NCBI GenBank assembly: GCA_964007475.1
Contig: OZ023274.1
Location: forward strand, 25,263,090 to 25,327,089
Length of the DNA: 64,000 nt
DNA from: Hybos culiciformis
Taxonomy: Eukaryota > Arthropoda > Insecta > Diptera > Hybotidae
Reading direction: 5' to 3'
Of this stretch, positions 1 through 64,000 are shown in pieces; the stretch's first letter is position 1, and each line of letters opens with the position of its first letter. A model generated the notes under the pieces. The model saw only the letters and a list, made by a program, of their open reading frames with translations. It was not told where the DNA came from and searched no databases. Position numbers and translations under genes: made by a program.

Positions 1-410
1 ATTATTATTATAGTTTTGAAAATAAAAAAAAAATGTTCATTAGAAATTAATAATGAAACAAATTTAGATTTTATGTTGTGGTTGAAGATATTTTGTTTAA
101 ATGGTATGATCCATGGTACATTTGATATTTGAGTTGAAAGTAAATAATTTTAGTAAATTGAACAACATTATGGATAAATTCATAATTCGGCTCAGTAGTT
201 CTTTTGACTGTGAAATTTTACATAAAATCGTTTGTTATGAGCTTTTAATTAGATAAACGTCCAATGTAAAGATCTATTCAATAACACATGCCCGCAAGTT
301 GTATTCAATCGAAATGATGATTTAACAGAAATTTTTTGGGGTCATTTCGACTTTATTTCGACTATATATTTATTATATTTTAATTTTCCATTTCCTGTTT
401 TTTCTATTTT
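1..410. other. AT-rich non-coding DNA
   Basis: I see no gene, hairpin or repeat boundary in this stretch. It is AT-rich with short homopolymer runs and ends where homology to the fold-back repeat begins. Confidence 0.6.
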
Positions 411-1345
411 TGAGGACACAATTCTTATTAACTTGTACAGGAATTTGTTTGTTTACATATTTCTTTACTATTTTCGACACTCTCGTAGACCCACTTTTCG
501 TCATCACAGCGAGCTGAAATTTGGCACACAGGTTCATGTCGCGTGACAATTGAATCTATCAAAATTTGAACCGGAAATTTCCATTGAAAACCCGCAAAAT
601 CGGAAAAAATCATTTGAAAATTTGGTACAAATTTTTTTAGGGATAAATCCGTTTCTGAAAAAAATTTCCGGAATTTTCCGACATTTCCGGAAATTTTTCC
701 GTTAAAAAAGTTTTCTAAATTATGCAGGATTAAGTTCATTATCAACTGGCATCATTACTTTCTCTCCGACAATGGTGAAAACTTGCAAAAAAAAATCGAG
801 GAAAATTCATGTGAAAAGATTTTCCGGAGTTTTTCCGACCAAGGAAGCGTTTGAGCGTTTTGCAACCTGAGACAAAGTTGTAGACCGAAATGAGTTGCAT
901 AAAGTTGCTTTTGGGGAAAACTCGATGGAAAACCAGGAAAAGCCGGAAAATCATCGTAAAAATTTTCATCGATATGATTAGTGATAAATCTTCAACAATC
1001 ATGAAAACTTGCATGAAAAATCGATGAAAATTTGTAATAACAATTTAGTTAACGTGAAAAAGGCAGAAAATAAAAAATAAGTAAAAAACGAGTTTTCAAA
1101 AAAACTGAGGACTAGCCGCATGAAAAGGTAGAAAATAACTTTTTCTTCACACACAGAGGTGGACTCAGATTTTTTTATTGGGACATTTCTCTTGAATATT
1201 CTTTCTCTTCATGAATCAAATCACTTACGTCCCAATCAAAAAATCTGAGTCCACCTCTGTGTGTGAAGAAAAAGTTATTTTCTACTTTTTCATGCGGCTT
1301 GTCCTCAGTTTTTTTGAAAACTCGTTTTTTACTTATTTTTTCATA
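411..1345 (-). repeat. Fold-back repeat family, copy 1 (left half)
   Basis: Read on the minus strand, this matches the repeats at about 7917-8450 and 52501-53352. The matches include the block containing CTCGTAGACCCACTTTTCG (494-521 region), the CCGGAAA-rich centre, and the block with the AGGTGGACTCAGATT motif. Homology to the 52.5 kb copy runs outward to a GAATTGTGT sequence near 411-425. A 105-codon frame on the minus strand at 428-745 and a 90-codon one at 742-1014 lie wholly inside the repeat. Their peptides are not recognisable and the frames are not conserved as single ORFs in the other copies, so I treat them as incidental. No terminal inverted repeat or target duplication is visible, so this copy is probably truncated. 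Confidence 0.75.
1068..1345. repeat. Long inverted repeat (tip of the fold-back family)
   Basis: The left arm at about 1068-1184 and right arm at about 1229-1345 are nearly perfect reverse complements. Both carry GAGGTGGACTCAGATTTTTT and AGAAAATAACTTTTTCTTC. A 44 bp spacer rich in TTCTCTT and CATGAATC separates them. The same spacer recurs at 52.63-52.67 kb, so the hairpin is an old structural part of the family and not a local rearrangement. Confidence 0.85.
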
Positions 1346-4300
1346 TATCATGTTATATATTTTAATAATATTTCTTTAAATTAGGAATTTCCTTTAATAT
1401 AATATTGGTTTAATGATTTTCATTATGTATGAAACTTTTCTCTTATAAGAAAGAAAAATTAACTAAATTTAACTTTATTTCCTAAGTGGTTGGGAAATTA
1501 TTTTCAAACTTTTTGGTAATTGTTTAGGGGAAAAATTTCTGACATACGAAGTAAATGGTGTAGAAATTGATGGATTTGACTTTTTTAAACAATAAATAAT
1601 TATTGTTTGTAATATTTTTATATTTCCGCGAAATTAAAAAAAAGTTTTAAAAAAAAATATATCAAATAATTATATCAATTTAAATATTTTGTTGAATATA
1701 AAGCTTGAAATTTTTTTAAGAAGCAGTAGGTATTATTTTTAAAATCATAGGTACATTTATATATAGAAATATATAATTTTATATAAATTCTTATGAAAAG
1801 TATAAAGAAAAGTATAAAAATGTATTAAGAAAAGTATAAAAATGTATTAAATAAAAGTTTTTATACATACATACATATAACATTTTAATATATAAATAAT
1901 TGGAAAATATTAAATTTTAAATTCTGACATATTCTATTAAACTTTTCTTATTTTTGAATTCTTTGAGAAAATTTGATATAACATTTTCTTCTTTTTTTTT
2001 TATTAAAAGCATAATTTTTATTTTTGTTTTATTTTATTTTTTATACTTTTTTTTTTTCAAAATTTATGAACCTAAACGAAATAAAAACGAAAAAAAACCT
2101 ATATATTTGGTGTATGTAGTATATTTATTTATGTTTTATATTTTCGGTTATAATACCTTAAATTTATATAATATTATAACATTAATAAGAAACAATAAAA
2201 TTTTATGCAATAAATCATATTTTACAGCGTTAAGAAATATATTCCCTTAGAAATTTGAAAGAAGAATAAGATATCTATATATACTATATATACATACTTC
2301 TTTTTTTCTTTTGCATGAAATAATGCTTTTCTTTCTTTTTTGAAGGAAAATTGCAGAGCTACCTTTAATTATGTGTTCATTGAAAGTTCTTCTTTTGAGA
2401 AAAATTGTATTCTTTTGTTGGGAAAATTCAAGAAATCTTATGTCACAATCTCTTTCGGATTTCCCAGAAAATAACCAATATAAGTTTTAATTAAGTATCC
2501 AAATTCCGTTCGAACTCATAAATGATATTAAAATATTAAATTCATTAATTTATCAAATAATTAAAAAAAAAATTTATGTGGTGAAAAACAATTTAGTATA
2601 ACGACTTTAATTATGGACAATTTTTCGGTTGGGACAATTTCTTTGTTGAGATGTGTATTATATATTATATACTATTACGCTGTCGCTACGTTTAAAGTTT
2701 AACTTAAAATCTCGAAAGTTCCTTGACAGTTGCTCTTCTAGACTTAATGATCAAAATTATAAATATTCTTGGTTTTCTTTTGGAATGTTACAATGGTAAC
2801 AGGATTACTGAGTGAATTTTAATTGGCGAATAGCTGTTTTGGTTCGTAAAATTTTAGATTTCAGTGAAAAAGATCTTTGTACTTCTGGGATTCTTTTCGT
2901 TATAAAAGTATAAATATGTGCAACAATTGATATGGTCGAATTGTCAAATTAAGCATTGTCAATTTTGTTAATTTTATGATATGATGTTGCGGTGCGACGC
3001 ATCAGAAGCTTTTTTCAAAGCTTAGTTTTCTGAATTTTTTATTATGTAAGAAAAACAATAATATGAAAATAATCATAATTTTCATTACAATGTCCTCTCT
3101 ACATTCGTTTTGTATTTTATTTTATATCAGGTATTAAATTTTTAATTTTAATTAAATTAAATTATGCAAAGTATGTTATGGCCCATCTATGGCTTATTTT
3201 TATCTTATTTTACTGTAGAGAAAAAATTATGCTTGTTATTATTGTTTTTGTTTATTTATTATGTTCAATTTTAATATTAAAATGATAATAAATATATATT
3301 TGCGTGATAAAAAAATATTTATTTATTTTTTTGTTAAAACAATAGAAAATAAATTTGGATTTACGAATTTATTAAAAAGAAAAGCAAAAAAAAAATAAAA
3401 ATGTTTGTTAAACTTATAAACCATATTGTTTGGTTTAATTTTTATTTATATGAAAAAAACATTGAGAGTTTGTTGAATATATATTTTTTTGTCTGAAGTT
3501 GGTGCTGGAAAATAACTAAAAATCTTTGAATTGCAAAGAATATTTTTTTGAATTTCGCTTAAACGTAAACGTAAATTTAGGCAATATGTTTTTAAATGGG
3601 TTATCAATTTTTATTACCCAAGATATTTTAATGGTGCGATGTTAATAATAAACTTAAGCTTAAGAACTCATACAATTATGAAAAATGAGTTAAATCGGGT
3701 TTTCAGAGGTGCAATTTCAGAAAAAATTTAATTTCATGAGAGAAAAATATAGTTTTGCAAATATGTCACTGAATAATTTAAAATTGATTTTTCTATATAT
3801 AGATTTCCATATTCGACATTCAAAAGTTTGACTTTTTTATTAAATTTTCAGAATTTTCTAAGATACATGAATTTCTACAATGTATACCACTTTAATATAC
3901 TTTTCAACTCGATTTAATGTCAGTTTCGGTTGATTTTCTTTTAGTTCAAACTATGTTTACGAAAAAAAAAATAAAAATAAAGGATATTTTAATTTTTTTT
4001 TTTTCTAGAATCCTGAAATGAAATTGATATAGGTGTACCTTTTTCTTTGAAATTACAAATAAAAACACAAAAAAACGAAAAATAAAATGAAGAAATTTAT
4101 ATTTATCATGTACCTATTTCTTGGCTGAGCTAATGAATCTTTCAAGTGATACCTATGTGTATATAATATATACCTACCTACACCAAAAATTTTTGGTCAA
4201 AACAAATTTATTACAACTTTTTAAGAATACAAGAAAAAAAAAGAAAAGTATATAAAGAAAAGGAAAAAGGAAAAAAAAAACCAAAAACAAAATTTATTAT

Positions 4301-7300
4301 CCTCCTCTACTTTACACATAAAACTTTTATTTATGTATTTCAGATAAAAAGGTAATAAATTAATAATATTATGCTTTTTCTATTGAAATATAAAATATAC
4401 CTATGAATATATAGATTAAAAGGTAAATATATCGTTATCTTTTAATTAATCCAATTAGGGATAAATAAAATGAAAATTAATTTTTCATCACATTACTTTG
4501 CAATTTTGTAGGTGTTTAGATTTTTCTTTTTATGTAAAAATATTTCAAAGTTGTATTGTAATTCAAAATGAAAAGGGAAACCCCGATTCTTGAATATAGT
4601 TAAATTAAAACTTCAAGCAGACACGTTAATGTAAATCTTACTGATATCCCTAAATCAGAATCAAAAAACATATTTACATAGATTATTCTCACACTTCATA
4701 TAAGTTGAGCCCAAATTTGCAATATGGACAAAAAAAAAATATAATTTTCGAATTAAATGAAAATAAAAATATTTTCCACGAAAAAATAAAGAAAGAATGA
4801 AAGTTCAAGGATTATGATATTATTATAGAATGCCTAAATATTGACATTTATTTCAGAAATAAAAAAACACACACACAATATTTTATTTTATACACTTAAA
4901 GAGTCTGGAGGTCGTGAATATTGAGGAAGTTTTTTTTTTTTTTCAAATCATTGACATTAATTTTATTTTTTTCATTGAAATTATATATTTTGGTTTTAAA
5001 TTAGCAAATTTTATCTTATTTTTAAAAGTTGTTGGCGTAATAAAATTTTATGAAAAATATAAGTCTTTGAAAGATCAGAGAAAATCAAATCTATTTGATA
5101 ATTGGACCTAAAAATATGAAAGTCTCAGTACTTACTGTATAGAATCTATATAGATTATACCTATTTTCATATCAAAATCAAATCAAATAAAAATTCATCA
5201 TAAAACTAAAGATAAATAATTCAATATTAAAATTAATTTAAAAACAATTAAATAAGGAAAAAAAAAAAACATAAAATAACATTAAATACTTTTTCACCCA
5301 ATTTTTATTTTTTTCTCTAATAAAAATATGATAAAAAGTTCTTCTTATTTATATATCTACATTTATAGTTAATACCCTAATTACACTGATCAAAGTCATT
5401 AAAAAAAAAGTGAATATACATATCTGGAAGTATAATTAAGAAATAAAAAAAAAAAAAATTACATTTAGAATAAATTTTGAAAATAAAAAAAGTTTTTTCT
5501 TTTTGGTGTTAAGGGGGCAAACAAAAAAGTAAACTTTTTTATTTTCTATACACTTTCCGAAAATAGCAATTTATATCCTTCTCTATAAAGGAAAAAAAAT
5601 AAAAAAATTAATTATTCATTGAATAAAAGTGTTAATGACGGATTTATTTCTCCTGAAAATCAGTAAAAAAAAAAAAACTTTTTTGTTTTCTTTATGTATT
5701 TAATTGCATTTATAGCCAACGAATTAATTTTTTAATAGTAAAGTTTGAGAACCTTTTTTTTTTTTTGATAAATTTTCTTTTGTTTTTCTTTCAAGGACGT
5801 TGAAGTTTTTCTTGGTATTTAAAAGAATTTTTTTTTTTTTTGTTATTGATTAAATTAATTTTACTAGTCAATTTTTTTTTTTTCAAATTTTAAACTTTAT
5901 TATGTCATGACAAAAAATTCTTCAATTAAGTGGAAATTATTCTATAAGGATTGATAATGAAATAAAAAAAATTTTCCAGGATATATATTCACTGGTCAAA
6001 GGCATGCTTTTATGTTGTTAATAGTTAATAACAATATTTTTGGTTTTTTGGGAACAAACTAACAGCTATAATATGTATTGCATGTAAATTACAAAATTAC
6101 TTAATTCTAATTTTTTCATGAAAAAAAAATGTTTATAAAATAAAAATTAAAAAAATATTTTAAGAAATATGTCTATAAATTTTCTTAATTACAGTACCCA
6201 TAATAAGAAAAGAATAAATTAGTTTTTTTTTCATTAAATTACCGCAGGAACAAAAAATATTAAAAAGTGAAATAAAAATAATTTATTTTTTTGCGAAAAT
6301 CTTTTTTTTTTTTATGCAATTTGGATTGAAGAAAAATATATTATGTTGAAATTAGATTTCCAAAAAAAATTTCTCAGCAACTATATCAGGCTTTAGAAAC
6401 AGATTTAATCTTGCTATAAATATATGTAAGCGTTAAATAAAATTCTTAAGCGGAACATGCTGCCACTATGGCTTAACTTACGTATATCCCTTCTGCACTA
6501 TTTACTGGAATTTAAAATTTGTTTTATATCAAATTATTCTATCATTACATCCTTGATGTTCGCGTGACTATCGTAAAGAACACCTTAAGAATTTATCCTT
6601 CAAAGGTTTATACCTTTGGATACTGGATATAATGTAACACAAAAAGAATACTCTTCAAATTTTTGACGTTCTTGTTATAATTAAAATGAGGTAAAGTTTC
6701 CGTAACAAAAATTACGCAGTAACGGGTAATCAACGAGTTTTATATTTTATTATAATATTGAATAAAAAAAAAACTTTTTCATATATTTTTCATAATATCG
6801 AACGCCAAACAGTAATATTAAAAAAAAATAAAAATATAATATTTAATAAATTTTGAAAACATAAAAACGATATATAATATATATAGTGTATGTACAAAGT
6901 TACATAAATACATAACTAATATTACGTTATATTCCTGTGGGTCGGATATTATATAAGATAATGACGGAAGTTGCGAAGGAAAATGATAAAATTTTGTTAT
7001 ACGACCCATCATATAAAAGAAAAACAAAAAAAAAAGAAAATAACACGAAAAAAAAAAAACTTTAACCAACAGGTGATTCTTTTCTTCTTTCTATTTTATA
7101 TATAGGTATAAATTCATTTCATACATATATATGTTTTTTTAAGATAATTTGCCTTTATATTTAAAATTTTTGCACAAGAAATGAACAAAAAATTTTCCCA
7201 AGTTGTTTCAAAGGGTCCTTGTGGTTTTTTTTCTATATATTACATATGAATAAGTAATATACATGTATAGCTTAAAAAAAGTGTATATATATATACATTT

Positions 7301-7728
7301 ATCTAGGGCTTAGAACAAAAAGTTACAATTTCAGTATAGTTTTATTTTTCAGCAACTTATTTCACAGGATCCTTACAGATGTTTCTATTGTGCGATGAAA
7401 AAAAAAGACACAAAGAACTGTATTGTGATAAAAATATTATATTTATATTATTCTTTAGCGAACTTCGAAACGATATTATTGGATTTAAATATGTAGTTTT
7501 ACACAAATATTATAACTTTGACCTTGTTTGACTTAAAGGTTGGCTAGAATAAAACTCTCCAAAATTTCTTTTTTTGATAATTGAAATCTGTAAAAAATAT
7601 ATATATAGGGCTTTCATGTATTTTGATGCAATTTTATGTATTTTTACTTTGAATGAAGTATGACGATCCAATCAGGAATGTTTTTATAATATCTAATCTA
7701 CGGAATTTTGTTTGAAGGTACGCGGCTG
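1346..7728. other. AT-rich gene-free stretch
   Basis: This 6.4 kb contains homopolymer A and T runs, short TA-rich stretches and scattered stop codons. The longest plus-strand frame (1954-2250) and the minus-strand frame at 6818-7069 encode Phe/Ile/Tyr-rich peptides typical of AT-rich DNA read by chance. The one local structure I can define is a 22 bp unit (about AAGAAAAGTATAAAAATG plus TATT) repeated twice at 1804-1848. I see no splice-flanked coding island, RNA gene or transposon end. Confidence 0.6.
1804..1848. repeat. Short tandem repeat, 22 bp unit x2
   Basis: Two adjacent copies of a 22 bp unit containing AGAAAAGTATAAAAATGTAT are visible, with a partial third unit on each side. Confidence 0.7.
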
Positions 7729-7736
7729 TTCCAAAG

Positions 7737-8461
7737 CAGCGGCGGACTGGCACCAAAATTCGGCCCGGGCATTTCAAAATTATTCGTTGCAATATGTCAC
7801 GTCTTTAAAGTCTTTTAAGAGCGTTGTAATGAAATTTGCTTAGAAAATAATAAATAATAAATCTAACTCATTAGTATTTAAAAAATAAGCTTATGTAAAA
7901 TTTCTATGCATCTATGTTCTATGTCCCAATCAAAAAATCTGAGTCTACCTCTGTGTATGAAGAAAAATTTATTTTCTACTTTTTCATGCGGCTTGGCCTC
8001 AGTTTTGTTTAAAAACTCATTTTTTATTTATTTTTATTTTCTGTCTTTTTCACGTTAAGTAAATTGTTTTTACAAATTTTCCTCGATTTTACATGAAAGT
8101 TTTTATGGTTGTTGAAGATTTATCACTAATCATACCGATGAAAATTTTTCCGATGATTTTCCCGCTTTTCCGGGTTTTCCATGGAGTTTTCCACAAAAGC
8201 TACTTTATACAACTCATTACGCTATACAATTTTGTCTCAGGTTGCAAAACGCTCAAATGGAGAAACTCCGGAAAAACGTTTTACCTGAACTTTCCTAGAT
8301 TTTTTCTGCAAGTTTTCACCATTGTCGGAGAGAAATTAATGATGCCATTTAATAGGTAACTTGATCCTGCATAGTTTAGAAAATTTTTTTACCGGAAATT
8401 TTTTCGAAAAAATCGGAAACTCTGCATTTTCCCGGTATGCCCGACTGCCAGTCCGCCGCTG
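7737..8461 (+). mobile_element. Non-autonomous hAT-type element, 725 bp
   Basis: The ends are CAGCGGCGGACTGGCA on the left and its reverse complement TGCCAGTCCGCCGCTG on the right. The element is flanked by a perfect 8 bp direct repeat, TTCCAAAG (7729-7736 and 8462-8469). CAG...CTG ends with an 8 bp duplication are the signature of hAT transposons. There is no transposase frame. From about 7917 to the right end the interior is one half of the fold-back repeat seen at 0.4-1.3 kb and 52.5-53.3 kb, including the CCCAATCAAAAAATCTGAG block. The 88-codon frame at 8093-8359 is part of that repeat and not a gene. The perfect duplication suggests a comparatively recent insertion. Confidence 0.9.
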
Positions 8462-9139
8462 TTCCAAAGAGAACTTATAATTTTAAAAGAAGTGTTTGTT
8501 TGGATTTCTAAGAACAAAATATTTCTGTTAAATTAATTTAAACCTTGATTTAGAAACAACGTACACTGAAAAACTTAATAGCTCTCAAAGCTATTTTTTT
8601 AAACAACTGGTGCTTTTTAATTAGCTATAAACGGGACAGTGGACTTTAATAGCTTGGATTGCTATTCGAAATAACAAGAGCAAATAACTGCGAATGATAT
8701 TTATTCTGTAATTTTTCCCATTAAAAATTGTTAAATTTGCTATTTTATTTTTTAATTTGCTATGCAAATAGTTTCGTTTGCTATATAATTTAATAAATTA
8801 TAGCAAACATTGATAACAAAATAGCTGCTTCGATTATAAATTTTAGCAGAATATGCTATTAACAAAAAGCATGTATATAAAGAGGAATCAGTCCCATACA
8901 AAAAAAATAATTAAAATAGTGAAACAAAAAATCCATATCACAACCCCATGAGCTTTTTTTTTGTATTTTTTGAGAATTCCACTCTCACGAAAGCTTTTAA
9001 AACTTTCAAAATAACAACAGTTCTATACAATTTTTGAACAATAGTACATTTAGCTAAAAATAATAGTAAATTGTGCTATTTTGCTTAGCGAATAGAAAGA
9101 AAATAAATAGCAAATTTAGCTATATAAAATGCAATTTTT

Positions 9140-9404
9140 GTTTTATTAAATGAATTTCATTTTTCTTTTCAGGAACCAGCAAAACTAAGTATTTTTCATC
9201 AGTACCTATAATAATTATTAGAAAAATTTATCATAAATTTAATCAAATGAAGTATCGTGTAGTACGTTTTACACTCACATAATATTAATTATCACTTCAT
9301 CTGATTAGATTTGCAACAATTTTTTTAATAATTATTAGGTATTGACGAAAAATACTTAGTTTTGCTGGTTCCTGAAGAGAAAAATGAAATTCATTTAATA
9401 CAAT
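9140..9404. repeat. Long inverted repeat (hairpin)
   Basis: Two arms of roughly 90-120 bp converge on about 9272. The left arm reads AGGAACCAGCAAAACTAAG followed by TATTTTTC, and the right arm is its complement ending GGTTCCT. The match continues outward through ATTAAATGAATTTCA. The inner part includes TAATAATTATTA on both sides. It may be a nested MITE, but I could not place a target duplication. Confidence 0.8.
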
Positions 9405-9487
9405 TTCTATAAAATATCTTCCTGATTAAAATAAACAACACACAGTTAATTTAAAAGAAAAATTATTTATTTGATTTTAAAGTCTTA

Positions 9488-9625
9488 GGGCCGTTTGCAC
9501 CGATTAAACTTAAATATTTAAGTTTTGCTTAAGTATCAAAGTAACACTTAACTACTTGTAGTTAAGTGTTACTTTGATACTTAAGCAAAACTTAAATATT
9601 TAAGTTTAATCGGTGCAAACGGCCC
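9488..9625. mobile_element. Palindromic 138 bp MITE with TA target
   Basis: The whole 138 bp is a palindrome with 68 bp arms and only the two central bases unpaired. It starts GGGCCGTTTGCACCG and ends with the exact complement, flanked by TA on both sides (9486-9487, 9626-9627). It lies at the 3' end of the gene fragment on the minus strand, where its edge supplies the TAG stop. I checked several blocks of the arms by eye and found no mismatch, which points to a young insertion. Confidence 0.9.
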
Positions 9626-10141
9626 TAAATGTTATATTGTATTTCTACTAATTTTCTACTAAATATTAAAATTAACCCGAATGTTCCACGCCTCGCTATC
9701 GCTAAATAGTGGAACCAGATCCTCCTGGAGTTACCTAAGAAAAAAAGAAAATAAATATTTATCAAATACAATTTTTTAAGCAAAACAAGTACTTACGTTT
9801 GGTTTTAAAATCCCGATTTAAATGTTGTCCGAAATGAGGCCTGTGCCCGCCCTGGGGTCTTATGAACGTCGAAACCACTTTGTGTTCCAAACTATGGAAT
9901 TCTTCTTTTCCAAATCCTTCATCTGTAGAAAAATGGATAACAAAGTACAAATATTATAATTAAAAAGTTTTTTTTAATAATTTAGTATTATTTTTTATAG
10001 TCATATAACCTGAAAAAGATAAATAATAGAAATCTAAAATAAAAAAACAAAACACCTGGCTGCTCTTTCACAAAAATTAATGCGATTACGAGAAAAAATA
10101 CTTACGGTCAAATATGGCTATATAGTCTTCAAAATTCCATT
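9625..10141 (-). CDS. Spliced gene fragment of unknown function (3 exons)
   Basis: Three minus-strand blocks join in one frame through GT-AG introns. Exon 1 (10106-10141) encodes WNFEDYIAIFD and ends in a GTAAGT donor. Exon 2 (9797-9922) starts after a TTCTACAG acceptor and encodes about 41 residues, including GFGKEEFHSLEHKVVS, RPQGGHRPHFG and QHLNRDF, then ends in GTAAGT. Exon 3 can start at 9734 after TTTCTTAG, staying open to the TAG at 9625-9627, or at a downstream CCAG, giving a short RGSGSTI tail. Codon phase (1 nt carried over) is kept at both junctions. Base composition is richer in G+C than the surroundings. I do not recognise the family. The fragment lies wholly inside the TA-flanked 8564-10751 element. 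It could be a captured host gene segment, or the remains of an element-encoded protein. The 5' part is missing, and the acceptor before exon 1 is weak. Confidence 0.45.
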
Positions 10142-10753
10142 CTTTTAGAATATTTCATCACTCATATTTAATTGAATTTTTTATTTTATTTATTAATTTA
10201 TTTTTTATTTTTTTTATTCACTTTCTTCCCTTAAGAACACAAATTGACAATGAGAGAAAAGTGACATAATAAGTAAACACAAATAAATTTTTTTGCTATT
10301 CAAATAGTTTCTCCTATTTTTTAAATAGCAATTTCTGTTATTTACTTAACACCATTTGTTAGTTTTAAAAGCAAATTATCTTGTACTAAATGGAATTAAA
10401 TGCTGGTTAAGAAATGGAGTTTTTCAACTCAACGTAGTAATTTCTGACATTCTAAATATTTATCGTAATTAATAAAGTTAGCAATTTCAATTCAAATAAA
10501 TAGTAATTATTTAGATTAATAAGAACATAATCAAATAATTAAAATTTTTATTTTTAATTTATTGCAGTTTCATTTTCAGATAGCACAATTAGCTATTTTT
10601 GTTGCAGCTATATTAACTTACATTTTATGGTTAATTTAATAGCAAATTTTACTATTAAAGTGGTTTTCATTGCTACAATTTATGGTACGAGCAGCTGTTT
10701 AAAGCTTGCTATTCTGAATAGCAGAAAATGAAACTGAAAAGTTTTTCAGTGTA

Positions 10754-12671
10754 TTTAATAACAATTATTTCAATCAAAGATGATTGATCTACTATTTTAG
10801 TATTAAATTTTACCAAAAAAAAATTATCCTTTGGTACATTTATTTATCAATTTTTTTTTGTTCAAAGCCACAGGACATTTATGTATAGAGGTATTGTATT
10901 GTTTTGAAGAAATCTTGACTTTTATTCTACTCCTTTCAATTTTTTTTATTTTTGTTTTTTGATTCTCATATTATTATTATTATTATTAGCATAAAATTTT
11001 GTATTCAAATAACGAAACTTTGATAATATTTAAAAAATATAAATATTTTAATAGCAAAACGATATTCAACGGATGTATTTAGGAATACAATTTTTTGGTT
11101 TAGGTATTTTTTTTTATGTTTTATTATTAAATTTTAAGTGTAAATATTTACAAAAACACAAAATGGTTAAAATAGCTTAAAACAAAAATATATATATTTT
11201 TTCTTTAATTCTTTTTTGTTTTTTTTTTTTACTTAATATTTATGAGAAAATATAAGAAAAAAAAATAATAGATTAGATATAGATAGAAAATTTGGAATTA
11301 TTATAGAAAATAGGTTACAAAATTATAAAATCTAAACAGAATATTGGAATTATTTACATAAACAATACTTTTTTTTTTTGGGAAATTTATTCAAACATAC
11401 GTGTAAAACATAATTATGTAAGATGAGTGTAGATATAATATATAATATTTATGCTGTGTTTTTTAAAGTTAAAGCAAATAAATTATTAAATCGATTAAGA
11501 TTATTCGTAAACAGGTAAATTACGCGAAATTAGATGAAATTTGAATACCAGAAACCACTGAACCGGTTGAACGCCGGTTGAACTCTTTATGTCATGTTTT
11601 GAATTATAACATTTCACAAAGGATCTTTTTTACTTAAAAAATAACGTAAAATCATTTAAATATTTCCTTCAAGGCAAGAACTTCCGGTTATGTAACTAGT
11701 TCTAAAACTAATCAGTTCCATAGTTCTGTGACACATCTTATACATTTGTATTGCCTTGTCCAGGAGATTAAGAATTATATAACCATTGTTTGTCATTCAT
11801 TTAATTATACCATTAATTTTGTCGACTGGTATTTTCTTTAATCTGAGTTTAATTGTAGATTACAATGTTTAATGATCAAATAATTAATTTTTATTTTATT
11901 TTTGTATCAACCCAAAACATTGTAAAAAACAGTTAAAGGAAAGTATGTACTTTTGTTTATTTTTATGTAAATATTTTTACTTTTTTTTGCACATAAAATA
12001 TTAAATTGGAGCATATAAATTCCATTCTAATTGCATTCTTGTTTTTCACTTTGAAAATAAACACCTTTTGTTCAGCCATGTGGGAAATAACAAGTTCGTT
12101 GTTTTATATGTTGTTTTTTTTTTTTTTTTAATTAAATTCATTTTGTAGAAGAATGGAATTTAATGTGTGAAAATATTTCCAAAAAAAAAAGAAAAAAAAA
12201 GATACGAAATTTTTTTTTATTGACATTCTTATGTATAAATTCTATTGAAATGTAAATTTAATTTAAGTGAATCAAAATAATTTGTAAAAAAATGTTAGTT
12301 ATGTTTTTGGGAGGAAAAAAAATATAACCAAAATGTACCTATAAGTAAATATAAATAGAATGAAATTTACATAAATGTAATCACCAGCATATATTAATGT
12401 AAACAAACTGAGAGAATTTTCATTGTAATACTTTTGGAATCCTTAAGTTTTTAATGTTAATGCAATTTTTTTATTTTCTTTTTGCAATTAAAGAAAACAT
12501 TTTTGAAGTTTATACTTCTTTAGGCGCGTTGTATGATATAATTGAGTATATCTGTATGGGGTAAAAATTATTGTACTCATTCGAATTTCGAGTTCGAAAA
12601 AAAAGCGACATGCTGTACCGTTTGAATACTAAAAAAAATGGGTCCACTTGATTATTGAAACAAAACAATTA
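10754..12671. other. AT-rich gene-free stretch
   Basis: There is a short ATT microsatellite near 10969-10989, many homopolymer runs, and a small direct repeat CCGGTTGAAC at about 11563-11583. I see no coding island or element ends. Confidence 0.55.
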
Positions 12672-12958
12672 GGGTGGAAGTGAGGGCGAAAGTGAGGGCG
12701 GAAGTGATGGCGGAAGTGATGGCGAAAGTGAGGGCGGAAGTGAGGACAGAAGTGAGGGCGGAAGTGAGGGCGGAAGTGAGGGCGGAAGTGAGGACGGAAG
12801 TGAGGACGGAAGTTAGGGCGGAAGTTAGGGCGGAAGTTAGGGCGGAAGTGAGGACGGAAGTGAGGGCGGAAGCGAGGGCGGAAGTGAGGGCGGAAGTGAG
12901 GGCGGAAGTGAGGGCGGAAGTGAGGGCGGAAGTGAGGGCGGAAGTGAGTGTGGAAGTG
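12672..12958 (+). repeat. GC-rich 12 bp minisatellite
   Basis: About 24 tandem units of GTGAGGGCGGAA and close variants (GTGAGGACGGAA, GTTAGGGCGGAA, GTGATGGCGGAA) run for 290 bp. The plus strand is almost pure purine and contrasts sharply with the AT-rich flanks. The 98-codon plus-strand frame over it (12674-12970), with its repeating EVRA peptide, is simply the minisatellite translated: a 12 bp period can never shift frame. I do not regard it as a gene. Confidence 0.95.
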
Positions 12959-13057
12959 AAACGGATGTGAAACGGATGTGATGGTAGAGTTACCTGACCA
13001 AAAATTTTGAATAGGGAGCTATGGTTAGGGTCTTCCCTACTTAAAATATGTCAAAAA

Positions 13058-13290
13058 AAAAAACACGAAGCAGTCATACGAACTGCCGAAATATACTTAA
13101 AAGCTTTAAACTATAAAATAACAGTGGCTACAAATGATGGGCTGCTCAGTACAAAATGTAAATTAAAATAAAAATCAGTCCACCAGTCCAAAAGCAGTCC
13201 ATTATTTGTAGCCATTGTTATTTCATAGTTTAAAACTTTTAAGTATAAACTTCTTTCCGCAGTTCCTATGACTGCTTGGTGTGTTCTTTT
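13058..13290. repeat. Imperfect hairpin element, about 230 bp
   Basis: The left arm (13058 to about 13148) and right arm (about 13190-13290) are imperfect reverse complements. They share GAAGCAGTCATA, ACTTAAAAG, TTTAAACTAT and TGGCTACAAAT blocks. A roughly 40 bp spacer contains CAGTCCACCAGTCC. An 8 bp direct repeat GAGCTATG (13015-13022 and about 13302-13309) brackets the region, but it does not abut the arms, so I do not claim it as a target duplication. It is probably a degenerate MITE. Confidence 0.7.
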
Positions 13291-13549
13291 TTCAGCATGA
13301 GAGCTATGAATTGATGAATTAGATGAATTTCCATTTCCATATGGTTATTAATACATCATGAACATAATTTCTGAAATTGGATTTTAAATAAATTCAAAAA
13401 GTATTTGGGAACATTGTTTAACAAATATTCACTTTTGTTTTTATAATGTTGAAACAGCTATAATTTTAAGGAAAAAGTATTCGTACTTATTTACTTTTTA
13501 ATAAATCAGAAACTTATTTTGTATTTCGTATGAAAATAGATTTTTGTGA

Positions 13550-13838
13550 TAAAACTTTAGCGATTTTTGCTATAATTCATTTGCTAGACAATTTTAAACG
13601 ATTAATTCATCACTGATCACCAAATCACTAGCTAATATTATGTATACATAATTCAAGGTTTTATTAAGTGCGCATACTGTCAAAAACGAGATTAAAAAAA
13701 ACGATTTTAAAAATAAAACTTTGATTTTGAAAACGATATTTTGATAAATAGATTATGAAAACAAGATTTTGGAAAAAGAAATCTCTAACTAAAATCATAT
13801 TTTCAGCCTTTATTGAGTTTTTTTTTCAGTGTAATTTT
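13550..13838 (+). repeat. Truncated GCTAT-family element
   Basis: The block TTTGCTATAATTCATTTGCT at 13565-13584 matches the longer family members at 16.4 kb and 58.3 kb. The fragment ends in TTTTTTTTTCAGTG followed by TA at 13839, the same right terminus seen near 18.33 kb. I could not find the left end. Confidence 0.45.
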
Positions 13839-16180
13839 ATTTCTTCTGACATCTCAATTTTATTAAGGAAATTATTATTATTAGCGTTTTTCTTTGCATA
13901 AAACCAAAAAAGTGTTGTTCAGTTTCAAATTCTTAATTTCTTAAATACTAATTTAAAAAATCTTATATATTTAATTATATATTGTAATTCTAAAAATTTA
14001 TGTTTAGGACAGATAAATAATTAATTTTTCATAATTTCATATTTATTTTCTTTTTAAAATAAATTTTCTAATAGTATTTTTAAGCTTTATTTTTTGCAAT
14101 TAATATATAATTTAATTTTTTTTTTTAATTTTATATTAAATAAAAGCAATTAAAAATATGTTATATCATAGGTTAAGAAAATTACTTAAATGTTCAAAAA
14201 AGGAAAAAAATAAAAATATATATTTCTTTGCAAATAGATAAAAGGATTTTATGAAAAATTAATTTGGTATGAGATAAAAATTTCCTTTAAAAATAATTTT
14301 TTTTTTTTGCTTTTGAGATAAACGAATAAGCGTTTGTAAATGATTTTTTTTTTCTTTTATAATTTCTTTAAAGAAAATTGTTTTTAATAAAACATAAATC
14401 TATATATAAGATATTTTTTACGGCTTAAAAAAAAATAGTACAAAAATACAACTTCTATACGTATATTATTTCGTTATTAAAATTCCTCTGATTGACTGCT
14501 GTGTTCTTCCGATTTCTTGAAGGCCGGTTGACAAGTGTGATCCTATATGATTTCAAAGTTGGCTTTTTGATTTTCTAAGAAAAAAAAACAAAAAATTATA
14601 GTTAGTATAATTATTACTTCAAGTGGAAATGTTTATGGACCCAATAAAGGTTATCGCTGTGAAAATAAGTGGATTTATGTTTTTTTAAAGTTTTCCTATT
14701 TCATTTTGTTTATTTTTTGCGTGATTCTTACTAAAGGATATTATCACAAAAAGAAAAAAAAACAATTGAAAATGTTTTCTTAACCACAGAGAAAAGGAAA
14801 AACATCAAAATTTTGTATGCATGAAATAAAATTACCTATTCACAATCAAAATTGATTCGTGCGAACATAATTTACTTATAAAGAATAAGGATTCATTCAG
14901 TTTTCTTATATATAATGTTTTTTTTTTAAACAATTCATTTAAATTTGTACGTAGAAGAAAAACGGAATGAATTTTCCTTAAAATAAACATTCTAACAGTT
15001 GTCAGAAAAATATTGAGAAAGAAAGGACTTACCGCACATACTTAAGAGGATAGCTAAAAGTAAAGCAAATTCCTACAGATTCTCTTAATACTTAAGGATG
15101 ACAACATAAATTTGTTGTAATCTTATTGCAAGAAAATAATATAAGTCTACTAAGAAATGTATCAAATACATAATTAAATTGTTATAAAATTTGCAGATGA
15201 TTAATAAAAAATGTTAAAAACCTGGTTTTATTTATGAAAAGCTAATATGTGAAGCCTAAATTGTTGCGCTTTTTTGCAGATCCCATATCTCTAAAATATT
15301 ATGCGGATGTTTTATTACTTCTTGTACAAACTAATAAAATAGATGAATTCCTTGATGACAAAAATAAAATAAAATTAAATATAATATACTACAACAAGAA
15401 AAAAAAAATTCCTTCCATTAAGTAGGATTTCTACTCTTGTGAATTGTTTCTAAAATTACATGCTTAAAGCAATTTGCTTAGAAAATTTTTGACGCATTTA
15501 AATTAGATACTATATATTTTTTTTGTTTTTTATTTTTTTTGTTCCTTTCTTATGTTGGAAAAAATCTTCATTCATTGTGATTTCTAGGGAATTTTTAATG
15601 TCTACACTATGCAAATAAGAATTAGAAAAAAAAAACATTATTCATTTATGTACATGTATTGTGTATTACATAATAAATAACATAAAGAAACATAAGTACA
15701 TAAAACAATATTTTTTAATTAATAATGAGTTAATAACCGTATATACCTACTTTGTTGTTGGTATATATATGAATTTCCAGAATGAATTTAAAATATCTTG
15801 TTTTATATACATTATATATTTTCATTAAGTTTTTAGTTAAGATAATAATGTTAAAAAAAAAAATTCACTTCCTGTGAGGTTACAAAATGTTGTATTTTTA
15901 GAAAATATTTTAAAAATTTACATAAGAAAATTTTTTTTCACCATGTCTTTTTCATATACAGGAATAGTGAGATTTCTTTTATGATTATTGTCTTAAATTG
16001 ATGCTAATTTTGTTGGGGAAAAATACAATAAATTTAATGAACTTAATGGGTAAATGTTTGATCGTTGGAAAATGTATATTACTACCAGTCATTTCAAGAA
16101 CAGATTTAGAGCAAATTAAGTTTTCATTTTTTTCGCTAAATCCTACTGAGTACTCAATTTTCGTACGGAAAAATAGATAG
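13839..16180. other. AT-rich stretch, one exon-like island
   Basis: It is largely homopolymer-rich AT DNA. The only GC-richer island is the minus-strand terminal-exon candidate at 14477-14542, described separately. The opposed frames at 15985-16314 (minus) and 15998-16180 (plus) overlap each other and show no family signature. Confidence 0.5.
14477..14542 (-). CDS. Possible terminal exon (weak)
   Basis: The minus strand here is GC-richer than its surroundings. After an ATATAG acceptor-like site it reads 21 codons, DHTCQPAFKKSEEHSSQSEEF, then TAA. The hydrophilic acidic C-terminus looks more like real coding sequence than the Phe/Ile/Lys-rich chance frames around it. The pyrimidine tract before the acceptor is poor, however, and a better TTCTTAG lies about 40 bp further upstream but leads into a stop in this frame. 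No upstream exon is identified. It may be chance. Confidence 0.2.
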   Translation of the reverse strand, partial: DHTCQPAFKKSEEHSSQSEEF

Positions 16181-18328
16181 CTATAGTACATAGTACATAC
16201 TTCAATCGAACTAGTGAATGGCTTTAGAAAAATTTTGTCTTTATCATAGCAAGGAAAAATAGCTAACTTTTTAATATATCTGTTCATATGATTATGTATA
16301 GCAATGTTTGTCATAAAAATTTCAGAAACTCATATTGTTTAAAAAAATATTTTTTATTATTTAATTTTCCCCCAGAAAAACAATAAAAATTATATTTTTT
16401 GAGTAGCAAATTTTGCTAAAATTCATTTGCTATATATTTTTGGACGAGATATTATGTATTTAATAATAAATGCAAGAGTTTCAGCACTAACTAACTGAAA
16501 ATTTTGTAGTTTTAGTTATAACTTTATGGCTGTTTCTTGTAAAGCTTAGCTTCTATAGACTCGTGATAATATAATGACATGTTTTTGTGAACTAGAATAC
16601 CTTAGCATCAAAATATTAGAAATACACAATCGAATAACACAATTTATAGAGAAAATCATATCAGATTTCTACAATTTATTCGGAGATAAATACCATAATA
16701 AATTATGCAACATTAACAATTTTTTTCCAGAATTTGGTATTCAATTCTCTATTGTAGTTTCGATTAATCAACTAAAATATAATTTATTCTTGTAAACAAA
16801 TTGCATTACTACTTATTTTGCTTACAAAATAATGTTAATACAATATAGCTAAGCTCTTTTATACCTTAGAATCTGATAGTAAGAACTTTATTTTTTATTC
16901 CTTTTTTTTAATATGTTTTTTATATCTGTACTATACAACATAGATATGAGTATATATTTTCTAAATATAATTTAAAATTAACAAAATGTTAAATGATTAT
17001 TTTGTCATGATATAAAACTTATTATATACATTAGTTCTTATAGTAAATGTATATATTGTATTATTTTTGTTTCTTACTATAGAGAATTTATGAAATATAT
17101 ATATACCTAGTAGTTGTATCTTGTCTCTATTGTTATTAAAATTTTCTTATGCAAAACTTTTGAAGTGCGATTGTAATTATGATATATAATATTATAATAG
17201 TATATATATAGTTAGTATAGTATAGTGTTATTTTAGGTCAAAAGGTTTTGTAATTAAAATTTTTGTTATTAATGTTTAGAGAGAGTACAAAATCTTTTCT
17301 AAAGTAATAATAATTTTAATAAGAAGCTCAATCTTATTTTCATTCATAAGAAGATGAAGAATATTTTATATAGTAGTACGTAGGATACGTTGTAAATTAT
17401 TTTCAGAATAAAATTTTTTTTTCTCATTTAGAAGTACCCAATTACATATACAAATTCTTTATTCATTGAAAAAAATACGGTAGAAAATTAGCTATAAAAT
17501 ATATAGCACAGATTATGAGAAAAACTGCATTATTTTTTCTTACAGAATTGTGCTAAAAATCTTGCATTTATTATGTCCAAATTGTATAGCTATACGCTAT
17601 AGCAATTTGTATCGAAATTTGGTACACTCCATAATTATTTTTTTTAGCGAAATATAATTTTTATACAAAATCGATTTCTGTCAGATATTGCTATAATCAT
17701 ATAAACTTATATATAAAAAATAAAAGTAGATATTTTTCTTTAAAATTTATCTTGCTAAAAGCATCCACTACACCTTTTCCAAGTGTAATTCAGAAAGTAT
17801 AAATTTTAATTCAGAAAGTATCAATTGTAATTCATATTAGTCAATTTTAATTCAGAAAGTATCAATTGTAGTTCAAGTTCAGATTAACCAATTTTAATTC
17901 AGAAAATGTCAATTCTAATTCAGAAAGTATCAATTGTATTTCAGAAAGTATGAACTGTAATTCAGAAAGTATCAATTAAAATCTCAACTGCATATTATTA
18001 TTTTTTTTTTAAATTCTTTCATCTATTCCTAAACATTAATAAAATATAAATATAAGGTTTGATAAATATATATTGTCATTTTTTAAATTCCATTCCGGCT
18101 TTCTGAATTACAATTGATAGTTTCTGAATTAAAATTGGCTAATCTGAATTTCAATTGATACTTTCAGAATTAAATTTGACTAATATGAATTTCAACTGAT
18201 ACTTTCTGAATTAAAATTGACTAATACGAATTACAATTGATACTTTCTGAATTACACTTGGAAAAGTATAGTAAGAAATTATGCACAGAAATTATAGCTG
18301 CGGCAACTATCTGTTTTTTTTCAGTGTA
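16180..18328 (+). mobile_element. GCTAT-family TA-type element, copy 1
   Basis: This region shares diverged but collinear blocks with about 58110-59990: ATCGAACT, TTTTTAATATATCTGTT, TTTGTCATAAAAAT, TAATAATAAATGCAAGA, GTTTTAGTTATAA, and GCGAAATATAA followed by ATATTGCTATAATCATAT. It ends TTTTTTTTCAGTG followed by TA (18329-18330), the same terminus as the 13.8 kb fragment and like the right end of the 8564-10751 element. The left end is not clear. GCTATA and AGCAAA motifs recur throughout. Between 17775 and 18265 it carries an inverted array that the 58 kb copy lacks. The frame at 16574-16795 lies inside the repeat and is not recognisable. Confidence 0.6.
17775..18265. repeat. Inverted arrays of a short tandem motif
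   Basis: The outer ends TTTTCCAAGTGTAATTCAG and its complement at 18247-18265 form a terminal inverted repeat. The left half contains repeated AATTCAGAAAGTATCAATTG units and AGTCAATTTT variants. The right half contains the same units in the opposite orientation (CAATTGATACTTTCTGAATT). An unrelated spacer of about 110 bp lies between (about 17985-18095). It is absent from the family copy at 58-60 kb, so it looks like an insertion. Confidence 0.85.
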
Positions 18329-18330
18329 GA

Positions 18331-20123
18331 TACATATAATTGTGACAATTTTAATTTTGTTCCTGCGAAAAAAATTCAAAAAAAAAAGTTTAAATTAAAA
18401 GAAATTTCAAAATAGTGCTCTGTTTTTTTCTTTTTTAAATTAAACGAAATTTTTTTTAAACTTTTTTCATCACATCTCAGAACTTGTCAGTCACTCTTCG
18501 TTCTTCCACCTGAATGGAGGTATAACATTTCTTTCTAAAAAGTTATGTTGAATAATACAAAAGTACCTATATATAGTGACTGAATAGAGACAATTAAAAT
18601 TTAATTAACTTTAAATTGTTTAGAAGAACATATTTTTTAATAAAATTATAATTAAAAACTTAAAAAAAAAAATGTAAAAAGTTCAACATTAAAGGCTTGG
18701 AAATTTATTAGTTGGCATGATAAGATGTAATGATATTTTGTTTTTAAAATGTGTCAAATTATTTTTTTTTGACGTTGTTATATAAGTTTTTGATTTATTT
18801 TTAAATAACTTTTTCAAGGAAATTTTTTTTTGGTTATGATACCTTCGAACTATAATATTCTGCGATAAAGCCTTCTATACCGATACCGAATAATTATCTT
18901 AAAATTTATTGCTTCATGAGTGAAGAATAACACGACAAGTTGTTCTTTGTGTAAAAATTAAAATTTTTTAACAATATTCATTTAATATATAAAAAGAATT
19001 ATTTACAATTTCTTTCATAATAAACAAATTCTTTTTAACACAAACAAATTTCTGTTATCACAAACTAAAACAGATCTTTTACAGTTAATAGAATAATTCC
19101 GAAGTTTTAATACTGCATGTTTCTTCTCGTTCTGATCTTTTCCTAAAATTCAGAAAAAATAAAGATTGCCATCAAAAAATTTTATTAACAAAAATATCTA
19201 CTATTTGAAAATTAAAAAACTTTTTCTCAAAAAATAAAATTGTTTTAGGAACTTTTTGACCCCTTTTTTGTAAAATTCTTATTCTGGAAGTTCAGGAGTA
19301 CTAAGTTAAATAAAAACATGAGACTTTTTTATTTACTCTGATAAAACTTAAAAAAAAAATTTTTTTTAAGTTTCTTTTTCAATATTACTTTTTTCATTCC
19401 ATTATTTTTTCAATAAAAAAAGTAGGGAAATAAATGTTTGAGTTTTAACTATGATAAATTTTATATGAAATAAATAAAATAAAACTGAAACTGAATGATC
19501 CTTCACTTATTGGACTATCGAATTATTAAAAATTATTATTATTATTTTCAGATTATGAAATTTTATTGAGCCAAACATAAAATTTATTTAAATCTGTCGT
19601 TTGACACAAAAATGGCAACCAACAAGTATTCGATAAAAAATTCTTATGAAATTTTGGCTTGTATAGGAGTTTTCATTTTTATAAGACTTCAGAATTAATT
19701 CTTGAGTCATTGTACACTTTTTCCGACTGCTTGTTTTTTCCCTACCTACGATATTCAAATCTGAATTACTTTCATTAAAAACTAATTAGTATATCCAAAA
19801 ATATAACTACTCTTTGCCAATCAATGACAGTTATAATGCCAAAACAAAATTATTGTCGAATAACATATCGATTCTATAGAATGTAACGTAATGTTATTTA
19901 TAATGGGCGAATGATTTGATTCCCGAATTTTTCAGAGCAAACTAAACATATTCAATACACCACTTAATTATTTTAAAATTGCCATTCGCTACTCTTAAAT
20001 ATTTACAATATCATCCAGTACATATAAACCAGCGAAGCCCAAATTAGAACTAATTTAGAGCATATAGAAAATACTAAGGTTTTTTTCATATCACACCAAC
20101 CCAATTTTTATTTAAAAAACATT
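18331..20123. other. AT-rich stretch with a tiny exon-like island
   Basis: It is homopolymer-rich with no transposon ends. The only notable feature is the 33 bp minus-strand island at 18477-18509. Confidence 0.5.
18477..18509 (-). CDS. Possible micro terminal exon (very weak)
   Basis: The minus strand reads ATACCTCCATTCAG, a plausible acceptor, followed by ten codons VEERRVTDKF and TGA. All three phases reach a stop within 33 bp, so the frame cannot be proven. I record it because it is a GC-richer island with a decent pyrimidine tract, on the same strand as the 14.5 kb and 9.7 kb islands. Confidence 0.12.
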   Translation of the reverse strand: MEERRVTDKF

Positions 20124-20616
20124 CACTGTAAAAAAATTATTTCTAAAGACATAATTAAGAAAACTAAATTGTGTGTTGTATGTTTTTTGAATAAAATTAC
20201 GTTTTATTTTTCAGTTTTAATTCAATCCTAAAAAATTTCAAAAATGCTTCTTAAGCTGATATATTACGATTCACATCAACTGACAAATTTTTTTTAAAAG
20301 CTTTCCTTTTCTATTTAAAACAAAAGATTTTTCTGTCAGATTTTTGTTTTACTTAATACAGAAATTTGTATGAGCCAGAAAGGGAAAGAGATATAAAATT
20401 AAGGAGAAATGATTGAAGAAAAAAGCTTGATTTAAAAATTTATTCAAATTTGACCCTTTCATAAAAACTCAACGGTCAATTGATTTAAATCGTACTCTAA
20501 TAATATTTTATATAAAAAGTGATTCCTGCGGGATTTTAAAAAATTAAAATAAAATTGTATAAAAGACCTTCCAGTCTAAAAGAGTAAGAAATATAAATTT
20601 TATATTTTTAACAGTG
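20124..20616. mobile_element. Possible TIR element, 493 bp
   Basis: The left end is CACTGTAAAAAAATTATTTCT and the right end, inverted, is CACTGTTAAAAATATAAAATT. The flanking dinucleotides are TT and TA, so a TA duplication would have to be mutated. The interior has no coding frame. The ends resemble those of the other TA-type elements here, but the match is short and AT-biased. Confidence 0.35.
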
Positions 20617-23600
20617 TATTTAAAAAGACTAGAAATAAAAAGGAAAAAAAAAATTTTTTTTTTTTTTTGTGAGTATACGATTTTTTTTTTTCATTGAAAA
20701 TGATTACACATTTTTTTATTCCTATGCATTTGAGTATAAAAAAAAAAAATTTTGCTCACGAGCATAGGCTTGGGCATCAATGATATAAACAAACAAAATT
20801 TTGAGATTGCCAGCTATAAAAAGTTTAGAAGAAAAACAAATTTATTACAATATTGGATCTGGCTAAATAACCGAAGTTTTCTTAATACAAACAAAGTTCA
20901 AAGTTCAGTTTCAATTCAAATATTGAATTTCTTTAAACAGTCGCAGAATCTTTAATTGAAAGAATTTAATTGAAACAATTTAGGTAAAAAATATTTTCAT
21001 ATTTATTTAAGTTTTTAAATGGTGCGGTGGTATTCATTGATTTTTTGATTAAGATTATGTTTCAGTTTTATTTTTGAATCTTTAATATTCTTCTTCTTTT
21101 TTTTTTGGTGCAACCAAATATTTATTTTTATAATTTATTAAGCTGCAAGGATTTTGCAACAACCAAAATTAAATAAAAACTTTTTTTTTTTTGATATGCC
21201 ATGTATACATATTATATATGTAAGGAAAGATATAATGCGATTTTATAAGTGTGAAACTCAACAGGTTAAGAATATAAAAGCTTCTTATGTGCAAAAAACA
21301 AAAAAAAATCTTTTTTTATTCTATATTTAAGGATTGCAATAAAAATCTGAAATAAAGAATCAATAAAATATTTTTTTTTTTTTTTAAAGAAGATTACTTT
21401 TATTGCTAATTTCTCGTTTCTTATTGAACAATTTAAGGTTTCCTATCTTTTATTATAAACAAAAATTTCAATTTAAATTTGTTTTAACTATCTTATTAAT
21501 TCAGTTCTATAATTTTATGAAATTTCAGACTTTATGATTCAATGTTTTGGATAGTCTTAGCCCAACTTGGAGAATAAATTTCTCTTCTTCATTCAAGCAA
21601 GGCTTGGGGCTATTTTTTAGAGCCATTCGATTTATTTCAATTCGAACTGAATATTGAGAACTTAATTGACTTTCGAACAGAGGTATTTATTTCAATTATA
21701 GAAATGTAAGGAAACGCTTTCGAAAGCAATTTTGCTCTGAATAACAAAAAAAAAAAATATAATTTTGTGGTTCTGGGAAATATGTTTTAATCATTGAAAT
21801 TGGGAACCTTAATAATACGATTATGATGACATTTTATTCTTACAATAACTCTCTTTGTAATAGAAGATTAAAATTTTCTTTTATAAAATTCCTAATTCTA
21901 TGATAAGTTTTTTAGGTTTAAAATATAATTTTTTGGCTAAAATTTAATTTGAATATGACCTTTTTTTCTTTTTTAACTGAAAACATTTTTACTGAAAACA
22001 TTTTTTTATTTTTTTTTCGTACTTTCAAAGAATGTTATTTTGAAAACTTCAGGCTCATAAATAAAATCAATACGTTAATTTTTATTTTCATTTTGGAAAA
22101 GATTGGAAAATTTAGCTTTAATTGTTCATTTGAGGACAATAAAGTACTTGCAAAAGTTTTATATGTATAATTTTTTTAAATCTTTTTTATAATTCTCATA
22201 AAAAATCGAAAATAAATTTCATCAATTTATTTTTATTTTTGTGTCAATTAATTCATAAAGCCTAAAATATTATGTTCAAGTTTTTATGGTATAACAATTA
22301 AGTGTTGTGCAGCTCGTTCCCTTGAGATTGATTATGAAATTTCAAATAATTAGCCATTAATGGGGACAGTAACTGGCATTAAAAGACCGTGCTTTTAAAC
22401 TATGATATATTCCTGTGAAAATGCTATTTATTTGATAAAGATCTCAGATAAATATAAGGGAATATAAGGGACGAATATAAAGTATTTCAATGAAGTCAAG
22501 CTAAATTTTCAATTTTATTAATATTTCAATTTTATTAATTAATAACTATTGTAGAACACTGAATGTGGGAAATAAATCGAGCTTAAATTAGAACTTTCCA
22601 ATTTATAGAAAATTCAATAAAATTAAAATTTAAATTGTCTATTAGCTTATTAAATGATAAAATAATAAATAAACGAGAATTTTTAATTTAAAAATAATAA
22701 ACAATTTCGAGAATATGTTGAGACTTACAGGCTATATTATTATAGTTATCAGTAGTGTATATAATGTTAATTATCAGGACCACCAATGTAAATTTAAGCT
22801 CCTCAAAACCCGGTCATTTTTTGGATTATTATCAAATCTGAATTCTTAAAAAAATATGAAAACCAGAATCTTCTAAGTTTCATTTAAGGTTTTTCAAGAT
22901 CTCAAAGTTTCTAACAGATATGTATAACAATTAGTTATATTTTTTTAGTTATAATCAAGGATATTCTTTTTAATAGTGAGCTTCATATGGAGGAATCGTG
23001 ATTGGGCGAATTGCAGAAAGAATCCTGATTTCAAATTTCAGGGAAAAGATTCGCTGAAACCGATTGATTCTGATTCAGTAATTGGTATGATACTCTCTAT
23101 AAAAAATTTTCAGTTTTTTTTTATTTCAATTAAACTTTAAAATTAACAAATTCCGAAATTAAAATCTCTCAACATTTTCTACTTTCCAAAAAATTTTTAA
23201 TTGATTCATATAAATATAGAAATATGTACTTCTGTTTTATTTTCTTTTTTTTTTACAAATTTAAAAATAAAGATATTTAAAAAACAAAAAGAACAAAATA
23301 AAGTTAACAAATGGAAGGACAAAAAAGTTTTTAAATTTTTTTTATCTTCTCAATCAAATAAATAAAAGGACCTGTCATTCTTAATTAATTTTTTTTTTGT
23401 TATATATTTTCTGAATGATTACAATTTGATATTCAAGCGAGAAAAAAAAATTGTTATTTTTTCTCGTTTGCATTTTGTTGACAAACATTTCTTATATAAT
23501 TTGGCCAAGTTTTATGTGTATTTATATAAATAAAACAAATTTGAATTACCATTATTCGAAAAAAAAAAAATAAAATAAAATAAATAAAGATAATAAAAAA

Positions 23601-24856
23601 AAAAATTAATTGTTTATTCATATCCTTTGAGAGTATCGTTATAATTTTTTTTCGCAAGAAAATGAAAATAAATTTTATAAACAAATAAAAATATAAGAAA
23701 ATGTTTATGTTGAAAATTATAATAATAATAAGAAAAATTCACGACAAAAAAGGATTTTCATGCGCTCAAAAGAAAATATAAGCAAGTTTTTCTTCTTTAT
23801 ACATACAAATATATATATTTTCCTTGCTATGTAAAAAGAAAACAAAGAACAAAAAAAAAAAAAAAGAGTTTTCTTTTTTATTTTTTTTTTGCATCTATTA
23901 GGAATTCAAGTCGCGTCTTTTGGTAAACAAAATGATTCTTAACAATACAAAAAAAAAAAAATCTTAAGTGTATGCCTGAAGTTAAAAGCAAAAAAGAAAA
24001 CATTTTTTTCCTTACAATTCCTTTTTTTTTTTCTTCGCACTGAGAAAAATTTATTGTGAATTCTAAAAGAAAAATATTTTCCTTCTTTTTGTTTTTTTGT
24101 TATTTTTCTATTCTCATCATCATCATCATAATATTTTTTTTTTGTTTTAAAGGATTTTTATAATAGAAAATTATATTCTTGAATTTTTAATTTTTATTAT
24201 GTCGTTTTATTTATATTATTTCGTTTAATATTTAAATTATTTTCAATTGGTAGAACTGAAGTTTATTATATAAAATATATATATATATATATACATTCTT
24301 TTTTGCAGGATTATTAAAAAAAATTAACTTAATGATTTACAATCTGTGAGTAAATCCTTTTTGAGACCACAGAAATTATTTACTTAAAGGATTGGTATTT
24401 TTTATGACAAAAAATTTATGGACGAAAAAATATAATTAAATTGCCTGAAAATTGGGCGGAAAATAATATAATTGTTTTAAAATAGAATGAGTAGACGAGA
24501 TTTATATTGTATACTGTGTGCAGTAAAATTTATAATTTCTTTTGATTTTTTTTTTTTTGTCTCAACACAAAGTAAGTGATTTTTTGTCGGCTTGTGGTTT
24601 TATTATCATTATCTTCGGCACAGAGGAGTTAAAAGCATAGAAAATAGTGACAAAAGCTTATATTACAAGATTAAAAAGTGTCGAAAATAAATTTATACAA
24701 GAATGTTTTATTAACTTATAACTTATATAATGTCGCAATAGAACATTAAGAAAGATTAGAACCAGAGAAAAAACATGATTTAAAAATAAAAATCTCTTAG
24801 AGTATAATGAATTTTGTTAAGAGAATTTCAATATAAAATTAATTAGTTTAAATATA
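20617..24856. other. AT-rich gene-free stretch
   Basis: It contains poly-T/poly-A runs, a short CAT microsatellite at about 24115-24129 and a TA run near 24278-24292. The frames at 20752-20955, 21949-22170 and 23454-23684 give Phe/Ile/Asn/Lys-rich peptides with no recognisable motif. Confidence 0.55.
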
Positions 24857-24857
24857 A

Positions 24858-24922
24858 AAATTATACTGTGCGTTTCAGTTTAGAACTGTAAACGTCCTTA
24901 AGACACCAGGACGAAACAATTT
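24858..24922 (+). ncRNA. Decayed hammerhead-ribozyme-like sequence
   Basis: Stem II (GTCCT 24894-24898 with AGGAC 24908-24912), the conserved GAAA (24913-24916) and CAATTT (24917-24922) match the intact hammerhead at 37355-37426. Similarity continues downstream through a TTCAGTAATTTC-like block. The CUGAUGA core, however, reads CTGTAAAC (24886-24893), and stem I cannot be drawn convincingly. A possible stem III strand, AAATT then ATA, lies at 24858-24865. I read it as a dead relative of the 37 kb ribozyme. Confidence 0.5.
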
Positions 24923-25203
24923 AATAATCTTTCAGTAATTTCATGTAAGAAGTATTCTGAAATAATAAAGGAGAGGTAGATTACATAAGTTTCTTGTTTG
25001 AATTAATAAAAATTAAAAAAAAACTATGAACAATCACTTGACAAGACAAGACACAGGTTTTTTTTTTTTTTAGCCATTCTTCTAATTTCAACTTGTTAGA
25101 ACAAATTAAAGACAAATCAACAGCATCCGATCCGATTATTTAATAATTGCATCTACTTTTTTGTTGCATTTAACTTCAGATCCAAGCAAATTTTATACAA
25201 CAT

Positions 25204-25637
25204 CTAGCTGACCCGAGTGCCCCGCTACCCCTCCCTGCTGCCCTTCCCTTCTGACCTTCCCTTCTGTCTCTCCTGTCTGCTCCTCCCGTCTGGCCCTCGC
25301 GTCTGCCCCTCTCGACTGTCCCTCCCGTTTGCTCCTGCCCCCTGCACAGGTGTATAAAAAATAGTTTACAACCTATTCTCAGACCTACCGAATACCTATA
25401 CACAAAAAATTTCAAAAAAATCGGTCAGTCTGTTTCGAAGGAGTTTGATTACAAACACCATGAAAAAAACATCCCCCCTTCACTTAGGGGTATGAAAAAT
25501 AGTTTACACCCGATTCCCAGACCTACTTAATATACACATAAAATTTCATAAAAATCGGTCTAGTCGTTTCGGAGGAGTTTGAGGACTAACACAAAAACCA
25601 TGAAAAAAACACGAGAAATTTATATATATAGATATAT
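25204..25637 (+). repeat. RTE-like non-LTR 3' tail with internal duplication
   Basis: It starts CTAGCTGACCCG and ends in a TATATATATAGATAT tail. It carries the AAAATCGGTC...GTTTCGGAGGAGTTTGA block that I recognise as a widespread insect RTE-type 3' end. The roughly 120 bp module with AGTTTACA...AGACCTAC...ATCGGTC...GGAGTTTG occurs twice in tandem (about 25352-25480 and 25488-25610). Between the start and the first module lies a pyrimidine-rich, degenerate 14-15 bp repeat (about 25218-25345, CCTCCCGTCTG-like). The 79-codon minus-strand frame here (25176-25415) is this repeat read backwards. No reverse-transcriptase sequence is present. Confidence 0.65.
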
Positions 25638-26655
25638 TTAGCCAATTAAACTTAAGATGATATGAAAAAGAAATCAATATTTTTTTTTTAAATATTTTCC
25701 ATATTCAGAATTAAGTATTATAAATTATTAATGATTTATTTTAAATGTTATCTTTATAAAATTTATATTTCAAAAAATAACCACAGTAATGTTAACATAA
25801 TAATTTTAATTCAAATAACCAAAAATAACTATTGCAATTTTGGAAACAAGTTATTATTCAATATTTTAGGTTTAGGTCGGTTTCGGATGTTGGAAACACA
25901 AATAAAATTTATTTATTTATATAATTTAAATGTCATTATTATTAGGGATAGTAAAATCAACAATACTTGTATAAATATTTTTCAAAAACAATTTTTTATG
26001 CCATATTTTGGTTTACCTATTTATTTATTTTTTATCATTTATTAAAAGTAAATATCTTCGGAACGAAATTACATTGTCGTAAATGCTCATTTAAAGAGAA
26101 TGTATGACAAAAGTTTATCTTTATGTTTCTCAAAGATACCTTCTTTTTAATACTGAAAATAATTTCCAAGATATTCGCGATATTAATTGTCATATAAAAA
26201 ATATGTGAAACCTCATAATCCTATTTAATTATACAGAAATCTTAAGTCAATAAAATAAAATGCTTTTCGAGAAAGATTATTTAAGAATATTGTCTACTTT
26301 TTGCGACAATATAACTCAGAACAGCCGGGATATAAAATAAAATTTGAAAATATTATTATTATAATAATTAGAATTGAATTATTTGAATAATTTTGGTAGC
26401 ATTTTAAATTAATTTTGGAGTTTTTTTTTTAAATTATATTTGATTTTCCACCAATTATTACTATAAAAAGAATCAATTAAGCAAAACATGAAGCAGTTTA
26501 ACTTATTATTATATTTTATCATTTAATAATAATTTTTATTTACATTTTCATAATCAGAAAAACATTACCATAAGTTGACGGTCCTCGCCACTTTGATCAA
26601 TCATTTCTATGCTTATTTTTATTGGTGATGATGGTATATAACCGAATGAAAGAAG

Positions 26656-26724
26656 GTACAGGTACAGGTTAAACACTATAGAGGTACAGGTTAAACACTA
26701 AAGAGGTACAGGTTAAACACTATA
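26656..26724 (+). repeat. Tandem repeat, 22 bp unit x3
   Basis: Three copies of GGTACAGGTTAAACACTA plus a 4 bp joint occur in a row, with an extra GGTACA at the start. Confidence 0.9.
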
Positions 26725-29700
26725 ATAGACCTTGCTGTTTTGATGTGACAAACCCATACCGACATTATAATATTAATGCACTGAGATATTAAACTCTATA
26801 TATTATCTATTATGTCAATCATATTTTTCCTAATCTAATTATGAATTTGTAAATCTAAAATTATATCTTTGAAATCTTTCGATTTAGCTTTATAAAATAA
26901 ATTATTCATTAAATTGAAAATGTTAATTTCTATCACAAGTATAATATTCAGATGATATAACATAAATTTACTGTTGAATGAATGATGTGAGTAGTATATA
27001 AACATATTTCATATATACTATAAACAGAAATAATTATGTACCTATTGTACAACCATATATTTAAGTATAAACAGTCTAAATACCCCGAAGTCTTGGTGTG
27101 AAATGGAAAGACAAATGAAAGACTCTTCTAAAATAATGATATGGCGTTTTGTATTTTAATATTATTCGAGAACAGTTCCCTTTGGCACCATATACATGAC
27201 AGATTTTCTAAATGTATTAGATTGGTTTATAAAAAATTGATTGAAAATAATTTTTTTTTATTTTGATTAAAAGATCAAAATTTTCACTATCTTTAAAATC
27301 TCTATCAACTGCTCATTCTAAGATCGAATGGAGTTTTTTTCAACTCCACATTCAATACGATTTCTTAATACCTACTTATTTATACCATCTACAAAGTAAA
27401 CTTATCGACTTCAGACGGACACTATAGCTAGCTTTTAGAACTATTGTAAAATATTTATCAAAAAAAAAAAATATTGATTTCTTTAAACCATCTCAAATTT
27501 TAAAAATGTATAATATAATCATTTTTATGTACATATGAAATAGTAGATAACTATTATATGTGACATTTATATTTACTATGTACATATCTTTATATACATA
27601 TAACTCTTATCAATAAATCGAAGCCAATCTTTTATGATGGCAATAAAAAAGAAAAACAAAATTTATAGATTGATTGCATGATGGCAAAAAAGATATAAAT
27701 CGGCTAAAGATTCAATATAATTTTAATCAAATAGATATAAATTTAGTAGATATATTTTTTACATATAATTTTTTTTTTGAAATGTTAAATCATTTTCATA
27801 TGTAAGTTACAGAGTAGCGTAGGTTATGTATTTTTTTACAACAATACATGAAAGCTGAAAGGGTTAATATGTTTTCAGATAATTTTTAAAATATAAATAA
27901 TTTTTCTAGAGTTTTAGAATAAATATTATTATGTGACTGGATTTTCCAATTAACAGTTGTGAGGGTGAAACACAAAAATTTGTACATTATTACAGAGAAT
28001 TGGTAGAAACTTGAAGAATGTGTAAAATTTTAAAGGGATTATTTTTGTTATAAAGTAGGAAATTAAGTCTCATTCCATTTCTATAATATGAAATTATTTA
28101 TGAAATAAATATAAAATTTAACCACACACAAGGTAAAGGCTTAACAAATTTAATGTCTTGAAGTTTGGTTTTTTTTTTTTCATAAAAGTCGAAAAAAAAA
28201 TTTAAAACAATATCGATATATGAAATGAAGATAACAGTAGGATTAGGTCCTTTATACTTTACTAATTTACAGAATATGTTTTCGTATTTTATAAAAGTAG
28301 AAAATAAATATTTCCCAGAAGCAAAAAAACAATATATAAAAACATGTGAATTTAAGTACAATCAGAATATATCTTAGTGTACACATAATCTCGAAATTAA
28401 TTACATTAATGTCAATAGTATATTATTAAATACTAGTATTTCAAATTAATTAAATTGTCTCCAGATAAAAAAGAAGTCTTATTCAATTAAGATACCGTGT
28501 AATATATACATAAATTGCACAACAATTACATAAATACATCTATGAACATAATTTAGCCAAGAAAATCTATATATATTCATAAAATGTAAAATTTGAGTGG
28601 AACTATATCTTTTATATTTCGTATAAGAAGGACATTGAAGTCAATTGTCAAATAAGAAAATTTTATGTAGATATATTTTGAAAGAACATTAAATACACAA
28701 AAAGTCCTTTATGGTTTGGTTAATTTTTTTTTTGTCTATACTTATACAAGTTTTCTTTCTACAGAACATGAAAGTATATTTTGATAAGATAAATGAACCG
28801 TTAGTTGGTGCAGGGAGAACGAAAATTCTAGAAACAATTCACTTTTTATTAGAAAATAAGAGAATAAGAGAATAAGGTAAAGTCAGCGAGAATTATTCAT
28901 TTACTGTTGTTAAAATATAGACTTTCACCAACTAAATCCGAAAATGTTCGGAGTTGAAAAACGCAACGCGAATATGTTACGTTTAATTAATGTCTAATTT
29001 AATTTAAAAAAATTAAATGGTCGTTTGTAAAAAATTACGGACCCAATGTACATTAACTCATACTTATTATTGGCTTGACGAAATATCTCTAAAAAATACT
29101 TAACCCATCCCCTAACAAGAACAAGTTTTCGCTAGAACATGTTCTTGTTTTGTTTGTTGAAACTACTTCAAAAACATGAAAGCAACATGTTTTAGAACCA
29201 AAACATGTTAATCTGTGTAGTTTCTCAAAGGCATTAGTTAAAAAAAAAAAAATCTATTTTGGTGTTTAAATTTCGATAACTTCACCAATTATTATAAAAT
29301 CAAATCATATAAGCTTCAAAAATATATAGAGTTGCATTGCCGTATAATTTTGACCGAAAATATATAGTTAGTTACCTAAGAATTATATTTTGACACGTAA
29401 TTACACCTTCATACAATCTAATTTTTGAATAATAAATTTAGTAATTTGATAAATTTCATAATTTTGATCAATATATTGTTAAAATACTTACACTATACAA
29501 GTTTCCAGAATTTATTTTTTTTTATGGTTAAAGTTAATGTTCTAAACATAAACTAATGTAATATAATTTTCTTTTTAAAAAAAAAAAACTGATTTCTTAA
29601 TGCAGTCTCTAAATTCAACTGATGTTTAGTAATTTTATATTTGAAAGACAAAGTTAATCAAATTGGAATGAAAAGCATTTGGACATAAAAATTTGTGTGT

Positions 29701-30025
29701 TGGAATATACCGCATTGTATGTATAAAATATAAAACAAAATGTGTTTCATCATCATTCAACATAATAATATTAGTATAGTTTTTGGTTTAGAAAATCGTA
29801 ATATTATATATGCATTGTATGTTATATTTTATATATTTTCATATATGAAATATATTGGTATGGTATAGTATAGATACATAATTATTTATATATTATTTGA
29901 TTTCTAAAATCTAATGAGACAAAAAAAATAGTTAAAAGAACCAGAAAATATTATAAAAATTATATGTACATTATATGAATTGATAGTATTGTATATATAC
30001 ATATTTTAATTCAAATTCATAATAA

Positions 30026-30056
30026 AATATATAATAATAATAATAATAATAATAAA
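30026..30056. repeat. AAT microsatellite
   Basis: About eight to nine AAT units are followed by runs of AAAAAT. Confidence 0.9.
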
Positions 30057-31842
30057 ATATGTATAAAAATAAAAATAAAAATAAAAAATATAAAAGTAGA
30101 GCACTTTAGATTTGAAATAGTTGATGTTGTATGTATAATTTTGTATAATGAAATTGATTGAAAGCTCTATCATCAGAATTATTTTGATTTCCTATATAAA
30201 TAATTTTCTGTGCTCTTCAATGTTGCCTTAATGTTTTTCTTTCTATATACAAATACCTATATGTATATTATTTTGTTATTGGTCTTAATATTGGGTGCTT
30301 TAAGAAATAAGGATATTTTTTATGAAGAAAATTTTATTTTTTTTTTATTTTTTTCTTTTTATTAAATTGCTTGGAAATTCATTATTTTCTTTAATTTTTA
30401 TTTTTCTTTCTTGATGTATTTTGTGTAACGCGTATTAGCTACACAATAATAATAGTTGTATGTCTTAAGGAAATTAAATTTATATATAAAATAAAGCCCA
30501 TTTTGTATTTGAATGAATATCAAAAGCAATGTATAGTATTCATATATATAAAATCAAAAAGATTGGTTAGGGAAAAATAACATAAAAATATAGCATTAAA
30601 AATAATAATTAAGTTTTTAATTATGGTGAAACAAATTGTTTTTATACGCACTTGAAAAAGAATTATTTTTTCATTTTGTCAGCAATTTTGATGTTCTGAA
30701 TTTTTTGTGTAATGGAAATAAAAATCTCTTGGATCTTGAAACTGATTTTAATGTTTAAATTGAATTAAGATAATAACATGAATTTACATTAAAAAATTGA
30801 TTGAAATTATTGTTTTGTTGCAAGAATGAAGAGAATTTTTTTTTCTAAAAATATTTTCATGAATAATAAGAAAACCTCTTAATTTATTCTTTAATTAACA
30901 GAAATGGTATTTAGCTTAATATAATTTTGGAGTCAACTAAATTGTGTATTTATTTTACTTTCACAAAAAGTTATAATGAAGAACATAATTTTTTTTTTCT
31001 ATAGCACGGCAATATGCCTAAGGACATTTTATTGCGGTATAAAGATTTTCCTTTTCACAATTAAAATCATTTATTTTTTAATTGTGATTTAATTATTTTA
31101 TCCAAGTGGTGATTAATATAATTCCATATGACTTATGTGTATATAATTTGTCAAGCAAAGTACTGTATACATGTATGTCAGTAGGCAGACTTCAAAACTG
31201 TATAGGTTTCGATGAACTCTCGATAATTAAGATTTAGAGGACTATTGTTTTTTGAGTAGAAATCGGGATGTGAAATTAAAAAAGATACTTTGCTTTCAAG
31301 ATATTTTTTTTTTAAGATTACTTCGTCACAAACTGGAACTAAACATAATTTTTAACTTCCTTTAATTTTGAAAAAAAATTAAAACTATATAGTACACCCA
31401 GAAAAAAAATGCTAGTTAAATTAACAATTTTTAACTGTTAAACAAAAATTGTTGATGTTAAAGAGAAATTTTTTAAATTAAACTAATAAGTATTTGATCT
31501 AAGTAAAGATGCTTCTTATTTTAACATTTGATTTTGTTATTTTAAAATGTTTCAAACAGTTATTTAGTAAAAGCTGAAAATTGTGATTTTAACAACATTA
31601 ATTGTTATTTTAAATATGTTTCTTTCGAAAGAAATAAAATTTTACTATTCTCTCTTTTAAATTAAAAACTGTTCTGTTATTATAACAATTACACATTCAA
31701 TTGTTGATATGACAATAAAAGCTTTTGAAATAATGTTTTTGTTGTTATTTAAAAATGGTACATATAACAATAAAAATTGTCAAAGTAAATACGGCATTGT
31801 TAAAAAAAAGTTTTGGTTGATTTAAAAAGCTACACTTTTAAA

Positions 31843-31933
31843 ATAAATATTTATCTTGTTAAATTAAAGAACTCCGCTCTTAACGAGACAAGTTAAGAGC
31901 GGAGTTCTTTAATTTAACAAGATAAATATTTAT
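31843..31933. repeat. Perfect palindrome, 42 bp arms
   Basis: Arms 31843-31884 and 31892-31933 are exact reverse complements around the 7 bp loop GAGACAA. The GC-richer part of each arm is AACTCCGCTCTTAAC or its complement. Confidence 0.95.
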
Positions 31934-31988
31934 TATGTTTATATTACCGAATTTATATTTTCTATTTAATACATTGTTGTATATTACT

Positions 31989-32073
31989 GACATAGCTCAG
32001 TGGAAGACTCTACATCAAATTGAACACAGCGGTTAAGCAACGTCTCGTAGTGATAGTACTTAGATGGGTGACC
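31989..32073 (+). pseudogene. Pol III-type chimeric head: tRNA-like A box plus 5S rRNA 3' half
   Basis: TAGCTCAGTGG (about 31993-32003) fits a tRNA A box. About 30 bp later, at 32026-32073, the sequence follows the internal control region and 3' half of 5S rRNA: GGTTAAGCAACGTC, then a G/T-rich link, then TAGTACTTAGATGGGTGACC. It stops where 5S rRNA would enter its terminal stem, so it cannot be a functional 5S gene. An A-rich tail follows directly, as in a SINE. A 5S-derived SINE head is the simplest reading. Confidence 0.7.
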
Positions 32074-32358
32074 AATAAAAAAAAAAATAAAAAAACAAAA
32101 AAAGACGAAAAAAGCGAAAAAAAAAAACAAAAAAAAAAAACAAAAACAAACCAAGAAATTTAAAAAAAAAAACAAAAAAAAAATTAAAAAAAACAAAAAA
32201 AAAAAACAAAAAAAAAAGAACCAAAAAAAACCAAAAAAAAAAACCAAAAAAAAAAACCAAAAAAAAAACCAAAAAAAAAACAAAAAAAAGGCGAAAAAAA
32301 AACAAAAAAAGGCGAAAAAAAAACAAAAACAAACCAAAAAAATAAAAAAACAAAAAAC
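32074..32358 (+). repeat. A-rich tail with CAAAAAA/CCAAAAAA periodicity
   Basis: Almost 285 bp of A are interrupted by single C, CC or GCG at 7-11 bp intervals. It directly follows the 5S-derived unit and behaves like a long decayed SINE tail. The minus-strand frames across it (up to 142 codons, poly-Phe) are artefacts. Confidence 0.85.
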
Positions 32359-32630
32359 TATTTTAAAATAATTATTTCGAATAGTTAATTTAACAGTTTG
32401 GCACCGTAACAATATATTTTTTTCTCAACTGCTAAAATTGTTATAATAACAACTTAACATTTTAAATATAACAATTTTGTGTTAATTTTAACAATGTAAT
32501 ATGTCTTTTGAATTAACAATTTTTGCAATTTTAATTTAACTATAAACCCTTTTGCGCAAAATCTATAAAGATTTTTTGTTAATTTTACCTATAAAATCTT
32601 TTAATTTAACAATTTTTTTTTCTGGGTGTA

Positions 32631-33937
32631 CATAATATTATTGGGATTCTTTGCTGGTTGAAAAATACAAATAATATTCTACAAGTTCGCTAAAAAATAT
32701 AGCATCCGATTTATATCAAAAATACCCTTCGCTCTATATAAAATTTCCGATTCAAAATTTGAACAAATTAATTATACAGTTTTTCTAAATCTGTTTTTAT
32801 ACATTGATGAGATTCTTGATAAATATCAAATTCACTGATTTGCATAACATCCAAAGGAAATTACTTAATTTACTATCATTATAATGAAAATTTGATAGAT
32901 AATTTTTTATTTTTTTCCCTCTATATATTTTTATTGCAATCAATTTCCTCTTCCGTAATTCTAAAAGGTAAATAGTAAACATTCCTAATAAATTAAAATA
33001 AAATAAAAAAAAATTTGCATTAACATTTTAAAATGCCAATATGTAATTTAAAACATTTGTGTAAATTGCATAAATACAGATTTTTATTTTTTATGTGCGC
33101 ATATAAAATTATATATTTTTACATACAGAGCTCTATAACTGTTTTCCTACTTATATGGTTTTTATGTTGTATATTCGCATACAAAATTACATTATTGTAT
33201 TTATATAGAGCTAACACTGTTGGGTCAGTTCACTTGTATGTGATTACCAAAATAAAAACCACCATAATATTCTAAAACAAATAAAATTATTGTATTTTAT
33301 CTAGAAATGGTAAAACCAATGTTACCAAAATCATTTTGTGTTTTGTAATATTGGAAAAAAAAAGAACAAAAAATGGAAATTTAATTTATTTTTTTTAAAT
33401 AATTTTCGTTCAAATTTGGATTACTTAAGTTAAATTTCATATATTTTTGATTATCAAAATATTTTATTTTTAATTCCGCTTATTTTTTAATTAAAAATGT
33501 TTCGGTACAAATTGTGGGTTTAACGGACTTTTATCTAATTTTGTAATATGACTCAATATAATTACAAAATGGCAAAAAGTTTGAAACTTTAAGTATCGTA
33601 AATCTTAATTTTTTTTTTCAAGCCAGCAATAATATGGTTTAGCAGAACATAAATGAACAATTTTTCTGCTCCGACAAAATTTTATAAGCCTATGAATTAG
33701 AATTTAGGGTTCCGTATCTTTATAAAAAGTTTAAGATAAGATTCTTGTAACTATCTTTTTGTGATATGTTCAGACTTCAGATATATGAAAATTGCAAAAA
33801 GAAAATGTTAAAAAGAAAAATGCTTCAATTAAGTTCAATGATTCAAAAAATGTTTAACAAACAAATATAGAATTTAAGGTATATAGCTTATCTTAATATC
33901 GAAAAGTCACAATCTACTTCTACTAGATGCTAGATCT
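32631..33937. other. AT-rich gene-free stretch
   Basis: An imperfect internal duplication is visible at about 33097-33141 and 33175-33217 (GCGCATATAAAATTA / TTCGCATACAAAATTA). It lies inside an 80-codon frame (33033-33275) whose peptide is hydrophobic and unrecognised. I judge it chance. Confidence 0.5.
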
Positions 33938-33945
33938 ACTAGATG

Positions 33946-34901
33946 CAGGGTCTGGCTATAAAAATTAAACCGGGAAGTTTTGGACTGCCGGCCCATTTCT
34001 TTATATAAAAAAATACATTGCTTATCCACTTCTCTATATAAAAAAAAGCAATGCTTATTTAGAATATAGGCCCAAATAAATACGCATTTCTATAAACACA
34101 AGGTTCTCTAATTTTTTTAATTCAATACCATATAAAAAAAAAGTATAGGAACTGAACGAAAAATTTTAAGAATTATTGTTAATTAAATTGGAATATTGGA
34201 ATAAATTAAATTAAGTATTTATAAATCGTGAAACCATCCGTTTATTTTCACTCTAATGGCAAGGAGAATATATCTTTAGCTGTTTTAACGATCCAATCAA
34301 GTTACAATGACTCCTTAACAAATTTCCAAATTTTCTGATATCATAAATGTTACTTTTAATTTTAAAGTTTCTGGGAACACAACTAACACTATTCAAATAT
34401 AAACTTTTATGAAATCTTTTTAAATCGATTTACAATATGGGTTTTGAGCTTTAAAGTTTAATAACACTTTGACGATTATAAACTAAAATTTTGGAATTGA
34501 AAACAATATTTAAATTATTTAAATCTAAGTCAAATGAATTGCAGGCCACGGAAATGTCATACATTTCATATATTTTAGCACAAAAAGGACTAGAGAGTTG
34601 TAATCTCATCGAATCAATAAACAAATATTTTTTTTACCCTGTTTTCTTTTATAATTAATATATTTTTCTGAATATAACTTTCCTGTTTACAGCATTTTCA
34701 AAGTTTAATTGTTTAGAACTAAGTACCGTTCTTTCGAAGTTATTATACTTCGATTCTTTCCCAAAATCATTTTCAATCAAAATATATTTAAATCAGATTC
34801 CATTGTGTCTTTAAAATAATTAGTAATAAAAAGTTTTAATATCAAATATTACCAGCCCACCGGGAAATGTCCCGGTGTTTCGGTGGGCCAGTCCAACCCT
34901 G
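33946..34901. mobile_element. hAT-like non-autonomous element, 956 bp
   Basis: The right end read inward is CAGGGTTGGACTGGCCCACCG, a common hAT-type terminus. The left end is CAGGGTCTGGCTATAAAAA with GGACTGCCGGCCCA about 40 bp inside, so it looks rearranged or mutated. The 8 bp flanks ACTAGATG (33938-33945) and ACCAGATC (34902-34909) agree at 6 of 8 positions. The interior has no coding frame. Confidence 0.65.
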
Positions 34902-34909
34902 ACCAGATC

Positions 34910-36070
34910 TATTAAATTCTAGATTGTGTGGCAGTTAAAATGATATTAATTTCTTTTTTAAATTTTATCAAACCAATAGTTTACTGATATTTATTATTTA
35001 TTTCATTTCGTTTAGATCTTTGTATAAATGCAATTATTTAAATCGTTACAAAATTTCTGCGAATGGTATCAATAATAAATTTATTTCCGTAAAATTATTT
35101 TCTCTTGACAAATTCTATGTTGAATACACATATTTTCCAAAGGATATAAAAAACCTATACTGGACTTCTATATTTCAATATGACCGAGAAAATTTTTGTA
35201 GTAAATATTTACAAAAATTTATCAGATTCATATTAGATTTTTCTGCTACTGATTTCGTATTTTATATAGTATGTATACATTACATTTAGTATATATAATT
35301 TTCAGAAATTTTCATATGGTTGTACAAAAAAATATTTATTCTACACAAAGGTATTATACTGAAGAAACTTTTTTATTTATTTTATTTTTTTTTGTAGGTA
35401 TACGTACACCTAATATAAGGTTTTTCTTCAATAATTTTGGAAAAAACAATATTTGTGACAAAAAAGCTTAAAAACTGATTTTTTTTAATACACAGCTTTT
35501 ATTAAATTTAAGCAGGTTTAGTTTCAATATAAAATATTTAAGAAAATCTAACGCTGGTTTAAAAAACCAAATTAAAAGTGATAAAACTTCGCTTATTGTG
35601 TTTATGAAAAAAATATAAGTAATAAATAAACTTTACTCTCAAAACTTTATTTCTGTTTACATAAAATTTCCACTGATCATCCAAATAAAAATAATTTACT
35701 TCAATTCAAAAATAAAATGAATAATCTTTTTAACTAACTAATATTTATTTTTTTTTGTTAAGTTTTATATCGTTAAAAAAATGTATTATCCTTTTCAACG
35801 AAAAAAAAAACCATATCTCTTTTTTCTCTGTTATTTTGTAAACAGTAAAGATATCCTTTTTTGTATTATTCAAAAAAAGGACCAAAAATATATAAATTTC
35901 CGCCAATTACTCATTTTTATTTACAAAAAAAAAAAAAAACAAACTTTTAGTTAAGTTGTGAACCTTTACAATTAAATTGCTGTATAATTTTCTGTTGATT
36001 GAAATGAATTTTTCTTATTATTTTTTTTTTATTATTGATTTGATAGTACAGAGAATTTATATATTGTTTG
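34910..36070. other. AT-rich gene-free stretch
   Basis: Two overlapping frames (35020-35289 and 35271-35471) encode Phe/Tyr/Ile-rich peptides without motifs. There are several poly-A and poly-T runs. I see no element ends. Confidence 0.5.
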
Positions 36071-36078
36071 GTCATTAC

Positions 36079-36933
36079 TAGGGTTGTGATTTTTAGGTAA
36101 TTACCTTTTTTCAGTCGTGCGTAATAACAGATTTTTATTAAAATATCTCCACGTTTCGAAAAATTTGCTGTAATTTGAGCCCAATATGTTAGCGACTTTT
36201 TCTACCTATTTCATGTTTTAGCGACTATTTCGACTTTTTTGACTTTTACTGACTTTTTTAAACATTTTTGACTTTTTTAGGAACTATTTTACCAATTTTG
36301 TTCTTACATTAAAGGCCGTCATAATGAAAAACATGGATTTTTCAATTTTGAAAAAAATTTCAAACATAATATCTGGCAGAAGAATGATATTTGCGAGCAA
36401 TATAACGTTCAGGAAATAATTCCCTTTAAGTATGGCTCTATTACTTCGACAGAAGTTGAAAGATCATTTTCTATAAATAAAAATCTTTTCAGATCTAACC
36501 GACAAAAATTTGAATTCGAAAATTTACGAAAGCATTTTGTAATTTATTGCAATAAATCAATCAATAATTAAGAAACGTTTTTACATTTTTATTTCAAAAT
36601 CCATGTTCATTTTTTAAGTTTTTTGTGCAATGAAATTTATATTTTTTTTTAACTTTTAAATGAAATTGCTATATTAATATATTCGCACAATAAATAATAT
36701 GAAAATCCAAAATTATTATCTTTTTCATCATTCGTAGATTTGAAATTTTTGTATCAAAATCTAAATTTCTGTAAATTTTTCGGAAATTTTTTTTAACTAT
36801 TTTTTTTAACTATTTTTTTTAACTATTTTTTTAGCGACTTTTTTAGTGACTTTTTTAGCGACTTTTTTTGTTTTTTTAGGAACTTTTTAGGTGTCTAAAC
36901 AAGGTTTTTAAGGAACTAAAATTCACAAGCCTA
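36079..36933 (+). mobile_element. hAT element remnant, copy 1 (855 bp)
   Basis: TIRs TAGGGTTGTGATTTTTAGG and (inverted right end) TAGGCTTGTGAATTTTAG are flanked by a perfect 8 bp duplication GTCATTAC (36071-36078, 36934-36941). Subterminal GCGACTTTTT-type motifs repeat on both sides, as expected for hAT transposase binding regions. The centre retains the 3' end of a hAT transposase gene (36281-36571). An inverted sister copy lies at 60991-61770. Confidence 0.92.
36281..36571 (+). pseudogene. hAT transposase, C-terminal dimerisation segment
   Basis: The frame is open from just after a TAG at 36278-36280 to TAA at 36569-36571 (96 codons) but has no suitable start and no DDE-domain sequence. 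The C-terminal 50 residues contain the hallmark of the hAT C-terminal dimerisation region: SITSTEVERSFS, then a basic RSNRQKF segment and ENLRKHFVIY. In intact hAT transposases this region mediates oligomerisation and lies at the very C-terminus. All upstream catalytic and zinc-finger parts are gone, so the element depends on a transposase encoded elsewhere. The sister copy carries an extra stop and a roughly 60-70 bp deletion in this segment. Confidence 0.85.
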
Positions 36934-36941
36934 GTCATTAC

Positions 36942-37354
36942 TATATAGAACTTACATATTTTTTAATGGACAAATCAGATCCAAGATGTACGATAATTTT
37001 AGATCCGAATTCTATTGACATAGTCAATTGGTAAATTGCAGAAACAAATATATTTTTTATTTTAGAAGTAGAACTTTTTTGGGTACCTCTGAATTTGCTT
37101 TTCAAAGTGACTAAAGTGCAATTTTTAATAAATAATACCACTCAAGATTAGAATAGGAGAAATAAAAAATAAGAAATTTAACAAAAAAAATAATAATAGA
37201 ATAGAGATTTCAGAAATTCATAAAATTAATAATACAATTAATATATGAGCAATTTGATATTCAATTTATATCCAGAAATAAAAACTCACAGAACCAAAAA
37301 ATAAAAATCTTCAAGCAATTTAAATAAAAATAAATTGTATATCATTCATCTCTA
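36942..37354. other. AT-rich stretch upstream of the ribozyme
   Basis: It is plain AT-rich DNA. The 66-codon minus-strand frame (36941-37141) is unrecognised. No repeat boundary is visible before the hammerhead. Confidence 0.5.
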
Positions 37355-37426
37355 GAATTGTAAATGATAGGTATCAAGTAAATCATTCTGATGAGTCCTA
37401 AGCTTGATACCAGGACGAAACAATTC
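37355..37426 (+). ncRNA. Hammerhead ribozyme, type III, apparently intact
   Basis: All parts of a hammerhead are present in order. Stem III 5' strand GAATTG (37355-37360); cleavage triplet GTA, cut predicted after A37362; stem I AATGAT (37363-37368) with ATCATT (37382-37387); core CTGATGA (37388-37394); stem II GTCCT (37395-37399) with AGGAC (37412-37416); core GAAA (37417-37420); stem III 3' strand CAATTC (37421-37426). Every stem pair is Watson-Crick. Loop I contains GGTATCAAG (37370-37378) and loop II contains its exact complement CTTGATACC (37403-37411), which would give the loop-loop contact natural hammerheads need, here unusually long. Hammerheads of this kind act as self-cleaving RNAs, often in Penelope-like or other retroelements. 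I see no reverse transcriptase nearby. A decayed relative lies at 24858-24922. Confidence 0.88.
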
Positions 37427-40400
37427 AAAAAAATTTAGTAATTTTCAAAAAAATTAAGTTTCCTAGATAAAATATTAAAATACAATTTTCAGTTTACTTC
37501 ACCATCTACTTAAAAAAATCATGTCTGTAAAATCGATCGTAAATATTCAAAGATATAAATATAAGTAAAGCTTAACTCCTCTAAACCTTACTTGAGAACC
37601 GACGTCACAAATATAGCCGAGATTATATATAATTAAAAAAAATGCTTTACATGAATCTTGATAATTTTTTGATGCGCACTATCAATATAAATAAAATAAT
37701 TTTATTATGTAAGTACTAAATATGTATCAAAATTTTTTATTCTGTAATTCTAATTTTTTTTTATTAAAAGAAAAAAAAATTTTTTTTTTCATATAATTTT
37801 ATTATTTATTCCACGTCTACCTATTTATAATTTTAAATGTCTTTTATTTGTTTTAATTCAGCATAGAGTAACAAAAACCATTTATTTTTTCTTTTGTGTT
37901 CAACCCAAAAAAATTTTTTTTTGATCCTCATTAACCTTTTTTTTTTTATTTTATTTTATTCGTATCTTGGGGAATTTATGTGATATGTTATTAAGTTGAA
38001 AAATATCCCTCAAGGCAGTTTTGATCTAAAATGGAAATCATGATGAATTTTAAAGGGTTTTTTTTTTTAAATATTTTTGCAAAATAATATAATAATAATT
38101 CTGGATATAGAATTAAGTTGTTTGGGAACATAAGAAGCCCAAAGAATTAAAAGAAAATTTTAATTTTAGATTTAGGATAAAAAAAAAGAGTCTTTGATTA
38201 ATTTAAAACATTTTTTTTTTCCTTTATTAATTTTATATCCATTTATTTTGAATAATATTAATTTTGTTTAAAAAAATTTATATGCTAACAGGTTTCTAAC
38301 ACGTTTCTAACAATAATTTTTCCTACAGAATTCATACTAAATTTTTTGATTGAAATATCATTATATCAATATAATTTAAATTTAAATTTTATTAAACCTA
38401 AATTATGTTGAAATTTTCTACAAAAATGTTGTAGTTTTTGTCGAAATTGTACTCATATTATTTTTCAATTATTTTCTGCACAAAAATTTTGAATTTAATT
38501 CATTTTATTAAATTCAAATATGCATGCACAATCTATATTATTTGTACTACAGAGATAGCTATACAGTGCATTTAGCTACTATATTTTTATTTTATTATTT
38601 TCACTTGTAATTTTCAATAACGCATTATTTTTTCCTTAAAATAAAATAAATTTACTTTAAAAATTCATTCAATATTTAAATTTATGATAAAATTATGTTA
38701 TTCTTGTTAAAATTTTGTTTGACATACATTGATTGCTGTGAATGAAGTTTTTCATTAAAAACGTAAAATTTTCATATTTCAAAAAAATTTTGCTTGATTT
38801 TAAATCAGAAAATATATAAATATACTATTTTGTCTACAAACTAGAATGTTTATCTATCTATGTATAAAGGTTATACAACAGAAATCCTATTGAATATAGT
38901 TTAAAAGGGTTAAGGTAACAAATAGAATACGAATACAGTTATGGATATTATGTTTATGTATAATGTTCGTTTTTTTTTTTTGGTAAAAATATGTAGTTAA
39001 AGATTTTATACTTTTTGAAAAAGATGAAATAAATTTTCACAGAAACCTTCTTAATTGACTAAATACTTCAATATATAATAATTCAAAAAAAAAAAAAAAA
39101 AACCAAAAGGTGAATGAGATTTATTAACTTTTATTGTTTATAATCTTGTGATCCTAGACTTAGATATATTTTGTTGAAATTTTACATCAAAAAAAAAAAA
39201 GGATGATAAAAAATATATTCTTTAAAATATTACATATATATGTGTTATACTAAGTGTACTATGGTGAACTTATTTTCGAATACAAAGTAAATGATAACAA
39301 AAATATTTTTTTAAATAAATTTTTTTGAATACAAAAAACTATATTTAGTAGAATTATTAGTTATTTGTTTTCAAGAGTGTAGAAATGGAAAGTTTTATTG
39401 GACATTGTATTTATCCCATAATTTAACAGAACAACATCCAATCAAAATTTAATTAAAAATGTATAGACTAAAAAGAACGACGCCATGGTCACCGTTTATA
39501 TATATACGAACATCACCTTTTATAAAAGTTACCAAAGAGTATGTTTACAAATCATAAATGAAATGCTTTTAAGAATAAGATTACTGTGGGATTACTGTGA
39601 ACTTATTGAAAATTAACATTAAAATGAACTAATTTTTATCTATGTATATGTATTTCCAAAAGACGGGTAAAAAAATATGCTAAAACAAGATTTTGCTCGT
39701 TGGGGATCTTATTAAAATTGATAAATTTATTCATTTAATTTTAGGCTGAAATTAAAAATTCTACCTATTTTATTTTTTCTATAAGTAAAATTTAATTTAT
39801 GATGAAGGGAAAAAGCTTTTGGTTTAAAGATAAAAAGAAATCGTTTTACATACCTAGATATTTTTGATTTATGATTTTTTTTTGTATTTTTAATTAGACA
39901 TATCCTATGAAAAAAAAAAGAAAAAATAAAATGTGGAAGAGGTAATGGTATATGATAACTCATTGATTAAAGAGAATAGAAGGATACCGCAAGATAAAAC
40001 ATTTTGTAATAAACTTCCTAGAGTGACATGAATTTACAACGGAGAGTGTTTTCATTTAAGAGATCTGATACGGAATTTGTTTTTTAAAGAAAAAAAATGT
40101 ATACCTGTACGATTTAATGAACATTTTACATTAATATCATTTGTCTTCTGTTACGCAAGAAATAATATTTCAATATGTTTTTTATAAGATTTAAAATTAG
40201 GTTTTGTTATAAAAAATTAAAATAATTTACAAAGTAGTAATCTATAGATGAGTATAACTCAAACTATAAACATTGAAATTTTTTTTAATGTTACACACAT
40301 TTCCTAACTATAGTTATTAAGTAAATATTTTAAATTTTTTGTTACATTTTTTTATAAAAAATAAATTCAATCACCTATAATCTATTTAAAGTCTGAAAAA

Positions 40401-43400
40401 AAAAAAATTCAAATATCCCCTCAAATAAAACTTAATTGTTTATAGGAATTGTATATTTTAGAAAATTTTTGCTTTTATTCTGCAATGTAATACTATCTAT
40501 TACCTTTGCATATTTTTCTACAATGTTTTACAGTATAATTTAACAACTCTTCTAATACTCAATTACGAGTTTGACTCTATGACTTTCAACAACAGGGATT
40601 TTTGTAACAAAAAAAGTCTAGCAGAAATTAAAAATAGCATTTGTATCTTATATTTGCTATTAGAACAAAAAAATTTAATAACTTAACTAAGTATGTATCA
40701 AGCTATTTCTTTCTGTCCAATGATGATAATTTTCTCCATTTCGCCCACTGTTCTCTAAAAAAGATAAGCAATTAAATTTTAATGCGCTGTGAAAAATAAT
40801 TTTTTAATGCAAGAATTTTTGATGTAGGACAGTAAAATTGGAAACTTAATGTTTTTCACATCAATAACATAAGTTTTAAATAATTTTAAGAATAAAATAA
40901 ACATAAATAAAGTTTTACTAATAAAAATAAAAAAATAAAAATAAAAAATATTTTTTGAATTTTATTTTTAAAATTTTGAATTCATTAACTTGCTGCATAT
41001 AAATATTTTTCTTCCGTAAACATGATTTTGGGAAAATAAAATATTCACAAAACAAAATTTTTATTTTAAAAATTATGAGAAAAAATATAATCTTTAGGGA
41101 ATTTTTAATAAAAGTTCTATAAATTTTTGTAGACAGAATCACGAAATGTTTTTAAATTGTTCTAAAAAAAAAAGTAAAAACTTTTTATTTATTTTTTATT
41201 TGAGTTTGAGCTATATCTCTAGAGATTTGTATATCAAAAATTATTCTTATTTTTATTCAATGAATTTTTCAATTTTTGAAACAGCTGATATTTTATACAT
41301 TTTAAAAATGAAGAACTTTATTTATTTATTTAATTTTTATAAATCTCAGATTAAAAAAAAACATCTGTAATTTTGTTGTTTTATTTTATCATTGCTGAAC
41401 AGGTGGTATATATATATATGTGTATAATATTGGCAGAAACCATTATATATGAAGTTTAAAGAATTGGTTTTTTTTTTTCAAAATAATATCTGTTATTTAT
41501 AGATTCGTATTATATAGGGTTGCAGTTCTTACTCTTAAATTAGCTTTGCAAGAAAGAAGGAATGTATAAGAATATATAGAATAGATTTGAATCATTAAAA
41601 AAAAATTGAAAAAATATCCTACAACGACTCAATTTTAAAAACGTTGCGATAAAAGTTATTGTTATTAAAAGGGTTAATAGTTAAATAAAGTTAGGAACTA
41701 TTCAAATATCTTGCAATTTTTACTATTAATTTGTAGAAACTTCAGCTTTAAGCAAAATTTTTGATCAGGCCAGAAGTAGGACTTATTTAAGGAAATTACG
41801 AACTAATAAATAGTATTAAATTTCTATATCTTGTGCAAAATTTTGAAAACTAAAATAATAATGACATTTGAAATGTTATTAAAGTGGTGAATTTTCATTC
41901 ATTTATTTTTAGAGAAACTATTACCAATGACGATTTGAAAGGATTTTTAGCATTAACATAAACATAAAATTAACATATAGAAGAATTTTATAAATTAGGC
42001 TCATGTTTACTACGATAAATTGTTTATATTTGAAAAATAATATAACAAAAAACTTTTCTTTGTATGCCAAAGTTTTCCAAAAGAATTTTTTTTTGTTGAA
42101 AAACTTTTAATGAAGAATTTAAAGAAATAGAGTACAACTATATACTATTCTTATTATTTTTACCTATGCTTATGAAGTCAAATTAACTATACTTAGTTTT
42201 AAAATAAGATATTTAATTTTTATTATGTTATCAAATTAAACATTATGTATAAATTCATTTAAATATAAATAGTTCTTTTAAGAAAATTTTTCTTTGAAAA
42301 TGAAAGAAAAGTTAGGAAATGGAATAATTAAATAAACCGATGCAATTAAAATTTAATTAGGTCAAAAATTTTACAAAACATTTTACTCAAAAAAAAAAGG
42401 ATTTTAAAATTTTGAGATACAAAAATTTTCTATAGTATATGTAGGTACATCATATTAAATTTGTATGGAGAAACTTGATTAATGTTTTACGTTTTATTTT
42501 AATTCTTAATAACTTTAAAAAGTTCAATCCTAACAATTAATCAATTTATATACCTTGTTATATTTAGTAAATGTTCATTATCAATGAAAACAATATAAAA
42601 TCCATTTATATTTCATGGAATTTAAAATTATATTTTCCTTGAATTATTTAAAAAAAATTTTTTTTTTCAATAATGAGAAAGCTGTTAAATTTTAAACAAA
42701 AATATTACAGAAATATCTTTCAACTACGAGCTTCGGTGTCTGTAGATTTTCTTTAATTTCCAAAGACTTCAATATAAAAAATATATTTCTGAAAGCTTCC
42801 CCAATTAAAAAAGAAGAAAATAGTTGGAACAAACTTTAAGCTTTTAAAGAAATTTTATGTTTATCTTTCAAAACATTTGTTCCTATAGTTTTATCAAGAA
42901 ACTGAAGCCAAACTTGGTAACAACATGCTTTAGTAGTTATAACTTGGGAATGTGTAATAAACGTACTCAATAATAGCAAGAATAACTTTAATGCCGATAA
43001 TCTCGATTTAGTTGACTTTTTAAAATTTTGTTCATTAATATAATAAATAAGTAAATTAATAAACTAAATAAATTTTACATGATTTTATGCTTTTTCTATA
43101 CAATATCAGATTTCCTTAAATTAGAAATTTATGTAATTTTTTATTTTGGAAAATTGTTCCAAAGATTATGTTATACCGATAGGTTGTTATGTGAAATGTA
43201 TAAAAACGAAAACTATATAGGACATCCTGCATAGTATATTTTAAAAGCGGAAAAAGAAACACTTAACCCACTAAAGTATTAAAAAGAAAAAACCTCCTTG
43301 CTTTTATATAGTTTTTTTTTTTTGAAAGGAAAAATTTATTATCCTTATGGTTTATTAAATTTATAATGTATGTATATTAATAATAATAATAATAATATTT

Positions 43401-45529
43401 ATTTTTTTCACTTTTACGTTCTATAAAATTATAGGTTAATTTTTAGTTTTATGTTTTTTGGTTTTTAAGTTTTTTTTTTTTACTTATTATTATTAAATGA
43501 AATATCTTCTGTTCTAACAACTTAAAGGTTCTGACTACACAAGTAGAACCTATACAGTAAAAAAATATATATAAAGTATATTATACATAAAATATCTTTT
43601 CTTGAAATAAAGTTAATATTTTATAGTATTAAATAAATTTATATCTATGTTACATTAAAAAAAATATGTTGTTACATATATGCATGTATATATAATACAT
43701 ATTTTTTTTTACTTTAGTTATGTACTCTGACGTGTAATATTTTTTTTTGTATGTATTTTTAGTATTTTTGTGTTCCTTTTATTTTTTTTGAACATAATCC
43801 CGGAAATCCCTTAGCACGAAACAAAAATTATCTTCCCAGGTTATCGTGTAATATAATAACTTTCATTTTTTGTAATAATATAAGAAATTATATATACATA
43901 TATTATATATAGAATAGTTGGTATTATTATGTAAGGTAAGTGTAGGTACTGTATTCATGTACCTAATAAATTAAATTTTTTCTATGTTTTTATCAAATGT
44001 AAAAAGATTAAAGTATAGGAAAAGTAAAATGTAAGCAAATTCTTATTATAGATATTAGTACAAATTTATATAGGTACATTTATTCTTAAATTTTAATCAA
44101 GTGGCGTTTGTTTTTAAAAAATTATAAAAATAAAACTTATAAGCCCTTAATGGTTTAAGCACAGCTACTAGCGTAAAGAAATTTTTGTAGGAATGTTCCG
44201 GAAATCTATTCACAGCTAATTTTTTCACAGAGCAAAAAAACTTAATTGCAAACAATTTATCGTTTACAAATTGTGACAAAAAAATAGCCACAAAAACATA
44301 TTTCGGTTCAAAAGAAACGCAGTGCAAAAGAAACAAAACAAATATTTTGTGGTGTAGTGAATTTTTTTAGACGCAAACAAATAACTAAAATCCGTTTTCT
44401 AATTACAAAAAATCGATAATATCTTGCGTCCGTGTAAGTTGCAGTTTTTACTGTAGCTTTTATTCAGAAAGTACAATTTGCTTGCTTTATGTGTTATGTC
44501 TGTGAAGTAAAATTACTGCATGAATTAAAACTGTTGAGTCAAATATTTCATAGTTTCTATCCCATTCAACCATGTATAGTTCAATTTTTTTTTATTTAAA
44601 TCCTAATAAACGATAAACCAAGCCAAGCAAAAAAAAAAAAAGCTTAATGAATAATTCATTATGAATTACATATACGAAGAGTGAGTAAACAATAATATAA
44701 TTTATTTAGTTTTAAATCATAGCTGACATGAAAAGTAAAAAAAATAAATAAATAAAAATGTACAAAAAAATATTTATTATAAACTTTTACAAATTAACCA
44801 GCTTTAACAATCAACGTGATAAGGTAAATAACTCGAAGCTATTGTCCTTTGCATTTTCAAAAAAAAAAAAACCCTCTTTGAAAATTTGATAAATAAAATA
44901 AATTAATTTCAAATCTTTCTTTTTTTGTGTAGATACTTTTATTTTTATTTCGTTTTAAAAATTGGCTTAATAAAAGTGCTTCCTATTTATTTTTGAAAAA
45001 TAAAATTCAGTTCTTTTTTTGTCAAAAAAATTTATAAAAAAAAAAAAATTAAGTTAAAAGGAAGAAAATATATATATTTTTTTTTATTAACAGGAAAATA
45101 AAAAGCATCCTTTAAATTCTCGGCAAAAAGAAAAGTAGTTTTCATTGCAACAACAACAAAATTGTAGATTTTATAATAAAAAAAAAATGTGTCAGGGTCA
45201 TGTCAGTATTTATATTCACAAGGTAAAAAAAACTGTATTTTTTTATGATTCTTAGAGGACAAAAATAGGTAATGTTTTCTACGCCAGCAAGATGATAGTT
45301 ATTTTTAATAAAATAAAGTGATTAATTCACTTTGTATAACATTGGGAGCAAAGATTTGCAAAACATTTCTTTTTTACTATTTATCAGTTATGTCAAATTT
45401 TATAACAATTGCATGATTTTTAAAATATAATATGTATTTTTATACTCTTAATTGTTATTGGTTTATTATAAAAAGGTTATGTTATAAGGTTTCGCAAATA
45501 TTCATAAATAGTTGCTGAGTTATTTAGTA
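37427..45529. other. AT-rich gene-free stretch (8 kb)
   Basis: It contains homopolymers, a TAA microsatellite at about 43378-43399 and many short frames (39727-39963, 40918-41142, 41146-41370, 44097-44336) that are Phe/Lys/Ile/Asn-rich and unrecognised. A GC-richer island at about 40694-40757 follows a TTTTTTAG acceptor on the minus strand, but all three frames stay open for at most about 20 codons, so it supports no call. I found no transposon ends. Confidence 0.5.
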
Positions 45530-45744
45530 AACACAATTGGGGCGACAGCGATAACGACTATCAAAAAAAATTGAAACCATATATTTGTATGGGGGTTGGA
45601 CATCCGCGATTTGTTTTTGTATCGCGGACATCAAAATGACATTTGTCCGCGATTCGAAATGACTTTTGTCCGCCGCGGACAAACGTCATTTGGCAAAATG
45701 TCATTTGTCCGCGATAAAAATTAATCGGGGACAAATGATATTTG

Positions 45745-46085
45745 GGGCTGTTCACAAATTACGTAACGGCCTAAGGGGGGGGGGGGGGGTTTGAAATTTT
45801 GTTACGGTTTGTTACGACGGGGGGAGGGGGTGTTTATAAAAATGTTATGTAACCAAATTTCCGCCTTTTTATAAAAAAAATTACACTAAATAAGTTATAA
45901 TGATTTTTGTTTTGTTTATTCGAATAAAAAAATTGTTCAAAAAGTAATTTAAATAGTGTTTAACTTTTGTTACGTTATTCTTCTGGGGGGGGGGGGGGTC
46001 TTCGCAATTTGTTACGATCTGTTACTATGGGGGGGGGGGGTTAAAAAACGGCAAAAAAAGCGTTACGTAATATGTGAACAGTCCC
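45745..46085. mobile_element. MITE with poly-G tracts, about 340 bp
   Basis: The ends GGGCTGTTCACAAATTACG and, inverted, GGGACTGTTCACATATTACG match over about 20 bp and continue into GTAACG/CGTTACG. Three G runs lie on the plus strand: about G15 at 45775-45789, G14 at 45985-45998 and G12 at 46029-46040, near repeated TTTGTTACG motifs. It interrupts the ATTTG...CAAAATGACATTTG repeat of the host element, so it inserted later. The target duplication is not clear. Confidence 0.8.
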
Positions 46086-46384
46086 TTTTGCAAAATGACA
46101 TTTGTCCGCTAAATATCTGAAAAATCAACCGCAGGCAAATGACATTTTGCAAAATGACATTTGTCCGCTAAAAATTTAAAATTTCAATCGCGGACAAATG
46201 TCACGGCGCCTATTTGTATGAGAATGAACACAATTGAGACGACTGGCGACAAACTACATTGTTGCCTGTCGACAAATTAGAAATGACAACGACAACCATA
46301 TATTTTTTTTATTTATTTTTCTATTTGTTTATTTTTTTCCTGTTTACTTATTTCGTCGCCGTCGCCATAATTGTGCTCACTCCA

Positions 46385-46431
46385 GTGACATCGCTGTCGT
46401 TGTGGTCGTCGTTGTCGTCGTCGATGTCGCC
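46385..46431. repeat. GTC/GTT triplet microsatellite
   Basis: Imperfect GTC units (GTCGTTGTGGTCGTCGTTG and onward) sit just inside the right end of the composite element. Confidence 0.8.
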
Positions 46432-46444
46432 CCAATTGTGTTAT

Positions 46445-47239
46445 TCCTTTAAAGGAAGTTTATCATACAAAAAAATTTAGGTGTTTTAAACTTCAGCTAG
46501 TTCACCTGATAAAACCCAGAATTTTTTATTTAGATGTTCTAATTACGCGAAAAAAAAAGAGAAAAATTATTAAATTATATTTGGAAATGGCACACAATAC
46601 ACAATAACGACTTTAGTAAAAATTAACTTCACTTTAAGATAATATTCGAATTTAAATGAGAACCGCACATTCGTTATGATGAAAAGGATATAGCATAATG
46701 CTACAAAAAAGTGAATTGCAAAAAAGATTATTTTCACAGTTTGCGCCAAGCCACGTCTTCGTTCTAGCTTATATTAAGTTTTAAAAATAAGGTTTAATAA
46801 TGGAAAAAAATGGTTTTTTGTCAAATTGAAAATATTCAAGAGTAATATTCTGATTTCTATTATTTTTTTAACACCATCTAGTTCTTAGTATCTATAGTCC
46901 TATAATAATATTTTTTGTTAGAAATATCTATACTAAGTATATATATATTTTGTAACAAAGGAAGGAAGAATTTTGGATGAATTTCATTACAAAATAAGTG
47001 AAAAAAAACCCTAAGGGATTTTTTTCTTCAAAGTTCCGCCAAAAATAGTTTTTGCACTTAAAACTTGTTTGAAATCAGTTGATAGTGTGAATATAAGACA
47101 AATTAAAATAAATAAAAATAATCAGAAAAACTATTTATAAGTATATATTATTTTCCTTCTTATTCCCTAAATTATCAAGAAATCTCTAAAACATCATTGA
47201 TAAGCTGAAATTAAATTAAAAATAAATATTAATGAAATA
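46445..47239. other. AT-rich gene-free stretch
   Basis: A slightly GC-richer patch at 46738-46772 (TTTGCGCCAAGCCACGTC) has no flanking signals. Nothing else is seen. Confidence 0.5.
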
Positions 47240-47599
47240 CTTGCACGCAGAGAAATGCCTTTTCATTCAATATGATTATATCAGTCATAGACTCCTAATC
47301 ATAACGAAAAAATAGCCCTATGATTAAAAATCTTCGCGCAAGATGAATAATCTTTGCATATAATTACTACGTTATACATCGTGATTATCTTATGATTTAC
47401 CTGAAATCATAAGTTATGATGCTTAATCATGCTAGTCATAAGTTATGATTAATACAAAAACATTTTTTTTTCACTTTTTATTTCATTTTCGGTGATTAAA
47501 ATTCAGATTATTTACTTTAATTACTAAAATAATAGTACATAGTTGAAATTTTCTGTAATGTCGCTAAAAAAAAATAAAAAACCAAAATTTTTTTGCTTT

Positions 47600-47660
47600 C
47601 TTCGGGATTCGAACCTGCGTCCTTAACATTACAAATAGCCAACACACCACACAGAAAATG
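47600..47660 (-). pseudogene. tRNA-derived SINE-like head (inverted copy)
   Basis: The minus strand carries a perfect B box GGTTCGAATCC (47605-47615). It aligns with the plus-strand unit at 47708-47770 through GTGTTGGC, ATGTTAAGGAC and CAGGTTCGAATCC. The A-box region reads TGTGTGGTGTG and has decayed. It does not fold as a complete tRNA. Confidence 0.65.
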
Positions 47661-47707
47661 TGTATACCAAATTTATATTTTCTATTTTATGTACATTTTA
47701 AATTTCA

Positions 47708-47770
47708 ATACCGTAGCTGAGTGGTAGTGTTGGCGGATTGCAATGCTAAAGACCCAGGTTCGAATCCGGA
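47708..47770 (+). pseudogene. tRNA-derived SINE-like head
   Basis: The A box TAGCTGAGTGG (47714-47724) and B box GGTTCGAATCC (47757-47767) match the Pol III promoter consensus with normal spacing. No acceptor stem can be formed from the flanks, and an A/T-rich tail (47771-47935) follows, so it is a SINE-like unit and not a tRNA gene. The preceding segment (about 47664-47700) is shared with the 5S-bearing element at 31.9 kb. Confidence 0.7.
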
Positions 47771-47935
47771 AGAAGACATAAGAAATAAAATTGTAAATTT
47801 AATAAAAATATAATAAATAAAATTTAATAAATTAAAAAAATATTAAAATAAAATAAAAAATTAAATAAATGAAAATTAAATAAAAAAAAATTAAATAAAA
47901 AAAATTAATAAAAAAAACTTAAATTTTATTTTCTT
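47771..47935 (+). repeat. A-rich tail, TAAATAAAA-like
   Basis: About 165 bp is built from AATAAAATT and TTAAATAAAAA variants and directly follows the tRNA-like head. Confidence 0.75.
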
Positions 47936-48175
47936 ATGTAAAATAGCAGCCATTACTGGCTTTTAAGACGTAAGAAATGAAATCGATATTATTGGGTTGC
48001 AGGATTTATGATTTTGTAGTCATAGTGATTGTTTTTACCCTTAGTCATTGTTTATGATTAATATTTACGGTTTATGATTAGTTATTAAGAGCTGAGTTCT
48101 CTGACTGCTTTACGCATATGTACAATCGTCATAATCATAATATCTGATTGGATTTCTCTCCGTGTGGGGCTCAAG

Positions 48176-49531
48176 TATTACAGTTTGAATGCGAATTGTA
48201 GCTGTTGTAACTGCTGCTGAAGATTTTAAAGCATAGTTTCGTATTCGAAAATAAAAGCGAGTAGGAATTAAAAAAAAAAATTCAATTCAAAAAAAGGCTA
48301 AACATCCTTAAAATTATTTGAAGTTTTTCCTCAACGCTTTATTTGTTTTTTTTTATGTCGTTTGAAACCGATCCAAAAAATATTTACATATATTAATTTT
48401 TTCTTTCCTTTTCAAATTTACACTTTTCAGATTATTTCAAATCATGAATGAAATTTGATTAATTCAACACAAATATGAATGTATGAATTATGAATATTTT
48501 TAATAAAATCAATTTTTAACATTTCAATCTTTTTGAGTTTAATTTTGTAACTTGACTTTAAATCCTTAGTCCTTCTAAATATAAAAATGAAAATATTTAA
48601 AAAAAAAACAAAATGTATGAAAAATTCATAAATAAATCCTTTAAATTTTAAACCTTTACAAATAAAAATTATTTCTAATTTATTCTAATTTTCATGTCAT
48701 CTTGTTAGTCAATATTTTTATTTGTGTCTGAAAGTTTTACCTATAAAGATCCGACTTTATGACAGTAAACTGTTGCACTCCACTTGCATATTACTCCAGA
48801 TAGAACAATTGTTAAATCGATATTAATTTTGAAAATTCTTTAAGATTAAATTACACAGGGATAAGAGAAATGGCATTTGGTTTCCAAAATTACTTGGATA
48901 TAATTTTAATTTTCTTCAAAATAATCGAGACAAACGTTTTGGAACATGAGGAATCATCTAGAACTTTTTTTTTGAGCCGATTTTAGACACAATGTCCTAC
49001 AACACTATATAACATATATCATAGAAAGTTAGAAAATAATTTATAAATTTGAAATATTATTATGGTGCGGATCACGTAGTTTTGTATGAAGATAACAATT
49101 GGGTCAGAGTTTAATTTACATAATTGGTTCACAAAATAATAATTGTTTTGACAGAAATTCAAAAATAAAACCTTTTTCCATGTTTCAATTTTGAACTTTA
49201 AAAATAATTAATAAATTGTATTTCAATTCAGCTTATTTTTATTGTTAAAATATCAATGAGTTCTTATTAGCTTTTCCTTTTTTCTCAAGTATAAAAAATT
49301 TTATAAGCTCTTGATACAGAACCCACAACGTATAAATATTCAAATTCCTATCACATTCATGTTTTCAATATGTATTTTTATCAGTTATTTATTGATTAAT
49401 AAAATTTTATTATTATTTTTACATATTTTGCAAAAAAAAATAAAAAATATAAAATTGAAAAAATAAAAAAAATTGTGCGTGTAAAAAAAATTATACAAAA
49501 GCCATGAATAAATAAAATCTTTTATTTTCTA
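48176..49531. other. AT-rich gene-free stretch
   Basis: I see no element ends, RNA genes or splice-flanked islands. Confidence 0.5.
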
Positions 49532-49532
49532 G

Positions 49533-49759
49533 GGATTTTCAACATCAAACAGATGAAAAAAATTAAGTATACCTATAACAATTTTAAAAATAACAAAATG
49601 AAAAACTTTATGATGGCAACTATGGCATTACAAGTTTTCAATCCAGAGATCAATTACAATAATTTACACAAAATAACAACTCTTCGAACAAGAGAGGATT
49701 CAAAGGATCTGCACATTCGTGATCAAGTTTTAATTAATTTTTTATACATCAAATATTAG
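49533..49759 (+). CDS. Possible terminal exon (weak)
   Basis: TTTATTTTCTAG at 49521-49532 is a good splice acceptor. The frame from there is open for 75 codons to TAG at 49757-49759. The second half, with the EINYNNLHKITTLRTREDSK segment, is less AT-biased than chance frames nearby. An ATG occurs at 49553, but nothing marks it as a start. The protein is unrecognised. It could be a last exon, or chance. Confidence 0.2.
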
Positions 49760-50509
49760 TTACTACGTTTCATATGCATCATTTTCAAGAGTTTTATACT
49801 CATATTTTTTAATTTAACTTATATATATATTTATAATAGTTATAGAAGTTTTTAATATAACCGATAAATAAAAATATAATTAAATCGTCTAATAATTTAA
49901 TGTAGTTTCATTTCATAATACAAGATTTCATAAACTGGATTTCATAAACCGAATTTTGGGTAGTCAGTATTCTTATACAGCAAAGTTAAATCGTCAAACT
50001 ATTTAACCAGAAAAGTCTGAAGATTTCTCTATTCTTTAATTTTGAATTTAATAAATAAATATGTGAATAAAGTTAAAATAAAAAAAAAAAAATAAATAAA
50101 TTTAATACTTTTATATTTATTTAAGCCTTGTTTTATTCCCATTCAACAGGAAATAAAAATATGGACCAAAGGATTACAAATAATAAAAACCTACAACATT
50201 TCAAGAAAATATATTTTTGTGAAAAAAAAATAAGAAATTTTCTTTTTTGTTTTTCATTTTGTTGCCCAAAAAAATTATTTCAATAATAAAATTTTATTTC
50301 TTTTATAAAAAAAAAATATTACAAAATACTTCCGCTCAATGGTAAACCAAAATAATGTCAGAGTTTTATATTTTGTTTTTTTTTTTTTTGACACATATAT
50401 AACTTTCATCAATATTTATTTACACAGAAAAATAATTGTCTTTAAAATTTTTAAAGAAAAAGTGCATGAATTTGCAAATTTTTGTAAAGTTTTTGCTTAT
50501 TATTTGTAG

Positions 50510-50642
50510 AACAGAACATGTAGAAACTTCGGATGAGAGAAGAAAAATACATTGGGTGGACAACTTATTCAAAGGCAAGTTGGGTGAAAAACTAATGATC
50601 GACAATGAAAGCTTTAATCGGCAGTGTTCTAGTAGATTTTAA
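50510..50642 (+). CDS. Possible terminal exon, unknown protein
   Basis: After an acceptor-like TTATTATTTGTAG (50497-50509), the frame reads TEHVETSDERRKIHWVDNLF, then KGKLGEKLMIDNES and FNRQCSSRF, ending in TAA at 50640-50642. The charged, Trp-containing composition and higher G+C differ clearly from surrounding chance frames. The same frame stays open upstream to ATG at 50436, but that part is Phe/Leu/Lys-rich like intron DNA. I do not recognise the family, and no upstream exon is identified within the window. The opposite-strand frame here (50420-50605) is a shadow. Confidence 0.3.
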
Positions 50643-51859
50643 GTCTTTATCTTGAAATATATATCTTGGTAGTAAGCGAACTATATGCAGAAAAAAAATT
50701 CTACATCATAACACTTCATAACCACTTTTTTTTTTTGTATTTTGTATTTAAACAAACCTTTTTTATGAATTTTTTGTCTTTATAAAAAAAATGTTTTGTA
50801 TGTTAAATTTTGTGAAAAAATGTATTTTCCAAAAAACTACTTTTTCAACTTTTTTTTGATTTTTTTTTTTTTTAAACGCATTTGGGAGAAGTTAATTCTG
50901 AATTTTTGAATTTTGCCGATAAAGGAATGTGTAAAAAATTGTCTGTGAAATTCGAAAAAGCAGGGCGAAATTTCTATTTTCCACTAGTCCGATTTGAACT
51001 ATGTATGTACAAACAAAACAAAAAATGTACAGAAAATAAAGCTGCCGCAGCTTTCAGTTCTTTTTTAGTAAATTTGCAGTTTTGAATTATAGAAAAATAT
51101 TGAAAATTAATATTCTTCATATGAGGAATGTTTGTTTTTTTTTATTTAAAAGCCAATAAAGTCATAAAAAATATCAACAAAATAAACAGCTTTTTCATTT
51201 CATTTATAATGAAAAAATATTATGTGGTTGAAAAACTTAAAGTTGACACTTTAGGTGCAGTTTTGTAGTTTTGTTAAGGACATTTGAAAAATAATATATA
51301 TTGTTTTCCGCAGAGAAAACCTAAAAAAAATATATATTTTCTTATTGCCATTAAATAAAATAATTTTTTTTTAATGTTGACATTTGAAAATTGAGTATTT
51401 TAACACTTGAAAAAAAAAAGAAGAAAAATTTCTTCCAAAATAAAAAAAGTTGATTTATGTATTTTAGACGATTATTTATTAATTTTAAAGACATTCTGAA
51501 TTTTTGAATGCATAACTTATCAAATCAGCTGGCAAAATAGGACTTTAAATAAATGTTCTCATTTTTATATGTAAAAATGTATGTCAAATCAAAATCTAAA
51601 AATGTTTTTATCTCTAATTATTATCTGATAAATTATTGTCTATTGGGATAATCCGAAAAAAATAAATAAATTGATTTTATAGAACAACGTCTCAATCCGA
51701 ACCTTATAAAAATTTTCATATACACCCAAAACAATTTTGATTTCATATACACCAGAAATTTTTCTGAATTTTGGGTAAATAAAAATAATTTTTAAAATTT
51801 TGAATAAACACTGAGAAAAAAGTTTCTAATATCATACAAAAACCGCAGTTTTTTTTTGC
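50643..51859. other. AT-rich stretch
   Basis: The 67-codon frame at 50882-51085 has no recognisable motif; it may be 3' untranslated or intergenic DNA. Near 51710-51777 a small imperfect hairpin carries ACACCCAAAA and TTTTGGGT. CACTGAGAAAAAA at 51811 resembles a TIR-element end, but no partner was found. Confidence 0.45.
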
Positions 51860-51987
51860 CATGTAGGCAGTTGTCGAAGTGGTAGGTTAAAAGTGGTCGG
51901 GTGGTTAAAAAAAATTTAAGAGCAGGACGATGCTCGTGGGGTTCCTATCGCTTTGTCGTTTTTTAGTGGAAAAATTATTTTAATTTT

Positions 51988-52100
51988 ACTAGCTTCAACC
52001 CATGCGTTGCGTGCGTCTTTGTTGTTCCTAAATCATTTAATGAACTGCAAAAAGAACATCCTACTCCACTGTTATATTTATATGTTCTAACAATGGTGTG
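51988..52100 (+). repeat. RTE-like fragment
   Basis: It begins ACTAGCTTCAACCCATGCGT, continuing TGCGTGCGTCTTTGTTG, which resembles the CTAGCTGACCCG start of the RTE-like tail at 25.2 kb and of related insect repeats. The 3' limit is uncertain. Confidence 0.4.
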
Positions 52101-52500
52101 GTGTTTCTGCCTGGTAATCTAGGAACTTCAAAGTATTGGGCTCCTGTCTTGGCTTAATGTGCTGAGTACATTGATTCAAATGCTCTCCTCCATCCGCCTT
52201 TATATCTCCTGCTGTTATTCAATTTTTCTTTTTTTTATTAAAAAATTTAACCCTTTACAAAAAAAAAAAATTGAAACAAAATTCGGAAGTTAACTAAAGA
52301 TAGTGAATATTCAAAATTTGATCGGGTGAAAATTTAAATTTACGAAAATCTGCGAAAATTGTTACAAAAAACTACATGGCGAATTAGTAACCAAAATATC
52401 TACTATTTACTATTTGAATTTTAAAAGTCTCATTTAAAATTATTTTTAATTTTTTTTTAATAAAAATTTTTAAAATTCTTAAAAAAAATTATTTAAAATT

Positions 52501-53061
52501 AAAAAAAGGCAGAAAATAAAAATAAGTTAAAAACGAGTTTTCCAAAAAACTGAGGCCAGGCCGCATGAAAAAGTAGAAAATAACTTTTTCTTCACACACA
52601 GAGGTGGAGTCAGATTTTTTGATTGGGACTTTTCTCTTGAATATTCTTTCTCTTCATGAATCAAATCACTTACGTCCCAATCAAAAAGTCGTTTTTAACT
52701 TATTTTTTATTTTCTGCCTTTTTCACGTTAACTAAATTGTTATTATGTGCTGCATGGATGTTTGAAAACAATTTTATGACTAATCATATCGATGAAAATT
52801 TTTACGATGATTTTTCCGCTTTTTCGGGTTTTCCATGGAGTTTTCTGCAAAAGAAACTTTATGCAACTCATTTCGCTCTAAAACTTTGTCTCAGGTTGTA
52901 AAACGCTCAAACGCTTCCTTGGTCGGAAAAACTCCGGAAAAGCGTTTTACATGAATTTTCTTCGATTTTTTCTGCAAGTTTTCACCATTGTCGGAGAGAA
53001 AGTAATGATGCCAGTTGATAGGGAACTTGATCCTGCATAATTTAGAAAACGTTTTTACCGG

Positions 53062-53094
<33 letters not shown>

Positions 53095-53352
53095 TCGGAA
53101 AAATCAGAAAACTTTGAATTTTTCCTAAAACGGATTTATCACTACTCAAATTTGTACCAAATTTTCAAATGATTTTTCCCGATTTTCCGGGTTTTTCATG
53201 GAAATTTCCGTTTCAAATTTTGATGGCTTCAATTGTCACGCCACATGAACCTGTGTGCTAAATTTCAGCTCGCTGTGATAACGAAAAGTGGGTCTACGAG
53301 AGTGTCGAAAATAACAGACAAATTACTTTACGAGGTAATAAGAATTGTGTAC
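52501..53352 (+). repeat. Fold-back repeat family, copy 3 (right half)
   Basis: The left hairpin arm (to about 52630), the conserved spacer with CATGAATCAAATCACTTAC, and the start of the right arm are present. The right arm is then cut short at about 52687 by an internal deletion. The body to the right matches copy 1 read backwards, including CCTGTGTGCTAAATTTCAGC and GTGGGTCTACGAGAGTGTCG. A pure T run of about 27 sits at 53066-53093. The 81-codon frame at 52656-52901 is part of the repeat. Confidence 0.85.
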
Positions 53353-53478
53353 TCAAAAAAAAATGTTCCGGGATGCATTTTTCCATCCTAAGAAGTGGTG
53401 CGATGAGTTTACAATTATTTAGAAGTACCGGGATGGCATCCCACCCCATCCCGCCTCACTTCGAGCACTGCATGTAGG

Positions 53479-56400
53479 TAAATAATGCATTTATCGAAAT
53501 AGAGACATAAATTAGTTATTTTCTAATACATATTCTTCATAACATAATATAAATGCTTTTAAAATGATTGATTATGGGCTCAACTCTATAATATTAAAAA
53601 TTTGCATATTAAATGTTTTCAAAAATTATATGTTTTTAACTTTTCTTTTTTGTAAGTTTTTTTTAATTATTACAAAAATACATTTCTATTATTAAAATGT
53701 AAAAACTACTATAACTAAAAGCAAAACTATATATAGTTTTGAAATAAATAAGCTCAAGTTTCCAAGTAAAAAATTTTTGAACCCAAAACTTGGAAAAGAA
53801 CATCATCTTCCCTAAAGAATATAAAAAATTAACTTAGTCTGTTTGACATAGACTTTTCAAGAAAAAAAACTATCCCATATTTTCTTTTTGGAATCTAGAT
53901 TTAAAAATTTCTGAAAAATAAATCTGATTAGTAATACTAATAAATTGTTGTCTTCGCTAAACAACATTTAAAAATTAAATAGCTTTCCCACTCAACTGAA
54001 GGGCTTTGAAAATTGTAAATACTAAATTAAAAATATAGAACAATAACCCATAATGAAGTATGGGAGCATGGTGCCCGTTTCAGCATTTTGGTTTACGATA
54101 CTTTAATTTTAAGACATCTCAATATCATTACAAATATAACAATTTTTCAACGAAATACAAACCCTATAGTTCGAGTCCTTAAGCTCTAACCATTTTTTAA
54201 AGTTCTTTTAATCGACACCTGATCTATGCACTCAAAATATTAATTTTTGGTCGAAATCCATTAAACGAACTACAAATATAACAATTTTCATCGACATCCA
54301 TATACGCTATCTTTGAGCTGTAACCATTTTTCTAAGTTCCTCTAAAGTCTAAACGATGTCTATCTAGCCACATACGACTTTTTATCAGAATTTATTTAAA
54401 CTTTCATAAAATTTAAAATTTTATATGAAAATTATTTAGAACTATGGCTGGTTGCGAGCCTCGATTTCCGAAATCTGAAACGGACGGACAAATAATGAAA
54501 ATTCAGTCAGTTTTTTTTACTTTTTTCATGGGAAACGGGATAAAAATAATTCACCGAACAGCGAACACAATTCTTGGAAACTTTTTCACTTCTTAAAACG
54601 TCTGGAATTATTTCTGTTTTTCTTCATATTTTTTGTTCTTGTATTAAAATTATTTTCCTATTTGATTTTATATATACCTAAATATTTTTTTAAAGTTTTT
54701 CTTAGCATTGGTTTAGAAAACAGATAATGGACTTTCGAGGCCCCGAAAATAATTAACCTTCAGATCCCAAGAGTTTAGATCCGACGATGCATACATTTAA
54801 AACTCGTACGTGTAACTGATTGTTGCATTTTCAATAAAGCTAGTCGGCTCCTCATGTTTTCATATTATGATATTATTCACTTTTACCTTTGCACGACAGA
54901 TTTTTGTGATTATCTTAGATTTCTAAGGTTTTGAAAAAGACAAAAAATTTTTCCTATTTCAATTTGGAAGACAATATCTTTTTTGTTACGCATAAAATAT
55001 TGTTTTTTGTTTTGTTTTGAAAAATAGAAAATTACTTTTATATCCTTGTTCTACAATTCAAACATCCTTTATTTATCAAGAAATGTTGATTTTTCTATGG
55101 TTAACTTTTGAAATCTGTAAATAACAAAAAATACACATAATATTTATTATATACAGATGTTCTTATTTTTTATTAATCTGATGTTTTCTTTATTGTATAA
55201 CTATTCTATTAACATTCATAATATAAAAATAATATGGAAAATTGAATATAAATACAAAACTTAAATAAGATTTTTTAATAAAACAAAAATTTTAACTTAT
55301 TTATGAAAAATTTAGTCAACAATCGAAACCTCATCATTACCAATTAAAATTTTAAATTGGTTTATTTTCTTTGGGTATTCAAATCATAATTTTTTTTTAT
55401 ATATACAAAGTATAGGATCGAATTTAATTGAAATTTATTTGCTCCTATATACACAATAGTAGAATATTAAAAATGTTGACAAAATAATAAAGGATATATA
55501 TCTTCATTGCAATAAAACAGAAACTCGATTAAATTAACTTAAGTATTTGTAAATTAAAGTCAATCCAACAGTACATCTATCTACATAGATAAAAATTTAA
55601 TTTAAAGAAATAAATGTTAAATATTTAAAGGACTATTAAAACTTAAATCATTGTGAATTTCTTGTGACAATGCGTAATTTTTTTTTTCATCCAACACCCT
55701 TTCAAATGCATGTCTATATATACATAATATATGTCGTTATCTTCTAATATAATAAAAGGTGAACTCACCTCTTAAACGACCTTGACAGTGTTGGCACTTT
55801 CCTCTATTTATTTTTTTAAACGTAAATAATAAATAAAATAACCGAATGACTATGCAACACTGAATGCAAGGAGTACTTTGATAAAAACTTTAAAATGTAA
55901 ACAAAAAAAATCAAGGCGTACTTTATCAATAAAAAAATAAAAGCATTCTTTATTTCTTTTCGAAATGACAAAAATCAACGCATAGTTACTAGGCTAGGCC
56001 TGCACTATTTTTTCTGTGCAGGCTTTTTTCTAGTATTATATAAGATATGAATAGAGCACGCAAAAAATTGTAAAGTAGCGCATGAGACGCTATCGATGGA
56101 CAAGTAATCTTACAAAAATTTGAAAAAGATGTTATAAATTCGTTATATTCGAGATGGAGTTTATTCGAATAAAATTTCATCTGGTTTTAACACTCAATAA
56201 AATTAAAAATGGAAAATTTCAGATTTACCAATATGTTTTTATGTGTAGTATTATACGTATACATTATTATCGGTGATATAAACTAGACTAAATTTTACTC
56301 TCTGGGTTTAACATTTGTTTTTTATTTCATACGAAATTTATTTTTGCTAAAAACTAATGTTCCACTAGCAGAAACTTAGACAATTAAAGTTCAAGGAAAA

Positions 56401-56630
56401 CATAAAGTATAGATGAAAGCAACTGATAAAATTCAAATCAACAAATATTAAAAAAAAAACAGTTATTTTATTTATATAATAACTCTATTAGAAAATGTCA
56501 ATTCGAAATCGATGCAAAATAAATGTTTCCGCGTTTTGCAATAAAACGAAAAGAAAATTATAAAGAAAAGTAAATATGGTTCCTTTATAAAAATTTAAAA
56601 AAGGGTTAATAAATATTTTTTTCTGACATA
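53479..56630. other. AT-rich stretch with minor repeats
   Basis: An imperfect direct duplication of about 95 bp is visible near 54140-54240 and 54275-54370 (AACAATTTT...CTCTAACCATTTTT / CTGTAACCATTTTT). A GC-richer patch at 54455-54490 includes AACGGACGGACAAATAATGA. A short hairpin with GCCTGCAC / GTGCAGGC arms lies at 55998-56024. The minus-strand frame at 55989-56180 is unrecognised. Confidence 0.45.
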
Positions 56631-56634
56631 CCTA

Positions 56635-57075
56635 TATATTAATAAAAATCTAATTATTAAAATGAAAATTCTGTGTTTTCCTGTTTCTCTGCTTATCCAA
56701 TTTGGCTGAAACTTTAAAACTAAGTGGTCCAAGGATCCAAGATGGTTAAATGGTGCTAGAAATTTAGATTCCAGGCTCCCACGACGACGGAGACTACTTT
56801 AGAAACCAGTTTTGAAGTTTAGTTATACTATAATAAGCTCGCGATGCATTGCTGTTGATAAATTGTTGGATTGAATTGCTGGCGTTGTTCTGGGACACCC
56901 CTCTACACCCAACACAAAAATGAGGCCAATCGGGCCGGTAAAAAAAAACAGCACAAACACTTAATTCAAGTGAGACAAATTGAAAAATTGACACAAATTC
57001 CAGTCCGAGGTGGGAATCGAACCCACGATCGAACACGCCGTAGGATAATGGCAATACCACTACACCATGACGGCC
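56635..57075 (-). mobile_element. tRNA-derived SINE, about 440 bp
   Basis: Reading the minus strand from 57075, the head starts GGCCGTCA and carries a perfect A box TGGTGTAGTGG (57057-57067) and B box GGTTCGATTCC (57013-57023). The acceptor ends do not pair well and no CCA-like end follows, so it is not a tRNA gene. A roughly 360 bp body leads to a tail with AGTTTCAGCCAAATTGG, a LINE-like 3' end, and an AT-rich terminus near 56635. The frames over it on both strands (56794-57060, 56871-57086) are SINE sequence. Confidence 0.75.
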
Positions 57076-57079
57076 TACT

Positions 57080-57319
57080 AATGTGATGTACCTATATTAT
57101 TACATTTGCCTATAATCTTGTGGTTAATGTATCGTCACATTATGACATTTTGTACTTTAGCCGTAACGCGTTAAAGCAGTGCTATTTATTTTAATTTCTT
57201 TTGTATAGTTATATAAACAAACATCTATTTCCTTCTTTTTAAGATCATTAAAGAAGGAATTCATTTAAAAAAAGTTTTTTTTTTTTGTGAAGAGGGATAA
57301 TCCTCTTGTTCGAAATATA

Positions 57320-57361
<42 letters not shown>

Positions 57362-57930
57362 TATGTATATATTTTATATATATATACGTATATGTCTTCA
57401 TTTAGTAGTATAAGAAACAGAAATTATATGTGTACATTGTGCATACTTATAGTAAATATATAAAAATAAGTTAAATGATGATAAAAAATGGGTCAAGTTT
57501 TAAAAGTATTCTTCTTTTTCCATGCACATTTAACCATATTTATAATTGTAATTGAACAACATTATTTCTAAGCAGATAAAAAAGTATTCTGAATTGTATA
57601 AATTTAAATCTAAAATTAAATATTTAAGATTTTTAAAGTTAGGATATTTAGTGCTTGTTTATCATCAGATGCTATTTTATAAATAAAAGTTATACATTTA
57701 ATGTGAATTTTGTGCTTTTTTGAAAATTTTTAAGTAAAAATTTTTTTTAAGTTAAAGTATTAAATTAAAAAAAAATTTGAAGTCATCCATTAGTTAGATT
57801 TGACCTATATACATAGCAAAAGGTATACAGGAATTGAAGCTGTAACTGCTCTTTGTGTTTTAGTTTAAATAAATTAAATAACTGCATATATTTATAATTC
57901 TTAATAATTGCGATAATAATTTAATAAATA
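57080..57930. other. AT-rich stretch with TA microsatellite
   Basis: Apart from the TA repeat at 57314-57388, it holds homopolymer-rich DNA only. Confidence 0.5.
57314..57388. repeat. TA dinucleotide microsatellite
   Basis: Long TATATA runs with a few interruptions. Confidence 0.95.
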
Positions 57931-57937
57931 GATGTAT

Positions 57938-58107
57938 CTTCATATTATTAAGAAAAAGGCTCATTACCAGTTCGCTTTCGATTAATGCAAAAAATAATTA
58001 TTTCTAAATTCGAATATTCTAACCCACATATTCAAATTTAGAAATAATTATTTTTTGCATTAATCGAAAGCGAACTGGTAATGAGCCTTTTTCTTAATAA
58101 TATGAAG
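57938..58107. repeat. Long hairpin, about 80 bp arms
   Basis: The arms 57938-58017 and 58028-58107 are reverse complements with about one mismatch; the loop is about 10 bp. Each arm contains CATTACCAGTTCGCTTTCG or its complement. It abuts the GCTAT-family element. No target duplication was identified. Confidence 0.92.
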
Positions 58108-58109
58108 TT

Positions 58110-59990
58110 GTCATTTTTGTACAACCCGTGGTACGTCAAATCGAACTTATAGATGACATTAGCAAAATTACTGTTTGTCATAGCAAATACTTTTATTTTT
58201 TAATATATCTGTTTTTTATGTTTAACCAATATTTGTCATAAAAATATCAGATACTCTTATAGTATAAAAAAAATATTTTTATTAATTAAAAGTATGATTT
58301 TGGTGCAGCAATTTTAGCTATAATTCGTTTGCTATACAGTCTCTGTCTAGAGACTTTATGCGAGAAATTTCTCGCGAGAATGTCATTTTTTTAATATCTC
58401 GTCTCGTCGAGGAATGCTTCTTCTCGCCGAGACTAGTATAGAACAAAATTTGGTTTTAACGAAGTACGGTTTGCTAGTGACAAAAAATAAAATCTAATTC
58501 TAATTTTATATTTTAATTTAATTTTGACAACGGTTAAAAAAATTAGGTTCACTATATATTTTTAAAATTAAAATACATTTCTCGAGATTTCTCGAGATCT
58601 CGAAGAAATTTGGTCGAGAAGTCTTGTCTCGACGAGAAATGGCACAGGCGAGAAACAGAGGCTCCAGTTTGCTATATTCATTACTGAACAAGTTATTATA
58701 TATTTAATAATAAATGCAAGATTTTTGGTACATATTACGCAGTTTTAGTTATAATTTTTTTGCTATATTTTATATCTGATTTTATACCGAGTTTTTTTAG
58801 TGATTTGTTTACGTCCTTTCAAAAATAAAAGCTTTCAGTTTAGTGCTTCTTCAGTTATATCCTTTTCCATTATTCCGCAACGAATTTTTTTTTCAGAGAA
58901 TATAATAGATTTTTATTCGTGTGCGAAACTTTTGAAAAATATCCGTCATAATATACAATTTCTAATAGTTTTGACATAATATTTCTAACGTTTATTAATT
59001 AATTCTTTAATGCTAAACGTCAAGAATTTTGAGTTTTTCTGAAAGAAGAAGTACATATTATTAGAATTCAAAATCCCATTAAAAATAATAATAATAATAA
59101 TTGGAAATTTGAGAAAATCATAAATTTATAAAATTTGTGTTTTAATGTGAAAAACTCGCAAATGTACATTTCATTTTTTTTATTTTTTTGTTAAAATATA
59201 ACGATTCGAAAAATTGGAAAAAAAAAAGATTCAAGCATTTTCAAATTAAAATAATATAAAAAAAAAAGAAAATTCAGCAAAAAAAAAGGAAAACTTATTC
59301 TCAAGAATTCTTTAATGCTTACTTATCATTTCAGTCTAATAGCTCAGTAGGTCACAATTTAAATTAAGAAATTCACTTCTTGTCACTTCAGATTTTAACA
59401 GCAAAGTTTTCCTTTTTTTTTCTTTCGTATTGTTAAAATTTTATATTGTTCTCCGATTTTCTTTTGTCACTAAGACGAGCAGTCTTATTATATTTTTGAA
59501 TGAATAATTTTCTTTATTGTTGTTTTTCATTTTTTTTTTAATTTCAATGAAAAGAAAATTACAATTAAAATTACTTGTTACTTGTATAAATATTGTGTAA
59601 CATAGTAGTAATATTGTAAAGATCAAAAACAATAGGCAACATTTTATTTTCACTTAGAAGAAAATAGTAATTAATTTATTTTTCATCACACATTACATAC
59701 ATGTGTTTTTTTGTTTTGCTTAACTATTTCTTATATGAAGATTTTTTTGTTTTTTCTGGCGAAATATAAATTGTAAAAAACATTTTTTATGCATAATGAA
59801 TTTCTGAAATTTTTATGTCGAATATTGCTATAATCATATATGAACAAACATCAGATATGTGTATTAAAAAGTATGAGTTTCCTTGCTATTACAAATAACT
59901 ATAATCTTGCTAAAGCCTTGTACTTTGATTTGACTTACATACGCATAGCATAAGAGATAATAGAGATAATAGAAATTCTAGCTGTGTGTG
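58110..59990 (+). mobile_element. GCTAT-family TA-type element, copy 2
   Basis: It is collinear with 16180-18328: TTTTTAATATATCTGTT, TTTGTCATAAAAATATCAGA, TTTAGCTATAATTCGTTTGC, TAATAATAAATGCAAGA, GGCGAAATATAAA, ATATTGCTATAATCATATA, ATCTTGCTAAA. Divergence is considerable and the ends are degenerate. A 331 bp element is inserted at 58337-58667. The minus-strand frame at 59441-59653 is unrecognised. Confidence 0.6.
58337..58667. mobile_element. 331 bp insertion, TCTCG-rich, 9 bp target duplication
   Basis: A perfect TTTGCTATA flanks it on both sides (58328-58336, 58668-58676). Copy 1 of the host family has the uninterrupted TTTGCTATA at this point, which confirms an insertion. The ends are CAGTCTCTGTCTAGAG and, inverted, CTGGAGCCTCTGTTTCTCG, sharing CTCTGT. 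The interior is dense in TCTCGCGAGA, CTCGTC and CTCGAGAT palindromic motifs. CAG...CTG-like ends suggest hAT, but a 9 bp duplication would be unusual, so the superfamily is left open. Confidence 0.8.
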
Positions 59991-60982
59991 AAAATTTATT
60001 ATTTTTATTATTATACGTATCTGTGATCTGGGAGTTTTCTAGTATTTCACAAGGAAGCTGTAACTTAAATATATTTTGAAAGTATTTTTCAAAAATTTTC
60101 ATAAAAAAGAGCATTGAAAAATTCTAAAGTAATTGATAAATATCATGTTATGCCATTTCGATTTTTTTACGCCTATATAATCACTACCAATGCCACATTT
60201 AATCTGTATATAGGTGTAAACACACTAAACGCGCTCCTACCTAATTTGCAACTTCTTTTTAATAATTTTTCTCGTGCAGTAAACAAAACTAAATTCAACT
60301 TATTATACAAAAATATATAAAAGATTCTTTCTAAACACATAAAATACAGATACACCAAAATAGAATAAATAATATTAATCCTAAAAATATGTGATAGAAA
60401 ATAAAATAAAATAACATTATCTTTTATTTAAATTAAAATTTGAATTTATTAAAATATTTCATTCAAATGAATCTAATAAATTAAATGACGCCTGATTCTG
60501 GGCACGTGACTTATTGCCATACAGATTTGTTTTTAGAATATAATCTCGATTATTTGTGTTTTTTTTTAATGTTTTTTTTAAAGCTGATGTCCTTGATAAA
60601 AATGTGTAGATGTAAATTTTTTTTTCAATGTTATTTATCCTTTTTTTTTTCGTATATAAATTTAATGCAGTATTTTGTCTATTTAATAATTTAGTCCCAT
60701 GCTGGGCTTTCTTGTTCTTGTTTTATCTGTTTTTAAACTACAGATTATATATATATATAGCTTATTATCAAAACATTCATAAATTATTTGACTTTAGTCC
60801 GAAAAAAAACCTTTTTCTAGCACAGTATAATTTAAAATTTATGTGAAATTGGACGAACTTGTGAAGATAAATCAGAACCCATATTATTTAATTTAGTCTC
60901 AGTGCAAAACTTTGTATAGAAGAGAAGCTAAAACTCTTATAAATATGTATTAAATGAAATCTAAATAAACCATATAAGTATA
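59991..60982. other. AT-rich gene-free stretch
   Basis: Overlapping short frames (60114-60320, 60173-60358, 60485-60694, 60628-60846) are chance or unrecognised. I see no element ends. Confidence 0.5.
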
Positions 60983-60990
60983 TTTATGAC

Positions 60991-61770
60991 TAGGCTTGTG
61001 AATTTTAGTTCCTTAAAAACCTTGTTTAGACACCTAAAAAGTTCCTAAAAAAACAAAAAAAAGTCGCTAAAAAAGACACTAAAAAAGTCGCTAAAAAAAT
61101 AGTTAAAAAAAATTTCCGAAAAATTTACAGAAATTTAGATTTTGATACAAAAATTTCAAATCTACGAATGATAAAAAAGATAATAATTTTGGATTTTCAT
61201 ATTATTTATTGTGCTAATATATTAATATAGCAATTTCATTTAAAAGTTAAAAAAAAATATAAATTTCATTGCACAAAAAACTTAAAAAATTAACATGGAT
61301 TTTGAAATAAAAATGTAAAAACGAGTTTATTAATTATTGATTGATTTATTGCAATAAATTACAAAATGCTTTCGTAAATTTTCGAATTCAAATTTTTATC
61401 GGTTAGATCTGAAAAGATTTTTATGTATAGAAAATGATCTTTCAACTTCTGTCGAAGTAATAGGGCCTTCTGCCTGATATTATGTTTGAAATTTTTTTCA
61501 AAATTGAAAAATCCATGTTTTTCATTATGACGGCCTTTAATGTAAGAACAAAATTGGTAAAATAGTTCCTAAAAAAGTCAAAAATGTTTAAAAAAGTCAG
61601 TAAAAGTAAAAAAAGTCGAAATAGTCGCTAAAACATGAAATAGGTAGAAAAAGTCGCTAACATATTGGGCTCAAATTACAGCAAATTTTTCGAAACGTGG
61701 AGATATTTTAATAAAAATCTGTTATTACGCACGACTGAAAAAAGGTAATTACCTAAAAATCACAACCCTA
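60991..61770 (-). mobile_element. hAT element remnant, copy 2 (780 bp, inverted)
   Basis: It carries the same TIRs as 36079-36933 in the opposite orientation, with its own perfect 8 bp duplication TTTATGAC (60983-60990, 61771-61778). Subterminal GTCGCTAAAAAA repeats are present. The two copies have different target duplications, so they inserted independently. This copy lacks about 60-70 bp found in copy 1 next to the transposase C-terminus. Confidence 0.92.
61330..61475 (-). pseudogene. hAT transposase C-terminus, broken
   Basis: The minus strand encodes ITSTEVERSFS and, after an in-frame TAA at 61396-61398 where copy 1 has CAA, continues KFEFENLRKHFV to TAA at 61330-61332. The sequence upstream of the PITST segment is deleted relative to copy 1. 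It is non-functional. Confidence 0.85.
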
Positions 61771-61778
61771 TTTATGAC

Positions 61779-62759
61779 TAATTGTTTTTCATATACTATT
61801 ACTAGGATCTATTAGTAGTTGATTGTTGGATTTCGGTTCCATATTAGAGTCATAAACAAAGCTTAACTTTATTACAATATTAATTTTTTTTATATTAATT
61901 TAATACTGTATGTTTTGAAAGCGAGTAAATTGATTTCACTATTATTATAATTTTGTAATAAATTTTGTTGTTCTAAAACTAAAAACCAAAAGGCTCTGTA
62001 TGAATATATTCTTTTTTTTTTAAATATTAAATATATATAGTAATAATAATAATGAACAATATATTATTAATATATTTTTTGGTTAAATAAATTGTTTTTT
62101 TTGCTAGATTTTATTTTTATGTAGCGCATAGCAAACATAATAATGATAGTTTGTGTCTGTGAAAAAAAAAAAATTAATAAAGTACATGACTTTATTATGT
62201 GTGGTGTAGATAGATTTTATAAAGATACTGTCCTATTCGAGACAAGGTTCAAAAACTAATTTATTATGTCGTTGTACAGAATAAAAGTATGGGGTTTTTA
62301 TTCTTAAATCTAATTGTATGTAAAGGTGCAATTCCATTAAAGCAGAAATGAACGACAGAAGGCATGCTACACGTTGCCTATTTCTAGTTGCGCGACATTG
62401 TGTATATGTATGTGGCATTTGAATCCTTAAGGAACGCGGCATTGACCATGCTTCTCATTGTTTTCCAATCTAAAGAACACGAAGCGTCACGATTCAAGTA
62501 TCCTTTCTGCATGCTAGACGTTACCCTGTGTTGCCAAGACGCATGCAGCATTTTCAACAAATTTTAAAAGCTCAGTTCCATTCAAGCAATAATGAACAAA
62601 CAAAAGGCACAAATTTTAATAATGTCGTATACGCCATTGCAATCCTAATGTCGAAATTTGGTATTACTAAACTTTAATAAACTACAGTTACTAGTTGAAA
62701 AGGCTGAAAATGAAGTACTAGCTCATTTAAAGTGTTCAGTTTCTTTTACGACTTTTACG
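61779..62759. other. AT-rich stretch with a GC-richer repeat island
   Basis: Between about 62233 and 62610 the DNA is noticeably GC-richer. Imperfect direct repeats are visible: TTCCATTAAAGCAGAAATGA / TTCCATTCAAGCAATAATGA (about 62333 and 62577) and GCATGCTACACGTTGCC / GCATGCTAGACGTTACC (about 62362 and 62510). A 69-codon minus-strand frame (62233-62442) covers part of it and is unrecognised. I cannot name the repeat. Confidence 0.45.
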
Positions 62760-62767
62760 ATCTATAT

Positions 62768-62859
62768 CAGAGGTCTCCAATGTTTTTAAGAAAAGGGTTT
62801 TTAATTTTAGTTATGTGTATTTGATTGGGCCATAAAAAAATATAGTTTGGGGACCCCTC
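62768..62859. mobile_element. Miniature hAT-like element, 92 bp
   Basis: The left end is CAGAGGTCTCCAA and the right end reads TTTGGGGACCCCTC, complementary apart from a few changes. Flanks ATCTATAT (62760-62767) and ACCTATAT (62860-62867) agree at 7 of 8 bases. Only a short AT-rich core remains. Confidence 0.65.
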
Positions 62860-62867
62860 ACCTATAT

Positions 62868-64000
62868 GATAACTTAAGTCAGTATATCTTCGCTTGGATA
62901 ATGAAAAATTTCCCTTTGCTTTCGTTTCTAATTATTGCATTCAAAATTAAATTAATTCTCTGTTAAATTCCAAATTTTTAAAGATTTTAAGGTATAATAT
63001 ATTTATGTACATGTCCAAAATTATTTGCCTAATTTAAAAATAACCTTACTATGCAATTTACTCTGTTTAAAATACTGTCACCCTGTGTAAAAATATCTAT
63101 AATGTAGTACGGTTATAAATTATTATGACTTAGATTTCATTTATGGTTAAAATAAATTTTTAGAATTTCGCATAATATGTAGTTTATGACTTTTTGACTT
63201 CAGTTAGTTAAGAAGAAAACCAAGAACATATATTTATATAGTGTAACATAAAAATATTAAATATATGATTTTATGATATACCCCAGTGTTGATACATTTT
63301 TTATATGTTTCAATAACTTCTGAGATTTAAAAACACAAGAACAAGAAAAAAAATTATATAAATAAATATTGTATTAAAGTAAAAAAAAAAAATAATAATA
63401 ATAATAAAATTATAGAATAAAATTAAAATATCCCGGTCACGTAACATGGCAATATTTATTTCCGACAAAATTATGTGAAATATCATATATAGCGTGAACA
63501 AGTATATATACAAAGGATGACATTTACAGCAATAATATTCTATATAAGGATAAAAATTATATTATTCCAATTAAGTATTACAATATTTGTAGATTTAAAC
63601 TTAATATAGGAAAAAGATAAAAAAAATAACATTATGTATAAACCCTTCAGTAGGAAATAACAAAACAGTGATCATTTTATAATATGTAATTAAGACCTGC
63701 ACTTTATGGTGGTTACGGTTTAGAAATATATTAATGTTACATTATGTCTATCACATATTATGTTTTTTTTTCATAAAGTGAAGCTATTTACGTGCTGATA
63801 ATCATGATACCTGGGAATCAAATTAATTCAATCGAGAGATTTTATTAAATTTTTAAGATTACATAATATACATATAAATTTATCATTTTTAGGTGTAAAA
63901 TCAAAGTTGGATTTACCTATGATGAAGTTATTAGTAAATTTATGTGAAACACTGATAAGTTTCTAAATATTTTTTTTGAAGTAATTTTAGTGTGGATAAG
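62868..64000. other. AT-rich gene-free stretch
   Basis: It contains an AAT microsatellite at about 63390-63407. The 67-codon minus-strand frame (63310-63513) is Ile/Phe/Tyr-rich and unrecognised. Nothing else is seen to the window edge. Confidence 0.5.

Follow-up and report, generated by a model that had tools for sequence, protein, structure and literature searches.

The question raised by this locus is what a complete type III hammerhead ribozyme motif is doing at positions 37355..37426 (+ strand) of a 64-kb stretch of the genome of the fly Hybos culiciformis. This whole stretch of 64,000 nucleotides is referred to here as the window. In general terms, two answers can be considered: (i) the motif is an orphan or host-adopted ribozyme, as suggested by a preliminary description which recognised no mobile element around it; or (ii) it is part of a repeat that moves through the genome. 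The evidence assembled below favours the latter. With a probability of roughly 0.85, judged from sequence, the motif belongs to a non-coding retrozyme with a unit of approximately 683 nt, copied by the reverse transcriptase (RT) and GIY-YIG endonuclease of a resident Penelope-like element (PLE).

The motif contains everything that characterises a type III hammerhead, i.e., CUGANGA and GAAA cores, an NUH triplet and three stems, with stem III open. All its parts lie on the + strand, and stems I, II and III comprise 6, 5 and 7 bp, respectively. Stem III pairs its 5' strand, GAAUUGU (37355..37361), with 37420-37426. The predicted cleavage site, which in the type III order follows A37362 of a GUA triplet, would fall at 37362..37363. 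The stem I hairpin (37363..37387) pairs 37363-37368 with 37382-37387 and encloses loop I (37369-37381), and is followed by the CUGAUGA core (37388..37394). The stem II hairpin (37395..37416) pairs 37395-37399 with 37412-37416 and encloses loop II (37400-37411), while the GAA(A) core (GAA at 37417-37419) and the stem III 3' strand complete the motif (37417..37426). All the stems, the cores and the triplet assigned in the preliminary description were recovered in their places. A hammerhead descriptor run on both strands of the window matched this motif only, with a summed stem length of 18; the same descriptor gave one weaker match (summed length 11) on both strands of 20 simulated windows (1.28 Mb) generated by a second-order Markov model with the same trinucleotide make-up. 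The Rfam covariance models, which had been named in advance as a check, did not recognise the motif: no hammerhead model matched the window at its gathering cut-off, and the best match at a relaxed threshold was RF00163, with 17.9 bits versus a cut-off of 34 (E = 0.067) and with stems I and III wrongly placed in the alignment. This miss is likely due to the loops of 13 and 12 nt, which depart from the models.

The two loops are also where the motif is most unusual. Loop I (13 nt) is perfectly complementary to loop II (12 nt) over 9 nt, extended to 10 nt when one G-U pair is counted; the segments that pair are GGTATCAAG in loop I (37370..37378, +) and CTTGATACC in loop II (37403..37411, +). When the letters were shuffled within both loops, a complement of at least 9 nt appeared in 17 of 200,000 trials. 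These shuffles, together with the simulated windows, rule out a chance motif. For comparison, 27 distinct type III hammerheads from IMG/VR, among the matches listed, showed loop-loop pairings of at most 3 Watson-Crick pairs, or at most 4 with G-U pairs included (the loci compared, at least 120 stretches, were picked by a single stem II pattern). The complement had been described beforehand as perfect and unusually long, and both statements stand.

The motif is far from alone in the genome. A 181-bp query against the 342-Mb assembly (509 contigs) returned at least 41 matches, a lower bound given that the best 40 of 289 candidates were scored; many of them lie 675-700 bp apart, in both orientations. 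In turn, a strict core pattern found 78 hammerheads, many of them in head-to-tail and head-to-head arrays of nearly identical units, while the reversed control pattern found none. Short dispersed arrays and single copies occur on several contigs. The repeat is, then, what is expected of a retrozyme: non-coding, with approximately 683 bp and one hammerhead per unit, and present in tandem and dispersed copies. These copies rule out an orphan or host-adopted ribozyme. The motif sits in a multi-copy retrozyme-like repeat, nothing was seen that suggests host adoption, and the earlier impression of a motif without a recognisable element around it does not survive at the scale of the genome. No long open frame is retained across the four units examined, so the element carries no RT or GIY-YIG ORF. 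A 112-aa antisense open frame was seen in one unit and exceeds the length usually expected by chance (8 of 1000 shuffled circles reached it), but it was dropped as a coding candidate, since it is missing from three other subfamilies.

Unit positions are hereafter given on the ruler of one 683-bp array unit of locus L129. On this ruler, the copy in the window (37131..~37559, +; L131) is a 5'-truncated single copy that covers unit 1-431 without 432-683, and it is 95.6% identical to the L129 array unit over 434 columns. Its right end maps to unit 428-431, within the tail-less cluster of insertion ends discussed below, and the approximate position of this tail-less end is 37551..37559 (+), inside a module shared with the resident PLE. 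Neither a border repeat nor an inverted partner was found for this copy. A decayed relic of a second copy, 85% identical over 40 bp to unit 275-313, lies at 24902..24941 (+); it corresponds to the 3' half of the ribozyme, with stem II and GAAAC kept and stem I and CUGAUGA gone.

Several other features of the window can be mentioned. An open frame at 36281-36571, 0.6 kb upstream of the ribozyme element, has a Pfam match below the cut-off (E = 0.067) to the C-terminal dimerisation region of hAT transposases, and the segment 36068-36945 recurs inverted at 60979-61781 with 89% identity. Two arrays of ~20-bp units at 17774-18266 are mutual reverse complements and form a large imperfect palindrome. 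The segment 12671-12959 consists of 24 copies of the GC-rich 12-bp unit AGGGCGGAAGTG, in a window that otherwise has 24% GC, and three frames are open through it over 100-130 codons. Related copies of a dispersed repeat, 80-92% identical in pieces, occupy 407-1341, 7920-8419 and 52472-53359, and two of them have similar open frames of ~100 aa. Elsewhere in the genome, partial COX1-like pieces, some with TAA stops, occur outside contig C509 (G000:C215, C3:44776390) and are likely nuclear mitochondrial DNA copies or misassembly; the COX1 gene on C509 itself is read with the invertebrate mitochondrial code.

The arrays of the repeat are strikingly uniform. Counting substitutions but not indels, the mean distance within arrays was 0.0000-0.0023 in 8 of 10 arrays (the less uniform ones being L135, with 0.018, and L139, with 0.033), versus a mean distance of 0.026 over 45 pairs of different arrays. 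Over the compared segment, the units of the two arms are the same in every letter in L133 (7 units) and in L190 (4 units); in L134 and L136, array units differ by indels. The uniformity of the arrays and the identity of their arms point to each array having arisen in a single insertion from a single template sequence. Array units continue across the predicted cleavage site without a break, which is compatible with either circles or uncut multimers as the source.

Conservation of the ribozyme has to be counted with some care. From 41 loci, 70 of the 78 pattern-matched hammerheads were extracted (the other eight belong to a second array on C1, at 85075677-85080435, sampled only via L165), but the pattern itself demands the cores, so that their conservation in this set would be a circular argument. 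It was therefore counted in the loci fetched by similarity (L129-L140), where 30 of 35 ribozyme-spanning copies are identical over the 72 nt; of the other five, four carry a single substitution and the fifth a single inserted base. Pairwise comparisons among 12 loci taken as recent give the ribozyme a difference of 0.0023 per site (11 of 4741) and its flanks within the 431 bp one of 0.0273 (632 of 23152); with decayed loci included (29 loci), the values are 0.037 and 0.064. Sliding windows over the 12 recent loci placed the hammerhead at rank 50 of 360 when gaps were counted, i.e., it is not the least variable part, and unit 1-84 is also quiet in these loci. Nearly all recent copies are identical to each other; old copies have a decayed appearance, and in some of them stems are broken. 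The preliminary description had proposed a search for genomic copies with compensatory changes: copies were found in abundance, but no compensatory change was seen among 15 distinct ones, and a shuffle control did neither better nor worse.

How the repeat enters new sites can be read from its borders. Insertions typically have two arms placed head-to-head, an arrangement found in L129, L132-L136 and L140, and in consequence both outer borders are formed by the right side of the element. For the mapping of ends, alignment rows with less than 40 columns, or reaching the edge of a locus, were dropped, and 70 rows were kept. Among these, 7 ran through and 34 gave outer right ends; the other 29 broke at unit 520-551 and were set aside as internal units of diverged subfamilies or, for L141, as a distant match of short length. 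The outer right ends fall at unit 423-439 (19 ends), 452-468 (14 ends) and 409 (one end); that is to say, 33 of 34 belong to two clusters approximately 37 nt apart. All ten insertions with both ends mapped, L140 included, have one end of each kind. Furthermore, border repeats of 13-18 bp, a length that may include some microhomology, were found in 7 of the 11 insertions examined (L129, L132-L136 and L140, the match in L133 being of low complexity) and were not found in L131 (the window copy), L137, L138 and L139. In a control with swapped borders, none of 110 pairings reached 13 bp and the longest repeat was 11 bp. At the head-to-head junction of L136 (unit ~654-683), an inverted repeat of ~29 nt was seen by eye across the junction, reminiscent of the palindromes at inverted junctions of PLEs. 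Regarding the other side of the element, 27 aligned copies have their start beyond unit 1, and none of them starts at the hammerhead cut (unit 232); the nearest starts at 237, in a check that dropped alignments of less than 150 bp and in which the start of the alignment may differ from the true junction in old copies. Hence, a linear monomer released by the cut is not an evident template, and an uncut multimer is a possible one.

These ends are those of PLEs. Reverse transcription of PLEs is described as beginning at two adjacent internal sites, which accounts for a 'tail' of 30-40 bp, and their insertion as cutting and extending both DNA strands at AT-rich targets (PMC11167929). Their pLTRs are reported to be inverted, with an optional extension (the 'tail') of ~31 bp on one of them and target site duplications (TSDs) of 8-10 bp, and to be sufficient for mobilisation in trans (PMC3846280). 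The repeat family shows the two end positions 30-40 nt apart, the single tailed end per insertion, the target duplication and the head-to-head arms; the window copy shows neither of the last two. The two clusters of ends, one of each per insertion, and the border repeats thus reproduce the published signature of PLEs, which points to a PLE enzyme as the mover.

The genome does host such elements. It contains 51 GIY-YIG matches, some in tandem open frames of 849 aa repeated every 3587 bp and some paired head-to-head, as judged by their coordinates. One PLE that was read has a single open frame, 822 aa long when counted from its first ATG to where the fetched stretch stops. When its regions were scanned apart, this frame matched RVT_1 (PF00078) with 33.7 bits (cut-off 29.6) and GIY-YIG with 28.5 bits (cut-off 22.6); a Pfam scan of the whole frame in one piece gave nothing at E 0.01, and a comparison with solved structures gave no match. 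Upstream of the ORF and of the RT-start region, at L191:1259, this PLE has a short hammerhead core (CTGATGAGGATG...CATCGAAAC) whose sequence is unlike the type III motif. The repeat and the PLE share a module: unit 383-497 aligns with L191:1345-1461 with 72.5% identity over 120 columns and a score of 53, versus a maximum of 45 in 1000 dinucleotide shuffles; a blastn control reached a maximum of 47 in 300 shuffles. The three PLE ends fetched, all from one PLE subfamily, map to unit 424, 437 and 464, and are homologous to the ends of the repeat. Since the module is only 72.5% identical, the partner of the repeat may be a PLE family other than the one fetched. In a published account of animal retrozymes, PLEs are named as no more than a strong candidate for their copying (PMC7229834).

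A life cycle can be proposed on these grounds. An array would be transcribed, and the type III hammerhead would cut the multimeric transcript into unit-length RNAs, which a host ligase would close into circles. The PLE enzyme, acting in trans, would open AT-rich DNA and start reverse transcription on the retrozyme RNA at either of two internal sites ~37 nt apart. Both broken DNA ends would be extended, the template being read around once or more. The expected outcome would be head-to-head arms of near-identical tandem units, a tail on just one of the two outer ends, and a duplication of the target.

Other origins of the repeat have to be weighed against this one. An ordinary tandem satellite with an incidental hammerhead, spread without retrotransposition through unequal exchange and gene conversion, would explain the satellite-like look of the head-to-tail arrays and their near-identical units, and it is on record that the first animal hammerhead came from newt satellite DNA (PMC7229834). 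Nevertheless, a satellite is very improbable in view of the short dispersed arrays and the single copies on several contigs, the border repeats in 7 of 11 insertions, and the 33 of 34 outer ends that fall in two clusters shared with PLEs. The odds are slimmer still for an infectious circular RNA, viroid-like or delta-like, of which the repeat would be DNA copies. This origin was considered because type III hammerheads with pseudoknots are reported in HDV-like RNAs of termites and toads, and similar hammerheads in termite and fly genomes (PMC7936874), and because one unit, modelled as a circle, is predicted to fold well (-105.3 kcal/mol; z = -3.9 versus 60 shuffles). However, the minus strand of the L129 unit has no CUGANGA core and there is no conserved ORF, as the 112-aa frame of one unit is missing from three other subfamilies; on these two grounds a viroid- or delta-like genome was rejected. 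No Rfam ribozyme was found on the minus strand either, although the plus-strand motif, too, gets a poor Rfam score, and the repeat ends its insertions as a cellular PLE does.

An internally deleted PLE, moving mainly in PLE-like multimeric transcripts, with the hammerhead as a relic and circles without a role, is less easily set aside, but it is still unlikely. Such an element would have the same module and end signature as a PLE. Besides, the PLEs of this genome are also tandem, so that tandem structure alone is no proof of a circular template, and insertion by a PLE in vitro is reported to be unaffected by hammerhead mutants (PMC11167929), so that the part of the ribozyme in mobility stays a proposal. 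Against a mere relic stand the ribozyme itself, a full type III hammerhead where that of the PLE is short and of different sequence, and its good conservation relative to the flanks (0.0023 vs 0.0273 in the 12 recent loci; 0.037 vs 0.064 in the 29).

A further alternative concerns one part of the element only and is compatible with the PLE-mobilised retrozyme. The 9-nt complement may act in either of two ways, as far as can be judged from the letters: (i) as a kissing helix that aids the active fold; or (ii) as a hold on an inactive fold. In the second case, the complement would pair as an ordinary long hairpin that abolishes stems I and II and, in this manner, would spare ligated circles from being cut again. 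Such a lock is a real possibility, at somewhat less than even odds. Programs that fold nested structures only, and hence cannot model pseudoknots, predict -20.8 kcal/mol for the locked fold versus -10.0 kcal/mol for the hammerhead without kissing pairs, with a modelled pairing probability of 0.999 for the loop-loop helix; the circle of 683 nt is also predicted to fold with this loop-loop hairpin. The loop-loop duplex, in turn, is worth -11.3 kcal/mol with 9 bp and -13.3 kcal/mol with 10 bp before any kissing penalty, so once this penalty is taken into account the active and locked folds could have similar energy. On the other hand, one survey considers loop I-loop II pseudoknots likely in about 40% of hammerheads, which makes a kissing role equally natural; it describes such pseudoknots as common and, in one type II ribozyme assayed, required for speed (PMC3088659).

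Among known systems, the non-LTR retrozymes of metazoans (PMC7229834) are the most obvious relatives: they are described as non-coding, AT-rich tandem repeats with a hammerhead in animal genomes, for which a circular RNA template and a non-LTR mode of insertion have been proposed. But these retrozymes are reported to carry type I hammerheads in units of ~150-450 bp, whereas the order of stems in the Hybos repeat is that of type III, in units of ~683 bp; and while mobilisation by PLEs is suggested for them, the Hybos repeat displays a PLE end signature and a shared module. With Penelope/Poseidon PLEs, as described in PMC11167929 and PMC3846280, the repeat has in common (i) end positions 30-40 nt apart with one tailed end; (ii) head-to-head arms, AT-rich borders, target duplications and tandem copies; and (iii) a hammerhead upstream of the RT-start region. 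It differs from them in the absence of an RT/endonuclease ORF, in its border repeats, which measure 13-18 bp where those of the rotifer PLE measure 8-10 bp (PMC3846280), and in its full type III hammerhead, the short hammerheads of PLEs being described as minimal type I forms (PMC7761336).

The LTR retrozymes of plants are reported to resemble the repeat in their type III hammerhead, their unit of ~700 nt and their dimers or oligomers (PMC7761336). Their marks are LTRs, a PBS, a PPT and a 4-bp TSD; the repeat differs in its PLE-type ends, its border repeats of at least 13 bp and its animal host. A type III hammerhead with a loop I-loop II pseudoknot is also described for HDV-like RNAs, for termite and fly genomes and for Drosophila pseudoobscura (PMC7936874). 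According to that source, the termite hammerheads are isolated genomic motifs and the HDV-like agents are circular RNAs, coding and 1.5-1.7 kb long, whose loop contact spans ~4 nt; the Hybos motif, instead, lies in a non-coding mobile repeat and has a 9-nt complement. Among the papers listed from the open-licence PMC literature (preprints excluded), none was seen to describe an animal retrozyme that is of type III or PLE-tailed, although a review alludes to type III elements of insects that are unpublished (PMC7761336).

A broader, and rather tentative, reading brings these parts together: a retrozyme that carries the RT-start module of a PLE, whose type III-cut circle would be a natural PLE template and whose loops would be a self-contained switch. 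Just as tentatively, the loop helix of 9-10 bp would permit cleavage in one fold and lock the ligated circle in the other. If this were true, the switch in the loops would replace the external blocking strand of viroids and plant retrozymes. According to PMC7229834, the blocking complement of viroids and plant retrozymes is absent from most animal retrozyme circles; a lock in the loops, if real, would fill this gap in the retrozyme literature. In any case, the PLE tail signature, together with a module resembling that of the resident PLE, makes the link between retrozymes and PLEs directly testable. Full type III hammerheads are reported mostly from plants and from the circular RNA agents that infect them (PMC7761336), and the repeat of Hybos places one in an animal mobile element, with a possible built-in cleavage switch.
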